Shown one piece after another: positions 1 through 64,000 of a stretch of 64,000 bases of DNA (positions are counted from its first letter, which is position 1; each line of letters starts with the position of its first letter). Location of the stretch: assembly GCF_021026295.1 (NCBI RefSeq), contig NZ_JAJNDA010000017.1:1-64000 (forward strand). Reading direction: 5' to 3'. Below the pieces are notes generated by a model, which was not told the DNA's origin, did not search any database, and was given only the letters and a program-made list of their open reading frames with translations. A program made the position numbers and the translations under genes. Origin of the DNA: Actinomycetospora soli. GTDB lineage: Bacteria; Actinomycetota; Actinomycetes; Mycobacteriales; Pseudonocardiaceae.

Positions 1-628
1 TCCGCTCGAACGCCGGCTCCGCCATCCCCGGATCCAAATCCAAGCCGTGAATCTCCGCCGCCCCCGACGGCGCGATCCGCGTCGACACCCGCGACCGAGC
101 CACCGCCGCCGCCCGACGGTTCTCCGCACCCAACGGATCCACGTCCACCACCGCCGCCGCGACCCGCTGCGCCAACTCCCACAGGCCGAGCCCCGGCGCA
201 TCGTCGATCAGCGCGTCCACCACCACCGCCGCCTGCGCGTCGGTCACATCCCGTAGCCCGGAGACGAACACCGCGACCTTCGCCTGCTCCAACCGGCCCT
301 CGCGCATCGCCTCGCCGAGCCGCGGCAACCGCTCCAACGCACCGGCCGCGGTCTCCAACCGGGAGGCCGCCATCGCCACCGACCACCCCAGACACGCCGC
401 GATCACCCGCGGATCCGGCTCCGGCCACCGCTCCAGCGTGTCCGCGCGCGCCCGGGCAGTCTCGAGCATCCAACACGCCCGACGCCACTCGTCATGCACC
501 AACCGCGCCTGCCAGGCCACCAACCCGGCCTCGCACTCCTGCCCGCACGCATCCCGCGGGTCGGTCCACGGCACCGCCGGCGGCGAGGTGTCGAACACCC
601 CGCCACCACCCGAGAACCCCGCCTCCAC
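1..628 (-). CDS. DUF222 / 13E12-repeat HNH-endonuclease family protein, N-terminal part
   Basis: This is the first 209 residues of a protein that runs off the left edge. The helical region (QARLVHDEWRRACWMLETA, then LERLPRLGEAMREGRLEQAK, AQRVAAAVVDVDP) matches the DUF222 domain that precedes a C-terminal HNH nuclease in the actinobacterial 13E12 repeat family; the HNH part lies outside the window. The GTG at 628 is the only usable start between an in-frame TGA upstream and the conserved part. No Shine-Dalgarno sequence is visible, so the transcript may be leaderless. A perfect LexA-type palindrome ends 10 nt upstream. Such proteins are multicopy and DNA-damage-inducible in mycobacteria; nuclease activity here is inferred from family only. 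Confidence 0.85.
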   Translation of the reverse strand, partial: MEAGFSGGGGVFDTSPPAVPWTDPRDACGQECEAGLVAWQARLVHDEWRRACWMLETARARADTLERWPEPDPRVIAACLGWSVAMAASRLETAAGALERLPRLGEAMREGRLEQAKVAVFVSGLRDVTDAQAAVVVDALIDDAPGLGLWELAQRVAAAVVDVDPLGAENRRAAAVARSRVSTRIAPSGAAEIHGLDLDPGMAEPAFER

Positions 629-637
629 CGCCGTGAC

Positions 638-653
638 TCGAACTGTAGTTCGA
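638..653. promoter_or_regulatory. LexA (SOS) box
   Basis: The 16-bp sequence TCGAACTGTAGTTCGA matches the mycobacterial/actinobacterial LexA consensus TCGAAC-N4-GTTCGA in every fixed position. It lies 10-25 bp upstream of the 13E12-family start codon, a position where bound LexA would block transcription. Confidence 0.8.
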
Positions 654-704
654 ACCCCCGACAGTCACCGGCACCCCGAAACCCCAGGCCACGGCCGGGA
701 GCGA

Positions 705-764
705 CGCGAGAGGTACACCAGGCAGGAATCCGGCCCAAAGAACCTGCCTCACGTACACCTCGCG
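705..764. terminator. Large imperfect hairpin downstream of the sacsin-like gene
   Basis: Arms at 705-726 and 743-764 pair over CGCGAG, GTAC and AGGCAGG, with about five mismatches over 22 nt and a 16-nt loop. It lies between the sacsin-like stop (894) and the 13E12 promoter, so a terminator or insulator is the likely role. No U-tract is seen, as is usual for actinobacteria. Confidence 0.4.
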
Positions 765-785
765 ACCCCGGAACCCACGACAAGC

Positions 786-817
786 GCCGAGATCACGAAA
801 CCATCACGATCTCCGGC
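786..817. repeat. Second short inverted repeat in the 629-893 intergenic region
   Basis: GCCGAGATC ... GATCTCCGGC form a short imperfect stem around a 13-nt loop. With the larger hairpin at 705-764 it is the only structure I see between the 13E12 gene and the sacsin-like gene. It may be part of a double terminator. Confidence 0.3.
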
Positions 818-893
818 CGGGCCAGGATCTCCGGGAACGGACGTTCTCGACCACGAGCACGCGGGCAGGGCGCTCCATGCTGCGCGTATGCCG

Positions 894-3776
894 TCAGCAG
901 CTTGGCTGGCCCGTGGGCCAGGCGAGCAGGGCCCGCACCGGGTCGTCGGTGTGGAGCACACCGTCCGCCACCCACACCACCGGGAAGATCTCCCGAGTGG
1001 CACCGTCGACCGTCACCGCGACCCGCAGCCGCTCGTGCACCACGACCTCCCCGTCCGGCAGCTCCCGGCCCGCGGCGGCCGCCCACACCGCCGCGTCGGC
1101 CAGCGCGCACCACGCCGTCGGCGTTCCGGGCGACCGGACCTCGCCGTGCACCACCTCGGACGCGACCGGCAGGTCCAGCAGTTCGGCCAGCGCCGCCGCG
1201 TGTCGGGCCGACACGGGCACCACGCAGCTCGCGTCGACGGCGCCCAGCAGCCACGGGCGGTCGAGGACGACGGGCGTCGGCGTCCGGTCGGGGTCGGCCG
1301 TCACCACGCCGCCGCCCGCGGTGCGGACCCGGTCCGGCGGGACGACGTCGGCCACGTCCACCCGCCGGGCGTCGACCGCCTCGCCGAGCGCCGTGTGGGC
1401 CGCGAGGGCGGCCGCGGCGGGCACGGGTCGGTTCGGGTCGGCGAGGCGTGCGAGCAGGTCGTCGGCGTCCGTCGGACCCGCGACCCGCAGGTCGGTCCGG
1501 ACCCCGATCGCCGTCAGGAATCCGGCGTCGAGGTCGACCGGCGCCGGGTCGTACAGGGCCGCGAGAGCGTTCCCGACGGCAGGTCCGGGCAGCCGCCAGG
1601 CCCCGGGTCGGCGGCCGGCGAGCCGCCCGTGCCGGGCGAGCCACCAGGCCGTGTAGGGCAGGGGCTCCCCCGGCAGGCGGACGAGGGCGGCCCGGACCTC
1701 GCGGTCCGCGGCGAGCACCGGCCACGCGGCGTCCCAGTCGGCGACGAGCTCGAGGTCGCGGACCGCCACGACCGTGCTCGGCGGCGGCGGGGGCTCGGCC
1801 GTCTCGACGCCGCCGCGGCCCGGCTCGGGGTCGACCTCCTCGGCCCACCACGCCTCCTCGTCGTCGAGGTCGTGGTCGGGACCGGTCGGGTCCTCGTCGC
1901 GGAGCACCGCGAACCCGTTGAGCACCCCGACCGCGAGCAGCGCGTCGCGCGGGTGCGCAGCCGCGGCGCGGTCGGCGAGCACCCCGATCGGCGAGTCCGC
2001 CGCGAGCACCGCGCGCAGCGCGCCGTCGGGCAGGACGAGCTCGTCGGCGCGCCGGTACCCGCCGTCGTGCTCGGGCAGGGCCAGTGCCCCGAGTCCCACC
2101 GCACCCGGCGTCACGACCGCGAGGACCAGCCGCGCGATCGGGTCGACGTCGAGCCCGGCCTCGGCGTCGTCGACGGAGCGCTCGACGGCCTCGCGGACCT
2201 CGGGCTCGTCGAGCAGGGCCGGGCCGTCGGCCCGGCGCGCGCCGAGCGCCTCGAGGAGCGGGTGGACGGCGTCGGGGTGCACCACGTGCAGGTCCAGGCC
2301 CTCGAGGTCGAGGTCGGACAGCTCCGGCCCGGGCAGGAGCCGGCCGCGGGGACCGACCGCCAGGCGGCCGTCGGCGAGCGGGACCGGCAGCGCGGCCAGC
2401 TCGGTCCGGTCGAGTCCCTCGAGCCCGGCCAGCGCGGCGTAGAGCCCACGCCACCACGACGGCGGGCGGCGCAGCCCGGCCAGCCGCTCGACGAGCGCCG
2501 CGGGGTCGAGCCGGGTCACGCCGAGGTCGCCGAGGGCGGCGCTCCAGGGCTGCGGGGTCAGCCCGTCGAGGGTGTCGGCGAGGGCGGCGACGAGCGCGGG
2601 GGCCGGCTCCGGGAGCGCGAGGGCGCGGGCCGGCACGACGTCGGGTCCGGCCGCGCCGGGCAGCCAGGCCGCGCCCCGCAGGGCGGCGAGGACGCCCTCG
2701 CGCAGCACGGCGTCGACCTCCGACCCCGGCAGGGCGGCGTCCGGGACCAGCGCGGTGCGCACCGTGGGGTCGACGCGGCGGACGAGGTCCGGGTAGCGGG
2801 CGGCCGCCGCGCGCAGGACGTGGTCGGTGACCGGGCCGCGGCGCACCCGACGGCGGTCGGCGTCGAGGGGCACGGTGACGACGAGGCGGGCGGGCAGCGT
2901 GGTCGTCTCGGCGGTCGCGGTGGGCGCGTGGAGGGTGTCCGGACGGGGCGCGGGATAGGCCCACCGGCCCTGCCATCCGGTGCGGTCGCGGTCCTCCACG
3001 GCGAGGGCGGTGCTCCCGCGCAGGCCCGCGGGCAGCTCGCCGTCGACGAGGAGGGTCGTCCAGGTCGTGTTGCCGATCCGCACCCGGCCGTCGTCGCCGT
3101 CGACCCGTTCGACCGTCTCCCCCGCCACCTCGACGGCGGCCAGCCACGGCAGGGCGAGCAGCAGGTCCGGCGCCTGCTCCCGGGCCGCCCGCAGGACGTC
3201 GACGGCGGGATCGCGCAGCGGGAGCCGGACCTCCGTCGCGACGTCGGGGTCGAGGTCCTCCTCGACGGGCCAGGGCAGTCGCAGGGCGGGGACGCCGTCG
3301 GGACCGCGGCGCCGCGCCTCCGCGGCGAGCGGCCCACCCGCCGTCGTGACCTCCGCCCAGGTGCGGGCGCGACTGAAGGCCACGCCCGCGCCGTGGGTGA
3401 CGACCCGGGGCTCGTCGGTCAGGTCGAGGACGGCGCTGAAGCCGACGCCGAACCGCCCTACGGTGCCCCCGGCGTGTTTCGCGGACGCGCGCAGCGAGGC
3501 CAGGGCCGCGACACCCTCGGCGTCGAGCGGGGCACCGGTGTTGGCGACCCGCAGCTCGCCGTCGTCCAGACGCACCCGCAGCCGGGCGGGTCGGCCCGCC
3601 GCCGCGCCGGCGGCGGCGGCGTTCTGGGCCAGCTCGGTGAACCAGCGGCCGCGGTAGCCACCGCGGACGAGGTCCTCCTCGGCGTTCGCATCCTCACGGA
3701 GGCGGGCGGCCGAGGCGGTCCAGGTGTCGAGGACCGCCCGCCGCAGCGTCTCCGTGCCGAACGGGTCCCCCGACAC
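894..3776 (-). CDS. Sacsin N-terminal ATP-binding-like (GHKL/Hsp90-type) protein
   Basis: A 960-residue protein with an N-terminal GHKL ATPase fold of the sacsin/Hsp90 type: N-box ELAQNA at residues 48-53 (Asn binds Mg-ATP), NTG at 79-81, and glycine-rich lid GRFGVGFSA at 107-115. The remaining ~800 residues are Ala/Leu/Asp-rich with no repeat I can name. Actinobacterial homologs are annotated as sacsin-domain or Hsp90-like proteins of unknown client. It starts at a GTG 13 nt after the stop of the upstream DUF3027 gene, so the two form an operon. This pairing is common in actinobacteria. No signal peptide, so cytoplasmic. Confidence 0.85.
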   Translation of the reverse strand: MSGDPFGTETLRRAVLDTWTASAARLREDANAEEDLVRGGYRGRWFTELAQNAAAAGAAAGRPARLRVRLDDGELRVANTGAPLDAEGVAALASLRASAKHAGGTVGRFGVGFSAVLDLTDEPRVVTHGAGVAFSRARTWAEVTTAGGPLAAEARRRGPDGVPALRLPWPVEEDLDPDVATEVRLPLRDPAVDVLRAAREQAPDLLLALPWLAAVEVAGETVERVDGDDGRVRIGNTTWTTLLVDGELPAGLRGSTALAVEDRDRTGWQGRWAYPAPRPDTLHAPTATAETTTLPARLVVTVPLDADRRRVRRGPVTDHVLRAAAARYPDLVRRVDPTVRTALVPDAALPGSEVDAVLREGVLAALRGAAWLPGAAGPDVVPARALALPEPAPALVAALADTLDGLTPQPWSAALGDLGVTRLDPAALVERLAGLRRPPSWWRGLYAALAGLEGLDRTELAALPVPLADGRLAVGPRGRLLPGPELSDLDLEGLDLHVVHPDAVHPLLEALGARRADGPALLDEPEVREAVERSVDDAEAGLDVDPIARLVLAVVTPGAVGLGALALPEHDGGYRRADELVLPDGALRAVLAADSPIGVLADRAAAAHPRDALLAVGVLNGFAVLRDEDPTGPDHDLDDEEAWWAEEVDPEPGRGGVETAEPPPPPSTVVAVRDLELVADWDAAWPVLAADREVRAALVRLPGEPLPYTAWWLARHGRLAGRRPGAWRLPGPAVGNALAALYDPAPVDLDAGFLTAIGVRTDLRVAGPTDADDLLARLADPNRPVPAAAALAAHTALGEAVDARRVDVADVVPPDRVRTAGGGVVTADPDRTPTPVVLDRPWLLGAVDASCVVPVSARHAAALAELLDLPVASEVVHGEVRSPGTPTAWCALADAAVWAAAAGRELPDGEVVVHERLRVAVTVDGATREIFPVVWVADGVLHTDDPVRALLAWPTGQPSC

Positions 3777-3789
3777 CGTCCCCCCGACG

Positions 3790-4563
3790 TCAGTCGGTCG
3801 CGGGCACGGGGTCCATCTCGACCCCGTCGTCGTAGACCAGCTCGGCGACCATCACCACCGACCCGGTGTCGACCTGGAGCTCGGAGTGCCCGCCGCAGCC
3901 GTACTCGGCGTGCACCACGTGGCCGTCGGCAGGGACGTTGCCGTTGCCGCACACGCCGAAGGCGCCGCGCAGCGAGCCGCCGAGGGAGAGGTAGAAGCCG
4001 CAGGTCCCGCAGTGCGCGGAGGCCGCGCGCGCCATCTCCGCGCCGGGCCCGAAGTCGCCGCTGGTCCACCGCTCGGCGGCGTCGAAGCGGCCCTCGGGGC
4101 TCATGACGCGGGGGCGGCCGAAGCCGAGCTCGTCGGCGACGGCGCGGATCTCCTCGGCGCCGGGCTCGTCGTCGTCGAGGGCGGCGTGGGCCGGGACGAG
4201 ACGCTCGTCGTCCTCGTCGACGGGCAGCAGGTCGCCGGGCGCGAGGTCCTCGGCGCGCACCCGCTCGGTCCACGGGACCCACTCCGGCGCGACGACCGCG
4301 TCGGCGCCGGGCAGCAGCGCGACCTCGCCGAGGGTGACCTCGTCGGCCCCCATGACGGTGACGGCCCAGGTCCAGCCGCGGTAGCCGGGCTTGTCGGCGG
4401 CGAAGTAGTGGGTGGCGGCGGTGTCGTCCTCGCGGACGACCTCGAGGTGCTCACCGACCTGCGCGGTCTCGCCGTCGGCGGCCTCGACCGCCGCGGCGCG
4501 CGCCAGGTCGACGGCGTCGGCGAGCACGGTGGTGGGCGCGGCGCTGTCGGCGAGGTCCTGCAC
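3790..4563 (-). CDS. DUF3027 domain-containing protein
   Basis: A 257-residue cytoplasmic protein matching the actinobacterial DUF3027 family. It has an N-terminal helix, the conserved aromatic segment GYRGWTWAVTV near residue 80, PEWVPWTERV near 113, and a C-terminal Cys-rich part (HCGTCGFYLSLGGSLRG, later VCGNG and GCGGHSE) that could bind a metal. No biochemical function is established. It starts with GTG at 4563, divergent from the glutamine cyclotransferase with ~50 bp between starts, and is first in an operon with the sacsin-like gene. Confidence 0.88.
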   Translation of the reverse strand: MQDLADSAAPTTVLADAVDLARAAAVEAADGETAQVGEHLEVVREDDTAATHYFAADKPGYRGWTWAVTVMGADEVTLGEVALLPGADAVVAPEWVPWTERVRAEDLAPGDLLPVDEDDERLVPAHAALDDDEPGAEEIRAVADELGFGRPRVMSPEGRFDAAERWTSGDFGPGAEMARAASAHCGTCGFYLSLGGSLRGAFGVCGNGNVPADGHVVHAEYGCGGHSELQVDTGSVVMVAELVYDDGVEMDPVPATD

Positions 4564-4616
4564 CCGTCCGATTGTGCCTGACCGCGACCGGGCGCCGGGC
4601 GTGGGAGTCTCCGCGG

Positions 4617-5372
4617 GTGCGGTGGCTCCTCGCGCTGGTTCTCGTGCTCGCCGGCTGCTCCTCGTCCGTGCCCGCCGAGGGGCAGGCCGTGCCCCGGTCG
4701 ACGGTGCGGGTCCTCGGGACGATGCCGCACGATCCGGCGGCCTTCACGCAGGGCTTCGAGATCGCGGGCGACGCGCTGTGGGAGGGGACGGGGCTGGTCG
4801 GGCGGTCGCAGCTGCGCGAGACCGACCCGACGACGGGCGCGGTGCGCCGGGCCGTCGACCTGCCGCCCGAGCAGTTCGGCGAGGGCATCACCGTGACGCC
4901 GACCGCCATCTGGCAGCTCACGTGGAAGGACGGCGTGGTCTACCGGCGCGACCCGGCCACGCTCGCCGTCACCGCGACCTTCCCGAACGACCGGGAGGGC
5001 TGGGGCATCTGCCACACGGCGACCGATCTGGTGACCTCCGACGGCTCCTCGACGCTGGTGTTCCGCGACCCGGCGACGTTCGCGCCGCGGCGCACGGTCG
5101 ACACCGGGGTGCGGATGCTGAACGAGCTGGAGTGCACGCCGACCACGATCTGGGCCAACGTGTGGCAGACCGACGAGATCGTCGGCGTGGACCCGGCGTC
5201 GGGACGGGTCACCGCGGTGGTGGACGCGGCCGCGCTGCGGCCGGCGGAGACCCGGGACGACCCCGACGCCGTGCTGAACGGCATCGCGGCGATCCCTGGC
5301 ACGGATCAGTTCCTGGTGACGGGCAAGCGCTGGCCGGTGACCTACCGGGTGAGGTGGGCTGCGCCCTCGTGA
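4617..5372 (+). CDS. Glutaminyl-peptide cyclotransferase (glutamine cyclotransferase) lipoprotein
   Basis: A 251-residue lipoprotein of the plant/bacterial (type I, beta-propeller) glutamine cyclotransferase family, which converts N-terminal Gln to pyroglutamate. I chose GTG 4617 because it gives a clean signal peptide with lipobox LAGC (Cys14) and has GGGAG upstream; an upstream TTG at 4572 would add an unlikely leader. Family motifs: PHDPAAFTQGFE near 38, LWEGTGLVGRSQLR near 55, FGEGIT near 83, LNELECTPTTIWANVWQTD near 165. It ends within a hairpin shared with the convergent FAD enzyme. Confidence 0.9.
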   Translation: MRWLLALVLVLAGCSSSVPAEGQAVPRSTVRVLGTMPHDPAAFTQGFEIAGDALWEGTGLVGRSQLRETDPTTGAVRRAVDLPPEQFGEGITVTPTAIWQLTWKDGVVYRRDPATLAVTATFPNDREGWGICHTATDLVTSDGSSTLVFRDPATFAPRRTVDTGVRMLNELECTPTTIWANVWQTDEIVGVDPASGRVTAVVDAAALRPAETRDDPDAVLNGIAAIPGTDQFLVTGKRWPVTYRVRWAAPS

Positions 5373-5409
5373 GTAGTTGTGACGGGTATGACCGTCACAA
5401 GTACTCACG
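5368..5409. terminator. Bidirectional hairpin containing both stop codons (repeat family A)
   Basis: Left arm GTGAGTAGTTGTGACGG and right arm CCGTCACAAGTACTCAC pair over 17 bp with one mismatch around a 6-nt loop (GTATGA). The TGA of the cyclotransferase (5370-5372) lies in the left arm and that of the convergent FAD enzyme (5395-5397) in the right arm. A close relative occurs at 50903-50929. Confidence 0.8.
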
Positions 5410-8196
5410 GGGCGAAGCCACCTCGTCGAGCAGTTCGAGGACGTGGCGGTAGGTCTGCCCGGTCGCCCGCGAGATGCCCATCTCGCAGGTGCGGTTGCAG
5501 CTCGCGTAGAGCTCCGTCGGGTGCGCGCGGACCTCGGCGGCCTGCTCGGCGGTCGCGCCCTCGGTGAGCTCGGGGTGCAGCATCCCGCGGTCACCGGCGT
5601 AGCCGCAGCAGCCCCAGGACGTCGGCACCACGACCTCGTCGGCCACGGCCTCGGCGAGCAGCCGCAGGTCGTCGCCGATCCCGAGGTGGGTCGTCGAGCA
5701 GGTGGGGTGCAGCGTCAGCGAGGCCGCCCTCGTCGGGACGGCGAGCTTCGGCAGGATCTCCCGCGCGGTGTACTCGACGGCGTCGACGAAGCGCAGCGAC
5801 GGCACCCGGGGGTCGTCGGGCAGGAGCTTCGCGATCCCCTCCAGCCCGTGGGTGCACGACGACGCGTCGACCACCACGGGCAGGCGGCCCTGCTGCGTGG
5901 AGCCCCACAGCCCGTCCACGACCGTCGCGGCCATCGTCCGGCTGCCCTGCGTGAAGCCCTTCGACTCCCACGGCACGCCGCAGCACATCTGCCCGATGCC
6001 CTCCGGGACGGCGACGACGAGGCCCGCCCGCTCGGCGAGGCGCAGGAAGGCATGGGCCGACCCGTCGCCCGCCTCCGGGGCGAACACCTGGTGCAGGCAG
6101 GTCGGGAAGAACACCACGTCCGGGTTGACCGGGTAGACGGGGTCGGGGCGCGTGTCGCCGCCGGGTGGCACCTCGGCGGAGTACAGCGGGACGAGGTCGG
6201 TGGGCAGGACCTTCCGGGCCGCCGCCGACGCCGCCGCGGTCAGGCCCGGCACCGTCGCCGCGACCTTCAGGGCGACGCGGGCGGTGCCGGAGACGCCCTG
6301 CCACCGCTTCGCGACCACCTCGCCCGCCTGCTGCGCCCGCTCGGAGTGCCGCTCCGAGCGCAGCCGCTTCATGAGGTCGCCGGTGTTGATCCGCACCGGG
6401 CACGCGGTCGCGCACATGCCGTCGGCGGCGCACGTGTCGACGGCGTCGTAGGCGTAGTCGGCCTCGATCTCGGCGGCGAGCGCCGGGTCCTTCGCCGCCG
6501 CGCGGCGCAGGACGATCCGCTGGCGCGGCGTCGTCGTGACCCGCCGGGACGGGCAGACCGGCTCGCAGTAGCCGCACTCGACGCAGGCGTCGACCTCGTG
6601 GTCGACCGTCGGGACCGTCTTGAGATCGGTGAGGTGGGCGTCGGCCCGGTCGGACAGGATGATGCCGGGGTTGAGCAGGCCGGTCGGGTCGCACAGGGCC
6701 TTGAGCTCCTGCATCACGCCGTACAGCTCGTCGCCGTACTGGCGGCGGACGAACGGCGTCATGATCCGCCCGGTGCCGTGCTCGGCCTTGAGCGTGCCGT
6801 CCTGCGCGAGGACGAGGTCGACCATCTCGTCGGTGAAGACGCGGTAGCGCTCGAGCTCACGGGGGTCGTCGAACCGCTCGTTGACCAGGAAGTGGACGTT
6901 GCCGTCCTTCGCGTGGCCGAAGATCACCGAGCCCTCGTAGCCGTGGCGGTCGAACAGCTCGGTGAGCCCGTCGCAGGTGCTCGGCAGGGTGCGGACCGGC
7001 ACCGAGATGTCCTCGAGCAGCGCGGTCGTGCCGCTCGGGCGCGCCGCCGCGACCGCCGTGTAGAGGCCCTTGCGCAGCGCCCACAGGGACGCCCGGGCGG
7101 CGGGCTCGCGGGTCAGCCCGGCGTCACGGGTGAGCGGCAGGCCCGCGAGCACCGGTTCGGCGTCGGCCTGCACGCCGTCGAGCTCGGCGGCGGTGGCGGT
7201 CTGGAACTCCACGAGCAGGCCGGCGTGGCCGTCGACCTCGAGGTCCTTGACGGTGGACGGGGCCCGCGGGTCGGACTGCGCGACGACGAGCGCGCGGGCG
7301 TCGAGCAGCTCGAGGGTCTTCGCCCCGGCCTCGAGCAGGGCGGGCAGCGCGTCGGTGGCGTCGCTCGTGTTCGCGAAGACCAGCATCGACGTGGCCGCGT
7401 GCGGGAGGACCGGCAGCGTCTCGAGCACCACGTCCGCGACGAACCCGAGCGTCCCCTCGGAGCCGACGAGCAGGTGGGCGAGCACGTCGATCGGCTTCTC
7501 GAAGTCGAGGAAGCTGTTCAGCCCGTAGCCCATCGTGTTCTTCATCGAGAACAGGTGGCGCAGGCGTTCGACGGAGTGCGCGTTGCCGGTGACCCGCTGC
7601 CGGAGCCGGTCGAGGCCCTCGTACAGGGCGGGCTCGCGGTGGCGGAGCTCGTCGTCGGCGTCGGGGCGACCGGTGTCGATGATCGTGCCGGAGGCCAGCA
7701 CGAGGGTGAGGCTGCGCAGCGTCGAGTACGTGTTGAACTCGGTGCCGCAGCTCATGCCCGAGGAGTTGTTCGCGACGACACCGCCGATCGTGCAGGCGAC
7801 GCTCGACGCCGGGTCGGGCCCGATCTTGCGGCCGTACGGCGCGAGCCGGGCGTTGACCTCGTTGACGGTGAGCCCCGGCTGCAGGCGCACGGCGCGCCCG
7901 TCGTCGAGCACCTCGAAGCCGCGGAAGTGCCGGCGGGTGTCCACGAGCACGCCGTCGGACACGCCCTGGCCCGAGAGGCTCGTACCCCCGGAGCGGAAGG
8001 TCAGGCTCAGCCGGTCACGCACGCCGAGCTGCAGCAACGCCGCAATCTCGGCCGTGCTGTCCGGCACCACCACCGCCTGCGGGTGCAGCAGGTAGTGGCT
8101 CGCGTCGTTGGCGTGGGCCGCGAGGTCGATCGGGCGGTCCTTGACCTCCCCGACCACCTGCCGCAGGGACTCGATGAGCGTGGTGGTGCCCGTCAC
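5395..8196 (-). CDS. FAD-binding and Fe-S oxidoreductase, D-lactate dehydrogenase type
   Basis: A 933-residue fusion. An N-terminal FAD_binding_4/PCMH domain (FRSGGTSLSGQGVSDG near 67; KIGPDPASSVACTIGGVVANNSSG near 125) is followed by a FAD-oxidase C-terminal domain (VIFGHAKDGNVHFLVN near 424; LKAEHGTGRIMTPFV near 475), a pair of ferredoxin-type motifs (CVECGYCEPVCPS near 540; CAADGMCATACPV near 590) and two CCG heterodisulfide-reductase-like motifs (CCGVPW, CCGYAG). This matches respiratory D-lactate / 2-hydroxyacid dehydrogenases that pass electrons to quinone. The exact substrate cannot be told from sequence. GTG start at 8196. It is monocistronic, with a family-B hairpin upstream and a family-A hairpin at its 3' end. 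Confidence 0.88.
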   Translation of the reverse strand: MTGTTTLIESLRQVVGEVKDRPIDLAAHANDASHYLLHPQAVVVPDSTAEIAALLQLGVRDRLSLTFRSGGTSLSGQGVSDGVLVDTRRHFRGFEVLDDGRAVRLQPGLTVNEVNARLAPYGRKIGPDPASSVACTIGGVVANNSSGMSCGTEFNTYSTLRSLTLVLASGTIIDTGRPDADDELRHREPALYEGLDRLRQRVTGNAHSVERLRHLFSMKNTMGYGLNSFLDFEKPIDVLAHLLVGSEGTLGFVADVVLETLPVLPHAATSMLVFANTSDATDALPALLEAGAKTLELLDARALVVAQSDPRAPSTVKDLEVDGHAGLLVEFQTATAAELDGVQADAEPVLAGLPLTRDAGLTREPAARASLWALRKGLYTAVAAARPSGTTALLEDISVPVRTLPSTCDGLTELFDRHGYEGSVIFGHAKDGNVHFLVNERFDDPRELERYRVFTDEMVDLVLAQDGTLKAEHGTGRIMTPFVRRQYGDELYGVMQELKALCDPTGLLNPGIILSDRADAHLTDLKTVPTVDHEVDACVECGYCEPVCPSRRVTTTPRQRIVLRRAAAKDPALAAEIEADYAYDAVDTCAADGMCATACPVRINTGDLMKRLRSERHSERAQQAGEVVAKRWQGVSGTARVALKVAATVPGLTAAASAAARKVLPTDLVPLYSAEVPPGGDTRPDPVYPVNPDVVFFPTCLHQVFAPEAGDGSAHAFLRLAERAGLVVAVPEGIGQMCCGVPWESKGFTQGSRTMAATVVDGLWGSTQQGRLPVVVDASSCTHGLEGIAKLLPDDPRVPSLRFVDAVEYTAREILPKLAVPTRAASLTLHPTCSTTHLGIGDDLRLLAEAVADEVVVPTSWGCCGYAGDRGMLHPELTEGATAEQAAEVRAHPTELYASCNRTCEMGISRATGQTYRHVLELLDEVASPREYL

Positions 8197-8223
8197 GTGG
8201 TCCAGCGTCGCACGTCCCGGAAC

Positions 8224-8274
8224 GAGCGAACGGCCCTCTCGCGCACATAGATGCGTCGAGAGTGCCGTTCACTC
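8224..8274. terminator. Inverted repeat family B, copy 1
   Basis: GAGCGAACGGCCCTCTCG then CGCA, loop CATAGA, then the complementary arm TGCGTCGAGAGTGCCGTTC. The arms pair over ~20 bp with two mismatches and a 1-nt bulge. It lies 40 bp past the stop of the glycine-rich gene and upstream of the next gene on the same strand, as expected of a terminator. Related copies lie at 33708-33758 and 55377-55427. Confidence 0.6.
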
Positions 8275-8314
8275 ACGTCAGTCGGGGCGTTCCCGACGAC
8301 GGGCAGGGGTCGGC

Positions 8315-11300
8315 TCAGTCCGCCGTCCCCGACGCGCCGTCGGCGCCACGCTCGCCGCCGGGTGACCCGCCCGCGCCACCGGTGCCTCCCCCCGACGCCC
8401 CGGGCGCGTCGATGGTGTCGACGTCGCTCGCGTCGCCACCGTCTCCGCCGTCGCCTCCCGAGCCGGTCGTCCCGGGGGAGGTGGTGGTCGTGTCAGCGCT
8501 CTCGGCGCTGCCCGTCCCGCCGGCACCGCCCGCGCCACCGGCCCCGCCGTCACCGCCGACGCTGTTGGGGAAGCCGCTGGTCGAGGTCCCGGCGTCGCCG
8601 CCGTCCCCGCCGTCGCCGCCGTCCCCGCCGTCCCCGGGGTCGGCGACGGCCGCGCCGTCACCGGTCGCGGTGGCGTTCCCCCCGGCCCCGCCGGTGCCCC
8701 CGGCGCCACCTCGCCCGCCGGCCGAGAGCGAACTGCTGGACCCGGCGGAGCTGTCTCCGGCGGACCCGCCGGCCCCGCCCGTGCCGCCCGTCCCGCCCGT
8801 GCCTGCGGTCGCGGTCGCGGCGCCGGCGCTGGAGCCGGTGCCCGACGTGGCGCTCGCCGTTCCGCCCGCCCCGCCGGCGCCACCGGACCCGCCGGTCCCG
8901 CCGAGGTTCACCTCGCCCGGTCCGGTCGACCCGCCGACGCCTCCGGAGCCCCCGGAGCCGCCGTCGCCGCCGGCGGCGGTCGCCGCCCCGCCGGTGCCCG
9001 TGGTGCCCGGCTCGCCCTGGACGCCGTCGACCGTGCGGGTGCCGCCCGCCCCGCCGTCGCCGCCCGTGGCAGTGGCGTTCTGTCCGGCGCTGCCGGCGAG
9101 ACCGGAACCGCCGGCGCCGCCGAAGTTCTGCTCGTTCCCGACGGCCGGGGTCGCCGGTGCGCCCGCGGCGCCGTCCGTGCCGTTCTCGCCGCGGGCGGTG
9201 GCGGAGCCGCCGGCGCCCCCGACGCCGGGATCGGCCGACGCGGTGCCGTTCGGCGCGAACCCGCCGGCGCCGGTCCCACCCCGGCCGGCGGTGGCGGAGG
9301 CGTTCCCACCCCGTCCGCCGTCGCCGCCGGTGGCGACCACGGTGTTCGTCGCGGAGTCGTAGGTCCCCGTCCCGACGCCACCCGCGCCGCCGTCGCCGGC
9401 GCCGGCTGTGGCGTTCCCGCCCCGACCACCCTCGCCGTCGGTCGCCGTGCCGCCCGGGCTGGTGGTGGCGGTACCGCCGTTGCCGCCCGCCCCGCCGGTG
9501 GCGCTCGCGGCCCCGGCGTCGCCGCCGTCCGACCCGGCCGAGCCGGGGGCACCGTCGGCGGTGGTCGCCGACGCGTTGCCGCCCTGGCCCCCGGCGCCAC
9601 CGGTGGCGGTGGCCTCGCCGTCGGAGCCGCCCGGGCTGCCGGCCTGTCCGGCGTCGGCGGTCGCGGCGCCGCCTGCACCGCCCGCACCGCCGGTGACGTC
9701 GAGGGAACCGCCCGGCCGGACGTTGGCGCTGTCGGCGGAGCCGCCGGCGCCGCCGGCACCACCGGTGGCGGTGGCGTCGCCGCCGTCCCCGCCGGCACCC
9801 GCCGTCGTCGTGGAGGCGCCGTCGCGGATCTCCGTCCCGGTGCCTCCCGCTCCTCCCCGACCGCCCGCCGCGGTCGCCGCGCCACCTGTCCCACCGGGAC
9901 CCTCGACGGCGGAACCGTCGACGCCGCTGATGACGCTCGGCCCGCCCGGGCCGGACCAGCCGGCTCCGCCGGTGGCGGTGGCGTCGCCGCCTCGTCCGCC
10001 CGCGCCGGGGTTCGCGGTGGCGGTCCCGGAGGCGGCGCGGCCGCCGGCGCCGATGCCGCCCTGACCGGCCGTGGCGGTGGCGTTGCCGCCCTGCCCGCCG
10101 TCGCCGCCCGTCGCGGTGGCGTCCTGGCCCCGTGCGCCGACGATGTCCTGGTCGGCGCCGTCCCCTCCGGTACCGCCGGTGGCGGTCGCGTTCCCGCCGA
10201 CCCCGCCCGCGCCGCGGCCGAGCCCCGTCCCGGTGAGCACGAGTCCGCCGTCACCGCCGCGGCCGCCGGTCGCGGTGGCGTCCTGCCCCGCGGTCCCGTT
10301 CCCGGTCGTGGCGTCGGTGCCGTCGTCGCCGGTCGCGGTGGCGTCCCCGCCCCGACCACCGGCCGCCAGGTTCCGGCACTGGCCGTAGCAGATCGCGGTG
10401 CCGCCGCTGCCGCCGTTGCCGCCGATCGCGTTCGTTCCAGTGGCGTCCCCGCCCCGGCCGCCGTTCGCGACGTTCGTGCACACCCCGAGGCAGTACGCGG
10501 TGCCGCCGTTGCCGCCGTTCTCCCCGGCCCGGCCGTCGGCTCCGATGGCCACGTTGGTGCAGGTGCCGATGCAGTAGGCGGTGCCGCCCCGGCCCCCGTT
10601 CACCCCGGGCTTCCCCACCGCGACGTCGGTGCAGGTGCCGAAGCAGAACTCGGTGTTCCCGGTCTTCGAGGAGTACGTCACGAAGCCGTCCCCGCGGGTC
10701 ACCGTGTAGCCCGACCAGGACGTCGGGGCCCACCCCCTCGGGGCCTGCTTCCCCGACGACGCCGGCGAGTTCCCACCGGTACGTGTCAGCGTCGCGACCG
10801 GCCCGGTGCCCTGGTCCCTCGCGGCGGCGTGCACCGCTCCGGTCCGGTCCACCGCGACCACCGTCGGGGCGAACCCGACCGGCACCGACCCGCCCGAGGT
10901 CCACCCGCCGGAGGAGGTCGGCACGATCGCCGAGACGGTGCCCGAACCCGTGTCCGCCGTGAGGACCCGCTTCGACACCGCGTCCCACACCACCGCCACC
11001 GGCGTCGCCCCGACCCCGACCGTCGCGACCTGACGCAGCCCGCCCCGGCCGTCCGGGACGAACACCCGCACCACCGACGCGACCGGGTCGGCCTGGAACA
11101 CCGTCCCGGACACCTGGTCCACCGCCACCCCGTGCGCCGACCCCACCGCCGGGGCCGAGGACCCACCCGACCGGACCACCTGCGGTCCGACCGTCCCCGA
11201 CGACGGCAGCACCGAGAACGGGAGCGCCGAGGACAGCGCCACCGGCACGGACACCTCCGGCGGCGACGGCGCGAACCCCAGCGCCAACGCCAGCGCGGCC

Positions 11301-11362
11301 GGGACGCCGACCGAAGCCGCCGCCACCCGACGTCGAGAAACCTTCCGATGACGACCCGCCAC
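8315..11362 (-). CDS. Secreted glycine-rich repeat protein (PGRS-like) with N-terminal propeller-like domain
   Basis: A 1015-residue exported protein. I start it at GTG 11362 (GAGGGG upstream), giving a basic n-region and hydrophobic AALALALGFA core. Residues ~50-235 resemble beta-propeller blades (HGVAVDQVSGTVFQADP, VAVVWDAVSKRVLTADTGSG, APTVVAVDRTGAVHAA). Residues ~237-327 carry four C-x-G-x-C motifs (CFGTC, CIGTC, CLGVC, CYGQC) at 24-36-residue spacing. From ~330 to the end it is almost wholly GGxGG, GGAGG and GGDATATGG repeats, like mycobacterial PE_PGRS tails but with no PE domain. There is no LPxTG or C-terminal anchor. Function is unknown; a cell-surface or matrix role is inference. 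A NarL-type two-component system lies immediately upstream on the same strand. Confidence 0.8.
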   Translation of the reverse strand: MAGRHRKVSRRRVAAASVGVPAALALALGFAPSPPEVSVPVALSSALPFSVLPSSGTVGPQVVRSGGSSAPAVGSAHGVAVDQVSGTVFQADPVASVVRVFVPDGRGGLRQVATVGVGATPVAVVWDAVSKRVLTADTGSGTVSAIVPTSSGGWTSGGSVPVGFAPTVVAVDRTGAVHAAARDQGTGPVATLTRTGGNSPASSGKQAPRGWAPTSWSGYTVTRGDGFVTYSSKTGNTEFCFGTCTDVAVGKPGVNGGRGGTAYCIGTCTNVAIGADGRAGENGGNGGTAYCLGVCTNVANGGRGGDATGTNAIGGNGGSGGTAICYGQCRNLAAGGRGGDATATGDDGTDATTGNGTAGQDATATGGRGGDGGLVLTGTGLGRGAGGVGGNATATGGTGGDGADQDIVGARGQDATATGGDGGQGGNATATAGQGGIGAGGRAASGTATANPGAGGRGGDATATGGAGWSGPGGPSVISGVDGSAVEGPGGTGGAATAAGGRGGAGGTGTEIRDGASTTTAGAGGDGGDATATGGAGGAGGSADSANVRPGGSLDVTGGAGGAGGAATADAGQAGSPGGSDGEATATGGAGGQGGNASATTADGAPGSAGSDGGDAGAASATGGAGGNGGTATTSPGGTATDGEGGRGGNATAGAGDGGAGGVGTGTYDSATNTVVATGGDGGRGGNASATAGRGGTGAGGFAPNGTASADPGVGGAGGSATARGENGTDGAAGAPATPAVGNEQNFGGAGGSGLAGSAGQNATATGGDGGAGGTRTVDGVQGEPGTTGTGGAATAAGGDGGSGGSGGVGGSTGPGEVNLGGTGGSGGAGGAGGTASATSGTGSSAGAATATAGTGGTGGTGGAGGSAGDSSAGSSSSLSAGGRGGAGGTGGAGGNATATGDGAAVADPGDGGDGGDGGDGGDAGTSTSGFPNSVGGDGGAGGAGGAGGTGSAESADTTTTSPGTTGSGGDGGDGGDASDVDTIDAPGASGGGTGGAGGSPGGERGADGASGTAD

Positions 11363-11422
11363 GGCTGTTACCCCTCGTGAGACCCCGCGACAGGACCCGG
11401 TCCCCCGACCACCCCGTCGCAC

Positions 11423-11446
11423 GCGTGATCAAGACTGTGATCACGC
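11423..11446. promoter_or_regulatory. Inverted repeat upstream of the glycine-rich gene
   Basis: GCGTGATCA-AGACTG-TGATCACGC: perfect 9-bp arms around a 6-bp centre, about 60 bp upstream of the glycine-rich gene start and 53 bp past the response-regulator stop. Position and symmetry suit a dimeric regulator site; the response regulator next door is the obvious candidate, by inference. Confidence 0.5.
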
Positions 11447-11498
11447 ACGGCAGATCGACAAGCGACCTAAGTCCTGTCACATGCGTCCGAACGAGTGA

Positions 11499-12137
11499 CT
11501 ACCGCGTCAGATGGCGTACCACCGCCAGGACGCGGCGGTGGTCGTCGGCGTCGTCGGGCAGGCCCAGCGCCTCGTAGATCCCCGAGACGTGCGCGACGAC
11601 CGCCTTCTCGGTGATCCCGAGCCGACGGGCGATCGCCGCGTTGCTGCGCCCCTCCGCCACGAGCCCCAGCACCTCGCGCCGCCGGGCCGAGAGCCGCTCC
11701 ACCCCGTCGTCGCGCCGGTCGAGCATCGCGGTGACGACCTCGGGGTCGAGCGCGACGTCCCCGGCCCCGACCCGCCGCAGGTCGCGCACGAAGTTCTCGA
11801 CGTCGGCCACCCGCTGCTTGAGCAGGTAGCCGACCCCGCGCGGCCGCGCGCCGAGCAGTTCGAGCGCGTACTGCCCGTGCACGTGCTGGGACAGGACCAC
11901 CAGCCCGACGTCGGGGCGCACGGCCCGCACACGGATCGCCGCCCGCAGCCCGTCGTCGGTGCGGTCGGGCGGCATGCGGATGTCGGTCAGCACGAGCTCG
12001 GGGCCGAGGCGCACGGCCGCGTCGACCACCGATGTCGCGTCACCGACGGCGGCCACGACGTCGAAGCCCTCGCGCCGCAGGAGCAGGGACAGCCCCTCGC
12101 GCAGCAGGGCCTCGTCCTCGCCGATCACGACCCGCAC
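11499..12137 (-). CDS. NarL/LuxR-family DNA-binding response regulator
   Basis: A 212-residue two-domain regulator. Receiver: acidic pair E7/D8 (IGEDEALLREG), phospho-acceptor Asp52 in LTDIRMP, and the conserved Lys in YLLKQRV near 102. C-terminal LuxR-type HTH: LSARRREVLGLVAEGRSNAA then GITEKAVVAHVSGIYEALGL. I start at GTG 12137 because the receiver fold begins there; upstream residues are the kinase tail read in another frame. It overlaps the histidine kinase stop by 13 nt, so the pair is translationally coupled. The target is likely local: the glycine-rich gene lies just downstream and both intervening promoters carry palindromes. Confidence 0.92.
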   Translation of the reverse strand: MRVVIGEDEALLREGLSLLLRREGFDVVAAVGDATSVVDAAVRLGPELVLTDIRMPPDRTDDGLRAAIRVRAVRPDVGLVVLSQHVHGQYALELLGARPRGVGYLLKQRVADVENFVRDLRRVGAGDVALDPEVVTAMLDRRDDGVERLSARRREVLGLVAEGRSNAAIARRLGITEKAVVAHVSGIYEALGLPDDADDHRRVLAVVRHLTR

Positions 12138-13828
12138 GGCAGCTCCGCGCTCAACGTCGTCCCGCGCCCGTCGGGGCTGTCCACCCGGAAGCGGCCGCCG
12201 AGCGCCTCGACCCGGTCGCGCAGGCCCCGCAACCCGGTCCCGCCCGTGGCGACGGCCCCGCCGCACCCGTCGTCGGCCACGACGACCCGCAACGTCCCCG
12301 CCGCCCGGTGCAGGCCGACCTCGAGCGTGGACGCCCCCGCGTGCTTGACGGCGTTGGTGATGGCCTCGGCGACCAGGTGGAACGTCGTGCCCTCGACCGA
12401 GGGCGGCAGCCGTGCCCCGTCCGCGTCGTCGGTGGCGTCGAGCGTGGCGCGCAGCGGGGTCCGGGCCAGCATGTCCTCGACGGCGGCCCGCACCCCACGC
12501 TCGATGAGAAGCGCGGGCATGACGCCGGCGACGATGAGGCGGACCTCCGCGGCCACCTCGTCGACGTCCCGGCGGAAGGCCTCGAGCTCGGCCGGGGTGC
12601 CCTGCGCGGTGCCGGCGCGCAGGGCGAGCAGCACGAGCCGGCTCTGCAGGCGGTCGTGCAGGTCGCGCGCGAGCCGGCGGCGTTCGCGGTCCCCCGCCTC
12701 GACCAGGCGGGTCCGCGACTCCCGCAGCTGCTCCTGCTCGGCGAGCAGCCGCGCCGTGAGCCGCTCCCGGTCCACGGCGATCGCCACGACACGGCCCGCC
12801 GCGCGCACCGTCTCCGGATCCGGCTGCAGCGTCGGGTCGTGGACGATCGCCCCCACGGCCCGGCCCCCCAGCTCGATCGGCACGAGCTCCCGGCCCGGCG
12901 GGACGACGGCGGGTCGGCCCTCCCCGTCCACCCAGCGGCCGTCATCGCCGCGGAAGGCCAGGGTCAGCGACGGATCCCCCAGCGCCCGGGCCAGTGCGGG
13001 CCCGACCTCGCCGCGGCCGCGGTCGGTCGTCCCCAGCCACATCCCGAGCTCCTCGATCCCCATCGTGCGGGCGAAGCCGCCGAGTGCGATGCCGGTGGCG
13101 AACGCGACCGGCACCCCGGCCAGGACGGACACCTGGAACCAGTCGACGAGCCCGGGGTCGACCGTCATGACGCGGTAGAGGTTGCCGGAGACCACCACGG
13201 CGACGACGGCGCCACCGCCGTAGAGGTAGAGCGGTGCCAGGACGGTGCGGTCGGCGGCGGACGCGGCGCGGAGCCTGCGCACCAGCAGGAACGCGGTCGC
13301 GAGGATCACGACGAAGGCGCAGGTGGAATTGACCGCCCGGCCGACGAACAGCAGGTCCGGGCGGTCGGCGACCACGAACGGCGACGCCGGGGACCACAGC
13401 CAGACCGGTGCCTGGAGCACGGTGGTCGTCACGTACCCCCCGGCGACGAGGACACGCGGACCCCGCTCGCGCACGCGGCCCGAGGGGAACGACAACAGGA
13501 CGTGCAGCAGGATCGCCACCGGCACGGTCGCGACGACGATGCCGACGCCGACCAGGGCCGGGACCGGGGTGGCCGCGAGCGCGCAGAGCAGCCACACCCC
13601 GCCGCCCGCGCTCAGCAGCGGCCCGATCCGGCTCCCCGGCCGTCGGGACCACGCCACCAGGCCGGCCCCGAGATAGATCCACGCGGTCACCACGTAGGAG
13701 AGTCCCGACGCGGCGATCGCGGCCGTGGTCGGGACGATCAGGAGCGCCACGACGACCCCGCCGGCCAGCCCGAACGCCCCGAGCTGCCACAGCGCCGTGA
13801 CCGGCGCGCCGGTGATCGAACGCCGCAC
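12125..13828 (-). CDS. Sensor histidine kinase, NarL-type (HisKA_3)
   Basis: A 567-residue membrane kinase. The first ~260 residues contain six to eight hydrophobic helices (GLAGGVVVALLIVPTTAAI, ALVGVGIVVATVPVAILLH, AFVVILATAFLLV and others) with no large extracellular domain. A GAF-like linker follows, then the dimerisation motif ERRRLARDLHDRLQ near 380 (phospho-acceptor His) and a HATPase with NAVKHAG near 490 and DDGCGG near 521. It forms an operon with the overlapping response regulator. Its promoter, shared with the divergent small gene at 13948, contains a perfect 14-bp palindrome that may be an autoregulatory site. The signal is unknown. Confidence 0.92.
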   Translation of the reverse strand: MRRSITGAPVTALWQLGAFGLAGGVVVALLIVPTTAAIAASGLSYVVTAWIYLGAGLVAWSRRPGSRIGPLLSAGGGVWLLCALAATPVPALVGVGIVVATVPVAILLHVLLSFPSGRVRERGPRVLVAGGYVTTTVLQAPVWLWSPASPFVVADRPDLLFVGRAVNSTCAFVVILATAFLLVRRLRAASAADRTVLAPLYLYGGGAVVAVVVSGNLYRVMTVDPGLVDWFQVSVLAGVPVAFATGIALGGFARTMGIEELGMWLGTTDRGRGEVGPALARALGDPSLTLAFRGDDGRWVDGEGRPAVVPPGRELVPIELGGRAVGAIVHDPTLQPDPETVRAAGRVVAIAVDRERLTARLLAEQEQLRESRTRLVEAGDRERRRLARDLHDRLQSRLVLLALRAGTAQGTPAELEAFRRDVDEVAAEVRLIVAGVMPALLIERGVRAAVEDMLARTPLRATLDATDDADGARLPPSVEGTTFHLVAEAITNAVKHAGASTLEVGLHRAAGTLRVVVADDGCGGAVATGGTGLRGLRDRVEALGGRFRVDSPDGRGTTLSAELPCGS

Positions 13829-13871
13829 GGCCGAAGAGTCGCAGACCTGCCGCCCACCGGTCTACGCGGAC

Positions 13872-13885
13872 GGGACCTAGGTCCC
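13872..13885. promoter_or_regulatory. Perfect palindrome in the kinase promoter
   Basis: GGGACCTAGGTCCC, 44 bp upstream of the kinase start and 62 bp upstream of the divergent GTG at 13948. Two further short inverted repeats follow: GGGAG-TGAA-CTCCC (13896-13909) and GGGGG-CAA-CCCCC (13919-13931). Confidence 0.5.
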
Positions 13886-13947
13886 CTCGACAACCGGGAG
13901 TGAACTCCCTGGTGAGCAGGGGGCAACCCCCGTAGCGTCCGCCAGTC

Positions 13948-14319
13948 GTGAGCACCCCGACCGACCGCCACCACGGACCGCCCGGAGGCCTGCTCTTCAC
14001 CCCGGCGACCGCCCCCTTCCCGCTGCCCCGACGCCCCCTCCCGGCCGCGCCCGTCCGGGGCCCCGGACCGGGGTGGGTGCAGGTCGGGCCGGCGGGGCGC
14101 GACGTCGACGAGATCGAGCGCGGGTTCGCCGCCGCCTGGCGGGACGCGCCGTGGCCCGCCCGGCCCTGGCAGATCCTGGCGGCGGCCGACGCGGGCGGGG
14201 TCGACCTGCGCACCCGGGTGGCCCTGCTCGAGCTGCCCGCCCGCACCTACCGCTCGCCGCGGGAGGTCGCCGCGGTGCTCGCACGGCTCCCGCCCGCGCA
14301 CGCCCGCCGCCGGGACTGA
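13948..14319 (+). CDS. Hypothetical protein
   Basis: A 123-residue protein I do not recognise. It has a Pro-rich N-terminal third and a compact helical C-terminal part with aromatic residues (FAAAWRDAPWPARPWQILAA, then RTRVALLELPARTYRSPREV). No signal peptide or membrane segment. GTG start, divergent from the two-component system across a palindrome-rich 119-bp promoter region, so it may belong to the same regulon. Confidence 0.55.
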   Translation: MSTPTDRHHGPPGGLLFTPATAPFPLPRRPLPAAPVRGPGPGWVQVGPAGRDVDEIERGFAAAWRDAPWPARPWQILAAADAGGVDLRTRVALLELPARTYRSPREVAAVLARLPPAHARRRD

Positions 14320-14364
14320 CCCGCCCACACCGGACGCCCACGCCCGGACGGGCATGATTCACCC

Positions 14365-15573
14365 GTGCGTGTCGCTCCCCTGCTGACGACCGTCGCGCTC
14401 GCGGCCGTCGTCGCCACCGCCTGCTCCTCGGCGCCCGCCCCGACGGCCCCGACCACGGCGGCCCCGTCCTCCGGCTCCAGCGCCCCGGCGGCGCCCGCCA
14501 CCGGGCCGCTGCGCGTGGAACGCGTCGCCGAGGGCCTCGACAAGCCCTGGGACGTCACGTGGGCCCGCGGCCGCATGCTCGTCACCCAGCGCGAGGGCAC
14601 CCTCTCCACGATCGCCGACGGGCGGGTGCAGCCGGTCCGGGCCGACCTCGCGAGCGTCTACGCCCGCGGCGAGGGCGGGCTCATGGGCATCGCCGCCTAC
14701 CCCGACGACTCGGGGCGCTTCGTCACCTGCCAGACCCACCAGGAGGGCGGCCGACCGGTCGACGTCCGGGTGGTGGCGTGGCAGCTCGCCGAGGACGGCA
14801 CGAGCGCCACGCGCACGAAGGACCCGCTGGTCGGCGGGCTGCCGATCAACCCCTCGGGACGCCACTCCGGCTGCCGGCCGACCTTCGGCCCCGACGGCGC
14901 GCTGTGGATCGGCACCGGCGACACCGCCCGCGCCACCATCCCGCAGGACCGCACCGCGCTCGGCGGCAAGGTGCTGCGCGTCGACCCGGAGACCGGTGGC
15001 CCCGCGGCGGGCAACCCGTTCGCCTCGTCCGGCAGCGCGGCGGAGCGCCTCATCTCCGGCTACGGCCACCGCAACGTCCAGGCGGTCGCGTTCCAGCCGG
15101 GCACCGGCACCGGGTGGAGCGTCGAGCACGGTCCCGACGTCGACGACGAGGTCAACGTCGTCATCCCCGGCCGCAACTACGGCTGGGACCCGGCCCGCGG
15201 CGGCGAGACGCCCGGCGGGTACGACGAGGACGTCCCGATGACCGACCTGCGCCGCTACCCCGACGCCGTGCCCGCCGCGTGGAGCTCCGGCGACCCGACG
15301 ATCGCCACCAGCGGCGGCGCGTTCGTCTCCGGTCCGGCGTGGGGCGACCTCGACGGGGCCCTCGCGGTCACCGCGCAGAAGGGTGAGAAGCTGCTGTTCA
15401 TGCGCCCCGGTACCGGCCCCGACGCGCAGCGCATCGTGTCGGTGTCCACCCCCGCCGAGCTCGACGGCGAGTTCGGGCGGCTGCGCGGGGCCCGGGTCGG
15501 CCCCGACGGCGCGCTCTACCTCACCACCGACAACGGCGACGACGACGTGGTCCTGCGCGTCACCCGAGGGTGA
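14365..15573 (+). CDS. PQQ-dependent sugar dehydrogenase lipoprotein (GSDH family)
   Basis: A 402-residue lipoprotein. The signal peptide ends in lipobox ATAC (Cys20), followed by an Ala/Pro/Ser linker (~21-50) and a six-bladed glucose/sorbosone dehydrogenase propeller. Family signatures are GLDKPWDVTW near 60, GEGGLMGIA near 102, RHSGCRPTFGPDGALWIGTGD near 165-190 (catalytic His region), SGYGHRNVQ near 230, and EHGPDVDDEVNVV near 254. It oxidises aldose sugars outside the membrane, with PQQ as the usual cofactor; substrate unknown. The last four bases are shared with the next gene (GTGA), showing tight coupling to the EEP membrane protein. Confidence 0.9.
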   Translation: MRVAPLLTTVALAAVVATACSSAPAPTAPTTAAPSSGSSAPAAPATGPLRVERVAEGLDKPWDVTWARGRMLVTQREGTLSTIADGRVQPVRADLASVYARGEGGLMGIAAYPDDSGRFVTCQTHQEGGRPVDVRVVAWQLAEDGTSATRTKDPLVGGLPINPSGRHSGCRPTFGPDGALWIGTGDTARATIPQDRTALGGKVLRVDPETGGPAAGNPFASSGSAAERLISGYGHRNVQAVAFQPGTGTGWSVEHGPDVDDEVNVVIPGRNYGWDPARGGETPGGYDEDVPMTDLRRYPDAVPAAWSSGDPTIATSGGAFVSGPAWGDLDGALAVTAQKGEKLLFMRPGTGPDAQRIVSVSTPAELDGEFGRLRGARVGPDGALYLTTDNGDDDVVLRVTRG

Positions 15574-16826
15574 CCCGGCCCGCCTGGTGGGAGCAGGGAC
15601 CCGGGCCCGACGGCGGCCGGGGTCCGGGGGGCCCACGCCCACCCGGCGGTCAGCGCGCTCCTGACGGCAGGTCCGGTCCCCCCGGGCCGCCGCGCGGCGG
15701 CCCGGGGGGACCTGCGGGTCCCCGCCCGGCGCCCACCGCGCGCTACGACGGCCCGCCCGGGTGGCACGTGCCGCCGCCGGCCCCGCCCCGCGGCGGTCCG
15801 CCGCCGGCGCCGCGGCGACGCCCGACCTCGCGGTGGCGCGTGCCGGGGGCACCGGCGGTCGTCGGCGCGGCCGTGCTCGCCGGGATCGTCGGCGTGGTGC
15901 TGTTCCCCGAGGCGCTGGGGCTCGACGAGCGCTCGCCGTTCGTCCAGGTCGTGGCGTTCCGCCCGCAACTGGCCACGGTCGCGTTCGTGCTCGCCGTGCT
16001 CGCGGCGTTCGGGGCCTGGCGCCGGGCGGCGTCGGGCACGCTCGTGGTCGCGCTGGCGGTGGGGCTCGTCGGCGGCGTCGGGGTTGCCGAGGCGGCGGGC
16101 CGCGGACTCGGCGGGACGACGGTCGAGGACACGTCCGGCGGACTCGTCGTCCTCGCGCTGAACACCTACACCGGGCTCGCCGACGCCGACGACCTCGCCG
16201 CGCTGATCCAGGCCCGCAACCCCGACCTCGTCTCCCTCCCCGAGGCCCGCGGCGACCTGCGCCGTCGGCTGGAGTCGCGGCTCGACGAGGGTCAGGGCGG
16301 CTCCGGGTACCGCTCCTACTCCGCGGACGACGCCGACGACGCCTCCGGGATGACCGTGTTCGTGCGCTCCTCGCTGGGCCGGCCCACCGTCACCCAGGAC
16401 CGCGACGGGACGTACCCGGCGATCGTCGTCGACCTGCCGCGCTCTGCCCCCGGGGTGGCGTCCGGACTGCGCTTCGTCGCCGACCACCCGCGCTCGCCGA
16501 AGCCGGGCGACACCTACGGCTGGGTCCGCGACGTCGGCCGCCTCGCCCGGTGGTGCGACGCCGACCGGCCCACGATCATCGCCGGCGACATGAACGCGAC
16601 CGCCGACCACGCGCTGTTCCGGTCGTCCACCGCGAACTGCACCGACGCCGGGTCGGCGACCGGGGACGGCGTCACCGGCACCTGGCCGTCCTGGGTCCCC
16701 GGGTTCCTCGGGGCGCAGATCGACCACGTGCTCGTCGCCGGGGGCCCGCAGCCGCTCGGGTTCGAGGTCGCCCGGGTCGGCGGCACCGACCACCGGGCGG
16801 TGCTGGCGCGCATCGGGTCGGGCTGA
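15570..16826 (+). CDS. Membrane endonuclease/exonuclease/phosphatase (EEP) family protein, paralog 1
   Basis: A 418-residue protein with a Pro/Gly-rich cytoplasmic N-terminal tail (~85 residues), three hydrophobic helices (VVGAAVLAGIVGVVLF, LATVAFVLAVLAAF, TLVVALAVGLVGGVGV) and a C-terminal EEP domain facing outward. Metal/catalytic motifs: LNTYTG (Asn), SLPEA (Glu), GDMNATADH (Asp/Asn), QIDHVLV and the terminal GGTDHRAV (Asp-His). The family includes phosphodiesterases and sphingomyelinase-like enzymes; the substrate cannot be told. GTG start overlaps the sugar dehydrogenase stop by 4 nt. Two close paralogs lie at 41033 and 45481. Confidence 0.88.
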   Translation: MTRPAWWEQGPGPDGGRGPGGPRPPGGQRAPDGRSGPPGPPRGGPGGPAGPRPAPTARYDGPPGWHVPPPAPPRGGPPPAPRRRPTSRWRVPGAPAVVGAAVLAGIVGVVLFPEALGLDERSPFVQVVAFRPQLATVAFVLAVLAAFGAWRRAASGTLVVALAVGLVGGVGVAEAAGRGLGGTTVEDTSGGLVVLALNTYTGLADADDLAALIQARNPDLVSLPEARGDLRRRLESRLDEGQGGSGYRSYSADDADDASGMTVFVRSSLGRPTVTQDRDGTYPAIVVDLPRSAPGVASGLRFVADHPRSPKPGDTYGWVRDVGRLARWCDADRPTIIAGDMNATADHALFRSSTANCTDAGSATGDGVTGTWPSWVPGFLGAQIDHVLVAGGPQPLGFEVARVGGTDHRAVLARIGSG

Positions 16827-16858
16827 CCGCTCCGGGCCCGCCCCGGTCGTGGTGAGGG

Positions 16859-17431
16859 TCAGCGCACCCGCTGCATCCCGGGGACCGGCCGGACCGAGCC
16901 GAGCGCGCCCGGGTCCCGCGGGGCGGGCACGACGGCGGCGGGGACCTCCGGGGACTGCGGGGCCGGCGCGCGGCGCGGGGCGCGCCGCAGCCGCGGCTGG
17001 AGCTCGGGCTCGCGGAGCCGGCGGGCGCTCTCCCGGACGGCGTCCCGGGCGCCCGCACGGGTGTGGGCGAGGAGCTCGTGCATCGCGGCCGCCATCGGGC
17101 GGGGCAGCCGGGAGGAGGCGGCGACGCGCGCCAGCGGCTCCAGTCCGGGCGCGGCGTCGCGCAGCAGCGCGGCCACCTCGGCCTCGTCCACGGGCGGCGT
17201 GGTGACGATCCGCTCGCCCAGCGCGGTCTGCCAGGCCCGGACGCGCTCGCTGAAGGCGGTGGACAGCCGCTCGACCAGGCGGGCCTCGACGTAGGTGCCC
17301 ATGCGGCCGTCGATCGGCGGGAGGGACTCGAGCCCGTGGTCGTCGCCGTGGCGGAACCCGTCGATCCAGGCCACCCAGCGGGCGTAGCCGCCGCGATGGT
17401 CCGGTGCGTCCGCCGTTCGTCCGGCATCCAT
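16859..17431 (-). CDS. Hypothetical helical protein
   Basis: A 190-residue soluble protein of no family I recognise. The N-terminal part has several aromatics (GGYARWVAWIDGFRHGDDHG), the middle is helical (LSTAFSERVRAWQTALGERI; EVAALLRDAAPGLEPLARVA), and the tail is Arg/Pro-rich and probably disordered. The start at ATG 17431 is supported by GGAG 5-8 nt upstream. It lies downstream of the RDD gene on the same strand but behind a strong terminator, so it has its own promoter. Confidence 0.65.
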   Translation of the reverse strand: MDAGRTADAPDHRGGYARWVAWIDGFRHGDDHGLESLPPIDGRMGTYVEARLVERLSTAFSERVRAWQTALGERIVTTPPVDEAEVAALLRDAAPGLEPLARVAASSRLPRPMAAAMHELLAHTRAGARDAVRESARRLREPELQPRLRRAPRRAPAPQSPEVPAAVVPAPRDPGALGSVRPVPGMQRVR

Positions 17432-17586
17432 GCCGTCTCCTGAAGTCTCACGAGGGGCCGGATGCGCTCTCGTGTCTCCGTCGTCGTCGGACACGCCGTG
17501 TCCGTTTCGCCACGTCGGGGTGATGGGACCGATATCGCCTGTTCGGGGGCACCGCGTCACCCACCGGCGCCCCGGGGGGCGGCGCG

Positions 17587-17621
17587 CACGCGGACGGCGG
17601 AGTGGGCGCGCCGTCCGCGTG
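17587..17621 (-). terminator. Terminator of the RDD gene
   Basis: CACGCGGACGGCG and CGCCGTCCGCGTG form a perfect 13-bp stem around a 9-nt loop, beginning 8 bp past the RDD stop codon. Confidence 0.8.
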
Positions 17622-17628
17622 GCGGTCG

Positions 17629-18441
17629 TCAGGCCTTGACGACGAGGGTGTGGGCCGCCATGTCGCCCAGCCGCTGCTTGCGCTGCGAGGTGGACATGAT
17701 GATGAGCCCGACGATGCCGGCGAAGGCGCCGTCGACGATGAGGAGCACCCAGCGCAGGGCGCACTCACCCAGCGAGGGCACCCCGCCGTCGGCCTCGCGG
17801 ACGATCCGCAGTCCGAGCCAGCCCATGGCCGGGGTCTGGCCGCCGTGGGTGGACGGCCACCACGCGTAGACGCCGAAGGAGCCACCGACCGCGATCACCC
17901 ACACCACGAGGTTGACGAGCAGGCTGACGAACCCGACCCCGCCGTCGACCATCGCGCCCAGGAACCCGCCGACGAGGGCGACCACGAGCAGCGGCACCAC
18001 GATGCAGACCGCGTCGAGCAGGTACTGGCCGACCCGGAGGCCGACGACCTCGACCGAACCGGGTGCCCCCGGGGCGACGCCGGCGCCGGGCTGCCCGTAG
18101 CCGGGCGGCTGGGCGTACCCCGGTGCGCCGTGGCCCGGCTGCCCGTAGCCCTGCTGCGGGGCGCCGTACCCGGGCTGGCCGCCGTAGCCCTGCTGCGGGG
18201 CCCCGTACCCGGGCTGACCGCCGTAGCCCGGAGCGGGCGCGCCGTGCCCCTGCTGGGGAGCGCCGTAGCCCGGCTGGGTGTATCCACCCGACGACGGCGG
18301 ACCGTAGGCGGGCTGTCCGCCCGTCCCCGGACCGGTCGCCGACGCCGACTGCGCCGAGTAGTCGCTCGGCGGGCCGTAGCCCCCGACACCGCCCTGGCCG
18401 TCCGACGGCCTGGCTCCGTACGGAGCACCTTCTCCACTCAT
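17629..18441 (-). CDS. RDD family membrane protein with Gly/Tyr/Pro-rich N-terminal tail
   Basis: A 270-residue protein. Residues 1-~130 are a low-complexity tail of repeated PGYGAPQQGYGGQ-type units. Residues ~135-270 form an RDD domain with about four membrane helices: LRVGQYLLDAVCIVVPLLVV (the Arg-Asp pair typical of the family), FVSLLVNLVVWVIAVGGSFG, TPAMGWLGLRIVRE, CALRWVLLIVDGAFAGIVGL, and a C-terminal SQRKQRLGDMAAHTLVV. RDD proteins are integral membrane proteins of mostly unknown transport role; actinobacterial ones often carry such YGxP tails. I start at ATG 18441, where the tail begins. Confidence 0.88.
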   Translation of the reverse strand: MSGEGAPYGARPSDGQGGVGGYGPPSDYSAQSASATGPGTGGQPAYGPPSSGGYTQPGYGAPQQGHGAPAPGYGGQPGYGAPQQGYGGQPGYGAPQQGYGQPGHGAPGYAQPPGYGQPGAGVAPGAPGSVEVVGLRVGQYLLDAVCIVVPLLVVALVGGFLGAMVDGGVGFVSLLVNLVVWVIAVGGSFGVYAWWPSTHGGQTPAMGWLGLRIVREADGGVPSLGECALRWVLLIVDGAFAGIVGLIIMSTSQRKQRLGDMAAHTLVVKA

Positions 18442-18699
18442 GCGCGGGATGATGCCAGCGCAGCGTGACGACAGGGAGAGCTTTGTTCGGATCGTTCCCG
18501 GACCGCCACCCGTTCGGACGCACGGTGTCGTCGCTGAAGGGTCCGGGCGTGAGGTCCACCCCGTTGCCACACCGTCCTCCCCCGAGCGGAGCATGACGCC
18601 ACCCCCTGGTCGGGCGTTGAGTGGTCGATGGATGGACACCCGTCGGGCCCGGCCGCCACACTGCGCCCCGGCACCCGCGTCGCGGAGGGAGGCACACCC

Positions 18700-19257
18700 G
18701 TGCACCCGTCCGTGTCCCGCGCGCACCCGGTCGTGGCCCACCCCGCCTCGCGCGTCCCCGTGGCCCTCCCGCACCCGCGCGGCGCCGAGCCCGACGTCGC
18801 GGACGCGCCCGACGCCCCGGGGTGCATCGGCCCGGCCTGGATCGTCCGCGAGGTCACGCACGTGCCGGGCATCCTGCGCCTGGCGCACGGGCGCCTCAGC
18901 TTCCTGTCCAGCCGCGGGGTCGTGTTCGACGAGTCCCTCGACGCCCCGGACCTCGACGTGAGCCTGCCGTGGCGGGGCCGTGGCGGCATCCGGGTCACCG
19001 TCGGCTGCGAGCGCCTGCGGGTACACGTGGTGCGCCCGCCCGGCGCGATCGAGCCCGGGGCCGCGTTCGTGGACGCGGTCGCGGACGCGTCGGGTCTGCC
19101 CGTGACGCGCGGCGACCTCGAGGCGGCCGCGGTGTGGCGGGCCCTGCTCGTCAGGGCGCAGGATCCCGACCGGGCGCGCGTTCCCCGGCGTCGGGCGCCG
19201 GGACGACGCGCAGCCCGAGTTCGGCGAGGACCCGCAGCGCCCACGCCGTCGTCATGA
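18700..19257 (+). CDS. Hypothetical protein, possible PH/GRAM-like fold
   Basis: A 185-residue protein. The central region (GPAWIVREVTHVPGILRLAHG, then RLSFLSSRGVVFDESLDAP and GIRVTVGCERLRVHVVRPP) alternates hydrophobic residues like the PH/GRAM-type beta domain of bacterial small-molecule or membrane-proximal proteins. That is a pattern-based guess. I place the start at GTG 18700 because GGAGG lies 4-8 nt upstream. Its last ~107 nt overlap the convergent gene at 19151-19597, so one of the two C-termini may be wrong or both tails are read. Confidence 0.5.
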   Translation: MHPSVSRAHPVVAHPASRVPVALPHPRGAEPDVADAPDAPGCIGPAWIVREVTHVPGILRLAHGRLSFLSSRGVVFDESLDAPDLDVSLPWRGRGGIRVTVGCERLRVHVVRPPGAIEPGAAFVDAVADASGLPVTRGDLEAAAVWRALLVRAQDPDRARVPRRRAPGRRAARVRRGPAAPTPSS

Positions 19258-19597
19258 TCGCGTCGGCCACCTCGGCGGCCTGCTCCTGACCGGAGAACCC
19301 GGCCGTCCACGCGACGTGCCGGGCGGCCTCGGCGAGGAGCGCGGTGACCTCGGCCGTGGTGGTCAGGGCCCGGTGCGGGTCGAGAGGCACGCCCCCGCAC
19401 CGCCGGGCGTCCCCGAGCGCCGCGGTCAGGTCGGCCACCCCGCGCGCGAGCCGGGCGGCGGCTACGGCGTCCGGGGGCGCGGGCGGGGTCGTCGTCGGGG
19501 CGAGCGAGGCGCACCGGGCGTCGGCCAGCGCCGCGAGGGCGAGGGCCGGCAGGACACGCCAGGCCGGGAGGTCCGGTCCGGCTGCAGGCCCGTCCAT
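19151..19597 (-). CDS. Hypothetical helical protein
   Basis: A 148-residue protein of no recognised family. The C-terminal half is a helical bundle: LTTTAEVTALLAEAARHVAW, SGQEQAAEVADAIMTTAWAL, RVLAELGLRVV. The N-terminal part LPAWRVLPALALAALADAR may be a helix rather than a signal peptide. Start at ATG 19597, with GGGAG 6 nt upstream. It converges on and overlaps the gene at 18700-19257. Confidence 0.5.
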   Translation of the reverse strand: MDGPAAGPDLPAWRVLPALALAALADARCASLAPTTTPPAPPDAVAAARLARGVADLTAALGDARRCGGVPLDPHRALTTTAEVTALLAEAARHVAWTAGFSGQEQAAEVADAIMTTAWALRVLAELGLRVVPAPDAGERAPGRDPAP

Positions 19598-19760
19598 CCA
19601 CGCTCCCTGGTCACCCCCGGGCCGTGGCGGCTTCCACGGACCTCGGGGACGCACCGGTCATCGCCGCAGCACCCCCGGACGTTGCACGCCGTGTCCGGAC
19701 CGACATCGAGGACGGGCACAGGCCACTCGTCCGGACCAGTCCGATCGCCGCTCGACGGCC

Positions 19761-20639
19761 TCAGGAGCGTTCGGGGACCAGGTCGTCGGCCTCGCTGCGC
19801 CGGGCCGGGGCCTCGGCGTCCCGGGGCGAGCGCTGGACGGGGGCCGGCGGGGACACCGGTGCCCCCGGGTGTGCCGCGGGGCCCGCCGGGGGCGGGGCGG
19901 CCGGACCCGGCGTGGGCGGGCCGGCGGGGCCGGGGCCGCCCTGCGGCGGCCGGGGACCGGGGGCCGGCCGCGGGTGACCGGCACCGGGCGGGACCGGCCG
20001 CGGCGGCGCGGGCCGCGGCGGGGGCGGCGGGACCAGCAGGTCGAGGACGACGCGCAGCGACTCGTCGATGACGCGGGCCGCCGCCTCGTGGGCCTCCGGT
20101 CCGCCGGAGACCGGGTCGGGCACCGCGTCCTCCTCCGCCGAGACGGCAGGGACGGTGCCCCGGGCGCCCCGCGCGAGGGCGACCAGCGCGTGCGCACGCC
20201 GGACGGGGTGGCGCGGGAGCGCGGCGACCTCGGCCGGGTCGGCCGCGCGGAGCAGGCGCGCGAACTCGCGCAGCGTGAACGTGGTCGGCAGCGCCTTCGG
20301 CACGTCACCGAGCACCGTCGACCGGTGCTCGCGGGTCATGGTCAGCACGAGGTCGGCGAGCAGCACGTCCCGGTCCGGGAGCTGGCGCGCGGCGAAGGCG
20401 GCGACGTCCGGGTGGTCGCGGCGCGTGGTCAGCTGCGCGCGGGAGTCGTCGTGCATCCCGTGGCCGCGGACGGCCGAGGTCCCGGCGCTGTGGACGGCGA
20501 AGGCCCGCGCCCACGGCCCGAGGCGGGCACCGAGCAGGAAGCGGGTGTGGAACTGGGCGAACGGGGACCGGCAGATGTTCCCCGTGCACACGAACAGCAT
20601 CCGGAAGACCTCCGGCGAGGAGTCCGTGCCCGCGCTCAT
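19761..20639 (-). CDS. Low-molecular-weight protein tyrosine phosphatase with long Pro-rich tail
   Basis: A 292-residue protein. The first ~190 residues are a low-molecular-weight PTP: P-loop CTGNICRSP at 18-26 (nucleophile Cys, phosphate-binding Arg), DLVLTMTREHRSTV near 100, and the late DP motif with the general-acid Asp (VPDPVSGGPEAHEAA near 180). The last ~95 residues are a Pro/Gly/Ala-rich disordered tail (PPPPPRPAPPRPVPPG), unusual for this ~150-residue family. Substrates may be tyrosine-phosphorylated kinases of polysaccharide synthesis, but none is adjacent. ATG start at 20639. Confidence 0.9.
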   Translation of the reverse strand: MSAGTDSSPEVFRMLFVCTGNICRSPFAQFHTRFLLGARLGPWARAFAVHSAGTSAVRGHGMHDDSRAQLTTRRDHPDVAAFAARQLPDRDVLLADLVLTMTREHRSTVLGDVPKALPTTFTLREFARLLRAADPAEVAALPRHPVRRAHALVALARGARGTVPAVSAEEDAVPDPVSGGPEAHEAAARVIDESLRVVLDLLVPPPPPRPAPPRPVPPGAGHPRPAPGPRPPQGGPGPAGPPTPGPAAPPPAGPAAHPGAPVSPPAPVQRSPRDAEAPARRSEADDLVPERS

Positions 20640-20713
20640 GGCGCGATCGTCCCAGGACGGTGACCCGGATGCGAGTCGTGCGCTCCAGGTCACGCCCGCG
20701 GAGGCGTGTCGCG

Positions 20714-21235
20714 TCAGTGGCGGGCGCGCTCGAACTGCTCCAGATCGGCGACCACGACGACCACCTGCAGGGTCGTCGTCAGCGGGGCGATGGCCGCGGC
20801 GGGCCCGGGACGCTCCTCGGTGTCGAGCCGGGCGAGGAGCTTGGCGGCACGCTCCTGCAGCCCGCGCGCGGCGTCCGACGCCTCGCGCAGGACCGCCACG
20901 TCGACGCCCTCCTCGGCCGACCACCCGGCCTCCGGCACCCCCTGGGCGACGAGCTGGACGATCCGGGCGACCACGCGGTGGGTCGGGGCGTCCTCGCCGG
21001 CGGTCTCGACGGCCTCGAGCGCCGCGGCGAGGTCGTCGACCTCGGCGAGCAGCTCCTCGGACGGGGCGTCGGCCGACGACGCCAGGGCCGGTGGGGGCAC
21101 GACCCCCTCGGCGCTGCGCGGGGCGGGCACGGGGACGGTCGGTGGCTCCAGCCGGGCACGGGCCTCCCGCACGGGGGCGGAGAGGCCCGCACCGGATGCT
21201 TCGGTGTCGGGCCGTGCGGCCACGGTGCCGGTCAA
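20714..21235 (-). CDS. Hypothetical protein
   Basis: A 173-residue acidic, helical cytoplasmic protein I cannot assign. The C-terminal two-thirds form helices (SEELLAEVDDLAAALEAVET, HRVVARIVQLVAQGVPEAGW, ARGLQERAAKLLARLDTEER) ending in a hydrophobic strand LQVVVVVADLEQF. The best start is TTG 21235, with GAGGAG 6 nt upstream. It precedes the tyrosine phosphatase gene on the same strand with a 74-bp gap, so the two may be cotranscribed. Confidence 0.6.
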   Translation of the reverse strand: MTGTVAARPDTEASGAGLSAPVREARARLEPPTVPVPAPRSAEGVVPPPALASSADAPSEELLAEVDDLAAALEAVETAGEDAPTHRVVARIVQLVAQGVPEAGWSAEEGVDVAVLREASDAARGLQERAAKLLARLDTEERPGPAAAIAPLTTTLQVVVVVADLEQFERARH

Positions 21236-21410
21236 CGACGCTCCTCGGGAGACGGTGGTGGGAGGCGCGGCCGGGCCGCGCGGGACCGGGCGGGCGCGTC
21301 GTCGCACCCGGCGAGCCGGTCCGCCCGAGCGTAACCGCCGTCGTGGGCGTCGCCATCGACGATGGGGAGCAACGGAGTGCCCCGCTCGGTCCAGTGCCGC
21401 GGCGACGGAG

Positions 21411-21983
21411 TCAGCGGCGCACCGGGCTGCGCACCCCGGTCGGCGGCGACAGCGGGGCCGGGCGCGGCACGACCGGTCGGGGCGGCGGCGTGGTCCCGCG
21501 CGCCGCGGGCACCAGGCCCTCCGGGGCGGCGGGGCCGGTCTGCTGCGGCACCGCGCCGTCGGGCGCGTGCAGCGGCTCGACCGTCATACCGACCGGCATG
21601 GCCGGCACGGCCGGTGCGACCTCGGGCGTCCGCGCGACGCCGCGGGCCCGCCGGGCGCGGCGGGACTCGGAGACGGTGCCGGCTCCGGTGCGGTTGATCA
21701 GGGCGCGACGGGTCTGCGCGGTCGTCGGGCCGCGGAGCCGGCTCGCCACCATCGCGGCGACGAACGCGAGCCCGTTCACGGTGCCCAGGGTCAGCATGCC
21801 GACCTCGAGCACCTGCTCCGAGGACACCTCGTCGCCCGGGTCCATCTGCCCGAGCTGCCCGCCGTAGGGCTGCGGTCCCGGCGCGGTGTCCTGGGCGGAC
21901 GCCACCCCCGCGAAGCCCAGTCCGGCCAGCACGATCATGACCGCCCCCAGGAGCGCCCTGCGCACCCAGCCACGACCCGTCAT
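21411..21983 (-). CDS. Hypothetical membrane-anchored secreted protein
   Basis: A 190-residue protein with signal peptide (RRALLGAVMIVLAGLGFAGV then ASA-QD cleavage site near 29), a short outside segment, one membrane helix (VGMLTLGTVNGLAFVAAMVA, ~55-78), and a basic then Pro-rich C-terminal tail. ATG 21983 is chosen because GGGAGAGG lies ~8 nt upstream. No family recognised. It lies downstream of the orphan atpF-like gene, separated by a terminator. Confidence 0.65.
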   Translation of the reverse strand: MTGRGWVRRALLGAVMIVLAGLGFAGVASAQDTAPGPQPYGGQLGQMDPGDEVSSEQVLEVGMLTLGTVNGLAFVAAMVASRLRGPTTAQTRRALINRTGAGTVSESRRARRARGVARTPEVAPAVPAMPVGMTVEPLHAPDGAVPQQTGPAAPEGLVPAARGTTPPPRPVVPRPAPLSPPTGVRSPVRR

Positions 21984-22164
21984 CGACGTCCACCTCTCCC
22001 CGAGCAGTTCTGCCCGGGGATCGCTGTGGCGTGTGGTCGTCGTTACGCAATCACGACCGTTTCGCTCTCTCGGAGGCCGCATCGAGACCATCCCGTGATC
22101 GGAAACGGACGAACCGGACCCGGCGACTGCGCCGATCCGGCGTCCGGACCCCGAGAACGACGAC

Positions 22165-22195
22165 GGCACCGCCGGCCACGGGGGCCGACGGTGCC
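22165..22195 (-). terminator. Terminator of the orphan atpF-like gene
   Basis: GGCACCGCCGGCC and GGCCGACGGTGCC pair over 13 bp with one mismatch and a short loop, 24 bp past the stop codon at 22219. Confidence 0.75.
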
Positions 22196-22218
22196 GGGGT
22201 CGTACGGGTGTGCTGCGG

Positions 22219-22737
22219 TCAGGCGCGCTGCGCCAGGTAGGAGTCCACCGTCTCGCGGTACTCGTCCTCGCCGACCTGCCGGCCGAGGATGCGTCCCGCC
22301 AGGTCCCGCGAGAGCCGCGCGATGTCGGGCTGGAGGTCGGTCCGCAGGCGCGAACGCTCCTCGTCGAGCTCGCCGCGTCCCTCGGCGACGAGCTGCGAGG
22401 ACTCCTCGCGGGCCGCCGCGAGCACCTCCTCGGAGTGGCGACGCCCCTCCTCGCGGGCGGCGTCGCGGATCCGCGCGGCCTCCTCGCGGGCCTCCCCGAT
22501 CCGGGTGCGGTACTCCTGGTCGGCCCGGCGCGCCTCGGCTCGGGCCTGCTCGGCCCGCTCGAGGGTGCCGTCGATCCGGTCGTGCCGCTCGGTGTACACC
22601 GCGTCGAGCTTCGGCAGCAGCACCTTGCTGAGCACGAAGTACAGCGCGGCGAACACCACGAGTCCCACGACGATCTCGTGGGGGATGGGGGACAGCACGA
22701 AGTAGCTGCCGCTCGCCAGGACCATCGGCCCGCGCAC
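22219..22737 (-). CDS. atpF: Orphan F0F1 ATP synthase subunit b (AtpF-like)
   Basis: A 172-residue protein with the layout of subunit b: one N-terminal membrane helix (IVVGLVVFAALYFVLSKVLL, ~22-42), then a long, highly charged coiled coil (ERAEQARAEARRADQEYRTR through REEGRRHSEEVLAAAREESS), and a C-terminal helix ending GRILGRQVGEDEYRETVDSY. Subunit b normally sits between atpE and atpH; no other ATP synthase gene is in this window. It could be a second b or b' subunit or an unrelated coiled-coil scaffold. The start is GTG 22737 or ATG 22725; Shine-Dalgarno spacing fits neither well. It is divergent from the universal stress protein gene. Confidence 0.8.
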   Translation of the reverse strand: MRGPMVLASGSYFVLSPIPHEIVVGLVVFAALYFVLSKVLLPKLDAVYTERHDRIDGTLERAEQARAEARRADQEYRTRIGEAREEAARIRDAAREEGRRHSEEVLAAAREESSQLVAEGRGELDEERSRLRTDLQPDIARLSRDLAGRILGRQVGEDEYRETVDSYLAQRA

Positions 22738-22913
22738 CTGCCCCTCTGGAGTCTTCGGATGGCCCGGACGGCGGTAGACGCCGGTCCGGGTGGTGACAGT
22801 CTGTCGGATCCTCGACCGGGTGGCGACCCCGGGGTGTCGTGATCACCCGTTACCGCCGGGTCACTAGGGTGGCCGACCTGACCACCGCGCTGACCAGGAG
22901 AGGCTGGGCGGAC

Positions 22914-23372
22914 ATGGGTGACTACAAGGTCGTGACCGTCGGGACCGACGGCTCGTCGTCCGCTCGCAAGGCCGTCGTACGGGCCGCCGAGGTGGCCGCC
23001 GACTCCGGCGCCCGCCTGATGATCATCTGCGCGTACGAGACGCGGGACCCGTCGTCGCACCGCGACCAGGCCGAGGCCGAGCGCGCACTCGGCGACGAGG
23101 CCTACAAGATCATCGGGGCGAGCCCGGCCGAGGAGACGCTGCGCTCCGCGCGCGACGAGGCCATCCGCGCCGGGGCGCAGAACGTCGACACCGTCGCGGT
23201 GCAGGGCGACCCGACCGAGGCCATCGTCGAGAAGTCCGAGCTCTACAAGGCCGACCTCGTGGTGGTCGGCAACAAGGGGCTCGCGAGCTTCGCCGGCCGC
23301 TTCCTCGGCTCGGTGCCGCAGGCGGTCTCGCGGAAGTCCCGCACGGACGTCCTCATCGTCCACACCACCTGA
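22914..23372 (+). CDS. Universal stress protein (UspA family)
   Basis: A 152-residue single-domain UspA protein. N-terminal VTVGTDGSSSARKAVVRA with the conserved Asp, and the ATP-binding signature VVGNKGLASFAGRFLGSVPQ (G-x2-G-x9-G-S) near 122-141. It should bind ATP and act in stress or dormancy physiology, as for mycobacterial Usp proteins. ATG 22914 is preceded by AGGAGAGG at slightly long spacing. Its stop lies just before a shared hairpin with the convergent gene. Confidence 0.93.
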   Translation: MGDYKVVTVGTDGSSSARKAVVRAAEVAADSGARLMIICAYETRDPSSHRDQAEAERALGDEAYKIIGASPAEETLRSARDEAIRAGAQNVDTVAVQGDPTEAIVEKSELYKADLVVVGNKGLASFAGRFLGSVPQAVSRKSRTDVLIVHTT

Positions 23373-23380
23373 GCCCCGCC

Positions 23381-23407
23381 GGTGCCGCTCAGCGCGTGAG
23401 CGGCACC
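23381..23407. terminator. Bidirectional hairpin between convergent genes
   Basis: GGTGCCGCTCA-GCGCG-TGAGCGGCACC: perfect 11-bp stem with a 5-nt loop, starting 8 bp after the UspA stop and containing the stop codon (23389-23391) of the convergent gene. Confidence 0.85.
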
Positions 23408-24135
23408 GCGCAGGCGGGTGCGTCCGGGTGGACGCCGATCAGGGCGGCGAGCGGCACCGCCGTGAGGTCGCAGGCCAGGGCGTGCTCCAGGCAGCGGCGC
23501 ACGGCACGGTCGCGCGGCCTGGCCCTGGCCTCGGCCAGCCGGCGCGCGAGCCGTTCGGAGCCGGTGAGCAGCGGGGTGACGGTCAGCCGGGCGCGCCCGA
23601 GGTCCGTGCGGCAGCGGCCCGCCACCGAGTCCCCGTCCCCGACGACGCGCACGTCGCAGTCCAGGTCGCCCGCCGGGTCGGTGTCGACCGCGGCGCGGAA
23701 CACCGCGTTCGTCACCCGGTCCGACGGCGCGGCCACGAGCTGCTCGAGCAGCGTCCGGCCGCCGCGGGCCCCGAGCACCTCGTCGAGGTGCCGGACGTCG
23801 AACGTGAGCCGACGCAGGCGGAAGTCACCCGGCGCGGCGGTGGCGAGCAGCTCCTCGACCGTGTCCGGGCACGGGGCACCCGGCCGGGCCGTGAGGTGCA
23901 CCGAGGCGGCCGTCGGCCCCCGGTCGTTGCGCGGGTCGATCCCCCGCACCGACACCTCCGGCGCGTGGTCCTCGCCCTCCCCGGTGCAGCCGTGCTGCAG
24001 GAACTCGACACCCGCGAGGACGTCCGGCCCGGGGACCCGCCGGGGCGCGGGGACGCGCGCCGGTGGGTCGGCGAGGTCGGTCCGCGCGGCCGCACCGAAG
24101 CGACGTGGCGCGAGGACGGCGAGGGGATTGCGCAT
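23389..24135 (-). CDS. Hypothetical protein
   Basis: A 248-residue protein of no recognised family, without membrane segments. It contains scattered Cys (LQHGCTGEGEDH, LDCDVRVVGDGDSVAGRCRT, RCLEHALACDLTAV) and a mixed alpha/beta pattern (FRLRRLTFDVRHLDEVLGAR). The start is uncertain: ATG 24135 has AGGG at long spacing, while an ATG at 24195 would add 20 residues without a ribosome site. It shares its terminator hairpin with uspA. Confidence 0.6.
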   Translation of the reverse strand: MRNPLAVLAPRRFGAAARTDLADPPARVPAPRRVPGPDVLAGVEFLQHGCTGEGEDHAPEVSVRGIDPRNDRGPTAASVHLTARPGAPCPDTVEELLATAAPGDFRLRRLTFDVRHLDEVLGARGGRTLLEQLVAAPSDRVTNAVFRAAVDTDPAGDLDCDVRVVGDGDSVAGRCRTDLGRARLTVTPLLTGSERLARRLAEARARPRDRAVRRCLEHALACDLTAVPLAALIGVHPDAPACAVPLTR

Positions 24136-24204
24136 GATCACCGGACCCTTGACGTGAGCAGGATCACCCCAGTGTGCCAGAGTGATGCTGCTCATGTGGA
24201 TCGG

Positions 24205-24612
24205 TCACGCGACGGGGTCGGTGCTCCGCCCGTCCAGGTTCTGCTTCAGCTGGGCCAGGGTCCCCGCCAGACCGGCCTCGATCCCGGGGCCGTCGGCCTG
24301 CTCGGTGTGCAGCGTGACGGTCACCGACGACGCGGTGTCGCCGACGGAGCGCACGAACAGCTCGCCGTGGTAGCCGCTCGGCCGGTCGGCGCCCCAGCGC
24401 AGCGCCCGCGACCCCGGGTCGCTGCGCAGCCAGGCCTCGCCCTCGTAGCGCTCGCCCTCCACGACGGCGACGACGTGGACCGACTCCCCCTCGGTCGCAC
24501 GCGCCGACTCGAGGCCGGAGAAGTACTCCGGCAGGTGGGTCACGTCGGCGAGGTAGGCGAACGCGGTGTCGGGATCGGTCTCGAGGTGGGCGGTGTGCTC
24601 GTAGTCGGCCAT
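24205..24612 (-). CDS. SRPBCC family protein
   Basis: A 135-residue START/Bet-v-1-like domain: YEHTAHLETDPDTAFAYLAD at the start, then HLPEYFSGLE, a beta-rich middle (VVAVVEGERYEGEAWLRSDP; ALRWGADRPSGYHGELFVRS) and the long C-terminal helix (GIEAGLAGTLAQLKQNLDG). Members bind hydrophobic ligands or act as cyclases; nothing indicates the ligand. ATG 24612 begins 8 nt after the stop of the upstream propeller lipoprotein, so they are cotranscribed. Confidence 0.9.
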   Translation of the reverse strand: MADYEHTAHLETDPDTAFAYLADVTHLPEYFSGLESARATEGESVHVVAVVEGERYEGEAWLRSDPGSRALRWGADRPSGYHGELFVRSVGDTASSVTVTLHTEQADGPGIEAGLAGTLAQLKQNLDGRSTDPVA

Positions 24613-24620
24613 CGACGCGG

Positions 24621-25904
24621 CTACCCGGTGGCCGGGGTCACCACCACGCCGCCCAGCAGGCCCGCGCCCGCGCCCACCCCGAGGTAGGCGTCGACGACGA
24701 CGGGGGCCGCCCCCGGGGCCGGGTTCCGGTCCCGCCCGGTCCGGGCGTCGACCACCACCGGCCCGTTGACCGTGGTGCCGTAGACCGCGCCGTGCCAGGC
24801 CGTCGTCACCGCCGGCGCGACCCGCCCGCCGGCCGGCAGCGACCAGAGGACCGCGCCCGTCGGGGCGTCCAGGGCGAAGGTCCGGTTGGACCCGGAGCAC
24901 ACGGTGGTCGCCGCCTCGTCCCACGTGCACTCGGGTGGCGCGGTCGCCGTGCCGAGGTCGACGCCGTTGCGGGCGCCGCCGCCGGCGTCGTACACGGTGA
25001 GGAACGCCCGCGCCGAGGTCGGGCGCCGGCCGGCGACGGTGACGGTGCCCGGGCCGGCGCGGTGGACCGACAGCGCGGTCGAGCCGTCGTCGGCGCTCCA
25101 GCGCCGGGCCCCGCTGTCGACGTCGAGCCCCACGACCGACGACGGCGAGTAGCCCGCCCCGCCGCCGGGCGGCACGGCCGCGCCCACCGCCACCGGGACG
25201 TCGACCGGGGGCGTCCCCGGCGGCGGCGCGCCGTCCGGGGCCCGCCCGTCGACGACCGCTCCCGCGAGCACCCCGTCGGCCACCCACAGCACGCGGCGGG
25301 CGTCGAGGTCCACCGCGACGGTGCTGCGCCGGGTGCTCGTGGCGGCGGTCAGGACGGCGACCCGGCGGCCCACGCCCACGACGGCGACCCCGGCGACGGC
25401 GGTCCGCACCGACCGCGGCGCCTCGCTCCACGGCAGGGGCGCGCCGACCGAGAAGGCCAGGGTGGGGTCGGGCTCGCCGGCCTGGCTGCGCGGGACCGCG
25501 AGCAGTTCGAGCGCGAGTCCGGGCGGCGTGGTGCCCGACCCGGGGACGGTGCTCGCCGCGGCCGCCACCACGAGCCCGGCCGCCGGGACCGGGCGGGGCG
25601 CGCCGGCCACCCAGCGGTCGGGCGGGAGCGGCACCGCGACGGCGGCCCCGGTGGAGTCCGCGCGCGCGAGCCCGCCGGAGTCGGCCAGCCAGATCGTGGT
25701 GCCGTCGAGCGCGACGGGCAGCTCGGGCCGCACCCCGTAGGACCCGGTGAGGCTGCCCGCGGTGCCGCGCAGGAGGGTTCCCGACGACGGGCCGAAGGCG
25801 GTGGGCGGGTCGAAGGCCGGGGGCGGCGCGGGCGCCGGGCCGCCGCCGCACGCGGTCACGAGCAGCGTCAGGACCCCGACGAGCAGGACCCCGACCCGGC
25901 GCAC
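24621..25904 (-). CDS. PQQ-binding-like beta-propeller lipoprotein
   Basis: A 427-residue exported protein. Signal peptide VGVLLVGVLTLLVTAC gives lipobox VTAC (Cys19), followed by a Pro-rich linker and propeller-type repeats (GTTIWLADSGGLARADSTG; VVGLDVDSGARRWSADDGS; FALDAPTGAVLWSLPAGGRV; AVYGTTVNGPVVVDARTGRD). The x-LWS/RWS blade endings are typical of PQQ-like repeats, but no catalytic residues can be assigned, so a binding or scaffold role is as likely as an enzymatic one. It is the first gene of an operon with the SRPBCC gene. Confidence 0.8.
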   Translation of the reverse strand: MRRVGVLLVGVLTLLVTACGGGPAPAPPPAFDPPTAFGPSSGTLLRGTAGSLTGSYGVRPELPVALDGTTIWLADSGGLARADSTGAAVAVPLPPDRWVAGAPRPVPAAGLVVAAAASTVPGSGTTPPGLALELLAVPRSQAGEPDPTLAFSVGAPLPWSEAPRSVRTAVAGVAVVGVGRRVAVLTAATSTRRSTVAVDLDARRVLWVADGVLAGAVVDGRAPDGAPPPGTPPVDVPVAVGAAVPPGGGAGYSPSSVVGLDVDSGARRWSADDGSTALSVHRAGPGTVTVAGRRPTSARAFLTVYDAGGGARNGVDLGTATAPPECTWDEAATTVCSGSNRTFALDAPTGAVLWSLPAGGRVAPAVTTAWHGAVYGTTVNGPVVVDARTGRDRNPAPGAAPVVVDAYLGVGAGAGLLGGVVVTPATG

Positions 25905-25947
25905 CCGTCCAGCGTGGCAGTCGGCGCGCGTCCCCGGACGAGGAGGG

Positions 25948-26163
25948 TCAGCCGTCGACGATCTCGGAGCGGCGGGCCGGCTGGTCGAGCGAGGCGCGCG
26001 GCTCGATGACCGGCAGCGGCCCGGTCGCCTGGGCCAGGCGGCGCTGGGCGCGCTGGATGCGGGCGGCCAGCTCGGCGTCCTCGCGGGCGCGGGCCCGCAG
26101 TTCCTTGCGCTCCTGGCGGGAGAGTCGGAGCACCTTCTCGTTCTTGCGACCCCACAGCGCCAT
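25948..26163 (-). CDS. Small basic hypothetical protein
   Basis: A 71-residue protein, very basic in its first half (MALWGRKNEKVLRLSRQERK, ELRARAREDAELAARIQRAQ) and probably one long helix, with a short acidic tail. ATG start at 26163. No known family. It lies ~40 bp upstream of the propeller lipoprotein on the same strand. Confidence 0.5.
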   Translation of the reverse strand: MALWGRKNEKVLRLSRQERKELRARAREDAELAARIQRAQRRLAQATGPLPVIEPRASLDQPARRSEIVDG

Positions 26164-26344
26164 CACGGCCTGCCTTCCACCCGTCGGACCCCTCCAGGCC
26201 CGCCCCCCGCAGCACGGCCGCCGGTCATCCTCCGCCCGCCGCGCCACGGTGACGCCGTGGATCACACCATCGTGTCGCAACCGTGACGTGATCCGGACGT
26301 CACCGGACGTCCACCTGCGGACGATCCGGACGAACGGGATTCCG

Positions 26345-27820
26345 TCACCGGCGCATCAGGTCGGCGGCGCGTTCGCCGAGCATCAGCGCGGTCGCGGCGG
26401 GACCCCGGCGCGGGACGACCGGGACCACCGAGGTGTCGACCACCCGCAGGCCCGTCACCCCGTGCACGCGGAACTCCGGGTCGACCACGGCGGCCGGGTC
26501 GTCCGCGGGGCCGACCGCCGCGCTGCCGCACAGGTGCGAGGAGGTGGTGAGCGCCCCGTCGATCCACGCGTCCAGCTCGGCGTCGGAGCGTCCGCGGTCC
26601 GCCCGGCCCGGCAGACCGGCGGCCGCGAGCAGGTCGTCCGCGAACCGCACCACGGCCCGCATACGCGCCCGGTCGAGGGACGTGGCGAGGTAGTGGTGGG
26701 AGATCCGCGGGTCCTGCGCCGGGTCGGCGCTCGTGAGGACGGACGCCCCGCGGCTCTCGGGCTGCTGCAGCGCGCACATCAGGTGCCGGTCCCCGCCGGG
26801 CACGAACGGCCGGGCGAACAGCAGCACCTCGAGGTCCCCCGCGGGGTCGGGGGGCAGGGCCGGGTCGAGGGCACCGGCGTCGAGGTGCACCACGGTCTGG
26901 GTGGACACGGCCCGGGGGTGCAGCGCCTCGTCGTCGACGAAGGGCACGAACACCGACGGGTGGTCGCTCCACCCGTGCCCCACGCCCGGCCGGTCGAGCA
27001 GCACGTCGACCCCCACGGCCCGCAGCTCGTCGGCGGGCCCGATGCCGGAGAGCGCGAGCAGCTGGGGCGACTTCACGGCGCCGGCGGACAGCACGACCTC
27101 GGCGGCCTCGATGCGCTCCCCCGCCGCGGTCACCACGCCGACCGCCCGGGTGCCGTCGACCAGCACGCGGACCACCGGCGTGTCGCCGCGCACCGTGAGG
27201 TTCGCCCGGTGCAGCGCGGGCAGCACGTACGCCATCGCCGCGTTGACCCGCACGCCGCGGACCGCGTTGGCGGGGACCGGCCCGACGCCGGGCGGTGCCC
27301 CGCCGTTCTTGTCCGGCTCCGCCGGGACGCCGAGCGCCCGGGCCCCGGCCGCCACCCGCCCGGTGAGCCGGGCGAGCAGGTCCCCCGCGGGCCGCTCGAC
27401 CGGGACCGGGCCGTCGTGGCCGTGCTCGGGGCCGCCGACGTCGTGGTCGTCCTCGCCGCGGATGTAGGCGGCGCGGGCGTCGGCCCAGGTCCAGCCGTGC
27501 CACCCGGCCACGTCGGCCGGGGTGGCCCGGAGGTGGTTCGCGCCGTTGATCGCCGAGGACCCGCCCAGCAGCCGGCCGCGGGCGGTCCGCGCGCGGCGGC
27601 CCGCGGCGAGCTCCGTGGCGAACGCCCAGTTCAGCGGGTGCTCCTCGCCCGCACAGCCGAGCGAGGCGACGTCGAGGACCTCGGGCGGGTACGACCCGAC
27701 GTCGGGATGGGCGGGCCCGGCCTCCAGCAGCAGGACCCGGCGGCCGGGATCCTCGGAGAGCCGTCCGGCCAGCGCGCAGCCGGCCGAACCGCCTCCGACG
27801 ATCAGTGTGTCCCAGACCAT
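26345..27820 (-). CDS. GMC family FAD-dependent oxidoreductase
   Basis: A 491-residue choline-dehydrogenase-like flavoenzyme. N-terminal Rossmann motif TLIVGGGSAGCALAGRLSED (7-26) with the following acidic LLLEAGP, GMC signature 1 RGRLLGGSSAINGANHLR near 81-98, signature 2 VVLSAGAVKSPQLLALSGIG near 245, and a C-terminal GLRVVDTSVVP and ALMLGERAADLM. An active-site His is plausible in SSHLCGSAAVGP near 433. It oxidises an alcohol; the substrate is unknown. It could be the mycofactocin-linked MftG-type enzyme, but no mft genes are present to support that. It begins 4 nt after the LCP stop, so the two are one operon. Confidence 0.88.
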   Translation of the reverse strand: MVWDTLIVGGGSAGCALAGRLSEDPGRRVLLLEAGPAHPDVGSYPPEVLDVASLGCAGEEHPLNWAFATELAAGRRARTARGRLLGGSSAINGANHLRATPADVAGWHGWTWADARAAYIRGEDDHDVGGPEHGHDGPVPVERPAGDLLARLTGRVAAGARALGVPAEPDKNGGAPPGVGPVPANAVRGVRVNAAMAYVLPALHRANLTVRGDTPVVRVLVDGTRAVGVVTAAGERIEAAEVVLSAGAVKSPQLLALSGIGPADELRAVGVDVLLDRPGVGHGWSDHPSVFVPFVDDEALHPRAVSTQTVVHLDAGALDPALPPDPAGDLEVLLFARPFVPGGDRHLMCALQQPESRGASVLTSADPAQDPRISHHYLATSLDRARMRAVVRFADDLLAAAGLPGRADRGRSDAELDAWIDGALTTSSHLCGSAAVGPADDPAAVVDPEFRVHGVTGLRVVDTSVVPVVPRRGPAATALMLGERAADLMRR

Positions 27821-27824
27821 CGAC

Positions 27825-28895
27825 CTATCGTGGGGCGTCGGAGAGCTGCTCGCTGGGCCGCGCGGCCGCCCACTGGGCGACCTGGTCGTTGTTGACCGCG
27901 AACCAGAGGTCGTCCCCGGCCTGGCGGTCGAGGTAGACCACCGACTGCGCGCCCTCCATCCCGGTGCCGGTGGTCGGCACGGTGAGGAACTGGATGTTCG
28001 AGGCCCGCAGGTCGCGCAGGTTGAACACGAGCTCGGCGAGCCCGGTGTTGGACAGCGAGTCGTCGACGCCGACGTGCTGGGTCACGGTGTCCACGAGGCC
28101 GTAGGCGGCGGTCGGGCTGGAGAGCGTGCCGGCGGAGAGCGCCTTCGAGACGAGGGCCCGCAGGGCGTTCTGCTGACGGCGCACGCGGTCGAAGTCGCCG
28201 CCGGGGAGGCTCTTGCGCTCCCGGACGTAGACGAGGGCCTGCGCCCCGTCCAGGTGCTGCGGGCCGGCGGGGACGACGACGCCCTCGCGCTCGGTCGCCT
28301 GCCCGACGTTGATGTCGATGCCACCCGCCGCGTCGGTCATCTGCTGGAACCCGGCGAAGTCGATGACCGCGAAGTGGTCGACGCGCACCCGCGTCAGCTG
28401 CTCGACGGTGTTGATCAGCAGCGGCGGGCCGCCGAACGAGTACGCGGCGTTGATCTTGTTCATGCCGCGGCCCGGGATGTCGACCCACGAGTCGCGCGGG
28501 ATGGACACGACGCTGGCGCTGCGGCCGTCGTCGGCGACGGTCGCCAGCATGATGACGTCGCTGCGCTGGGCGCCGAAGACGAAGTCGGGGGCGGTCGCGT
28601 CGCGGCCGGTGGTGGCGTCCGGCGAGCGGGAGTCGGTGCCGACGAGCAGGAAGGTCTGGCCCGCCTTGGCCGTGGGTCGCGACGACGGGTCGATGCCGGC
28701 GAACACCGACGGGTAGCGCCCGACCTGGTCGCCGAGCTTGTTGGTCACGAGCACGACCCCGGCGGCCGCGAGCAGCACGAGGATGAGCACCCCGACGAGG
28801 ACGTACACCAGGGCCCGCAGCCCCCGGCGTCGCCGCGAGCCCGGGGTCTCCGGCGGCTCCCCGTCCCCGGTCCGGAGCAGTGCGTCGACGCTCAT
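27825..28895 (-). CDS. LytR-CpsA-Psr (LCP) family protein
   Basis: A 356-residue membrane protein: short basic cytoplasmic N-terminus, one helix (ALVYVLVGVLILVLLAAAGV, ~28-50), and an extracellular LCP domain with FLLVGTDSRSPD near 84, RSDVIMLATV near 115, SIPRDSWVDIPGRGMNKINA near 133-152 (phosphate-binding Arg), DFAGFQQMTD and YVRERKSLPGGDFDRVRRQQ near 233 (second Arg patch). LCP proteins transfer undecaprenyl-linked polymers such as arabinogalactan to peptidoglycan in actinobacteria. ATG 28895 is preceded by GAGGGA. It is followed 4 nt later by the GMC gene. Confidence 0.93.
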   Translation of the reverse strand: MSVDALLRTGDGEPPETPGSRRRRGLRALVYVLVGVLILVLLAAAGVVLVTNKLGDQVGRYPSVFAGIDPSSRPTAKAGQTFLLVGTDSRSPDATTGRDATAPDFVFGAQRSDVIMLATVADDGRSASVVSIPRDSWVDIPGRGMNKINAAYSFGGPPLLINTVEQLTRVRVDHFAVIDFAGFQQMTDAAGGIDINVGQATEREGVVVPAGPQHLDGAQALVYVRERKSLPGGDFDRVRRQQNALRALVSKALSAGTLSSPTAAYGLVDTVTQHVGVDDSLSNTGLAELVFNLRDLRASNIQFLTVPTTGTGMEGAQSVVYLDRQAGDDLWFAVNNDQVAQWAAARPSEQLSDAPR

Positions 28896-29117
28896 GCGAT
28901 CCCTCGTGTCCTCGTCCCCCGACCCGGCCGGCGGCACGGCGTCACGTGGACCGTGTCGTGCGCCCGGCGGCGCACGTTACGTCGTCCGGCCCGATCGGCC
29001 CAGCCACCTCGCACCGTCCGTGATCGTCGGGGGCGGGTCGCGCGCTCGTCGCCCGGGGCCGACCGCTGCCCGCCGTCGGTTTCGTCCGAACCGCGAGGAA
29101 CTCGTAGTCTGCAGGAC

Positions 29118-29279
29118 GTGAGTGCAGCCCAGCGCCCCGAGGCCCCGGACGTCGACGTGCTGACGCGGGTGCTCGAGGGCCTGCGGTCGCTGCCCGAGCA
29201 GGAGCGGCGCGGTCACGACGACGAGGCGTCCCCCGCCACCGACGCGCCGCCCGTGGTCCCGCTGCCCCGGCGGCGCTGA
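29118..29279 (+). CDS. Small hypothetical protein
   Basis: A 53-residue acidic protein with one amphipathic helix (DVDVLTRVLEGLRSLPEQER) followed by an acidic and Pro-rich tail. GTG start, divergent from the LCP gene by ~220 bp. Third positions are almost all G/C in this frame, which supports coding, but there is no homology I can name. Confidence 0.4.
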   Translation: MSAAQRPEAPDVDVLTRVLEGLRSLPEQERRGHDDEASPATDAPPVVPLPRRR

Positions 29280-29325
29280 GCCCGCCGCGCCGCGCCGCGT
29301 CGCCCCGCATCCCGCTGGCCTCGGT

Positions 29326-29450
29326 GTCAGCGGTGGCACACGGCTGCCACCCGACGTCAGCGGTGGCACACGGCTGCCACGCCCCCCGCCCCGACGTCAG
29401 CCGTGGCACACGACTGCCACCCGACGTCAGCCGTGGCACACGACTGCCAC
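29326..29450. repeat. Four copies of an 18-bp palindrome in 30-bp repeat units
   Basis: GTGGCACACGGCTGCCAC at 29333-29350 and 29363-29380, and the variant GTGGCACACGACTGCCAC at 29403-29420 and 29433-29450. Each is GTGGCA-N6-TGCCAC. Start-to-start spacing is 30, 40 and 30 bp. The repeats are linked by CCGACGTCAG. They lie between two genes on the plus strand, 58 bp upstream of the ATG at 29508. Confidence 0.85.
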
Positions 29451-29507
29451 GCGGTGGCGCCCGCCGACCCGTGCGGGGACAGTGGGCGGCGGTGAGAGGA
29501 GGACGTG

Positions 29508-29867
29508 ATGACCGTCCCCGACCCGTCCCGCCCGACCTCGGGCATGGACCCGATGCCGACGCGCCGACCGCGGTCGCCGTTCCCCGGTGACCTGCCGCCG
29601 CACGAACTCCCCGACGACATCCCCGACCCGGCCGCGCCCGGCCGCCCGGACGACCCGACCCGGCGTCGGGACCGCGCGTTCGTGGCGATCGGCAAGGACG
29701 ACCGCCGTCGGCACGTCGTCGACGTGACGCTCGGGGAGGCCGGCGACCCGACCGGGCTCCGGGCGCGGTGCGGTGCGCCGGTGGAGCAGGTGGTGCCGGG
29801 CCTGCAGGCGGATCAGGCCGACTGCCCGGAGTGCCGCCTCAGGGCTTCGGGGCCTTGGCAGGGCTGA
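29508..29867 (+). CDS. Hypothetical protein with possible zinc-binding C-terminus
   Basis: A 119-residue protein with a Pro-rich N-terminal half and a compact C-terminal part: RDRAFVAIGKDDRRRHVVDV then RCGAPVEQVVPG and DCPECRLRA. The C-x19-C-x2-C arrangement suggests a small metal-binding or treble-clef-like domain, by inference. ATG 29508 has AGGAGG 5 nt upstream. It follows the palindrome array at 29333-29450, which could regulate it. The last 29 nt overlap the convergent K+ channel gene. Confidence 0.6.
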   Translation: MTVPDPSRPTSGMDPMPTRRPRSPFPGDLPPHELPDDIPDPAAPGRPDDPTRRRDRAFVAIGKDDRRRHVVDVTLGEAGDPTGLRARCGAPVEQVVPGLQADQADCPECRLRASGPWQG

Positions 29868-30933
29868 CGCGCTTGACGAACAGGAGGCGGTCGCCCCGCT
29901 CGAGGGCGTCCACCTCGGGCGAGTCGATCTGGTGGATCTCCCCGCCCCGCACGACGCCGAGCACGATGTCGCGCAGGTGACGGGGTGAGCCACCGAGCTC
30001 GCCGGCCTCGACGTCGCGCTCGGAGAGGCTCATCCCGGCGTCCGGGGTGAGGAGGTCCTCGACGACCGCCACGACGTTCGGGCTCGTCGTCGCGGTGCCG
30101 AGCAGCCGGCCCGCCGTCTCCGCCGACACCACCACCGAGTCCGCCCCGGACTGCCGCAGCAGGTGCACGTTCTCGGTCTCCCGGACCGCGGCGGTGATCG
30201 TGATGCGCGGGGCGAGTTCGCGGGCGGTGAGGGTGACCAGGACGGCGGTGTCGTCGCGGTTGGTGGCGACGACGAGCGAGGCCGCGTGCGGCAGGCCGGC
30301 GGTGCGCAGCACCGAGGACTGCGTCGCGTCGCCGCGCACGGTCACCAGACCCATCGCCGACGCGGCGTCCAGCCGGCCCCGGTCGGTGTCGACGACGACG
30401 ATGCGCTCCGGGCGGGCGTCGTCGCCGAGCAGCGTGTCGACCGCCGCCTTGCCCTTCGTGCCGAAGCCGACGACGACCACGTGGTCGCGCACGCGGGACC
30501 TCCAACGACGGATGCGGAACGCCTGGCGGGAGCGCTCGGTGAGCAGCTCCACGGTGGTGCCGACCAGGACGATGAGGAACAGGACGCGCAGCGGCGTGAT
30601 GGCGAGGATCGTCCACAGCCGCGCCGAGTCGGTGACCGGGGCGATGTCGCCGTAGCCGGTCGTCGAGAGCGAGACGGTGGCGTAGTAGAAGGCGTCGATG
30701 AGCCCGATCGGACCGTCGGTGTTGTTGTCGACGTAGCCGTCGCGCTGCAGGTAGACGATCAGCGCCGCGGCCGCGAGCGCCCCGACGGCGAGCGCGAGCC
30801 GGCGCACGAGCGCGATCAGCGGGCCGACACCGCGGTCGGGCATGACGACCACCGCGGCGGTGCCGAACGGCTCGGCGTGCTCCCGGGCGAGCGGTCCCCG
30901 ACGAACCGTCCGGGCGCCCTGGGTCCGATCCAC
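29839..30933 (-). CDS. Potassium channel with TrkA-N/TrkA-C (RCK) domains
   Basis: A 364-residue two-helix K+ channel: TM1 ALAVGALAAAALIVYLQ (~47-63), pore helix and selectivity filter FYYATVSLSTTGYGDIAP (~82-99, filter TTGYGD), TM2 LWTILAITPLRVLFLIVLVG. A cytoplasmic RCK follows: NAD-binding HVVVVGFGTKGKAAVDTLLG near 152, acidic VVVDTDRGR, then a TrkA-C domain ending GDRLLFVKRVSP. Tetramer formation and nucleotide gating follow from the family. A later start (ATG 30841, MPDRGVGP) is possible because the first 30 residues are unstructured. Confidence 0.92.
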   Translation of the reverse strand: MDRTQGARTVRRGPLAREHAEPFGTAAVVVMPDRGVGPLIALVRRLALAVGALAAAALIVYLQRDGYVDNNTDGPIGLIDAFYYATVSLSTTGYGDIAPVTDSARLWTILAITPLRVLFLIVLVGTTVELLTERSRQAFRIRRWRSRVRDHVVVVGFGTKGKAAVDTLLGDDARPERIVVVDTDRGRLDAASAMGLVTVRGDATQSSVLRTAGLPHAASLVVATNRDDTAVLVTLTARELAPRITITAAVRETENVHLLRQSGADSVVVSAETAGRLLGTATTSPNVVAVVEDLLTPDAGMSLSERDVEAGELGGSPRHLRDIVLGVVRGGEIHQIDSPEVDALERGDRLLFVKRVSPAKAPKP

Positions 30934-30992
30934 GGCGCGAGCGTAGTCAGGGTGATGGTGCCGGGTGACGAGGCCGGGCCGTTGCCACGATC

Positions 30993-31043
30993 GAGTGAAT
31001 CAAAGCGGGATCCTGTCAGGAACCCTGCTGATTCGGGTCACTC
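30993..31043 (+). other. Nested inverted repeat in the leader of the 31133 gene
   Basis: Complementary pairs in nested order: GAGTGA/TCACTC, ATCA/TGAT, GGG/CCC, CCTG/CAGG around a single-base centre, with internal loops between them. It lies 90 bp upstream of the ATG at 31133 and 60 bp upstream of the divergent channel gene. It could be a structured 5' leader, a short RNA or a composite operator. Confidence 0.4.
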
Positions 31044-31132
31044 CAGGTGACGAGGCCAGGAACGACACCCCTTCGGAACACGGAGGGTCACCCACCCAGT
31101 CACTGGCCGTAGCACGGAAGGAGCTGGACGTC

Positions 31133-31435
31133 ATGGGCGACCGGTTCGCCAGCCACCCCTGCACCGACCTGGAGCGTTCGCTGCGCCCGGTCCGGGAGGA
31201 GGCCGGCGCCGAGGGGCCGGACTGGGTCGAGGCGCTGGCCGCCCTCGACGACTGCGACGGGTACGTGGTGCTCATGATCGACCCGCAGACCGCCGAGGTG
31301 GACGCGCACGGGCCGTACGGCGGCCCGGACGCCGCGGTGGCCGCCGAGTCGCTGCGCGCCTCGCTCGACGGGGAGGGCCTCCGCGACGTGTCCGTCCGCA
31401 TCGTGCGGCTCCACCTACCGCGCCGCGCCGCCTGA
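31133..31435 (+). CDS. Hypothetical protein
   Basis: A 100-residue alpha/beta protein: helix DLERSLRPVREEAGAEGPDW, strand YVVLMIDPQTAEVDAHGPYG, helix DAAVAAESLRASLDGEGL, strand VSVRIVRLHLP. No family I can name with confidence. ATG 31133 with AAGGAG at ~10 nt. Divergent from the K+ channel. Confidence 0.6.
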   Translation: MGDRFASHPCTDLERSLRPVREEAGAEGPDWVEALAALDDCDGYVVLMIDPQTAEVDAHGPYGGPDAAVAAESLRASLDGEGLRDVSVRIVRLHLPRRAA

Positions 31436-31857
31436 CCGGTGACCGACACGCCGCGCGTCCGGGTGACGACGGCCCGGTTCGCCCGCCCGGGCTGAAACGT
31501 TGCGGCCGTCGCGGACGACGAGCCGGGCATGGTTGGTGACCACAGCTCCCCCCGGCTCCCCGCACAGGTGGGCCGGGACACCGCGGGCGAGCAGCGCCTG
31601 GAGGCCGCCGCCCGCGTGCGCCACCTCGTGGCGGCACGCGTGCCCGCGCAGCGCGGCACCCCGATGGATCTCCCGCGCGCGCGATAGCCCCGCCCCGCGC
31701 GACCGCCGGGGTGAGATCGGCCATGTCGACCGACCGGCGGAACTCCGGCGGCCACGCCGCGACGAGGCTTCCGCACCGCCACGGCGCCCGGTAGAACACC
31801 GATTCGTCGACGACCCGTGTGGGTGTCGACCTCGGCGGACGACGGGTGGGAGTGCGC
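31415..31857 (-). pseudogene. Probable frame-disrupted gene remnant
   Basis: No intact gene fits this 420-bp gap, but the minus strand shows strong coding-type third-position GC that moves between frames. From ~31815 to ~31690 one frame reads FYRAPWRCGSLVAAWPPEFR and VDMADLTPAVARG. From ~31690 to 31415 a second frame reads IHRGAALRGHACRHEVAHAG and GVPAHLCGEPGGAVVTNHAR. A third frame near 31850 reads [12 protein letters not shown]. This looks like one gene with one or two indels, or a gene using a later start. The HSHP string resembles a JAMM motif but is too little to assign. Confidence 0.35.
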
Positions 31858-31858
31858 G

Positions 31859-33676
31859 ATGACCGCAACGGGGAGGTGGCGTCCCGCGGGCGAGTCCGGC
31901 GACGGACCGCTGCCCCGCCTGCGCGACCTCGACCTCGTCGCCCTGGGCGTCCGTCCCCCGGTCCCCGCGCCGCCCGTCGAGCGCGACGCCGACCACCGCA
32001 TCGAGGCCGCCGTCGGCGGCGAGGACCCGGTCGTCGTCGTGGCCGCGCCCCGGCTCGGCGGCGGCACCCTCGCCCTGGCCCGCGCCGCACGCCTGCTGCT
32101 CGGCGACCACCACGTCGTCCGCCCCGACCCGGCCGCGCTCGGCGGGTCCGCGCCGCTGTCCGGGCCCGCCGACCCGACGCTGGTCGACGCCCTGCGCCGG
32201 CGCCCCGCCGACGGGCTGGTGATCTGGCTCGACGGGATCGGTCCGTCGCTGCTCGCCGCCCTGCTCGCCGCCCGGCCCCCGGAGGGCGCCCGGGTGCTCG
32301 CGACCGTGGACGAGGCCCTGCTCCACCCCGACGTGACGCCGGGCGACCCGGCGCCGGGGGTCACGCTGATCCGGCTCGGCGCCGAGCTCAGCTGCGCCGA
32401 GACCGAGCGCGCGGGCGGGCGCACGCTGGGCACCGCCGTCGACCTCGCGCCGGCCCGCGACCTGCTGCTCGGGCGCGCGGGCGTCGCGACGCGCCTCGCC
32501 CGGCCCGGTCGCCGCGCGGTGGCACCGGCCCGTGCCGCGGTGCTGCGGGCCGCCGTGGACTGGGCCCGGCTCGGCGTCCCGCACGCCCTCCCGACGCCGC
32601 TGCTCGCGCGGCTCGCCCTCGCCTACGCGCGGGAGATGCCCGACGACGCGCCGACCGCCGGGGTCGAGGACCTGACGCGGGCGGTGGAGGAACTCGTCGC
32701 GGCGGGCACCGGAGGACGCGGGCTGCGCGGGATCACCCGGCCGCTGCGCCGGCTGCGCCTGCCCGACGGGGTGCACCACGTGCCGGACCCGCTGCTCACG
32801 GCCGCCGCCGACCGCCTGGGCCGGGACGGGTGGGAGCCGCCGGAGCGGCTGCGGGAGGTGATCGGCGATCTGCTGGGCGCCGTCACCGACCGCGAGGACC
32901 GGCGCACCGTCGGCGTGCTCGCCGTGGTCCGCGGCTTCGACGACCTCGCCGCCGCCCTGCTGCGGCCGCCCCCGGTCGCGGACGGGCCCCGCGCGCTCGC
33001 GGCCACCGAGTGCTACCGGCTCGGCGTCGCCTCCCTGCAGGCCGGCCGGGCCGCCGAGGCCCGCCGCTGGTTCGCCGCCGTCCTCGCCGCCACACCCGAC
33101 GACGGGTCGCGCCGCGAGCTGCGGTCGCGCGCGGCGTTCTGGCTCGGCCTCGACCGCGACGCGGACCCCGCCGAGCGGCGGCACCACCTGGAACTGGTCG
33201 TGCGGGACGGGCCGCCGCGCGACGCCTCCGACGCCGGGCTGCTGCTGGCGGGCCTGGAGCGCGACGCGGGCCGCTTCGACGCCCAGCGCGGGTGCCTGCG
33301 TGCGGCGGTGGCGGCCGCCCGGGTCGCCGCCGACACGGGCCGCGAGGCCGAGGCCACGCTCGACCTCGCCCACCTCGACCGGCGCAGCGGCCGCACCGAC
33401 GAGGCGCGCAGCGGCTACGACCGCGTGCTCGCGCTGGTCGGGCCGGACGAGCCCGCCGGCCTGACCGCCGCGCGGGCGCTGGCCGAGCTGGACACCGAGG
33501 GCGGGGCGGACGAACGCGCCGGGAACGACGACCGGTTCGTGCCCGAACCCCTGCCCGAGCAGCGCGGCGTCCCCGCCGGGCCGCCCCGGCCGCGCCGTGG
33601 CGCCGACGACGAGCCGGCCGACGAGGGCCCGGGCCCGCGGACGGACGACCGGGCCGTCCAGCACGATCGTTCGTGA
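31859..33676 (+). CDS. Large hypothetical protein with TPR-like C-terminal half
   Basis: A 605-residue cytoplasmic protein. The N-terminal ~200 residues look like a degenerate nucleotide-binding fold ([20 protein letters not shown] where a P-loop would be, but no GK[ST]; then [13 protein letters not shown] as a Walker-B-like strand). The middle is helical. The C-terminal part has TPR-type helix pairs ([60 protein letters not shown]), then an acidic/Pro tail. The shape recalls STAND regulators that lost ATP binding; that is inference. ATG 31859 has GGGAG 6 nt upstream. Confidence 0.65.
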
Positions 33677-33707
33677 CGGACGGCGCTCGTGGGCCCCACC
33701 CGGACAT

Positions 33708-33758
33708 GAGCGGACGGCGCCCTCGCGCACCGGGATGCTGCGAGGGCGCCGTCCGCTC
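33708..33758. terminator. Perfect 19-bp hairpin, inverted repeat family B copy 2
   Basis: GAGCGGACGGCGCCCTCGC (33708-33726) is exactly complementary to 33740-33758, with a 13-nt loop. It lies between two convergent genes (stops 33676 and 33791), so it serves as a two-way terminator. Confidence 0.85.
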
Positions 33759-33790
33759 GTCCGGAGGGCCCGGAGCCGGAGCGCCGCGGC

Positions 33791-34324
33791 TCAGGCGACG
33801 GGCGCGACCACCGGCGACACGGGCCGCGCCGTCCGCGGCCGCGGCACCGCGGTGACGGTCGGCGCCCCGGCGAGGGCGGGCAGCGGCGCGAAGACGGAGC
33901 CGCCGAACAGGCCACGACCGGTTCCCGCGGTGGCCAGCAGCGCGTCCTGGGTGCGGCGCGGCAGGGCCGTGACGTCGGCACCGTCGGCCGCCATCTCGTC
34001 GAGCACGCGCTGCGGCCAGGAACGGGCGGACCCGCCGGGCACCGGCACGCCCCCGCGGGCCGCGAGGCAGCGGCCGCGCAGCGCCACGAAGGCCTCCGCG
34101 GACAGGGTCACGCGGGCGGCGTCGAGGAAGGCCGAGCCGAGGTGGTCGTGGAGCACGGCGACGTTGTGCGCCGTGGCCGGGAAGCCCGCCCGGGCGAGCA
34201 GCGTGGGCGCGTAGCCCGGGGACAGGCGCGGTGCGAGCTGCTCGGCGCCGGCCCCGGCGCGGAGGACGACCGCGATCCCGACCAGCACCATGACGGCGAC
34301 GACACCCGCTCCGACGATCCCCAT
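33791..34324 (-). CDS. Hypothetical membrane-anchored protein
   Basis: A 177-residue protein with one N-terminal helix ([20 protein letters not shown]), an outside or soluble domain of helices ([60 protein letters not shown]) and a Pro-rich end. No cleavage site is evident, so likely a membrane anchor. No family recognised. ATG 34324 is preceded by GGGGCAGG. Confidence 0.6.
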
Positions 34325-34389
34325 GACCTGCCCCCTCGCCCCGACCCGGCGGCCCCGTTGCCACCACTGCCTGTGACGAGTGCGTCGTC

Positions 34390-34421
34390 GGTCGCGACCT
34401 GGTCGTTACGAGATCGCGACC
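34390..34421. promoter_or_regulatory. Inverted repeat in the 34325-34621 intergenic region
   Basis: GGTCGCGA ... TCGCGACC, perfect 8-bp arms with a 16-bp spacer, about 66 bp upstream of the minus-strand gene start. A second repeat CGATCGGATCGCGTGCGATCG lies nearer the plus-strand gene (about 34578-34600). The rest of this ~300-bp divergent region shows a possible -10 (TTATCT near 34560) and nothing else. Confidence 0.35.
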
Positions 34422-34621
34422 CGCATCCCCCGTTCGGCACATCTCGTCCGCCCTCAACGAGGGATCTCCACTCCGCGGCCGTGACCGAATCGTGATCTGA
34501 CACGCCGCAACCCGACTCGCTCTCACACGAACGGGCTAGTGAAGTCCGGCACCGAGCCCTTATCTTGTTCCCACACCGATCGGATCGCGTGCGATCGGTC
34601 GACACATCCCGGGGGGACGAG

Positions 34622-34933
34622 ATGCGTGCAGGCCGAGCTGCCCTGACGACGCTGGCGGGGGCGTCCGCGCTCTGGCTCGCGGCGCCACTGGTCGCGCTCG
34701 TGCGGCACGGGTCGATCGACGACCGGACGCGCGCGGCGTGGGCGGGCGAGGGCGCGGCGACCCCGGCGACCCCCACGACCACGGCGGCTCCCACGGCGCC
34801 GACGACGGCCACCGCGCCCCTCGCACCCGTGCTGCCGCTGCGCCCCGTGCCCGCCCCGCGCCCCGCCGCCGACGACCTGCTCCCCCGCGGTCGCACCACG
34901 CCCGTCCGGCCCGCCACGCGCGGTACCGGCTGA
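34622..34933 (+). CDS. Small membrane protein, WLxxPLV family member 1
   Basis: A 103-residue protein: basic start, hydrophobic helix TLAGASALWLAAPLVALVRH, then GSIDDRTRAAWAGEG, a Thr/Ala/Pro linker and a basic tail. The helix plus following GSxDDR is shared with the proteins at 34976 and 39189, defining a small family. ATG 34622 has GGGGGGACGAG upstream. The family is not one I know. Confidence 0.65.
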   Translation: MRAGRAALTTLAGASALWLAAPLVALVRHGSIDDRTRAAWAGEGAATPATPTTTAAPTAPTTATAPLAPVLPLRPVPAPRPAADDLLPRGRTTPVRPATRGTG

Positions 34934-34975
34934 CCCGCTCCCCGACCGACCCGCTCCCCCTCCGAGGAGTCCCCG

Positions 34976-35179
34976 ATGTCCTTCGCCAGCAACGCCCTCC
35001 TCGCCGCCGGTTCCTCCGTGGCCGCGTGGCTCACCGCGCCGCTGGTCAGCGCCGCCGTCCACGGGACCACCGACCAGCGCACGCTGGCGTCGTGGAAGGA
35101 CGAGACCGGCCCGATCCCGCTGCCGCGCCTCGACGACCGCCCGCAGGCCGGGTACGAGGCCCCGGCCCGCCACGCCTGA
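34976..35179 (+). CDS. Small membrane protein, WLxxPLV family member 2
   Basis: A 67-residue protein: NALLAAGSSVAAWLTAPLVS, AAVHGTTDQRTLASWKDETG, then a Pro/basic end. The alignment with member 1 (WLAAPLVALVRHGSIDDRTR against WLTAPLVSAAVHGTTDQRTL) covers the helix and the charged segment after it. ATG 34976 has GAGGAG 6 nt upstream. It lies 42 bp downstream of member 1, so the two are tandem duplicates in one operon. Confidence 0.7.
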   Translation: MSFASNALLAAGSSVAAWLTAPLVSAAVHGTTDQRTLASWKDETGPIPLPRLDDRPQAGYEAPARHA

Positions 35180-35350
35180 CCTCACCCGTCCGGTCACCGC
35201 TCCCCACCCGGGTCACCCCGGGTGAGCGGCGAGCGTGACCGAAGGTGACACCGAACGGCGGAACCAGCTCGGCCGGGTCGCGGGCGATGTCTGGGTGGGG
35301 CCTCACGAGGCCCGCCCAGCCGGTCCCCGACCTCCAGGACGTGATCGCTC

Positions 35351-35665
35351 TTGTCCCGCCACAGCGGTCGTCACCACCACTCCTCCCTGCAGCGGGAGCG
35401 CGACGAGACGCGCCGGCGCCTGGCGCGGGTGGAGCGCGCCCACCGGCGCGCCGAGCAGGTCGGCGCCACCACCCCGATCGACGGCACGCCCGCCCAGCGC
35501 AGCGGCGCCCCCGCGAAGGTCGTCATCGACAACACCGTCGCGCGGCGCGACCCGCTGACCCGGCCGTTCCCGGCGGCACCCGGCCTCCCCGACGCGCGGC
35601 GCTCCCCGTCCGCACCGCTGCCCGCCCACCGGCGTCGGCCCGAGGCGGTGCTCGGCGCGCGGTGA
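35351..35665 (+). CDS. Small basic hypothetical protein
   Basis: A 104-residue, strongly basic protein with a His-rich start (RHSGRHHHSS), a charged helix (LQRERDETRRRLARVERAHR), a short strand (KVVIDNT) and a Pro-rich end. TTG start with only a distant AGGA. High third-position GC supports coding. No family recognised. Confidence 0.45.
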   Translation: MSRHSGRHHHSSLQRERDETRRRLARVERAHRRAEQVGATTPIDGTPAQRSGAPAKVVIDNTVARRDPLTRPFPAAPGLPDARRSPSAPLPAHRRRPEAVLGAR

Positions 35666-35693
35666 GACCCGGCCGGGACGGGTAGCCCGTGAG

Positions 35694-35861
35694 GTGACCG
35701 ATCCCGGCAACCCCACCGACCGCACCGACCTCGACTCCGACGAGGCGCCCGCCGACCCGCCGCACCCCGGCCCGGGGGACGACGCCGACCCCGCGTTCGA
35801 GATCGACCTCGAACCCGACGAGCAGGGCACGGCCGAGGCGGGCGCCGAGCCGACCGACTGA
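35694..35861 (+). CDS. Very small acidic hypothetical protein
   Basis: A 55-residue Asp/Glu/Pro-rich protein (VTDPGNPTDRTDLDSDEAPA ... FEIDLEPDEQGTAEAGAEPT) with 18 acidic and few basic residues, likely disordered. GTG at 35694 with a weak GAG upstream. It follows the basic 104-residue protein by 28 bp on the same strand; the opposite charges could suggest an interaction, but that is speculation. Confidence 0.4.
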   Translation: MTDPGNPTDRTDLDSDEAPADPPHPGPGDDADPAFEIDLEPDEQGTAEAGAEPTD

Positions 35862-35885
35862 GCCGGACCGACCCGCCGTCGGGAA

Positions 35886-37382
35886 TCAGCCCCGCTTCTC
35901 CCGCCAGGCCCGCTCGAAGGGCAGGCGCCAGGCGTTCGGCGCGATCAGCTGGTGGATCGCGTTCGGCCCCCAGGAGCCCGGCGGGTAGGGCTTGACCGGC
36001 GGCGGGTCGGCGAGCAGCGGCTGCGAGCGGTCCCAGAGCGACTCGATGCCGTCGGCGGTGGTGAACAGCGTGTGGTCGCCGCGCATCGCGTCGAGGATGA
36101 GCCGCTCGTAGGCCTCCAGCACGTCGGAGGCCTCCTCGGTCTCCTGCGTGGAGAACTGCATCGACAGCTTCTGCAGCCGCATCCCGGGGCCCGGCCGCTT
36201 GCCGTAGAACGACAGGGACACCCGCGAGGAGTCCGCGAGGTCGAACGTCAGGTGGTCCGGGCCCTGGGTGCCGACCCCGGAGCCCTGCGGGAACATCGTC
36301 CGCGGGGCCTCCTTGAACGCGATCGAGACGATCCGCTGCCCCTCGGCCAGCCGCTTGCCCGTGCGCAGGTAGAACGGGACGCCCGCCCAGCGCCAGTTGT
36401 CCAGCCCGACCCGCAGCGCGATGAACGTCTCGGTGTCCGAGTCGCGGGCGACGCCGGGCTCCTCGCGGTAGCCGCCGTACTGGCCGCGCACCACGTCGCT
36501 GGGGTGGATCGGCAGCAGCGAGCGGAAGACCTTGTTCTTCTCCTCGCTGATCGCGCGCGGCTCCAGTGCCGTCGGCGGCTCCATCGCCACGAAGGCCATC
36601 ACCTGCATGAGGTGGGTGACCACCATGTCCTTGTACGCGCCGGTGGCCTCGTAGAAGCTCGCCCGCTGGTCGAGGCCCAGCGCCTCCGGGACGTCGATCT
36701 GCACGTGGTCGATGAAGTTCCGGTTCCAGATCGGCTCGAACAGGCCGTTGGCGAACCGGAACGCCAGGACGTTCTGCGCCGCCTCCTTGCCCAGGAAGTG
36801 GTCGATGCGGAACACCTGGGACTCGTCGAGGACCTCGTGGACGAAGTCGTTGAGCTGGATCGCCGAGGGCAGGTCGAACCCGAACGGCTTCTCCATCACC
36901 ACGCGGGCGTCGGCGACGAGGTCGGCGTCGCGGAGCATCCCGACGACCGCCTGCGCGGCCTTCGGCGGCACCGACAGGTAGTGCAGCAGCCGGACGCGCT
37001 CGCCCAGCTGGGCGCCGGCCTCCTTCACCGCCGACGCGAGCGCCTCGGGCCCCTCGCCCTGCCCGACGTAGGTCAGCTTCGCCGCGAAGTCGTCCCAGTC
37101 GGCCTCGGCGAGCCGGTGCATGCCGAAGTTCTGCACCGCGTCGTGGGCCAGGGCCCGGAACTCGTCGGTGGTCAGTTCCTCCATCGCGGTGCCGACGATG
37201 CGGATGTCGGGTGCGAGCTCGGACTCCGCGAGGTAGGCCAGGCCGGGCAGCAGCTTGCGTTTGGCCAGGTCACCGGTGCAGCCGAACAGCACGATGACGT
37301 GCGGGACGATCGGGTCGAGGTCCCGGCGGAACGGCCGCGAGCCGGGCCCGGGGTAGGCGATGTCGGAGCTGCGGTCGGGCAA
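35886..37382 (-). CDS. zwf: Glucose-6-phosphate 1-dehydrogenase
   Basis: A 498-residue enzyme of the oxidative pentose-phosphate pathway, converting glucose-6-phosphate to 6-phosphogluconolactone with NADP+. N-terminal dinucleotide motif VIVLFGCTGDLAKRKLLPGL near 29-48, active-site RIDHFLGKEAAQNVLAFRFA near 188-207 (catalytic His in DHFLGKE), and VVMEKPFGFD near 158. I start at TTG 37382, with GGAGG 6 nt upstream; the in-frame stretch to 37649 has no coding character. No opcA, tal, tkt or pgl genes are adjacent, so this may be a second, stand-alone copy. Confidence 0.95.
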   Translation of the reverse strand: MPDRSSDIAYPGPGSRPFRRDLDPIVPHVIVLFGCTGDLAKRKLLPGLAYLAESELAPDIRIVGTAMEELTTDEFRALAHDAVQNFGMHRLAEADWDDFAAKLTYVGQGEGPEALASAVKEAGAQLGERVRLLHYLSVPPKAAQAVVGMLRDADLVADARVVMEKPFGFDLPSAIQLNDFVHEVLDESQVFRIDHFLGKEAAQNVLAFRFANGLFEPIWNRNFIDHVQIDVPEALGLDQRASFYEATGAYKDMVVTHLMQVMAFVAMEPPTALEPRAISEEKNKVFRSLLPIHPSDVVRGQYGGYREEPGVARDSDTETFIALRVGLDNWRWAGVPFYLRTGKRLAEGQRIVSIAFKEAPRTMFPQGSGVGTQGPDHLTFDLADSSRVSLSFYGKRPGPGMRLQKLSMQFSTQETEEASDVLEAYERLILDAMRGDHTLFTTADGIESLWDRSQPLLADPPPVKPYPPGSWGPNAIHQLIAPNAWRLPFERAWREKRG

Positions 37383-37544
37383 CGGAGCCTCCCGGCGGTT
37401 CGAGTGCCGCGCCGACCGTAGCCCGACTGTGTGGCCGACGTGTGTCCGCGCGCGGGGGTTGAACATGATCTCCGCGGGAACGCCTGCTCGGTGGAGGACG
37501 ACGGAACCTTGGTCAACCGGGTACGGCGCGACGGGGAGGCGGGC

Positions 37545-37691
37545 GTGGACCGCGGCTCGAGCCAGACCCACGGCGCGGGCGACCCCAGCGGGGTCGACGT
37601 GGAGCCGGACATCCCGCCGCTGCGCTTCGGCGACGAGCTCACCGACCACGGCGACGACACGGTCCCGCCCTCGCAGACCTCCCCGTCCTGA
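37545..37691 (+). CDS. Very small hypothetical protein
   Basis: A 48-residue acidic protein (VDRGSSQTHGAGDPSGVDVE, then PDIPPLRFGDELTDHGDDTV). GTG 37545 has GGGGAGG 5 nt upstream, a good ribosome site, and the third positions are GC-rich. It is divergent from zwf and stops exactly where the 23-bp tandem repeat begins. Confidence 0.4.
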   Translation: MDRGSSQTHGAGDPSGVDVEPDIPPLRFGDELTDHGDDTVPPSQTSPS

Positions 37692-37772
37692 CGGCGGGTC
37701 CCGGCGGTTCCTGGCGGCGGGTCCCGGCGGTTCCTGACGGCGGGTCCCGGCGGTTCCTGACGCCGGGTCCGG
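37691..37772. repeat. Tandem repeat, 23-bp unit x ~3.5
   Basis: Units at 37691-37713, 37714-37736 and 37737-37759 share GCGGGTCCCGGCGGTTCCTG and differ in one base; a partial, diverged fourth unit follows to 37772. The array fills the whole gap between the stop codons of two convergent genes. Confidence 0.9.
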
Positions 37773-39008
37773 TCAGCGGATCCAGGCCGGGTGCACGCGC
37801 GGGACCAGCGCCACCGCGTCGTACTCGCGGACCGGCACCACCGGGATGCGCTCCTTGAGCTGACCGGAGTCGACGACGCTGCCGATCCGCCGGGTCGTCG
37901 TCGGACTCGCCGCCCAGTCGGCGAGGCCGCCCCGGGCGCCGCGCAGGTCCACGAGGCGGTCGTCGGTGCCCCCGAGCGCGCTCCGCAGCTCGGCCTCCGC
38001 GGTGCCGCCCAGCGCGGGCAGCTTGTGCGACGACGGCCGGGGGCGCAGCGGACGCAACAGGCGGCGGCGCACCGCGGACGCGCTGCCCTCGGCGAACCAC
38101 CCGCCGACCACGTAGTAGGCGTCGCCGAGCGCGGACCGCACGTGCCGGCCCGCCGTCGTCGGGTCGCCGACGCGCACCAGGTCGTCGTGGCCCCAGAACA
38201 CCGCGGCCGGCATGCCCGTCGCGGTGCCGGCCGCCCGCGTGACGGCCTCCGCGACCATCCGTGCCCGCAGCACCGGGGCACTCGTGTCGTCGAGCTGCTC
38301 GGCCTGCTCGGCCGTGGGGAACGGTGTGCCCCGCGGCGCCGCGGCGACCTCCGCCGCCCGCGCCAGGATCCAGGCGTGGTCGAGGGCCTCGGCGTACCGC
38401 GACGGGGACGTCTCGGCGACCAGCCGGGCCTCGGCCGCCACTATCTCGCCGTGCAGGCCGACCACCGCGTCCCGGAACGGCGCCTTGAGCGGGCGCTCGT
38501 CGGGCTCGCGGTCGAGCAGCTCGGCCAGCCCGTCGCGGGCCGGCGGCAGCAGCTCCGGGGCCGCGTCGCGCAGGTAGGAGCCGAGGACCTTCACCGAACG
38601 GGCCGGGCGGACCGGGTCCGCGCCGACGACCCGCACGCGGTCGTCGGGGTCGACCATCTCGGTGCGGTCCCGCAGCCAGGAGACGAGCCCGACCATCTCG
38701 CGGGTGTCGTACTCCCAGCCGCCGAGGGCGGCGACGGCGTCGCTGGGCGACGAGAGCCCGCGGACCGCGGCGTCGAGCCCCGTGGCGCCGGCCTCGCTCG
38801 CGCCCAGCACCAGCAGCCGCACCCCGAGCTCGTCGACCGCGAACTCGACCATGCGGCGGCCCATCTCGAGCAGCTCGCGGGCGCCGTAGGCCGCGGCGCC
38901 GACGCCCAGCACCCGGACCCCGCGCAGGGCGGGGCGCCAGGAGGCGAGCCCGAGGCTGTCGACCGGCACCGCCCGTGCGGCGACCTCGTCGGCGACCTCG
39001 GCGTCCAT
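37773..39008 (-). CDS. Erythromycin esterase-like protein, catalytic residues not conserved
   Basis: A 411-residue cytoplasmic protein with the Ere fold pattern: VRVLGVGAAAYGARELLEMG near 31-50, LGVRLLVLGASEAG near 60, MVGLVSWLRDR near 105, the helical middle, and AVFWGHDDLVRVGDPTTAGR near 268. In Ere-type esterases the first motif is GEATHG (Glu and His catalytic) and the late motif is WAHNxH. Here they read GVGAAAYG and WGHDDLV, so the catalytic Glu and His appear replaced by Ala and Tyr. Hydrolysis of macrolides is therefore doubtful. The gene ends at the tandem repeat. Confidence 0.7.
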   Translation of the reverse strand: MDAEVADEVAARAVPVDSLGLASWRPALRGVRVLGVGAAAYGARELLEMGRRMVEFAVDELGVRLLVLGASEAGATGLDAAVRGLSSPSDAVAALGGWEYDTREMVGLVSWLRDRTEMVDPDDRVRVVGADPVRPARSVKVLGSYLRDAAPELLPPARDGLAELLDREPDERPLKAPFRDAVVGLHGEIVAAEARLVAETSPSRYAEALDHAWILARAAEVAAAPRGTPFPTAEQAEQLDDTSAPVLRARMVAEAVTRAAGTATGMPAAVFWGHDDLVRVGDPTTAGRHVRSALGDAYYVVGGWFAEGSASAVRRRLLRPLRPRPSSHKLPALGGTAEAELRSALGGTDDRLVDLRGARGGLADWAASPTTTRRIGSVVDSGQLKERIPVVPVREYDAVALVPRVHPAWIR

Positions 39009-39188
39009 GCCCGAGCACCCTACGGAGGTGGTGCGGCCGCCCTCCGCCGGGTCGACGGCCCGAGCCTCATCACACGCTCGGGTGACGATACTCCGAGTGG
39101 CCTAACGGTCATGGAGCGTGGCACGACATCCCGGGTGAGTCCGCCGAGATCGCCACGGCGGGCCACCGTTCACCGGGAGGTACACCGC

Positions 39189-39473
39189 ATGTCGAAGCCC
39201 GCCACCGGAGCCGCCGCCGCAGCCGCCGCAGCGCTGGGTGCCTGGCTCGCCGTCCCGATGGTCACCCTGCGCCGCCGCGGCAGCCTGGACGACCGCCAGA
39301 TCGCCGCCATCCGCGGCGAGGCCCGGTTCGACCCCACCGACGCCGAGGCCCGGCACCGCGCCGCCGTCCGGCGGGCGCGCGTGCGCGAGGCCCAGGTGCG
39401 GGCCGCGATCGCCGCCATCCCCGAGCCGCGGTCCTCCGACGACCTGCCGCGGCGCTCGCCCCTGGCCTGGTGA
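39189..39473 (+). CDS. Small membrane protein, WLxxPLV family member 3
   Basis: A 94-residue protein: Ala-rich helix AAAAAAAALGAWLAVPMVTL, then RRRGSLDDRQIAAIRGEARF, a charged helix (EARHRAAVRRARVREAQVRA) and a short end. WLAVPMVTLRRRGSLDDRQ aligns with the proteins at 34622 and 34976. ATG 39189 is preceded by GGGAGG at 8 nt. Confidence 0.7.
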   Translation: MSKPATGAAAAAAAALGAWLAVPMVTLRRRGSLDDRQIAAIRGEARFDPTDAEARHRAAVRRARVREAQVRAAIAAIPEPRSSDDLPRRSPLAW

Positions 39474-39554
39474 GCCACGGGGCCCGGCGCGACCCGTCCG
39501 ACCCGACGGGACCCGTCGGGCTCCGGGGCCGGGAACCGCTAACCTCCGGCCTCG

Positions 39555-41036
39555 ATGGCCGCCACCCAACCACCGGCACGACGCCTGGTGCTCTGCTGTG
39601 ACGGCACCTGGGACACCCCGTCCGACCGGACGAACGTCTCCCTGCTCGCCGACGCGCTGCGCACCGACGCGTCGCAGGTCGTCCGGTACTTCCCCGGGGT
39701 CGGCGCCGACGGCGACCCGGTCTCGCGGGTGCTCGAGGGCGCCCTCGGGGTCGGCCTGAACCGCCGGGTGCGTGAGGCCTACTCGTGGCTCGCCGAGACC
39801 TGGCGGCCCGGGGACGAGATCGTGCTGCTCGGCTTCAGCCGCGGGGCCTTCACCGTGCGCAGCCTCGCCGGCATGCTCGCCGCGACCGGACTCGTCGCCT
39901 TCGCGCCCGGCACGTCCCGCCGCGAGCGCAACCGCGTCGTGCGGCGCCTGTTCCTCGACGGCTACCAGCGCGGCGAACGCCTCGACGACCTCACCCACGC
40001 CCCCGGCTTCGGCCCCGACGACACCGCGCCGATCGCCTTCCTCGGCGTCTTCGACACCGTCGGCGCGCTCGGCGTCCCCCGCACCTTCGGGCTGCTCTCC
40101 ACCCTCGTCTCCCGCCGGGTGCAGGGCTTCCACGACCTGACGCTCGCCCCCGACGTCCGCCACGCCCGCCAGGCGCTGGCCCTCGACGAGCGCCGCGGGC
40201 CGTTCGTGCCCGCCGTGTGGGCCGACCCGGCGCCGGGCGAGCACGTCTCCTTCGCCCAGCAGTGGTTCGTCGGCACCCACGGCGACGTCGGCGGCTCGCA
40301 CGACCGTCCCCGCGCCCTGTCCGACATCACGCTGCGCTGGATGGCCGACGAGGCCACGGCCGCCGTCGGGCTCACCTGGGACCGGCCGATCACGACGGCG
40401 GGTGACCCGCTCGGGCCGCTCGACCCCGGCCCGCGGGGCCTCTGGTCGGTGCTCTCCCCGCAGCCGCGGTCGGTGCCGCGCGTCGTCGAGGGCGCCCCCG
40501 ACGTGCACCCGTCGGCGGTCGCCCGCCGCGCGGCCACGACCTACCGGCCGGGCCGGCTGGTGCCCGACGGGGCCGCGGTGTCCGCGGTCGTCCCCGCCGA
40601 CGACCCGTGGGCCGAGACCGGGCTCTACCTCGACGCGGGCCGGTGGACGCTGACCGCGAGCGGCTCCTGGACCGACCACGGCGCGTCCACCCCGCCGTCG
40701 GGCTTCGCGCGGTGGCCGCTGCGGGCGTGGCCGGACTACGCGCTCGGTGCCGTGCTCGACGGCTACCGCCGCGTGGTCCGGCGCCTCACCACGCGTCTCG
40801 CCGAGGCCCCCGGCGCGCCCCGGGACGGGGACGCGCGGCGGATGGCGATGGTCGCGGCGGTCGCGAACGCCCGGCTCGACCCGGACGGGGCGCTCACCCG
40901 CGGCACCACCGCGGTCGTCGGGACGGGCACCGTGGACCTGCCGCGGCCCGGCTACCTCTACGCGTTCGCGAACGACTCGTGGTTCGGCCACCGCGGCAAC
41001 GCCGGCGCGGCGACGCTCGTCGTGGGACGCGCGTGA
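39555..41036 (+). CDS. DUF2235 (Tle1-like phospholipase catalytic domain) protein
   Basis: A 493-residue alpha/beta hydrolase of the DUF2235 family. RRLVLCCDGTWDTPSDRTNV near 9-28, RYFPGVGADGDPVSRVLEGA near 43, GxSxG nucleophile elbow VLLGFSRGAFTVRSLAG near 88-104 (Ser in GFSRG), ending in FVGTHGDVGGSHD near 234 with the catalytic Asp/His candidates. Related domains in type VI secretion effectors hydrolyse phospholipids; no secretion genes are here. The last bases overlap the next EEP gene (GTGA), giving translational coupling. Confidence 0.9.
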   Translation: MAATQPPARRLVLCCDGTWDTPSDRTNVSLLADALRTDASQVVRYFPGVGADGDPVSRVLEGALGVGLNRRVREAYSWLAETWRPGDEIVLLGFSRGAFTVRSLAGMLAATGLVAFAPGTSRRERNRVVRRLFLDGYQRGERLDDLTHAPGFGPDDTAPIAFLGVFDTVGALGVPRTFGLLSTLVSRRVQGFHDLTLAPDVRHARQALALDERRGPFVPAVWADPAPGEHVSFAQQWFVGTHGDVGGSHDRPRALSDITLRWMADEATAAVGLTWDRPITTAGDPLGPLDPGPRGLWSVLSPQPRSVPRVVEGAPDVHPSAVARRAATTYRPGRLVPDGAAVSAVVPADDPWAETGLYLDAGRWTLTASGSWTDHGASTPPSGFARWPLRAWPDYALGAVLDGYRRVVRRLTTRLAEAPGAPRDGDARRMAMVAAVANARLDPDGALTRGTTAVVGTGTVDLPRPGYLYAFANDSWFGHRGNAGAATLVVGRA

Positions 41037-42109
41037 CGGGGCGCGGGACGCAGGATCGAGGGGAGTACGCCGACCGGGGAACTCGACCGCCGAGTGCCGG
41101 CACCGACGTCGAGGCCACCACCGGGCCGATCCGGGTGTCCCGGTGGCGGCACCGGCTCCCCCGCCCGTCGCGCGTCGTCGCGGGACTCGTCGTCGTCGTG
41201 GTCGTCGCGCTGCTGCTCGTGCCGGACCGCCTCGGCCTCGACGGCGTCCTGCCCTTCGTCGGCTTCGTGCTGGTGCGGGCGCCCGCGACGCTCGCGGTCG
41301 TGGTGCTGGGCCTGCTGGCGCTCGCGATCCGGGCGCGCTGGTGGCCGACCGTGGTGCCGGTGCTCGTGCTCGGGGGCCTGTCGGTGGCCGCCCTGGTCCC
41401 GCGCGTCGTCCCGGACGACCCGGCACCCGACCCCGGCCCGGACCTCGTCGTGATGGTGCAGAACGTCGACCGGGGCAGCGCGGACGTACCCGCGCTGGCG
41501 GCACTGCTGCAGGAGCGGCGCCCGGACGTGCTGGTGCTGCCCGAGGCGGGCGAGCCGTTCCGCGAGCGCCTGGCGGCGGCGATCCCCGGGCTGGGTTACC
41601 GGTCGTGGTCGTCCGTGCCGGCGACCGAACCCGACGCGATGGGTACCGCGATCTTCGCCGGGCCGTCCCTGGGGGACGTGCGGGCGACCCCGGTCCCGGC
41701 CCGCTTCCCGTGGCTCGAGCTCACCGGCGGGGCCCTGGGGCCGACGCGGCTGGTCGGGGCGCACCTCACGTCGCCGGTGCCGGGCCTGATCGGGGTCTGG
41801 CCGAACGAGCTCGCCTCGCTCGCGCGGTGGTGCGCCCCCGGGACCGGACCCGCCGTCGTGCTGGGCGACCTCAACGCGACCGAGGACATTCGCGCCTTCC
41901 GCGCGGGCACCGCGGGGTGCACCGACGCCGGGGACTCCGCCGGGAAGGGCCTGCTCGCGACGTGGCCGGTCGGCCTGCCGCGCTGGCTCGGCGCGCAGCT
42001 CGACCACGTGCTCGTCGGCGGCGGGGCCGCGGTCGAGGGGTTCGACGTGGTCGAGGTGCCGGGCACCGACCACCGCGGCGTGCTCGCGACCGTCCGCGTG
42101 CCGGGCTGA
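41033..42109 (+). CDS. Membrane EEP family protein, paralog 2
   Basis: A 358-residue protein: short cytoplasmic N-terminus, three hydrophobic helices (VVAGLVVVVVVALLLVPDRL, FVGFVLVRAPATLAVVVLGL, TVVPVLVLGGLSVAALVPRV) and an outward EEP domain: MVQNVDRG, LPEAGEPFR, GDLNATEDIRAFRAG, QLDHVLVGGG, PGTDHRGVLATV. The pairs GDLNAT and TDHRG place the metal-binding and catalytic residues. GTG start overlaps the DUF2235 stop by 4 nt. It is closely similar to the proteins at 15570 and 45481, including a conserved AGTAGCTDAG segment. Confidence 0.88.
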   Translation: MTGRGTQDRGEYADRGTRPPSAGTDVEATTGPIRVSRWRHRLPRPSRVVAGLVVVVVVALLLVPDRLGLDGVLPFVGFVLVRAPATLAVVVLGLLALAIRARWWPTVVPVLVLGGLSVAALVPRVVPDDPAPDPGPDLVVMVQNVDRGSADVPALAALLQERRPDVLVLPEAGEPFRERLAAAIPGLGYRSWSSVPATEPDAMGTAIFAGPSLGDVRATPVPARFPWLELTGGALGPTRLVGAHLTSPVPGLIGVWPNELASLARWCAPGTGPAVVLGDLNATEDIRAFRAGTAGCTDAGDSAGKGLLATWPVGLPRWLGAQLDHVLVGGGAAVEGFDVVEVPGTDHRGVLATVRVPG

Positions 42110-42112
42110 GCG

Positions 42113-42934
42113 CTACCCGGTGGGCAGGAGCCCGCTGAGGTCGGCGACCTGGTCGGCGGGCGGCGGGACGACCTCGGGGGCGCCGCCGATCTCGGTGAAG
42201 GTCAGGCTCGTCGTCGTGGAGCCGGGCGCGCCGGTCCCCTCGGCGGGCACGGTGACCGTCTGGGCGACCTTGATCAACCGGCCGTCCGCGACCCACAGGT
42301 CCACCGGCAACGTCGAGCCGCCGAGCTGTTGCTTCAGCAGGTCCAGCGCGGGCCGCGTCGAGGGGTCCTGCGCGCCGGGCACGCGGTCGAGGTCGACGAC
42401 GCCCGCGTAGTGCGTGGCGTCCCGGCCGGCGACCGGCTCGGGGCCGACCTCGCGGACGTCGTCACGGATCGCGTCGAGCCAGGCGAGCTGGCGGGCCGGG
42501 TTCTGCGACGTGCCGACGCCCAGCGCACCGAGCGGCGCGCCGTAACGGGACCGCGCGAGCCGGTCGACGTCCACCGACACCCACGGCTTCCCGCCCGCGA
42601 CGAGCCCGATCAGGCCGGACGCCGCCGGGGGCAGCTGCGCGTCGAGGCGGCCGCCCGCGAACACGACGCGGACGTCGCCGAGGGAGGGCACCTGCAGGGT
42701 GAGGTCGGCGGCCTGGGCGCGCGGGTCGAGGACGCCCGCGCCCTGCAGCGGGATCTGCTGGCCCGCCACCGCCGTCCGGCCGTCCACCGTGACGCGCGAC
42801 GGGCCCGCGGCGGCCGTCGCCACGACCGCCGCCCGGACCACGGTCGCCGGACTCACCGGGAGGGAGGTCCCGCACCCGGCGAGCAGGGCGACGAGCAGCA
42901 GCACGGGGAGCACGCGGCGGGTCACGGGCCCCAT
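42113..42934 (-). CDS. LppX/LprAFG-type lipoprotein
   Basis: A 273-residue lipoprotein: signal VLPVLLLVALLAGC with lipobox LAGC, then the LppX_LprAFG pattern of alternating strands (VTVDGRTAVAGQQIPLQGAG; DVRVVFAGGRLDAQLPPAAS; TLPVDLWVADGRLIKVAQTV; STTTSLTFTEIGGAPEVVPP). Mycobacterial members have a hydrophobic cavity and move lipids such as triacylglycerol or lipoarabinomannan precursors. The start may be ATG 42934 or GTG 42925. It is convergent with the EEP gene, with only 3 bp between stops. Confidence 0.85.
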   Translation of the reverse strand: MGPVTRRVLPVLLLVALLAGCGTSLPVSPATVVRAAVVATAAAGPSRVTVDGRTAVAGQQIPLQGAGVLDPRAQAADLTLQVPSLGDVRVVFAGGRLDAQLPPAASGLIGLVAGGKPWVSVDVDRLARSRYGAPLGALGVGTSQNPARQLAWLDAIRDDVREVGPEPVAGRDATHYAGVVDLDRVPGAQDPSTRPALDLLKQQLGGSTLPVDLWVADGRLIKVAQTVTVPAEGTGAPGSTTTSLTFTEIGGAPEVVPPPADQVADLSGLLPTG

Positions 42935-43089
42935 CGTGGCCGGTGGGTGCGGGCGGGCCGCGAGGTGGGTCGCGGCGGCCGGGTCCCTGTCGCCGGCCTC
43001 GTCGCGGGGAACCACGCCCCTGCCGCCGTCCTGTCGCGGTGATCCACCGCGACCGGGCGGCAGCCCGGCGGCGACTTCCCGCGACAGGG

Positions 43090-44379
43090 TCAGCGCCAGC
43101 GGTGGGTGCGCCGGCCCTTCACGGTGGTCGCGAGCTGGCGCTGCCACAGGGCCCAGGTCTCCGGGTCGAGCGTGTGGTTGCCCGTGTCCCCCGATCCCGA
43201 CGACGAGGCGGTGCGGGTCGCGCCCGTGCGCGGCGTGGAACCGGTCGCGGGGCCGGAACCGGTCCGGGTGGCCGACGACGACCGCGAGGACGCGGCGACG
43301 GGGAGCGGGCCGGAGCCCGTCCGCGGGTGCGAACCGGTCGTCGGGCCGGCCACGGGCAACGCGCCGGAGCCCGTCCGCGGGTGCGAACCGGTCGTCGGGC
43401 CGGCCACGGGCAACGCGCCGGAGCCCGTCCGCGGGTGCGAACCGCTCGTCGGGCCGGACACGGGCAGCGGGCCGGACGGGTGCTGGCGCGGGATCGGCGC
43501 CGAGGGGTGGCCGGCGGGCAGCGGGGGCGGGGGCACCACGTGCGGCCGCTCCGTCGCGGGGGCGGCGGGCGCCGACACCGCCGGCCGGGCCGCGGACCGG
43601 ACCGGACCGGACGTCGGGAACGGGTGGGACACCCGCAGGGTGCCCTCGGCGGCGTCGTCGGCCGGGGTGAACCAGTCGACGACGGGGGTCCACGGCCACC
43701 AGCGGTGCGCGGAGCGGGTCTTGACGAAGCCGAGCCCCATGATCAGGCCGAAGATCAGGTGTCCGATGAGGGAGAGCGTGATCGTGGTCGGCGTGAGGGG
43801 GAACATCATCGTCTGGCCGCGGGGGGCGAGCCACACCGTGCCGATCAGGCCGGCCCACACCGGGAACACCGCGAAGGCGACCGACGCCGCGACCACCACG
43901 CCGGCGGGCCGGCGGTGCAGGCCGAGGAAGGCCGCGAGGACGAAGAAGGTGACGCCGATGCCGCCACCGTCACCGAGGTAGCGCCACAGGTAGCCGACCC
44001 AGGCCCCGGTCGTGGTCGAGGCGCCGGGACCGACGATCCAGGTGCCCATGGTCGGGATGAAGTCGGCCCACCAGCCGAGCATGTACACGGTGTCGAGCCG
44101 GAACACGTCGTAGAGCGCGCAGGCGACGATCCCCCAGACGAAGCCGTGGAGGATGACGCGGTCCTCGGGGTGCGGGTCGAAGATCGACAGCGCGAGGATC
44201 GTCGTGGCCAGGGGGATGACCAGCAACGCCGCCGACCAGTTCATCGTGATGAGGCCGAACACGTGCGCCGAGATCGCCAGCAGGGGCAACGCGGCGAGCA
44301 GCACGTGCAGGCCGACCCGCAGCAGACCCTGTCGGGTCACCGGGGCCAGGGGGAGCGCAGCACCGTCGGTCGTCGTCAC
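43090..44379 (-). CDS. Multi-pass membrane protein with repeat-containing C-terminal tail
   Basis: A 429-residue protein. The first ~230 residues contain about seven membrane helices (LLRVGLHVLLAALPLLAISA, AALLVIPLATTILALSIFDP, GVVVAASVAFAVFPVWAGLI, TITLSLIGHLIFGLIMGLGF). The last ~180 are low-complexity and hydrophilic, with an 18-residue unit SGALPVAGPTTGSHPRTG in three near-identical copies (~295-350) flanked by decayed copies. GTG 44379 is chosen because hydrophobic sequence starts soon after; no Shine-Dalgarno is seen. Function unknown. Confidence 0.7.
   Translation of the reverse strand: MTTTDGAALPLAPVTRQGLLRVGLHVLLAALPLLAISAHVFGLITMNWSAALLVIPLATTILALSIFDPHPEDRVILHGFVWGIVACALYDVFRLDTVYMLGWWADFIPTMGTWIVGPGASTTTGAWVGYLWRYLGDGGGIGVTFFVLAAFLGLHRRPAGVVVAASVAFAVFPVWAGLIGTVWLAPRGQTMMFPLTPTTITLSLIGHLIFGLIMGLGFVKTRSAHRWWPWTPVVDWFTPADDAAEGTLRVSHPFPTSGPVRSAARPAVSAPAAPATERPHVVPPPPLPAGHPSAPIPRQHPSGPLPVSGPTSGSHPRTGSGALPVAGPTTGSHPRTGSGALPVAGPTTGSHPRTGSGPLPVAASSRSSSATRTGSGPATGSTPRTGATRTASSSGSGDTGNHTLDPETWALWQRQLATTVKGRRTHRWR
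43305..43475 (-). repeat. 54-bp in-frame tandem repeat in the tail of the membrane protein
   Basis: Three consecutive 54-bp units encode TSGSHPRTGSGALPVAGP-type repeats. Two are identical or nearly so at the DNA level (centred ~43355 and ~43410), which indicates recent duplication or homogenisation. Such arrays vary in copy number by slippage. Confidence 0.8.
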
Positions 44380-44552
44380 GGGGCGGAAAGGTAGGGGTGC
44401 CCGTGACCGTTCCGTGGCCAACCTGAGAGCACCGCGAGATCGTCGCGACCACGGGCGTTCGTCGCGCGCCCGCCGGTCGGGGCCCTCGTCCGTCCGGAGC
44501 AACCGCTCCGCCGTGGGGGCGCCCGACGGGCCCGGAGGCCTCTCAGGATGCT

Positions 44553-44570
44553 GCTCGGCGATCGCCGAGC
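44553..44570. promoter_or_regulatory. Perfect 18-bp palindrome
   Basis: GCTCGGCGATCGCCGAGC, fully self-complementary with no loop, 16 bp past the CYTH gene stop and ~175 bp upstream of the membrane protein start. The lack of a loop fits a protein-binding site better than a terminator. Confidence 0.5.
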
Positions 44571-44586
44571 GGTCGGTCGCGGGCGA

Positions 44587-45357
44587 TCAGCCCGGGTCGG
44601 CGGCCTCCCGGATCTCCTCGATCCACAGGGCGGTCTTCGTGCGGTGGCCCCGTGCCACCTCGATGCTGTGGTCGGCGAGGAACCGGGCCATGGCGACGGC
44701 CGCCCGGGGCGCGTCGGCCGGTCGGCACTTGACCGACAGCTCGCGCAGCTCCAGCCCGCTCGGGTAGCGGCAGTGCTCCAGGAACGCCCGGCCGACGGCG
44801 AACCGCGCCCGCGGCACGCGGTAGCGGTGGGTGGTGAGCGGGCCGTGCAGGACGAGGTCGTCGAGCAGGGTCGCCGACAGCCCCTCGGGCAGCAGGGTCT
44901 CCAACCAGCGCCGCTGGGCTCCGGAGAGCAGGCACGCGGGCGGGTCGCCGGCCTCGAAGCAGCCGGCCGCGAGGTCGGGGTCGAGGGTGCGTCGCAGCTC
45001 GGTGGTGCGCAGCAGGTTCCCGGGCAGCACGTCGAGCTCGACGCGGGCCTCCTGCGGGCCGCGCCGACCGGTGACCCGGTCGGAGTCGCGGACACGGACC
45101 ACGAGGTCGTACCGCCGGGGCCCCCGGCGGCGGACCCGGACGTGCACGCCGGCACCGCAGAGGTCGAGCTCGGGGGTGTCGAGCAGGTAGACGCGCCGGG
45201 CGCCGCGCCGCCGGCCGCTCTCGGTGGGCACCGGTCGGCCGTCGAGCGTCAGCAGCATCTTGAGCTCCACGGAGTCCGCGTCGCTGCGGCCCACGCCGTG
45301 CCAGTCGATGCCGTCGGGCAGGGGGAAGACCTCCGCCGCCGCTCGTCGATCGCCCAC
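44587..45357 (-). CDS. CYTH/VTC-like domain protein
   Basis: A 256-residue protein with the N-terminal SVELKMLLTLDGRP strand, basic strands of a beta-tunnel (RRVYLLDTPELDLCGAGVHV, RVRRRGPRRYDLVVRVRDSD) and late strands (HRYRVPRARFAVGRAFLEHC; LELRELSVKCRPADAPRAAV) ending in a helix. This matches the CYTH/VTC fold that cleaves or makes triphosphates. The usual ExExK motif reads SVELK, with the first Glu replaced by Ser, so activity is uncertain. GTG 45357 has GGAGGA 9 nt upstream. It is divergent from EEP paralog 3. Confidence 0.75.
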   Translation of the reverse strand: MGDRRAAAEVFPLPDGIDWHGVGRSDADSVELKMLLTLDGRPVPTESGRRRGARRVYLLDTPELDLCGAGVHVRVRRRGPRRYDLVVRVRDSDRVTGRRGPQEARVELDVLPGNLLRTTELRRTLDPDLAAGCFEAGDPPACLLSGAQRRWLETLLPEGLSATLLDDLVLHGPLTTHRYRVPRARFAVGRAFLEHCRYPSGLELRELSVKCRPADAPRAAVAMARFLADHSIEVARGHRTKTALWIEEIREAADPG

Positions 45358-45400
45358 CGTGCCGTTCCTCCTCCCCACCGGGAGTCCAGCATTACCCGAT

Positions 45401-45420
45401 CGTGGTGTCCGATCACCACG
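45401..45420. promoter_or_regulatory. Inverted repeat between the CYTH gene and EEP paralog 3
   Basis: CGTGGTG-TCCGAT-CACCACG: perfect 7-bp arms, 6-bp spacer, 44 bp upstream of the CYTH start and 61 bp upstream of the EEP start, so well placed to control both. Confidence 0.45.
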
Positions 45421-45466
45421 GTTCTGCACAGTTGTGTCGTCTCACGGGCACCGGACGTTCCTTCTC

Positions 45467-45472
45467 TAGGCT
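45467..45472 (+). promoter_or_regulatory. Possible -10 box, leaderless EEP paralog 3
   Basis: TAGGCT ends 8 bp before the ATG at 45481, where no Shine-Dalgarno sequence is present. This fits transcription beginning at or next to the start codon. No convincing -35 is seen. Confidence 0.35.
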
Positions 45473-45480
45473 CGACGACG

Positions 45481-46563
45481 ATGCCCACGACCGCCCGGCC
45501 ACCCCTGTCCGAGCGGTCCAGCCGTCCCGCCGCCCCGCCCGGGGACCGGGCGCGGACCGGCCGCACCCGGCTCCTGCTCGGCGCGGCGGCCGCGCTCGTG
45601 ACGGCGGTGCTCGTCCTCCTGCCCGACCTGCTCGGGATCGACCGCGTGCTGCCCTTCGCCGTGTTCGCGGCGCTGCGCCTGCCGCTCGCCGTCGCGACGT
45701 GGGTCGTCGGCGTGGGCCTGCTCGCCCTGCGGCCGCGGTGGTGGCCCCTGCTCGCCCCGCCGCTCGCGGTGGCCGTCCTGGCGGTGGCGATCGTGGTGCC
45801 GCGGGCCGTCCCGGAGCCGGGCCCGCCCCCGGGCGGCACCCCGCTCACCGTCCTGGAGCTCAACTCCTTCGAGGGGCACGCCGACCCGCGCGCGATCGCG
45901 GCCACCGCGCTGGGCGCGGGCGCGGACCTGGTGGTGCTGCCCGAGGCCGGTGACCGGATGCGGCGGGCGCTGGCCGGGCTGCTCCCGGGCTGGCGCACCT
46001 GGACCAACGTGCCGCCGTCGGCCGCCGAGGTCCGCGGCATCGTCGTGGCCAGCTCCCCGCGGGCGGGCGACGTGACCGCGCGGCGCCTCGACGGCGACAC
46101 CCGCTACCCGTGGGCGGAGGTGACCGGCGGCCTGCTGGGTCCCACCCGGCTCGTCGCCGTGCACCTCGTCTCGGTGGTGCCGCAGTGGATCGCCTACTGG
46201 CCCGGCGAGCTCGAGATGCTGCAGCGCTGGTGCTCCGCGCCCGGCCCGGCGATGGTGGTGGGCGATCTCAACGCGTCGCCCGACCACTCCGCCTTCCGCG
46301 CCGGCACCGCGGGCTGCACGGACGCGGGCACGGCGACCGGCGGCTCGCTCGTCGGCACGTGGAACAGTGCCGTCCCCCGCTGGCTGGGCACGCAGATCGA
46401 CCACGTGCTGACCCGTCCTGCTCCGGACGGCAGTGGGCCGTACCCCCGGACGTCCGAGGTGCTCGACCTGCCGGGCAGCGACCACCGCGGCCTGCTGGTG
46501 CGGCTGAGCCTCGTGCCCGCCGGTGCCGGGTCACCGGGGGTACACACGGCGCCCGTAGGCTGA
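45481..46563 (+). CDS. Membrane EEP family protein, paralog 3
   Basis: A 360-residue protein: hydrophilic N-terminus, three hydrophobic helices (LLLGAAAALVTAVLVLLPDL, FAALRLPLAVATWVVGVGLL, PLAVAVLAVAIVVPRAV), then an EEP domain: VLELNSFEG, LPEAGDRMR, GDLNASPDHSAFRAG, QIDHVLT and PGSDHRGLL. It shares the AGTAGCTDAG segment and overall layout with paralogs 1 and 2. TatC follows 6 nt later in the same operon. Confidence 0.9.
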   Translation: MPTTARPPLSERSSRPAAPPGDRARTGRTRLLLGAAAALVTAVLVLLPDLLGIDRVLPFAVFAALRLPLAVATWVVGVGLLALRPRWWPLLAPPLAVAVLAVAIVVPRAVPEPGPPPGGTPLTVLELNSFEGHADPRAIAATALGAGADLVVLPEAGDRMRRALAGLLPGWRTWTNVPPSAAEVRGIVVASSPRAGDVTARRLDGDTRYPWAEVTGGLLGPTRLVAVHLVSVVPQWIAYWPGELEMLQRWCSAPGPAMVVGDLNASPDHSAFRAGTAGCTDAGTATGGSLVGTWNSAVPRWLGTQIDHVLTRPAPDGSGPYPRTSEVLDLPGSDHRGLLVRLSLVPAGAGSPGVHTAPVG

Positions 46564-46569
46564 TCGGCC

Positions 46570-47586
46570 GTGGCACGACCGTCGTGGATGCACGTCCCCC
46601 GCTGGCTGCGGCCGCGCGCCGGCAACCCCGACGGCACGATGACGCTGCTCGAGCACATCCACGAGCTGCGCCGTCGGCTGATGATCGGGGTCATCGCGAT
46701 CCTGCTCGGCACGATCATCGGGGTCCTCTGGTACCAGTTCCGCGTCTTCGGGCTGCCCTCGCTCGGCCAGCTGCTCACCGAGCCCTACTGCGCCCTGCCG
46801 CCCGGCGCGCGGCTGACCCTCGGCGACCCGAACCGCTGCCAGCTCGTCGCCTTCGCCCCGTTCGAGCAGCTGACGCTGCTCATCAAGGTCGGCGTGGCCG
46901 CGGGCGTGGTGCTGTCCAGCCCGGTCTGGCTCTCGCAGCTGTGGGGGTTCATCACGCCGGGCCTGCACGCGCACGAGCGGAAGTTCGCGCGGGTCTTCAT
47001 CGGCGTCGGCACGCTGCTGTTCGTCGGCGGTGCGGTGATGGCCTACCTGGTGCTCACCAAGGCGCTGTACTTCCTGGTCACCGTCGGCGGCGGCATCCAG
47101 ATCACCGCGCTGCGCGGCGACGACTACTTCAGCCTGCTCATCACCCTGCTCGTGATCTTCGGGGTGAGCTTCGAGCTGCCCCTGCTGATGATCATGCTGA
47201 ACCGGGTCGGCATCTTCCCGTACGAGACGATCAAGGCCTGGCGCCGCGGGCTGATCTTCGCGATCTTCGTCTTCGCCGCCGTGGTCACCCCCGGCCAGGA
47301 CCCGTTCTCGATGCTCGCCCTCGGCGTGTCGCTCACGGTGCTGTTCGAGATCGCCGCGCAGGTCTGCCGCTTCCACGACCGCCGGGCCGCGAAGGCCTCG
47401 CCCTGGCAGGGCCTGGCCGACGACGAGGCCGGTCCGTCGCCGATGGCCTCCGCCGGAGCCTCGGCCGGCACCGTCACGGCCTCGGCGCCGGTCGCGCCCA
47501 CGGCGCTGGAGCCCGCCCGCACGGCCGCACCCGCCCCGACCCGCACCGATCCGCCGTCGGGAAGCGACTACGACGACGTGACGTAG
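46570..47586 (+). CDS. tatC: Sec-independent protein translocase subunit TatC
   Basis: A 338-residue TatC: family start GTMTLLEHIHELRRRL (twin-Arg receptor region, including the conserved Glu), six membrane helices (IGVIAILLGTIIGVLWYQ; LTLLIKVGVAAGVVLSSPVW; FARVFIGVGTLLFVGGAVMA; YFSLLITLLVIFGVSFELPL; LIFAIFVFAAVVTPGQDPFS; LGVSLTVLFEIAAQV) and a disordered Ala/Pro tail of ~65 residues. It recognises twin-arginine signal peptides. GTG start at 46570. No tatA or tatB is adjacent, so this may be a second tatC copy or a tatC separated from its partners. Confidence 0.95.
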   Translation: MARPSWMHVPRWLRPRAGNPDGTMTLLEHIHELRRRLMIGVIAILLGTIIGVLWYQFRVFGLPSLGQLLTEPYCALPPGARLTLGDPNRCQLVAFAPFEQLTLLIKVGVAAGVVLSSPVWLSQLWGFITPGLHAHERKFARVFIGVGTLLFVGGAVMAYLVLTKALYFLVTVGGGIQITALRGDDYFSLLITLLVIFGVSFELPLLMIMLNRVGIFPYETIKAWRRGLIFAIFVFAAVVTPGQDPFSMLALGVSLTVLFEIAAQVCRFHDRRAAKASPWQGLADDEAGPSPMASAGASAGTVTASAPVAPTALEPARTAAPAPTRTDPPSGSDYDDVT

Positions 47587-47593
47587 GACCGCC

Positions 47594-47920
47594 TCAGGCC
47601 GCGTGCGCGTGCCGCGGGCGGACGAGGCGGCCCCGCAGGTCGCGGTGCCCGCCGACGAGGCCGCACCAGGTGCAGTCCTCGGACGCGGGGGCCGGGCCCT
47701 GCTCCGCGCGCGGCGCGGGCAGCAGCAGGTCCAGGCCCGCGTCGAGCGGCGGCGCCGGCGTGCCGCGGTGGCGGCGCCATGCCCAGCGCACGAGCAGGGT
47801 CAGCCCCCACCCGACCAGGGCCACGATCGCCAGCCACTTGAGCAGCAGGACGGCGCAGAGCGCGATGACGACGCCGACGACGGCGCCCGGAACGGGGACG
47901 CGGACTCGACCGGAGGACAC
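47594..47920 (-). CDS. Small membrane protein with Cys-x2-Cys motif
   Basis: A 108-residue protein: hydrophobic segment VPGAVVGVVIALCAVLLLKW and LAIVALVGWGLTLLVRWAWR (two helices), then a Pro-rich linker and DCTWCGLVGGHRDLRGRLVR. The C-x2-C followed by GGH may bind a metal. GTG start at 47920. No family known. It converges on tatC with 7 bp between stops. Confidence 0.6.
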   Translation of the reverse strand: MSSGRVRVPVPGAVVGVVIALCAVLLLKWLAIVALVGWGLTLLVRWAWRRHRGTPAPPLDAGLDLLLPAPRAEQGPAPASEDCTWCGLVGGHRDLRGRLVRPRHAHAA

Positions 47921-47989
47921 CCGGACGAGGCTAGGTCGACCTCCGGGTCACCCCGCGCAGGCGCGCCGAGGACGTCCGGATGCGGACGG

Positions 47990-48064
47990 GGAACGACGAC
48001 GGCCCCGGTGAGCCGCGAGGTCGGGGGTCCCGCGGCCCGCCGGGGCCACCTGTGACGTCGTTCC
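47990..48064 (-). terminator. Large two-stem inverted repeat downstream of the DUF1990-like gene
   Basis: Outer arms GGAACGACG (47990-47998) and CGTCGTTCC (48056-48064), inner arms GGCCCCGG and CCGGGGCC, enclosing ~30 nt. It starts 14 bp past the stop at 48079. Confidence 0.55.
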
Positions 48065-48078
48065 GGACGGCAGGGGTG

Positions 48079-48849
48079 TTACCCGGCCGCGGAGAATTTC
48101 TCGGCGACCTCGTCGGACCAGGGCACGGTGCGGGTGACGACCTCGACGCCGCCCTCCGGCTCGCCCCCGGCCAGCTCCGCCGCGCGGACGCAGCAGTGCA
48201 CCCAGAGCTGGAACTGGAGGTTCTTCGCGAGCCGCAGGCGGTTGTAGACCAGGTCGGCGACGAGGTCGCCGGCGCGCGCCCAGGTGGTGATGGTGAACTG
48301 CAGGGTGCGGTCGCCGCCCGGCTCGTCCCCGGCCCCCTCGGCCGCGAACTCGATCTGCCCGGCCTCCACGTGCCCGGCGAGGGTCGCGAGCCGGAACGAC
48401 GAGCGCCGCACCTCGTCGGTGCGGTCGACCACGCGGACCGGCCCGTCCCACGGTCCCGGGATGCGCACCACGTACTCGTCGCCGACCGTCAGCGCGTGGG
48501 CGGAGCCGGTGACGCGGTCGAAGCGGGCGGCACCCGGGATCATCGCGGCGTTGATGTCCGCCACCAGCACGGCGACGAGTTCCCGCGGGCCGAGGTGGGC
48601 GTCGGGGACGTGGACGGTGAAGACGCGGTGCAGCATCGGCCCGTGCCCGTCGAACAGGGTCTGGTCGCGCGGCCCCGGCGAGGGCAGCGCCGGCGGGGCG
48701 TCGGTCTCCGGGTCCCCCGCCTCCTCACGGTGGTCGACCCGGACCCCGGGCAGGGCCCAGATCCGGCCGAGCGCGAGCAGCCCGAGGGGCGCCGCGGTGA
48801 GCATCCGCGCCTCACGGGCGACCTGACGGGGGCCGGGCACCAGTCGCAC
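48079..48849 (-). CDS. DUF1990-like protein
   Basis: A 256-residue protein. The N-terminal part (LTAAPLGLLALGRIWALPG) may be a helix. The core has DUF1990/START-like features: a DEYVVRIPGPWDGPVRVVDR strand pair, RRSSFRLATLAGHVEAGQIE, LQFTITTWARAGDLVADLVY and LRLAKNLQFQLWVHCCVRAA. The assignment to DUF1990 is by pattern only. The start could be the codon at 48849 or ATG 48804. It lies 18 bp downstream of the SRPBCC gene on the same strand, forming an operon of two ligand-binding-fold proteins. Confidence 0.65.
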   Translation of the reverse strand: MRLVPGPRQVAREARMLTAAPLGLLALGRIWALPGVRVDHREEAGDPETDAPPALPSPGPRDQTLFDGHGPMLHRVFTVHVPDAHLGPRELVAVLVADINAAMIPGAARFDRVTGSAHALTVGDEYVVRIPGPWDGPVRVVDRTDEVRRSSFRLATLAGHVEAGQIEFAAEGAGDEPGGDRTLQFTITTWARAGDLVADLVYNRLRLAKNLQFQLWVHCCVRAAELAGGEPEGGVEVVTRTVPWSDEVAEKFSAAG

Positions 48850-48867
48850 CCGGGGGGTGTACCCGCT

Positions 48868-49344
48868 TCAGTCGCGCCGACGTGCCTCGCTCGCCACACC
48901 GACCGCGGCGGGGGCACACTGCCCGGCCTCGCAGCGGCGCCGCAGGCCCTCGAGCAGCTCCTCGAGGTGGGCCGCGGAGGTCGCGCCGGTCATCGCGCCG
49001 ACGACGCTGCCCATCCACCCCGAGCGGTCGAGGTCGACCACGACGTCGGTGCCCCGGCCCTGCGCGGACCGGCCCAGCCGCACCCGGAACGACGACGCCG
49101 AGCCCAGCCCGGTGCCCCGCCAGGTGAACCCGCGGTGCGGGCGGAGCTCGGTGACGCGCCACTCCCGGTCGGGGAGGTGGCGCTGACGTACCCGCACCCC
49201 GCCGCCGACGACGAGCGGGCCGCCGTCGAAGGGCTCCACGGCCCGCAGCGAGGACGACCAGTCCGGCCAGCGGGCGACGTCGGTCAGCACGGCCCAGACG
49301 TAGTCCGGGCAGGCGCCGATCCGCACCTCGAGGTGCTGGTGCAC
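48868..49344 (-). CDS. SRPBCC family protein
   Basis: A 158-residue START-like domain: LEVRIGACPDYVWAVLTDVA, RWPDWSSSLRAVEPFDGGPL, GGGVRVRQRHLPDREWRVTE, FTWRGTGLGSASSFRVRLGR and the C-terminal helix SAAHLEELLEGLRRRCEAGQ. Ligand unknown. GTG start at 49344. It precedes the DUF1990-like gene in one operon, divergent from the DUF1707 gene across a repeat-rich promoter. Confidence 0.88.
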   Translation of the reverse strand: MHQHLEVRIGACPDYVWAVLTDVARWPDWSSSLRAVEPFDGGPLVVGGGVRVRQRHLPDREWRVTELRPHRGFTWRGTGLGSASSFRVRLGRSAQGRGTDVVVDLDRSGWMGSVVGAMTGATSAAHLEELLEGLRRRCEAGQCAPAAVGVASEARRRD

Positions 49345-49448
49345 GCGGGGCCTCCTCGTCGTGGTCCGCTCCCCCGGGGACTGTAGAGACGGATCCGGCC
49401 GATCGGAACGGCGCCCGGGGTGGTCGACGCCTCACCACGGTGACCGGG

Positions 49449-49498
49449 GAGTAGCCGGCGCGGGACTACTCGACCGCCCCGGCCGGCTACTCGACCGC
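49449..49498. promoter_or_regulatory. Phased CTACTC repeats in the DUF1707/SRPBCC divergent promoter
   Basis: Direct repeat CTACTCGACCGC at 49466-49477 and 49487-49498, exactly 21 bp apart (two helical turns). The inverted copy GAGTAGCCGG (49449-49458) pairs with CCGGCTACTC (49483-49492). The site ends 49 bp before the DUF1707 ATG. Confidence 0.5.
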
Positions 49499-49546
49499 GT
49501 CCGCGACGGCCCGCCGGCGCCGGTCGCGCCCCTAGCGTCGCCGGAC

Positions 49547-50374
49547 ATGACCACGACACGCACCCGCGCGCGGGACAGCGACCGGACCGCCACCTGCGAC
49601 CACCTGGACGTCGCCTTCGCCGAGGGGCAGATCGACGGCTCCGAGCACCGGGAGCGCACCGCGGCGGCCCTGCGCGCCCGGTCCGTCGGGGAGCTGTCCG
49701 CGCTCGTCGCGGACCTGCAGCGCGGACCACGGCCCGATCCCCCGCCCGCAGCGGCCCGGCCGCCGCGTCGGCGCTCGCCCGCCGACGCCGCGGTCGCGCT
49801 CGTCGTGGTCCTCGTGGTGCTCGCGGTCGTCGGCGCCCTGACCCTCGTCGGGTCCGCGTTCGTCCGCCGGGCCGCGGACCACGGCGTCCCGTCGCCGTCG
49901 GGCGGCACGGCGCCGGGCGCCCGCGTGGTGGCCCCCGTGGACCTGCACTCGGAGGCGGGCTGGCGGCGCATGGTCGACGACCTCGTCGCCGCCCGCGGCT
50001 CGGCGCAGGTGTACGACCTCGTCCTCTACCCGGGCTACGCGGTGCTGGAGCTGCCGGTGCCGGGTGAGCCCGCGCGGGCGCACCGCGTCTCCTACCGCGG
50101 CGGGGTCGGCACGCCGGACGCGACCACCCTCGACCCGGAGGACCCGGCGGTGGACCTCGCGGGCGTCGACCCGCGGCCGCTGCTCGCCCTGCTCGCCGGG
50201 GTCGACCGCAGCGTCGGGGTCCGGGACGCCGACTCCCGCTACCTCGCCGTCGACACCGATCCCGAGGAGGGGACGACGGTGCGGCTCTACGCCTCCAACG
50301 CGTACTCCGAGAGCGGCCACGTGGCGGCGAGGCCCGACGGCACGGTGCTCGCCGTCCACCCCCACGAGCCCTGA
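49547..50374 (+). CDS. DUF1707 domain membrane protein
   Basis: A 275-residue protein. N-terminal DUF1707 (SHOCT-like) segment TATCDHLDVAFAEGQIDGSE, HRERTAAALRARSVGELSAL, VADLQ; then a Pro/Arg linker, one membrane helix AAVALVVVLVVLAVVGALTL (~85-105) and a ~170-residue outside domain of strands (VYDLVLYPGYAVLELPVPGE; TVRLYASNAYSESGHVAARP). DUF1707 is typical of actinobacterial membrane or regulatory proteins of unknown role. ATG 49547. Confidence 0.85.
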   Translation: MTTTRTRARDSDRTATCDHLDVAFAEGQIDGSEHRERTAAALRARSVGELSALVADLQRGPRPDPPPAAARPPRRRSPADAAVALVVVLVVLAVVGALTLVGSAFVRRAADHGVPSPSGGTAPGARVVAPVDLHSEAGWRRMVDDLVAARGSAQVYDLVLYPGYAVLELPVPGEPARAHRVSYRGGVGTPDATTLDPEDPAVDLAGVDPRPLLALLAGVDRSVGVRDADSRYLAVDTDPEEGTTVRLYASNAYSESGHVAARPDGTVLAVHPHEP

Positions 50375-50393
50375 CGATCCCCGCGCACGAGGA

Positions 50394-50427
50394 ACGGGCC
50401 CGGTCCCCCGAGGGGGGCCGGGCCCGT
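50394..50427. terminator. Bidirectional terminator
   Basis: A 16-bp stem (ACGGGCCCGGTCCCCC paired with GGGGGGCCGGGCCCGT) with one G-T-type mismatch and a 2-nt centre, midway between the convergent DUF1707 gene and the small membrane gene at 50451. Confidence 0.85.
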
Positions 50428-50450
50428 CGTCGTCCGGGTGCCGGGTGCGG

Positions 50451-50747
50451 TCAGCGGGCCGGGACGGTGAGGGAGGGGACGCTCCGCGTCGCGTCGTCGA
50501 CCATGCCGTCCACGTCCGGCATCATGACCATCACCGCCGCGATGATGATCAACGGGACGACGCAGGTGGCGAAGACGATCGCCGCGATCACGACGCGGGA
50601 GCTGCGCCGGCTCAACGGCTGGGGCACCCCGTTGACGTACATCACGCCGCCACCGTCCGGCCCCACCGGACGGGCCATCGGCGCGGCCACCACGTAGTGC
50701 GGGGCGTGCGGGGGCTGCGGGTACGGGTGGTGGCGGTCGTCGTGCAC
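50451..50747 (-). CDS. Small single-pass membrane protein
   Basis: A 98-residue protein: His/Pro-rich start (VHDDRHHPYPQPPHAPHYVV), the GVMYVNGVPQPL segment, one membrane helix (VVIAAIVFATCVVPLIIIAA) and a short acidic outside end. GTG 50747 is favoured by GGAGG 6 nt upstream; longer in-frame starts read into the family-A repeat. No function known. Confidence 0.65.
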   Translation of the reverse strand: MHDDRHHPYPQPPHAPHYVVAAPMARPVGPDGGGVMYVNGVPQPLSRRSSRVVIAAIVFATCVVPLIIIAAVMVMMPDVDGMVDDATRSVPSLTVPAR

Positions 50748-50902
50748 GTCGTCCTCCGGGGTCTCCTCGCCCGGGCCGTCGTGCCCCGGCGGGTCGCAAC
50801 CGACGCCAGGGAGAGCGCCCCGGGCGCAGAAGGTCGTCGGCGCCGGACGAGTAGTCCCGGGACGGGGAGGAGTACCGACCGACCCACGGGACGTCGTCCC
50901 GG

Positions 50903-50929
50903 GAGTAGTCGTGACCGTCACGACGACTC
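50903..50929. repeat. Inverted repeat family A, copy 2, at the acyl-CoA ligase stop
   Basis: GAGTAGTCGTGAC (50903-50915) and GTCACGACGACTC (50917-50929) pair with one mismatch around a single base. The ligase stop (50928-50930) is inside the right arm. The arms match those at 5368-5409 (GAGTAGTTGTGAC there). Confidence 0.7.
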
Positions 50930-52499
50930 ACACGAGCCGGCTCTCCCTGCCCTCCCAGACCGCGTCGCGGAGGTTCCGCTTGAGGATCTTCCCGGCCCCG
51001 GACTTGGGCAGCGGGTCCTCGCGCAGCTCCACGGTGCGCGGCACCTTGTAGCCGGCGATCGTCAGCCGGCAGTGGGCGACGAGCTCGTCGGCGGTGACCG
51101 CCGCGCGGATCTGGACCGTCGCGTGCACGGCCTCGCCGAAGCGGTCGTCGGGGATGCCGAAGACCGCCGCCTCGACGACCGCCGGATGCGAGTACAGCGC
51201 GTTCTCCACCTCGGCGGAGTACACGTTCTCGCCCCCGGAGACGATCATGTCCTTGGCGCGGTCGACGAGGAACAGGTAGCCCGCGTCGTCGAGGTAGCCG
51301 AGGTCGCCGGAGCGGAACCACCCGCCGTCGAGGACCTTCGCGGTCTCCTCGGGCTTGTTCCAGTAGCCCGGGGTCACGTTCGCGCCGCGGATCGCGACCT
51401 CGCCGACCTGACCGCTCGGCAGCGTGGTGCGCTCGACCGGGTCCTCGATCCGCACCTCCACCCCGACGGCGGGCCGCCCGCACGACATCGCCCGCGGCGA
51501 GTCGAGGCGCACCTGCTCGTCGGGGTGCAGCGTGACGATCGGCGAGGTCTCGGTGAGCCCGTAGATGTGCAGCATCGACGCGGCGGGGAACGTCGCGTGC
51601 GTCCGGCGCAGCAGCTCGCGGGCCGCCGGGGACGAGCCGTGCGAGAGCCAGCGCAGCGACGACACGTCGCGCGGGCGCTCGCGCTGCTCGACGGCGAGCG
51701 CGTCCATCATCGTCGGCACCACGAGGGTCGCGGTGACCCCCTCGGACTCGACCACGTCGAGCACCCCGGCCGGCGTGAACGCCGGGACGATCACCTGCGT
51801 GCCGGCGGCCCAGATCGTGGCGAGCGCGCCGATCGTGCCCGCGGCGTGGAACATCGGCGCCACGATCATGAACCGCGTGTCCTCGGTGAACGGCCAGCAC
51901 GCCATGAAGTGGAAGGCGTTCGCGACGAGGTTGCCGTGGGTCAGCATCACGCCCTTGGCCGCGCCCGTGGTCCCGCCGGTGTAGAAGATGCCGGCGAGGT
52001 CGTGCTCGGCCGGCGCGTCGTCCCCGTCCGGGATCGAGGTCTCGGTGGCGTCGGCGAGGAGCCGGTCGTACTCGTCGTCCAGGCCCACGACCCGGACGTC
52101 GTCGTCCAGGCCCGCGACGGCCCGGTCGGTGATCAGCACCCGGGCCCCGGAGTCGGCGACCGCGTAGACACGCTCCGGGTCGGAGTGCCGCGTGTTCAGC
52201 GGGACGATCACGAGGCCCGCGGCGGGCACGGCGAGGTAGAGCTCGAGGTAGCGATGGCCGTTCGCGCCCAGCACCGCGACGCGGTCGCCGCGCTCCAGCC
52301 CGAGGTCGGCCAGGGCCCCGATCAGGCGGCGCACCCGCGCGCCGAGCTCGGCGTAGGTGAACTCCACCCCGGCGCACGTCACGGCGGTCGCGTCCGGCGC
52401 GACGGCGAGGGCCCGGGCCAGCGGGGCGCCGATCGTGCGGGTGGCGTTGCGGTGGTCGCCGGCCGGGGCGAGCAGGGGCGCGCCCGTGGTCGTCGTCAT
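50928..52499 (-). CDS. Acyl-CoA synthetase / long-chain fatty-acid-CoA ligase (AMP-binding)
   Basis: A 523-residue ANL-superfamily enzyme that adenylates a carboxylic acid and transfers it to CoA. P-loop-like GIFYTGGTTGAAKGVMLTHG near 169-188, MLHIYGLTETSPIVTLHPDE near 310 (A5), GWFRSGDLGYLDDAGYLFLV near 397 (A7 Asp), RAKDMIVSGGENVYSAEVEN near 419 (A8 hinge) and the catalytic Lys in PLPKSGAGKILKRNLRD near 505. Chain length cannot be judged. ATG 52499 has GGGAGAGG upstream. Divergent from a TetR gene with a perfect palindrome between them, so likely repressed by it. Confidence 0.92.
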   Translation of the reverse strand: MTTTTGAPLLAPAGDHRNATRTIGAPLARALAVAPDATAVTCAGVEFTYAELGARVRRLIGALADLGLERGDRVAVLGANGHRYLELYLAVPAAGLVIVPLNTRHSDPERVYAVADSGARVLITDRAVAGLDDDVRVVGLDDEYDRLLADATETSIPDGDDAPAEHDLAGIFYTGGTTGAAKGVMLTHGNLVANAFHFMACWPFTEDTRFMIVAPMFHAAGTIGALATIWAAGTQVIVPAFTPAGVLDVVESEGVTATLVVPTMMDALAVEQRERPRDVSSLRWLSHGSSPAARELLRRTHATFPAASMLHIYGLTETSPIVTLHPDEQVRLDSPRAMSCGRPAVGVEVRIEDPVERTTLPSGQVGEVAIRGANVTPGYWNKPEETAKVLDGGWFRSGDLGYLDDAGYLFLVDRAKDMIVSGGENVYSAEVENALYSHPAVVEAAVFGIPDDRFGEAVHATVQIRAAVTADELVAHCRLTIAGYKVPRTVELREDPLPKSGAGKILKRNLRDAVWEGRESRLV

Positions 52500-52525
52500 G
52501 GCCTCTCCCCGGGAGCGCGTCGTCG

Positions 52526-52541
52526 CCGAACGATCGTTCGG
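52526..52541. promoter_or_regulatory. Perfect palindrome between ligase and TetR, probable TetR operator
   Basis: CCGAACGATCGTTCGG, 16 bp and fully symmetric, 26 bp upstream of the ligase ATG and 97 bp upstream of the TetR ATG. The position suits repression of the ligase. Confidence 0.7.
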
Positions 52542-52637
52542 TCGGACTGGACGATAGCAGCGGCGGGTGACCGCCGACACCCGTCCCGGCGGACAGCGTC
52601 AACCATCCGGCCGCACGACGCTAGGGTCCCGAGGATC

Positions 52638-53258
52638 ATGACCAGTGACGGGCGGCCCGAGCGGGGCGACGGACCGGGGCGGGTGAGCCGACCCGGCCGT
52701 CGGTCCGGGCACACCGAGCCGTACACGCTCGCCTCGTTGGTCGAGGTCGCGGCCCGGGCGTTCAACGAGCGCGGCTACGACGCGACCAGCATGGAGGACC
52801 TCTCCCGCGCCGCCGGGATCACGAAGTCGTCCTTCTACCACCACGTCTCCGGCAAGGAGGCGCTGCTGCGGGCGGCGCTGGACCGCGCGCTCGACGGGCT
52901 CTTCGGCGTCCTGGCCGAGCCCGGGGCCGTCTCCGGGGAACCGGTCGACCGCCTGCGCCACATCGTCCGTCGGCAGGTGGAGGTGCTGGTCACGGAGCTG
53001 CCGTACGTGACGCTGCTGCTGCGGCTGCGCGGCAACACCGAGACCGAGCGCTGGGCGCTGGCCCGCCGGCGCGAGTTCGACCAGACGATCGCGGGCCTCG
53101 TCGCCGCCGTGCGCGACGACGTCGACCCCGTCGTCGCGGCCCGCCTGCTCTCGGGGACGGTCAACTCGCTCATCGAGTGGTACCGGCCGGGCCGCATGCC
53201 GACGGCGGACCTCGTCGAGGCGGTGGACCGCCAGGTGTTCGAGGGGCTGCTGCGGTGA
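52638..53258 (+). CDS. TetR family transcriptional regulator
   Basis: A 206-residue repressor. N-terminal HTH: TLASLVEVAARAFNERGYDA, TSMEDLSRAAGITKSSFYHH, VSGKEALLRAALDRALDGLF; the C-terminal ligand domain is helical (RHIVRRQVEVLVTELPYVTL; AARLLSGTVNSLIEWYRPGR). Similar regulators control fatty-acid degradation genes and respond to acyl-CoA; here the divergent acyl-CoA ligase is the likely target. ATG 52638. Its last 4 nt overlap the adenylate cyclase gene. Confidence 0.92.
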   Translation: MTSDGRPERGDGPGRVSRPGRRSGHTEPYTLASLVEVAARAFNERGYDATSMEDLSRAAGITKSSFYHHVSGKEALLRAALDRALDGLFGVLAEPGAVSGEPVDRLRHIVRRQVEVLVTELPYVTLLLRLRGNTETERWALARRREFDQTIAGLVAAVRDDVDPVVAARLLSGTVNSLIEWYRPGRMPTADLVEAVDRQVFEGLLR

Positions 53259-54112
53259 CCGGGGATCTCGATCTTCCCGACGACGGGTCGGCGTCGGCCC
53301 GGGACGACGGCTCGGCACCGTCGCGGGCCGAGCGCTTCCGGATCGCGGCCGTGCGCGGCGCGGCCCGGGCCCGCGAGCTGGACCGCTCACCGGCCCTGCA
53401 ACGTGCGGTGAAGCGGCTGCGGGAGACGTTGCCCGGCGACGCGCACTTCGGCGACCCGCTCTCGCTGGGCGGGGCCCGGCACACCGAGGCCGCGGGGCGG
53501 GCGATTGTGGGGCTCACGGGCGACCGGCCCGGGGTGGTGCGGGAACTCGGGCTCGGCGGCGTGCAGGTCTGGCAGTCGCTCCTCGAACGTCTCGGCCGCG
53601 GCGGCGGGGAGCACGAGGTGGTGCTCGTCTTCACCGACCTCGTCGAGTTCTCCCGGTGGTCGCTCGAGGCGGGCGACGACGAGGTGCTCCGCGTCCTGCG
53701 CCAGGTCGGCGAGGTGTGGGAGCCGCCCATGACCGAGCGCGCGGGCACCGTCGTCAAGCGGCTCGGCGACGGACTGATGGTCGCCTTCGCCGACCCGCGC
53801 GGCGCCCTCGACGCGGTGTTCGAGGCCCGACGGCGGCTCGCGGCGCTGCGCGTCGACGGCTGGTCGCCCCGGATGCGGGCGGGTCTGCACGTCGGGCGAC
53901 CGCGCCGGGTCGGCGGGGACTACCTGGGCGTGGCGGTGAACGTCGCGGCCCGGCTCGGGGACGCCGCCCGGGCCGACGAGGTCCTGGTCAGCGGCGACTT
54001 CCTCGGTCGGCTGGACGCGCGGACGGTGTCGGCCCGCCGGCGGCGGCGCCTCCATCTCAAGGGCGTCCCGGACGCGCTGGAGGTCTACGCCGTCGAGCCG
54101 GCGCAGGGCTGA
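53255..54112 (+). CDS. Class III adenylate/guanylate cyclase
   Basis: A 285-residue soluble protein. N-terminal helical ~110 residues of unknown fold, then a class III cyclase catalytic domain: VVLVFTDLVEFSRWS near 127-141 (metal-binding Asp), KRLGDGLMVAFADPRGA near 168-184 (second metal Asp), RAGLHVGRPRRVGGDYLGVA near 208 and NVAARLGDAARADEVLVS near 230 with Asn/Arg transition-state residues. It could make cAMP or, if inactive, act as a sensor. GTG start overlaps the TetR stop (GTGA), so it is made with the regulator. Confidence 0.88.
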   Translation: MTGDLDLPDDGSASARDDGSAPSRAERFRIAAVRGAARARELDRSPALQRAVKRLRETLPGDAHFGDPLSLGGARHTEAAGRAIVGLTGDRPGVVRELGLGGVQVWQSLLERLGRGGGEHEVVLVFTDLVEFSRWSLEAGDDEVLRVLRQVGEVWEPPMTERAGTVVKRLGDGLMVAFADPRGALDAVFEARRRLAALRVDGWSPRMRAGLHVGRPRRVGGDYLGVAVNVAARLGDAARADEVLVSGDFLGRLDARTVSARRRRRLHLKGVPDALEVYAVEPAQG

Positions 54113-54130
54113 GCGGGTGGTCACCCGCTC
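54111..54130. terminator. Hairpin containing both stops of convergent genes
   Basis: GAGCGGGTG-GT-CACCCGCTC: perfect 9-bp stem. The cyclase stop (54110-54112) enters the left arm and the DUF2000 stop (54121-54123) enters the right arm. Confidence 0.65.
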
Positions 54131-54537
54131 ATCCGCGCGCCCTTCGTGATCTTGTCGGCGGCGTTGCGCGGCGCGTGCACGGCCACCCCGACCAGGTCCA
54201 GCTCCTCCCGCGGCACGGCGGCGACCGCCGCGCGGTTCTCCTCGTCGCCGCCGGTGGCGAACAGGTCGGCGGTGAACACCGGGACCCGCAGCCCGCGGTC
54301 GACCGCGCGCCGGTGCGCGGCCCGCACGGTGTCGGCGTCGCCCTCCAGCACCACCACGGGCTGACCGAACATCGGCGCGTAGGCGGTGCCGTCGGCATCG
54401 CTGTAGGGCTCCCCGATCAGCTCGGGCACCGTCGCCGCGATCCCGCTGGCGAGGAACGCGACGACGTTGCTGCGCTGCCATCCGGCGAGGTCGTCCCGGA
54501 GGACGATCACGATCTTCGTCTCGTAGCGGCTGCTCAT
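54121..54537 (-). CDS. DUF2000 family protein
   Basis: A 138-residue protein. The start YETKIVIVLRDDLAGWQRSN, then VVAFLASGIAATVPELIGEP, YSDADGTAYAPMFGQPVVVL and VPVFTADLFATGGDEENRAA follow the DUF2000 consensus. The structure is a Rossmann-like fold of unknown function (some relatives resemble peptidyl-tRNA hydrolase type 2). ATG 54537. It is divergent from the AraC gene with ~50 bp between, a common pairing. Confidence 0.9.
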   Translation of the reverse strand: MSSRYETKIVIVLRDDLAGWQRSNVVAFLASGIAATVPELIGEPYSDADGTAYAPMFGQPVVVLEGDADTVRAAHRRAVDRGLRVPVFTADLFATGGDEENRAAVAAVPREELDLVGVAVHAPRNAADKITKGARMSG

Positions 54538-54587
54538 GGGGTCCACGATCGACCGAGCCGGCCCCGCGGTTCTTGTACGTTCCTGGG

Positions 54588-55532
54588 GTGGGTCCGGAGC
54601 AGGTGCGGGCGTGGGACCCGGGCGTGCCCGGCATCGAGGAGGTCTTCCACGCCCGGTTCGTCGAGCACGCCTACCCGCGGCACACGCACGCGACCTGGAC
54701 CCTGCTCGTCGTCGACGACGGCGCCGTCCGCTACGACCTCGACCGCGCCGAGCACGGCGCCCTCGGCCGCGCGGTGACGCTGCTGCCGCCCGGGGTGGCG
54801 CACGACGGACGGGCGGCGACCCCGGGCGGCTTCCGCAAGCGGGTCCTCTACCTCTCCGCGCTCCCCGAGACCCTGGTCGGCCGCGCCGTCGACCGGCCCG
54901 CCGTCGTCGACGACGCCCTGCGCGGCGCCGTGGACCGGCTGCACGGGGTGCTCGAGCACCCGGGCGACGAGCTCGCGGCGAGCTCCGGGCTCGCCCTGGT
55001 GACGGCGCGGCTGACCGCGCACCTCGACGGAGGCGTTCCCGACGTCGGGCCGGTGCGGGACCCGCGCACGGCCGCCGGCCTGCGCGACCTGCTGGACGCG
55101 CACGTCGTCGACGGCCTGACCCTCGACGACGCCGCCGCGCAGCTGCAGGTGACCCCGAACCACCTGGTCAAGGCCTTCTCCGCCGAGTTCGGCCTGCCAC
55201 CGCACCGCTACCTCGTCGGGCGCCGCGTGGAGGTCGCGCGCCGCCTGCTGCTGGCCGGTCTGCCCGCCGCCCGCGTCGCGGTCGAGGCGGGCTTGCACGA
55301 CCAGGCACACCTGACGCGGCACTTCCGTCGCCTGCTCGGCGTGCCGCCGGGGCGCTTCGTCGGCGCGCCCCGGTCCGAGCGGACGACACCCTCGCGCACG
55401 GAGACCGCGCGAACGGGCCGTTCGCTCGTGCCGGCGGGCCTCGACGGGCCTCGACGGGCCGGGGTCCGCCTCACGCCCCCCGCGCGACCCGGTCCAGCCA
55501 CTCCCCCAGCAGCGCCCGCTCCGTCGGCGTGA
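54588..55532 (+). CDS. AraC family transcriptional regulator
   Basis: A 314-residue regulator. N-terminal cupin-like sensing domain (EEVFHARFVEHAYPRHTHAT; VTLLPPGVAHDGRAATPGGF) and a C-terminal double HTH: LTLDDAAAQLQVTPNHLVKA, FSAEFGLPPHRYLVGRRVEV, ARVAVEAGLHDQAHLTRHFR, RLLGVPPGRFVGA. The domain ends near residue 265, but the frame runs on ~50 residues through an inverted repeat (55377-55427) into the convergent TetR gene. GTG 54588 or TTG 54573 is the start. The likely target is the divergent DUF2000 gene. Confidence 0.85.
   Translation: MGPEQVRAWDPGVPGIEEVFHARFVEHAYPRHTHATWTLLVVDDGAVRYDLDRAEHGALGRAVTLLPPGVAHDGRAATPGGFRKRVLYLSALPETLVGRAVDRPAVVDDALRGAVDRLHGVLEHPGDELAASSGLALVTARLTAHLDGGVPDVGPVRDPRTAAGLRDLLDAHVVDGLTLDDAAAQLQVTPNHLVKAFSAEFGLPPHRYLVGRRVEVARRLLLAGLPAARVAVEAGLHDQAHLTRHFRRLLGVPPGRFVGAPRSERTTPSRTETARTGRSLVPAGLDGPRRAGVRLTPPARPGPATPPAAPAPSA
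55377..55427. repeat. Inverted repeat family B, copy 3
   Basis: GAGCGGACGACACCCTCGCG and the complementary GCGCGAACGGGCCGTTCGCTC pair with about five mismatches, the most decayed of the three copies. It lies inside the reading frame of the AraC C-terminal extension, just before the convergent TetR gene. Confidence 0.5.
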
Positions 55533-56148
55533 GCGCGTCCAGGTCGTCCACCGCGGCGCGGAGCGCGACCGCGGAGGCGACCGGACCCGTCGTCGGGAAC
55601 GCCTCCTCCGTGGTGATCGCCGCGACGACCGCCTCGCAGGCGGCGCGGGACAGCCCGTCGTCGCGCTCCTCCGGCGGCACCGCGACGAGCGAGAGCGCGA
55701 CCCCCGAGCCCGCGGCGTGGACCATCCCGATCGCCCGTTCCTCCGGGACGCGCAGCCGCCCGGCGACGGCGATGCGGTGGATCAGCGCGGCGAGCTCGGC
55801 GAACGCCGCCCGCGCCGCCGGCGAGGACCCCGCGGCCCGCGGGCGCGCGTACATGAGGCGGTAGAGCGCGGGCCGCTCGAGGGCGAGCCCGACGTGCAGG
55901 TCCCAGCCGGCGTGCAGGTCGGCGACCGGGTCGTCGGACGGGGGGCGCACCGACTTCTCGGCGAGGTAGTCGGAGAACCCCCGCGTGACGACCGCGTCGA
56001 GCAGCCCCTGCTTGTCCCCGAAGAGCCGGTAGATCGTCGGCGCCTGCACCCCGGCGGCGGCGCTGACCGCCCGCGTCGACAGGGCCTCCTCGCCCTCGGA
56101 CTCGAGCAATCGCGCCGCGGCGTCGACGATGCGCTCCCGGGGCTCCAC
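55471..56148 (-). CDS. TetR family transcriptional regulator
   Basis: A 225-residue repressor. N-terminal HTH: RERIVDAAARLLESEGEEAL, STRAVSAAAGVQAPTIYRLF, GDKQGLLDAVVTRGFSDYLA; the C-terminal ligand domain has long helices (PALYRLMYARPRAAGSSPAA; AFAELAALIHRIAVAGRLRV; ALLGEWLDRVARGA). GTG 56148. It is divergent from the NmrA-type gene, and an inverted repeat lies between them next to that gene's start, so this is likely its repressor. Its 3' end overlaps the AraC frame by 62 nt. Confidence 0.9.
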   Translation of the reverse strand: MEPRERIVDAAARLLESEGEEALSTRAVSAAAGVQAPTIYRLFGDKQGLLDAVVTRGFSDYLAEKSVRPPSDDPVADLHAGWDLHVGLALERPALYRLMYARPRAAGSSPAARAAFAELAALIHRIAVAGRLRVPEERAIGMVHAAGSGVALSLVAVPPEERDDGLSRAACEAVVAAITTEEAFPTTGPVASAVALRAAVDDLDALTPTERALLGEWLDRVARGA

Positions 56149-56192
56149 GAGAACGACGATAACAGCCGGGCGTTAGCGACGATCCGTTTCCG

Positions 56193-56216
56193 GTGTTAGC
56201 GTCTTGGCGCTACCAC
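56193..56216. promoter_or_regulatory. Probable TetR operator upstream of the NmrA gene
   Basis: GTGTTAGCG-TCTTGG-CGCTACCAC: 9-bp arms with one mismatch, 6-bp centre, ending 15 bp before the ATG at 56232. A third half-site GTTAGCG lies at 56172-56178. Confidence 0.65.
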
Positions 56217-56231
56217 TGATAGGAGATCGTC

Positions 56232-57098
56232 ATGATCGTCGTCACCGGCGCCACCGGCGTCCTGGGCCGCCTCGTCGTGGACCGCCTGCTCGAGCTCGTG
56301 CCGCCCGGACGGGTCGGGGTCAGCGTCCGCGACCCGGAGAAGGCCCGGGACCTGTCCGACCGGGGCGTCCGCGTCCGGCGCGGGGACTTCACCGCGCCCG
56401 ACACGCTCGCCGACGCGTTCGTCGGGGCCGACCAGGTGCTGGTCGTCAGCGCGAACACCCTCGGTCCCGAGGCGCTCGCGCAGCACCGCGCGGCGATCGG
56501 GGCGGCCGTGGCCGCGGGCGCGGGTCGGGTGCTCTACACCGCGCACCAGGGAGCCCGCGCCGACTCGTCGTTCGCGGCGGCGGTCGACCACGCCGCCACC
56601 GAGGAGATCCTCGCGACCTGCGGCACCGCCTGGACCTCGCTGCGCAACGGCTTCTACGCGAACACCGTCCCGATGCTGCTCGCCGACGCGGCGAGCACGG
56701 GCGAGCTGCGCCTCCCCGAGGACGGGCCGGTCGCGTGGACCACCCGCGAGGACCTGGCGGCGGCGACCGCCCGACTGCTCGTCGACGGCGCCCCGGACGG
56801 GCCGACCGCCCCGCTCACCGGCCCCGAGGCGGTGGACCTCGAGCAGGTGGCGACGACGGTCGGCGAGCTCACCGGTCGCGCGGTGCGCCGCGTCGTGGTG
56901 GAGCCGGCGGAGTACCGGGATCTCCTCGTCGGCCGGGGCGTCCCGGCGGCCGCGGCCGACCTGCTGCTCGGCTTCTTCCCCGCCGCCGCCCGCGGCGACT
57001 TCGCGCCGGCCGACCCGACGCTCGCCGACCTGGTCGGCCGTCCGGCCACGCCGATCGCGGACGTGCTCCGGGCGTCCCTGGTGCCCAGCGGGTCGTGA
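56232..57098 (+). CDS. NmrA-like NAD(P)-binding oxidoreductase
   Basis: A 288-residue atypical short-chain dehydrogenase. NAD(P)-binding MIVVTGATGVLGRLVVDRLL (1-20), SVRDPEKARDLSDRGVRVRR giving the NADP-type basic pocket, QVLVVSANTLGPEALAQHRA, RVLYTAHQGARADSSFAAAV (no YxxxK), SLRNGFYANTVPMLLADAA and AYR-like end. This resembles QorB/YtfG NAD(P)H:quinone oxidoreductases. AGGAG lies 7 nt upstream. Control by the divergent TetR is likely. Confidence 0.88.
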   Translation: MIVVTGATGVLGRLVVDRLLELVPPGRVGVSVRDPEKARDLSDRGVRVRRGDFTAPDTLADAFVGADQVLVVSANTLGPEALAQHRAAIGAAVAAGAGRVLYTAHQGARADSSFAAAVDHAATEEILATCGTAWTSLRNGFYANTVPMLLADAASTGELRLPEDGPVAWTTREDLAAATARLLVDGAPDGPTAPLTGPEAVDLEQVATTVGELTGRAVRRVVVEPAEYRDLLVGRGVPAAAADLLLGFFPAAARGDFAPADPTLADLVGRPATPIADVLRASLVPSGS

Positions 57099-57110
57099 TG
57101 CCGACGTCGT

Positions 57111-58475
57111 CTACTCCGCGACGTCCCCGTCCCCGCGGCGACCGAGGCCGACGGCGGTGAGGCCGGCGCGGCGCAGGGTGGCCGGGTCGACGATGTTGCG
57201 GGTGTCGATCACGATCGGGCGCTTCACCGCCGACGCGATCACCGACCAGTCCAGCGTGCGGAACATCGGCCACTCGGTGAGCACCAGCACCGCCTCCGCG
57301 CCCTGCGCCGCGGACACCGCATCGGCCGCCAGCGGCACCCCGTCGATCTCGGTCGGCGGCGCCGCACCGTCCTTCCCCTCGACGAACGCCGGGTCGAACC
57401 CCACCAGCTCCGCCCCGGCCTGGCGCAGCAGCGCCGCGATCGCCAACGCCGGGGAGTCCCGCAGGTCGTCGGTGCCGGCCTTGAACGTCAACCCCAGCAG
57501 CGCCAGCCGCACCCGCGACAGCGACCCCGTGCGCTTCCCGGTCACCGCCAGCCGCACCTTGTCCACGATCCGCTGCCGCTGACGGGTGTTCGTGTCGATC
57601 GTCGCCCGCAGCAACCGGAACTCGAAGTCCGCCGAGTCCGCCACCTGCAGCAGCGCGTGCGTGTCCTTCGGCAGGCACGACCCGCCCCAGCCCGGGCCCG
57701 GCGACAGGAACGCCTGCCCGATCCGCCGGTCGTACCCGATCCCCTCGGTCACGTCCGAGATGTCCGCCCCGACCCGCTCGCACAGCTCGGCCATCGCGTT
57801 CACGTACGACAGCTTCATCGCCAGGAAGCAGTTCGCCGCGTACTTCATCAGCTCCGCCGACGCCGCGTCCGTCAGCACCGTCGGAGCGCCGAGCCGCGCG
57901 TACAGCGCCGCCACCCGCTCCGCCGCGTCCTGGTTGTCCGAGCCCACCACGATCCGGTCCGGTCCCAGGAAGTCCTTGACCGCCGACCCCTCGCGCAGGA
58001 ACTCCGGGTTCGACACCACCGCCACGTCGGTCCGCTCGAGCAGCTCCGCGGTGCGCGCCGCCGTGCCCACCGGCACCGTCGACTTGTTCACCACCACCGT
58101 GCCCGCCGCCAGCTCGGCGCCGACCTCCTCGATCACCGACTCCACCGCGCGCAGGTCGGCCACCCCGCCCGCGCCCATCGGCGTCGGGACACAGAGGAAC
58201 AGCACCTCCGCCGGCCGGGAGTCCTCGAACGAGCCCAGCGCCGCCCCCGCGCCGACCACGAACGTCAACCGACCCGCCGAGGTCTGCTCCGCGACCAGCT
58301 CCGCCAGCCCCGGCTCCACGATGTCCACCACACCGCGCCGCAGCCGCTCCACCTTCGCCGCGTCGATGTCGGCGCACACCACCTCGTGACCCAACGACGC
58401 CAGACACGCCCCCGTCGTCAGCCCGACGTAGCCCGTCCCCACCACCATGACCCGCCGTGCGAACACCCCAGACAC
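57111..58475 (-). CDS. ugd: UDP-glucose 6-dehydrogenase
   Basis: A 454-residue enzyme that oxidises UDP-glucose to UDP-glucuronate with two NAD+. NAD motif VMVVGTGYVGLTTGACLASL near 9-28, VVSNPEFLREGSAVKDFLGP near 153, AANCFLAMKLSYVNAMAELC near 205, catalytic Cys in PGPGWGGSCLPKDTHALLQV near 259-278, and LLGLTFKAGTDDLRDSPALA near 325. GTG 58475 or 58466 is the start. Wobble positions favour G-ending codons (GCG, GTG, CTG) more than most neighbours. It supplies the precursor for surface polysaccharide; the next genes support that setting. Confidence 0.95.
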   Translation of the reverse strand: MSGVFARRVMVVGTGYVGLTTGACLASLGHEVVCADIDAAKVERLRRGVVDIVEPGLAELVAEQTSAGRLTFVVGAGAALGSFEDSRPAEVLFLCVPTPMGAGGVADLRAVESVIEEVGAELAAGTVVVNKSTVPVGTAARTAELLERTDVAVVSNPEFLREGSAVKDFLGPDRIVVGSDNQDAAERVAALYARLGAPTVLTDAASAELMKYAANCFLAMKLSYVNAMAELCERVGADISDVTEGIGYDRRIGQAFLSPGPGWGGSCLPKDTHALLQVADSADFEFRLLRATIDTNTRQRQRIVDKVRLAVTGKRTGSLSRVRLALLGLTFKAGTDDLRDSPALAIAALLRQAGAELVGFDPAFVEGKDGAAPPTEIDGVPLAADAVSAAQGAEAVLVLTEWPMFRTLDWSVIASAVKRPIVIDTRNIVDPATLRRAGLTAVGLGRRGDGDVAE

Positions 58476-58620
58476 CCTTCCTCGGGATCGGTTCGGGGCT
58501 CACGCTGCCAGATCACGGTGGGTGAGCGGACGGTCGCGACGATCTGCACACCCCTGGTGTCCGATTCGTCCCGTCTGTACGGTCACCGCCACCCTCGGCC
58601 CCCGACCCCGGAGTCCCGCC

Positions 58621-59226
58621 GTGACCGCCACGCTCACCCCCGGACGCGCCCCGGCCGTCGAGCTCACCGACGCCGAGCGGGTCTGGCGCGGGTCCGGCCT
58701 GACCGGCCGGTTCGCCGCGGTCCACGTGCCCGGGGAGGACGGCACCGCGACGATCGGACTGGTCGCCGCGTCAGGCGGCGTCGCGACCGTCGAGGCGGTC
58801 CGCCGCCTCGACCGCGACGGGCCGCTGCGGCCCGCCGTCGTGCAGTTCGGGGGCCTCGTGACCACCGCGTCCGGCGACCCGCGACGCGGCGCGACGGCGC
58901 GCGCCCTCACCGCGGCGCGCGGGGCGGGCGACGGTCCCGACCCGCACCGCACGCTCGCCGACCGCCTCGGCGGCCGGTGCCCCGGCCCCACCGTGCGCCT
59001 CGACCTGCGGGCCGGCGACGACCCGGTGCGCGCCGCCCGGGAGGGGCTGGTGATCGTCCTGCACGGGCCCGACCACGACCGCTGGGACGCCGTGCACGCC
59101 CTCCTGGGGCTCGGCGCGGTCGTGGTCGGGACCGCCGCCGTGCGCGACGGCACCGGCGGCGTGGTGTGGGGGCGGTACGGCACCCGGCGACCCGGTCAGC
59201 CCGTCCCGGTGACGGCGTCGACGTAG
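58621..59226 (+). CDS. Hypothetical protein
   Basis: A 201-residue protein with an alternating alpha/beta pattern (AERVWRGSGLTGRFAAVHVP; TATIGLVAASGGVATVEAVR; LRPAVVQFGGLVTTASGDPR; DAVHALLGLGAVVVGTAAVR). No family I recognise. GTG 58621 starts after a short non-coding stretch; the in-frame sequence back to 58447 lacks coding bias. Its last ~31 nt overlap the convergent GH-like gene. Confidence 0.5.
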   Translation: MTATLTPGRAPAVELTDAERVWRGSGLTGRFAAVHVPGEDGTATIGLVAASGGVATVEAVRRLDRDGPLRPAVVQFGGLVTTASGDPRRGATARALTAARGAGDGPDPHRTLADRLGGRCPGPTVRLDLRAGDDPVRAAREGLVIVLHGPDHDRWDAVHALLGLGAVVVGTAAVRDGTGGVVWGRYGTRRPGQPVPVTAST

Positions 59227-60593
59227 TCCTGCCGGTCCGAGCCCGACGACGGGTCGTCGAGCACGTCCTCGAAGGCCAGGAAGAACGCGGCGAGCGCGCA
59301 CCCGCGGGCGTAGCCGGGGCTGCGGCGGATCTGCTCGGCCTCCGAGTCGGAGTTCGCGGTCCCGCCGGTCTGCGCGGCGGGCGGACCGGGGTTCTCCCCG
59401 ACGGCGGCGAGCCCGGCGCGGGCGACCTGGGCGCGGGCGAAGCGCAGGTTCGACCAGGCCGCGACGTTGGTGGCGGTCTGGACGCTGGTGGTCGCGTCGG
59501 TGGCCTGGCACATGTCCTGTGCGGGGCTCAGACCGCGGGCGGTGACGGCGGTGGCGTCGTCGACCCCGGTCAGGTCGATCACGACGGTGCTCGCGACGTT
59601 GCCGGCCAGCACCGGGAACTGGTCGACGTAGTAGAGGCCCCGCCCCAGCGAGCCGTCGCGGTCCCCGGTCCCGTTCAGCAGGGCGTTCGTCGCGGCCGTC
59701 AGGTCGGCGGGCAGCACGCCCTTGCCGGGCGACGGCACGTGGACGGCGCCGGTGTACCCGGCGGTGCGCAGCGTGTCGGCCTGGTCCTTGATCGCGTAGA
59801 CCAGGGAGCGCTCGTACCAGAGGAACCAGTTCTGGACGGCCGACGCGGTGACGGCCTTCCCGTTCCAGGTCCTCGCGCCCGGGATCCAGCCCGGCATCGG
59901 CGTCCTCGGCGTTCCCGCGGCGAGCCCGGTGCCCTGCTGGGCGTCGGCGCCGTAGGCCCAGAAGCTCTGCAGGAAGCCGGTGCCCGACTCGTTCGGTCCC
60001 GGGAAGCCGATCTCGCCCGCCGTGCTCGTGCCCACCCGGATGCCGTCGAGGCGCGACACCGGCAGCTTCGCGACGATGCGGCGCAGGTAGTCGTTCTGGG
60101 CACCGCGCGCCGCGGCGGAGAAGACGGTGTCGACCGCGCCGGTGTTCGGGGTGTTGCCGCGCTGGTCGACGAAGGTGGCCCCGGCGAGCTGCCGCACCCA
60201 CGACGGCGGGTACTGCGTGCCGGTCCCGAGGACGACGCGGATGCCGGCGTCGAGGCAGGCGGTGACGCGCGCGGCGAGGTCGTTCACGTAGTCGGTGCTC
60301 TCGGCCGTGGCGGAGGTCGGGAGCCAGCGGTCCCAGTAGGCCTCGACCTCGACGAGCGTGATGCCGGCGGCGCGGTTGGCGGTGATGTCGGAGGACGTGC
60401 AGCCCGAGGCCATGACGCCCCAGGCGGGGTCGGTGGCGGCGTACGCCGGACGCAGGCCGACGATGGAGAGGGCGAGCACGGCGAGCAGGACGACGACCGC
60501 GCGGACGTGGCGGACATGGCGGACGTGACGGACGGGGCTGAAGGGACGGACGAGGCGCCTGGGGCGCAGGAGGACGGACACGTCCCCTGGCAT
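59196..60593 (-). CDS. Secreted glycoside hydrolase-like protein, tandem paralog A
   Basis: A 465-residue exported protein. The basic start is followed by a membrane segment (AVVVLLAVLALSIVGLRPAY, then AATD). The mature part has a TIM-barrel pattern: ITLVEVEAYWDRWLPTSATA, CLDAGIRVVLGTGTQYPPSW, VRQLAG, IRVGTSTAGEIGFPGPNESG, TNALLNGTGDRDGSLGRGLY and a C-terminal ALAAFFLAFEDVLDD. Conserved Glu in STAGEIG and in FEDV are candidate acid/base and nucleophile; resemblance to GH14/GH42-type barrels is inference. ATG 60593 or GTG 60581. Paralogs lie at 60744 and 62140. Confidence 0.7.
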   Translation of the reverse strand: MPGDVSVLLRPRRLVRPFSPVRHVRHVRHVRAVVVLLAVLALSIVGLRPAYAATDPAWGVMASGCTSSDITANRAAGITLVEVEAYWDRWLPTSATAESTDYVNDLAARVTACLDAGIRVVLGTGTQYPPSWVRQLAGATFVDQRGNTPNTGAVDTVFSAAARGAQNDYLRRIVAKLPVSRLDGIRVGTSTAGEIGFPGPNESGTGFLQSFWAYGADAQQGTGLAAGTPRTPMPGWIPGARTWNGKAVTASAVQNWFLWYERSLVYAIKDQADTLRTAGYTGAVHVPSPGKGVLPADLTAATNALLNGTGDRDGSLGRGLYYVDQFPVLAGNVASTVVIDLTGVDDATAVTARGLSPAQDMCQATDATTSVQTATNVAAWSNLRFARAQVARAGLAAVGENPGPPAAQTGGTANSDSEAEQIRRSPGYARGCALAAFFLAFEDVLDDPSSGSDRQDYVDAVTGTG

Positions 60594-60675
60594 CGCCTCG
60601 TCCGGGGCCGGATGGCACAGCTCGCCGCCCGCGTCGTTCGGACGGCGCAGCGTTTCCACGCCAACGGCCCAGGAG

Positions 60676-60708
60676 CTGCTCCGAGCGTGAATCCCCTGCT
60701 CGGAGCAG
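60676..60708. terminator. Hairpin between GH-like paralogs A and B
   Basis: CTGCTCCGAGC and GCTCGGAGCAG form a perfect 11-bp stem around an 11-nt loop, 36 bp past the stop of paralog B and 83 bp before the start of paralog A. Either terminator or operator. Confidence 0.55.
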
Positions 60709-60743
60709 TCTCGTCCGTCGGCCCGCCCGCCCCGGCCCGCACC

Positions 60744-62069
60744 TCAGCCGCGGATCGCGGCCTCGTAGTCGGCCGGGGTGAGGCCGCTGCGGTCGGTGTA
60801 CAGGTCGTCCTCGAAGGCGAGCAGGAACGCCGACAGGCCGCAGCCGCGCGCGTAGGACACGGCGTACCGGAGCTGGTCGGCCTCGCTGTCGGAATCCGCC
60901 GTGCCACCCGTCGTCGGGCCGGGCGGGCCGGGGTTCTCGCCCACCGTCGGGAGGCCCGCGCGGGCGGCGGCCGCGGCGGTGACGCGCTGGTTCGGCCAGT
61001 CGTCGAGCGACGGGTCGCCGCCGACGAGCCGCGCGGCGTCGCCGGGCGTGCACCGGTCCTGCGGCGGGGAGAGCCGGCGCGCCCGGACGGCGGTGGCGTC
61101 GTCGAGCCCCGTGATGTCGACGACCGCGCCCGGCACGGTGGCCGCCAGCGCCGGGAGGTCGCCGACGTAATCGAGCCCGCGCCGGAGCGCGCCGTCGCGG
61201 ACCGCCGTGTCGAGCACGACCGCCACCGCGGCGTCGAGCGCGGCCGGCAGCACGCCGCGCCCCGCGGCCGGGACGTGCACCGGCCCGCGGTAGCCGGCCT
61301 CGCGCAGCGAGCGCGCCCGGTCGGCCACGGCCCGCACCAGCGCGCCGGAGTACCAGTCGAACCACGCCCGGGCGTCGGCCGGCGTCACCGCGCGGCCCTG
61401 CCAGGTGCGCTGCCCCGGGATCCAGTCCGGGAGCGGCGACGGGACCTGCCCCGGCGCGAGCCCCTGCCCGTGCTGCGGTGCCGGCCCGAAGGCCCACCAG
61501 CTGTCGAACGCGCCCCCGGACGCCTCCGGGCCGGGATGACCGAACTCGCCCGCGGTCGAGGTGCCGACGCGGATGCCGACGAGCCGGTCGGCGGGCACGG
61601 CGGCCACGAGCCGGCGCAGGTAGCCGTCGGCGGCGTCCGCCACGGCGGCGGAGAACACGGTGTCGACCGCGCCGTTGGTGGGGGTCCGCCCGGCCTGGTC
61701 GCGGACGGCGGCGTCGGGCAGGGCCCGGACCCACGCCGGCGGGTACTGCAGCCCGCTGCCGAGGACCACCCGCACGCCGGCGTCGAGGCAGCGCTGCACG
61801 GTCGCGCGGAGCCCGGCCGCGTACCCGGCGTCCGTCGCGTCGGCCGTGGGCTCGAGCCGGTCCCAGTGCGCCTCCACCACCGCGACGTCCACCCGCGCCG
61901 GCCGGGCGGCCAGGCGCTCCGGCGCACAGGTGGAGTCCACGACGCCCCAGGCCGGCTCGGCCCGGGCGGGGACGGCCGGTCCGGGTCCCGCCGGGGCGGC
62001 CCCGCAGGAGGCGACGAGCGCCAGCAGCACCACGAGCGCGCGGAGCGGCGGGCGCCCGGGGGTCGTCAC
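60744..62069 (-). CDS. Glycoside hydrolase-like lipoprotein, tandem paralog B
   Basis: A 441-residue protein. RALVVLLALVASC gives lipobox VASC, so unlike its two neighbours it is a lipoprotein held at the membrane. The barrel matches paralogs A and C: VDVAVVEAHWDRLEPTADAT, CLDAGVRVVLGSGLQYPPAW, GTSTAGEFGHPGPEASG, DARAWFDWYSGALVRAVADR, GTADSDSEADQLRYAVSYAR, SAFLLAFEDDLY. Both candidate Glu residues are kept. It has drifted most from the other two (for example the NALLNGTGDRDG segment is lost). GTG 62069 preferred. Confidence 0.7.
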   Translation of the reverse strand: MTTPGRPPLRALVVLLALVASCGAAPAGPGPAVPARAEPAWGVVDSTCAPERLAARPARVDVAVVEAHWDRLEPTADATDAGYAAGLRATVQRCLDAGVRVVLGSGLQYPPAWVRALPDAAVRDQAGRTPTNGAVDTVFSAAVADAADGYLRRLVAAVPADRLVGIRVGTSTAGEFGHPGPEASGGAFDSWWAFGPAPQHGQGLAPGQVPSPLPDWIPGQRTWQGRAVTPADARAWFDWYSGALVRAVADRARSLREAGYRGPVHVPAAGRGVLPAALDAAVAVVLDTAVRDGALRRGLDYVGDLPALAATVPGAVVDITGLDDATAVRARRLSPPQDRCTPGDAARLVGGDPSLDDWPNQRVTAAAAARAGLPTVGENPGPPGPTTGGTADSDSEADQLRYAVSYARGCGLSAFLLAFEDDLYTDRSGLTPADYEAAIRG

Positions 62070-62139
62070 CGCAGCAGCCTGGCCGACCGGCCCCACCCGT
62101 CGTCGGGAACGGGGACCGAAACCGCCCGGACCGGTGACC

Positions 62140-63459
62140 TCAGCCGAGGACGGCCCGGCGGTAGTCGTCGCGGGTCACGCCCCACCGCGGGTCGTCCATC
62201 GCCCACTCGAACGCGACGAGGAGGGCGGCGAGCCGGCAGCCGCGGGCGTAGCCGGGCGACCGGGCGATCTGGTCGGCGAGGGAGTCGGAGTAGGACGTGC
62301 CGCCGGTCTCGGGCGCCGGCGGACCGGGGTTCTCCCCCACGGCCGGCAGGTTGGCCCGGGTGGCCTGGGCGCGGGCGAAGCGCTGGTTGGACCACAGGTG
62401 CACCGGCGTGCCCGTGGCGGCGCTCGCCGCCGCGTCGCCGTCCTGGCAGGCGTCCTGCGGCGGCGACTGGCGCCGGGCGAGGACGGCCGTCCCGTCGTCG
62501 ATCCCGGTGAGGGCGACGACGAGCTTCGAGGTGCTCCCCGCCAGCACGCCGAACTGGTCGGGGTAGTTGAGCCCGCGCCCGAGCGAGCCGTCGCGGTCGC
62601 CGGTGCCGTTCAGCAGCGCGTTCGTGGCGGCGGTCAGGTCCGCGGGCAGCACGCCCTTGCCCGGCGCGGGCAGGTGCACCTGGCCCGCGTACCGGGCGGC
62701 CCGCAGCGCGTCGTGCTGGGCCTTGACCGCCGTCGTCAGGGCCCGGGAGTACCAGAGGAACCAGGACCGGGCCGCGGCCGCGGTCACGGTGCGCCCCTGC
62801 CACGTGCGTTGCCCGGGCACCCAGCCGGGCATGGGGGTCCGGGACGCGCCGGGGGCGAGGCCGGTCCCCTGCTGCGCGGCCGGGGAGAAGGCCCACCAGC
62901 TCTGCAGGAAGCCGTCGCCCGCGGCGTTCGGCCCCGGGTAGCCGATCTCGCCCGCGGTGCTCGTGCCCAGCCGGATCGCCTCGATCCGGCTCGACGGCAG
63001 GTCGGTGACCAGCCGCTTCAGGTAGTCGGTCTGCGCGGCCCGCACGGTGGCGGAGAAGACCGTGTCGAGCGCCCCGGTGGCCGGCGTCCGCCCGCGCTGG
63101 TCCACCAGCTTCGAGCCGGACAGCGCCTGCACCCACGCCGGCGGGTACTGCATCCCCGGGCCGAGGACCACCCGCAGCCCGGCGTCGAGGCACCGGGTGA
63201 TCCGGGCGCGCAGGTCGGCCACGTAGGCGGCGTCGACGGCCCCGGCCCGGGCGGGCATGTACCGGTCCCAGTAGGCCTCGACCTCGACGACCGCGAGGCC
63301 GTAAGCCCGGTTCGCCGCCACCGAGGACTCGGTGCAGGTGGACGCGACGAACCCCCACGCGGGCCCCTCCGCGGCCTGGGCGCGCCCGGTGGGGAGGGCG
63401 ACGGACACCACGAGCGCGAGGACGATCGCGGCGGGGAGCAGACGGAGAGCACTCGGCAC
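62140..63459 (-). CDS. Secreted glycoside hydrolase-like protein, tandem paralog C
   Basis: A 439-residue exported protein with a clean signal peptide (LLPAAIVLALVVSVALPTGR then AQA-AE cleavage near 30). Barrel landmarks: LAVVEVEAYWDRYMPARAGA, CLDAGLRVVLGPGMQYPPAW, IRLGTSTAGEIGYPGPNAAG, ATNALLNGTGDRDGSLGRGL, GGTSYSDSLADQIARSPGYA and a C-terminal LLVAFEWAMDD. GTG 63459 has GGAG 5 nt upstream. Paralog C is closest to A. The family is one I cannot name; its context (ugd, acyltransferase) suggests trimming or binding of a surface polysaccharide. Confidence 0.72.
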   Translation of the reverse strand: MPSALRLLPAAIVLALVVSVALPTGRAQAAEGPAWGFVASTCTESSVAANRAYGLAVVEVEAYWDRYMPARAGAVDAAYVADLRARITRCLDAGLRVVLGPGMQYPPAWVQALSGSKLVDQRGRTPATGALDTVFSATVRAAQTDYLKRLVTDLPSSRIEAIRLGTSTAGEIGYPGPNAAGDGFLQSWWAFSPAAQQGTGLAPGASRTPMPGWVPGQRTWQGRTVTAAAARSWFLWYSRALTTAVKAQHDALRAARYAGQVHLPAPGKGVLPADLTAATNALLNGTGDRDGSLGRGLNYPDQFGVLAGSTSKLVVALTGIDDGTAVLARRQSPPQDACQDGDAAASAATGTPVHLWSNQRFARAQATRANLPAVGENPGPPAPETGGTSYSDSLADQIARSPGYARGCRLAALLVAFEWAMDDPRWGVTRDDYRRAVLG

Positions 63460-63601
63460 GGAGACTCCGATCGGGGACAGCCGGACGCGGGCGCGTCAGA
63501 CTGTCACTCGATTGGTGTACGCCGAGCACGGATTCAGGTCACGATCGAGACTCGGTTGCTCTGTTCGGGAAGAATTCGGGCCCGTCGCGCGGACCCGGAC
63601 C

Positions 63602-64000
63602 TCACCGAGGGTTCCCGGTACTCCGGCCGCTCGCCGCGGGGTCGGCGTGCTCGACGGCGGCCTCGACCCGCTCCTCGACCGGCTTCGCCGGCGCTCCGGG
63701 AGCCCGCTTGACGAGCCGCCGCATCCACTTCTGGGCGGGCCGCTCGATGAGCACGTACGCCAGCCACGCGAGGACGAACGCCCCGAGCACCAACGCGAGG
63801 ATCCCGACGGTGCCCCACACGGGTCCGGGGAAGGTGCGCGGGTTGATCAGCAGCGACGCCGCGAGGATCCACGGCACGTGCACGAGGAAGAGCGCCACGC
63901 TGTACTCGCCCCCGACGAGCGAGACCTTCGTCGAGAGGAAGCGGTCGACCGCCCCGCGCCGCTGCGCCAGCGCCGGCACGACGAGCCCGACGACCGGCAG
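63602..64000 (-). CDS. Acyltransferase 3 family membrane protein, C-terminal part
   Basis: The last ~132 residues of a protein that continues beyond the right edge. Membrane helices VGGEYSVALFLVHVPWILAA and VGILALVLGAFVLAWLAYVL are followed by IERPAQKWMRRLVK, the hallmark end of OafA/YrhL-type acyltransferases, and a short disordered tail. These enzymes O-acylate surface polysaccharides. The catalytic His region is outside the window. Confidence 0.85.
   Translation of the reverse strand: MPVVGLVVPALAQRRGAVDRFLSTKVSLVGGEYSVALFLVHVPWILAASLLINPRTFPGPVWGTVGILALVLGAFVLAWLAYVLIERPAQKWMRRLVKRAPGAPAKPVEERVEAAVEHADPAASGRSTGNPR

Follow-up and report, generated by a model that had tools for sequence, protein, structure and literature searches.

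The closest described counterparts of the locus reported here are the PE_PGRS proteins of mycobacteria and, on the regulatory side, DevR and OsdR. PGRS domains have resisted structural study, and a PGII-sandwich fold has been proposed for them (available part of PMC9436101). Like the proteins described below, PE_PGRS proteins carry a long GGxGG tail, occur in multiple copies and vary in length. They differ in having a PE domain, whereas the Actinomycetospora family has a signal peptide, a propeller-like head and four C-x-G-x-C motifs. Unlike mycobacterial PE_PGRS, this family was found in Actinomycetospora only, a genus that is not known for a mycomembrane. DevR and OsdR are NarL-type regulators with a two-fold site made of GGGAC/GGGCC half-sites; the available part of PMC5069765 gives the OsdR consensus as AGGGCCGATCGGCCCT, and the predicted OsdR sites published there include AGGGACCTTCGGCCCC.

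We lean towards reading the locus as an exported PGII-bundle scaffold combined with an autoregulated envelope regulon that would operate via a 14-bp box, and not as a private system. It lies in a window of 64,000 nucleotides, the whole stretch of Actinomycetospora DNA that was analysed, which has about 77% GC and corresponds to contig C8 in a genome of 6.52 Mb (G000). The gene for the glycine-rich (Gly-rich) protein has the following parts:

8315..11362, minus strand: gene for a putatively exported Gly-rich protein of 1015 aa (GTG start at 11360-11362, stop at 8315), with 11 homologues of equal layout, one of them truncated at a contig end
10781..11128, minus strand: head, residues 79-194, about three beta-propeller-like blades
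10376..10645, minus strand: four C-x-G-x-C motifs, residues 240-329, four in 12 of 12 family members
8318..10333, minus strand: Gly-rich tail, residues 344-1015, predicted in part to form a PGII/PPII helix bundle (the far tail is a low-confidence model)

The enclosing open reading frame spans 8315-11422 on the minus strand, and GTG 11360-11362 is its preferred start, giving the 1015 residues. The start region is conserved across the three closest relatives, which also keep a GAGGGG-like stretch ahead of this codon, with one change in G007. As the first-pass annotation had described, the four C-x-G-x-C motifs lie at the positions claimed, accompanied by a long Gly-rich tail, put at about 690 residues and measured at 672, in which Gly makes up 38% and GGxGG occurs 53 times. 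The whole protein has exactly eight cysteines, every one inside the C-x-G-x-C motifs. Its secretion, also proposed earlier, agrees with a signal peptide judged by eye, which suggests export. The protein likewise falls outside described families: a Pfam search returned none for the whole protein or its head, no NCBIfam family matched either, and hence no N-terminal PE domain of the PE_PGRS kind was found. A spurious low-complexity reading frame was ruled out because the head and the C-x-G-x-C region are conserved in 12 proteins despite their varying length.

These 12 members come from 8 of the 18 genus genomes, a count to be read with the completeness of G014 (59%), G004 (83%) and G008 (84%) in mind, and the 11 complete members range from 692 to 1395 aa. 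Homologues were found in none of 43 genomes from outside the genus. A contig pattern scan matched 36 stretches; nine are confirmed loci, all from Actinomycetospora, and 27 are unconfirmed. G007 has two distant family genes on C27 (L038 and L043), separated by about 16 kb. A search of the available literature returned nothing combining Actinomycetospora with glycine-rich proteins.

Just upstream on the same strand lies a NarL-type two-component system, which bears out the first-pass annotation:

11499..12137, minus strand: NarL/FixJ-type response regulator, 212 aa (Pfam Response_reg and GerE; closest solved chain VraR)
12125..13828, minus strand: sensor histidine kinase, 567 aa, with a hydrophobic multi-pass N-terminus, HisKA_3 and HATPase_c

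The two genes overlap by 13 bp on one strand, and the Gly-rich gene begins 136 bp past the regulator. All Pfam scores are over their cut-offs (Response_reg 46.3 and GerE 42.1 bits, as for a NarL/FixJ regulator; HisKA_3 29.7 and HATPase_c 43 bits, as for a HisKA_3 sensor). Among solved chains, three of VraR and one of NarL come nearest the regulator, and DevR ranks sixth. The N-terminus of the kinase is largely hydrophobic and a large outside domain is not evident, which would suit signal perception within or at the membrane. Among nine regulators compared, a set that left out those of G015 and of clade B in G007, the DNA-binding segment EKAVVAH is found in eight and reads EKAVVGH in the ninth. 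The available excerpts of the literature on Actinomycetospora and two-component systems include none concerning this kinase-regulator pair.

The arrangement had been taken as a dedicated system of the Gly-rich protein, with a kinase-regulator-repeat order that should be conserved. The order of FAD-oxidase, Gly-rich gene, regulator, kinase and divergent GSDH is indeed kept in three genomes (G000, G003 and G007), but nine of the 12 family genes are without such a kinase nearby, within the stretches read. Orthologues of the kinase (clade A, 76-84% identity) occur in 5 of the 18 genomes. G015 has the kinase-regulator pair at the same site with no Gly-rich gene following, and G010 has it at another site, beside an M23 peptidase gene. 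Because most family genes are unlinked, an outcome that the first-pass annotation had itself named as counting against its idea, and the pair also occurs without the Gly-rich gene, the idea of a dedicated system was not supported. In G001, G016 and G010 (C8), the flanking genes of the locus are present and the islet is absent. In G015 the regulator match is spread over two frames (L095, 7396-8057), and the gene may be broken or mis-sequenced.

More distant kinases (clade B, about 48-52% identity) were found in G000 (C12), G005 (two), G007, G011 and G012, and their neighbours are a conserved M23 gene (three), a CAAX-protease-like gene (two) and a PF00144 gene (one). The M23 gene in three other genomes is 77-80% identical to the G000 copy, and the M23 peptidase is perhaps the older partner of the two-component system. 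Kinase-regulator pairs adjoin the conserved M23 peptidase gene at L014 (G000, C12), L096, L119 and L122.

Two palindromes had been pointed out in the promoters of the locus, at 13872-13885 and 11423-11446, and both exist. Bare palindromes are about as common as chance in GC-rich DNA (the window has 24 perfect palindromes of 14 bp, and ten shuffles gave 16-30; inverted repeats with arms of 8 bp number 92, vs 65-86 in three shuffles), and their value therefore needed testing by comparison. The first of them behaves as a candidate site:

13872..13885, no strand assigned: proposed regulator box GGGACCTAGGTCCC in the kinase promoter, common to the divergent side, centred at -50 from the start codon

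Its 12-bp core, GGACCTAGGTCC, has exactly two copies in the 6.52 Mb, where base composition predicts 0.57 and a backwards control gives 0; one is in the kinase promoter and the other upstream of an unlinked Gly-rich paralogue on contig C67. The matches in the available excerpts of the literature on this 12-mer concern eukaryotic genes. The looser GGACCYRGGTCC, with a YR centre, has six sites in the same genome, of which three lack a CCCGGG core, namely those at the kinase promoter, at the C67 Gly-rich paralogue and ahead of the M23 gene that adjoins the C12 paralogue of the kinase-regulator pair. Over the 18 genomes the looser 12-mer shows no enrichment (124 places vs 114 backwards); nine further sites were read, of which six are not ahead of envelope genes. 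The full 14-mer without a CCCGGG core has nine places in the 18 genomes and one in the backwards control: four kinase promoters, four promoters of PF00144-type genes (a single lipoprotein hydrolase accounts for three, a different PF00144 gene for the fourth) and a position within an ORF in G011. Several of these sites lie between divergent genes, and therefore the divergent neighbour could be the target instead. In G003 the match to the PF00144-type hydrolase is split into two segments (L124 / L162), and one of these contains an in-frame TGA.

Eight genomes carry a kinase of clade A or B (about 48% identity or more), and six of these have the 14-mer; it is absent from the remaining ten (Fisher p 0.0015, shared ancestry ignored). 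G001 is without the kinase clade and has a hydrolase 93% identical; the hydrolase promoter aligns with three mismatches, all in one half-site, and a 2-mismatch scan of G001 found no box. Judged from this alignment, the G001 site is an eroded remnant of the box with one half-site kept. The box is centred at -49/-50 in four of the five clade-A kinase promoters, as would be expected for autoregulation, and at -74 in G010; a good box is absent from four of the six clade-B kinase promoters. A second inverted repeat, GGGAGT-GA-ACTCCC (13896-13909), lies upstream of the kinase box and is not at the same place in G003.

Two further elements precede the Gly-rich gene:

11462..11475, minus strand: degenerate box copy AGGACTTAGGTCGC, centred at -106 from the Gly-rich start, from sequence comparison
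11391..11415, minus strand: strongly conserved leader between promoter and start codon, GGGGTGGTCGGGGGACCGGGTCCTG, from sequence comparison

The copy at 11462-11475 is the one in the Gly-rich promoter that resembles the kinase-promoter palindrome, imperfectly. We scored the Gly-rich promoters with a box matrix trained without any of them, against a background of 298 promoters. The C67 paralogue scored 14.5, which no background promoter reaches, and the window gene scored 11.0, reached by one; the syntenic genes of G003 and G007 scored 9.2, reached by 11. In all four the box is centred between -104 and -106. The matrix found nothing in the seven other Gly-rich promoters scored, five of them in kinase-carrying genomes (the G014 copy was omitted, its promoter being outside its contig). 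The boxed genes form one clade with support 100/99 in a tree without G014, and therefore one branch of the family seems, by sequence, to have been recruited. Taken at this level, the Gly-rich gene is likely a target of the adjacent two-component system. The 25-bp leader is near-invariant in the four boxed genes, though the upstream reading frames differ, and an Rfam scan of 11200-14100, which includes it, returned nothing at the gathering threshold.

Outside the genus, the 14-mer was found in 34 of 144 other family genomes searched, and the control in 13. Eight loci were read, and in five of them (L185, L188, L189, L190 and L191) GGGACCTRGGTCCC immediately precedes cydA, the gene for cytochrome bd oxidase, an identity that Pfam confirmed in one; this hints that related genera share a conserved respiratory regulon. 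The box sequence is therefore not private and could be recognised by a regulator of the DevR/OsdR kind. We consider it unlikely, while giving it real weight, that the box is read by such a regulator or by the C12 paralogue, that the two-component system is a mere target and that the adjacency of the Gly-rich gene is incidental. The cydA sites and the predicted OsdR site quoted above fit this reading, as does the C12 paralogue, which has an identical EKAVVAH segment and a box beside it; within the genus, however, the 14-mer tracks the presence of the kinase clade of the window, and it sits at the same place in four of the five clade-A kinase promoters. The box core differs from that of DevR/OsdR. 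No hypoxia gene is among the target promoters seen in the genus, the cydA loci that were read being from other genera. A search with the window regulator in 28 genomes gave matches that did not separate box-bearing from box-free genomes, and so neither pointed to another regulator nor discounted one.

Returning to the scaffold, AlphaFold models of the Gly-rich protein predict a polyproline/polyglycine-II bundle, and the protein probably folds into a rigid helix bundle. At the level of these models it has the PGII-sandwich type of Gly-rich domain proposed for PGRS, which agrees with its earlier description as PGRS-like. The claim of a propeller-like head stood in part: blades are present, but there are about three, the third modelled less confidently, and not a full propeller. 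The head differs in this respect from the YVTN surface-layer propeller 1l0q and the designed Pizza3. No Pfam propeller model reached its cut-off for the head, and Lactonase (PF10282) appeared in G013 alone among three heads scanned, at 12.5 vs 21.7 bits. Designed half-propellers pair into a six-blade ring.

The springtail (snow flea) antifreeze proteins 7jjv and 2pne are PPII helix bundles like the Gly-rich prediction, with 33-38% identity to it over the aligned part. They are animal chains of 81-126 residues, and the likeness is one of fold only. That the bundle is an ice-binding or desiccation protein instead of a scaffold is very improbable, since a shared fold reveals no function and PGRS domains have likewise been proposed to adopt a PGII fold (available part of PMC9436101).

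The second palindrome is of another kind:

11423..11446, no strand assigned: inverted repeat GCGTGATCA-N6-TGATCACGC, 24 bp, not a shared site by cross-genome comparison

It was ruled out as a shared regulator site, being a different sequence from 13872-13885 and of a type present in 1-6 copies in each of the 18 genomes, with or without the two-component system. A private one-to-one system, in which the regulator would bind both palindromes, is hardly credible: the gene order conserved in three genomes, the 7-bp arms CGTGATC/GATCACG kept exactly in G007 around a different spacer, and the 64 places of this repeat type vs 0 in a backwards control (which contains the tetramer CTAG, rare in such DNA) are outweighed by the unrelated sequences of the two sites, the one arm altered in G003 and the one lost in the C67 paralogue, the occurrence of the type regardless of the two-component system and the unlinked majority of the family.

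For the exported scaffold and its autoregulated regulon, the analysis shows the gene layout, the homology, where the box occurs and the predicted fold; we infer regulator binding, the sign of regulation, the signal, the surface location, the disulfides, the head pairing and the scaffold role. The product would consist of a signal peptide, a small three-blade beta module and a long left-handed PGII helix bundle, whose first part holds the four C-x-G-x-C motifs, probably as disulfides. Given the signal peptide, a predicted fold that is rigid and a length that varies, it is most likely a rigid, length-variable scaffold of the cell surface or matrix, and its head might pair with that of a second copy into a closed six-blade ring. 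The kinase and the NarL-type regulator, whose genes overlap, would sense an envelope condition, and the phosphorylated regulator would bind the two-fold box GGGACC-YR-GGTCCC. It may thereby activate its own operon and, in trans, a few envelope genes, namely the adjacent Gly-rich gene through a weak box and the unlinked C67 paralogue through a near-perfect one; in relatives it may also activate beta-lactamase-fold hydrolases and an M23 peptidase.

More tentatively, and with slightly less than even confidence, the family may represent an independently evolved PGRS-like surface system, with genus-specific, multi-copy, cysteine-pinned and length-polymorphic PGII bundles, an ordinary signal peptide and a half-propeller head that possibly pairs. 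One clade of it would belong, in cis and in trans, to an autoregulated envelope regulon of a NarL-type two-component system, through a 14-bp box common to cell-wall and beta-lactamase-fold hydrolases. PGRS domains are best known from pathogens, and a free-living genus with a PGII-type protein would be a handy test case. If the reading is true, the ordinary signal peptide, the eight defined cysteines and the apparent on-switch would make the folding, location and function of such a bundle approachable, and the box would supply a falsifiable regulon for an otherwise uncharacterised two-component system.
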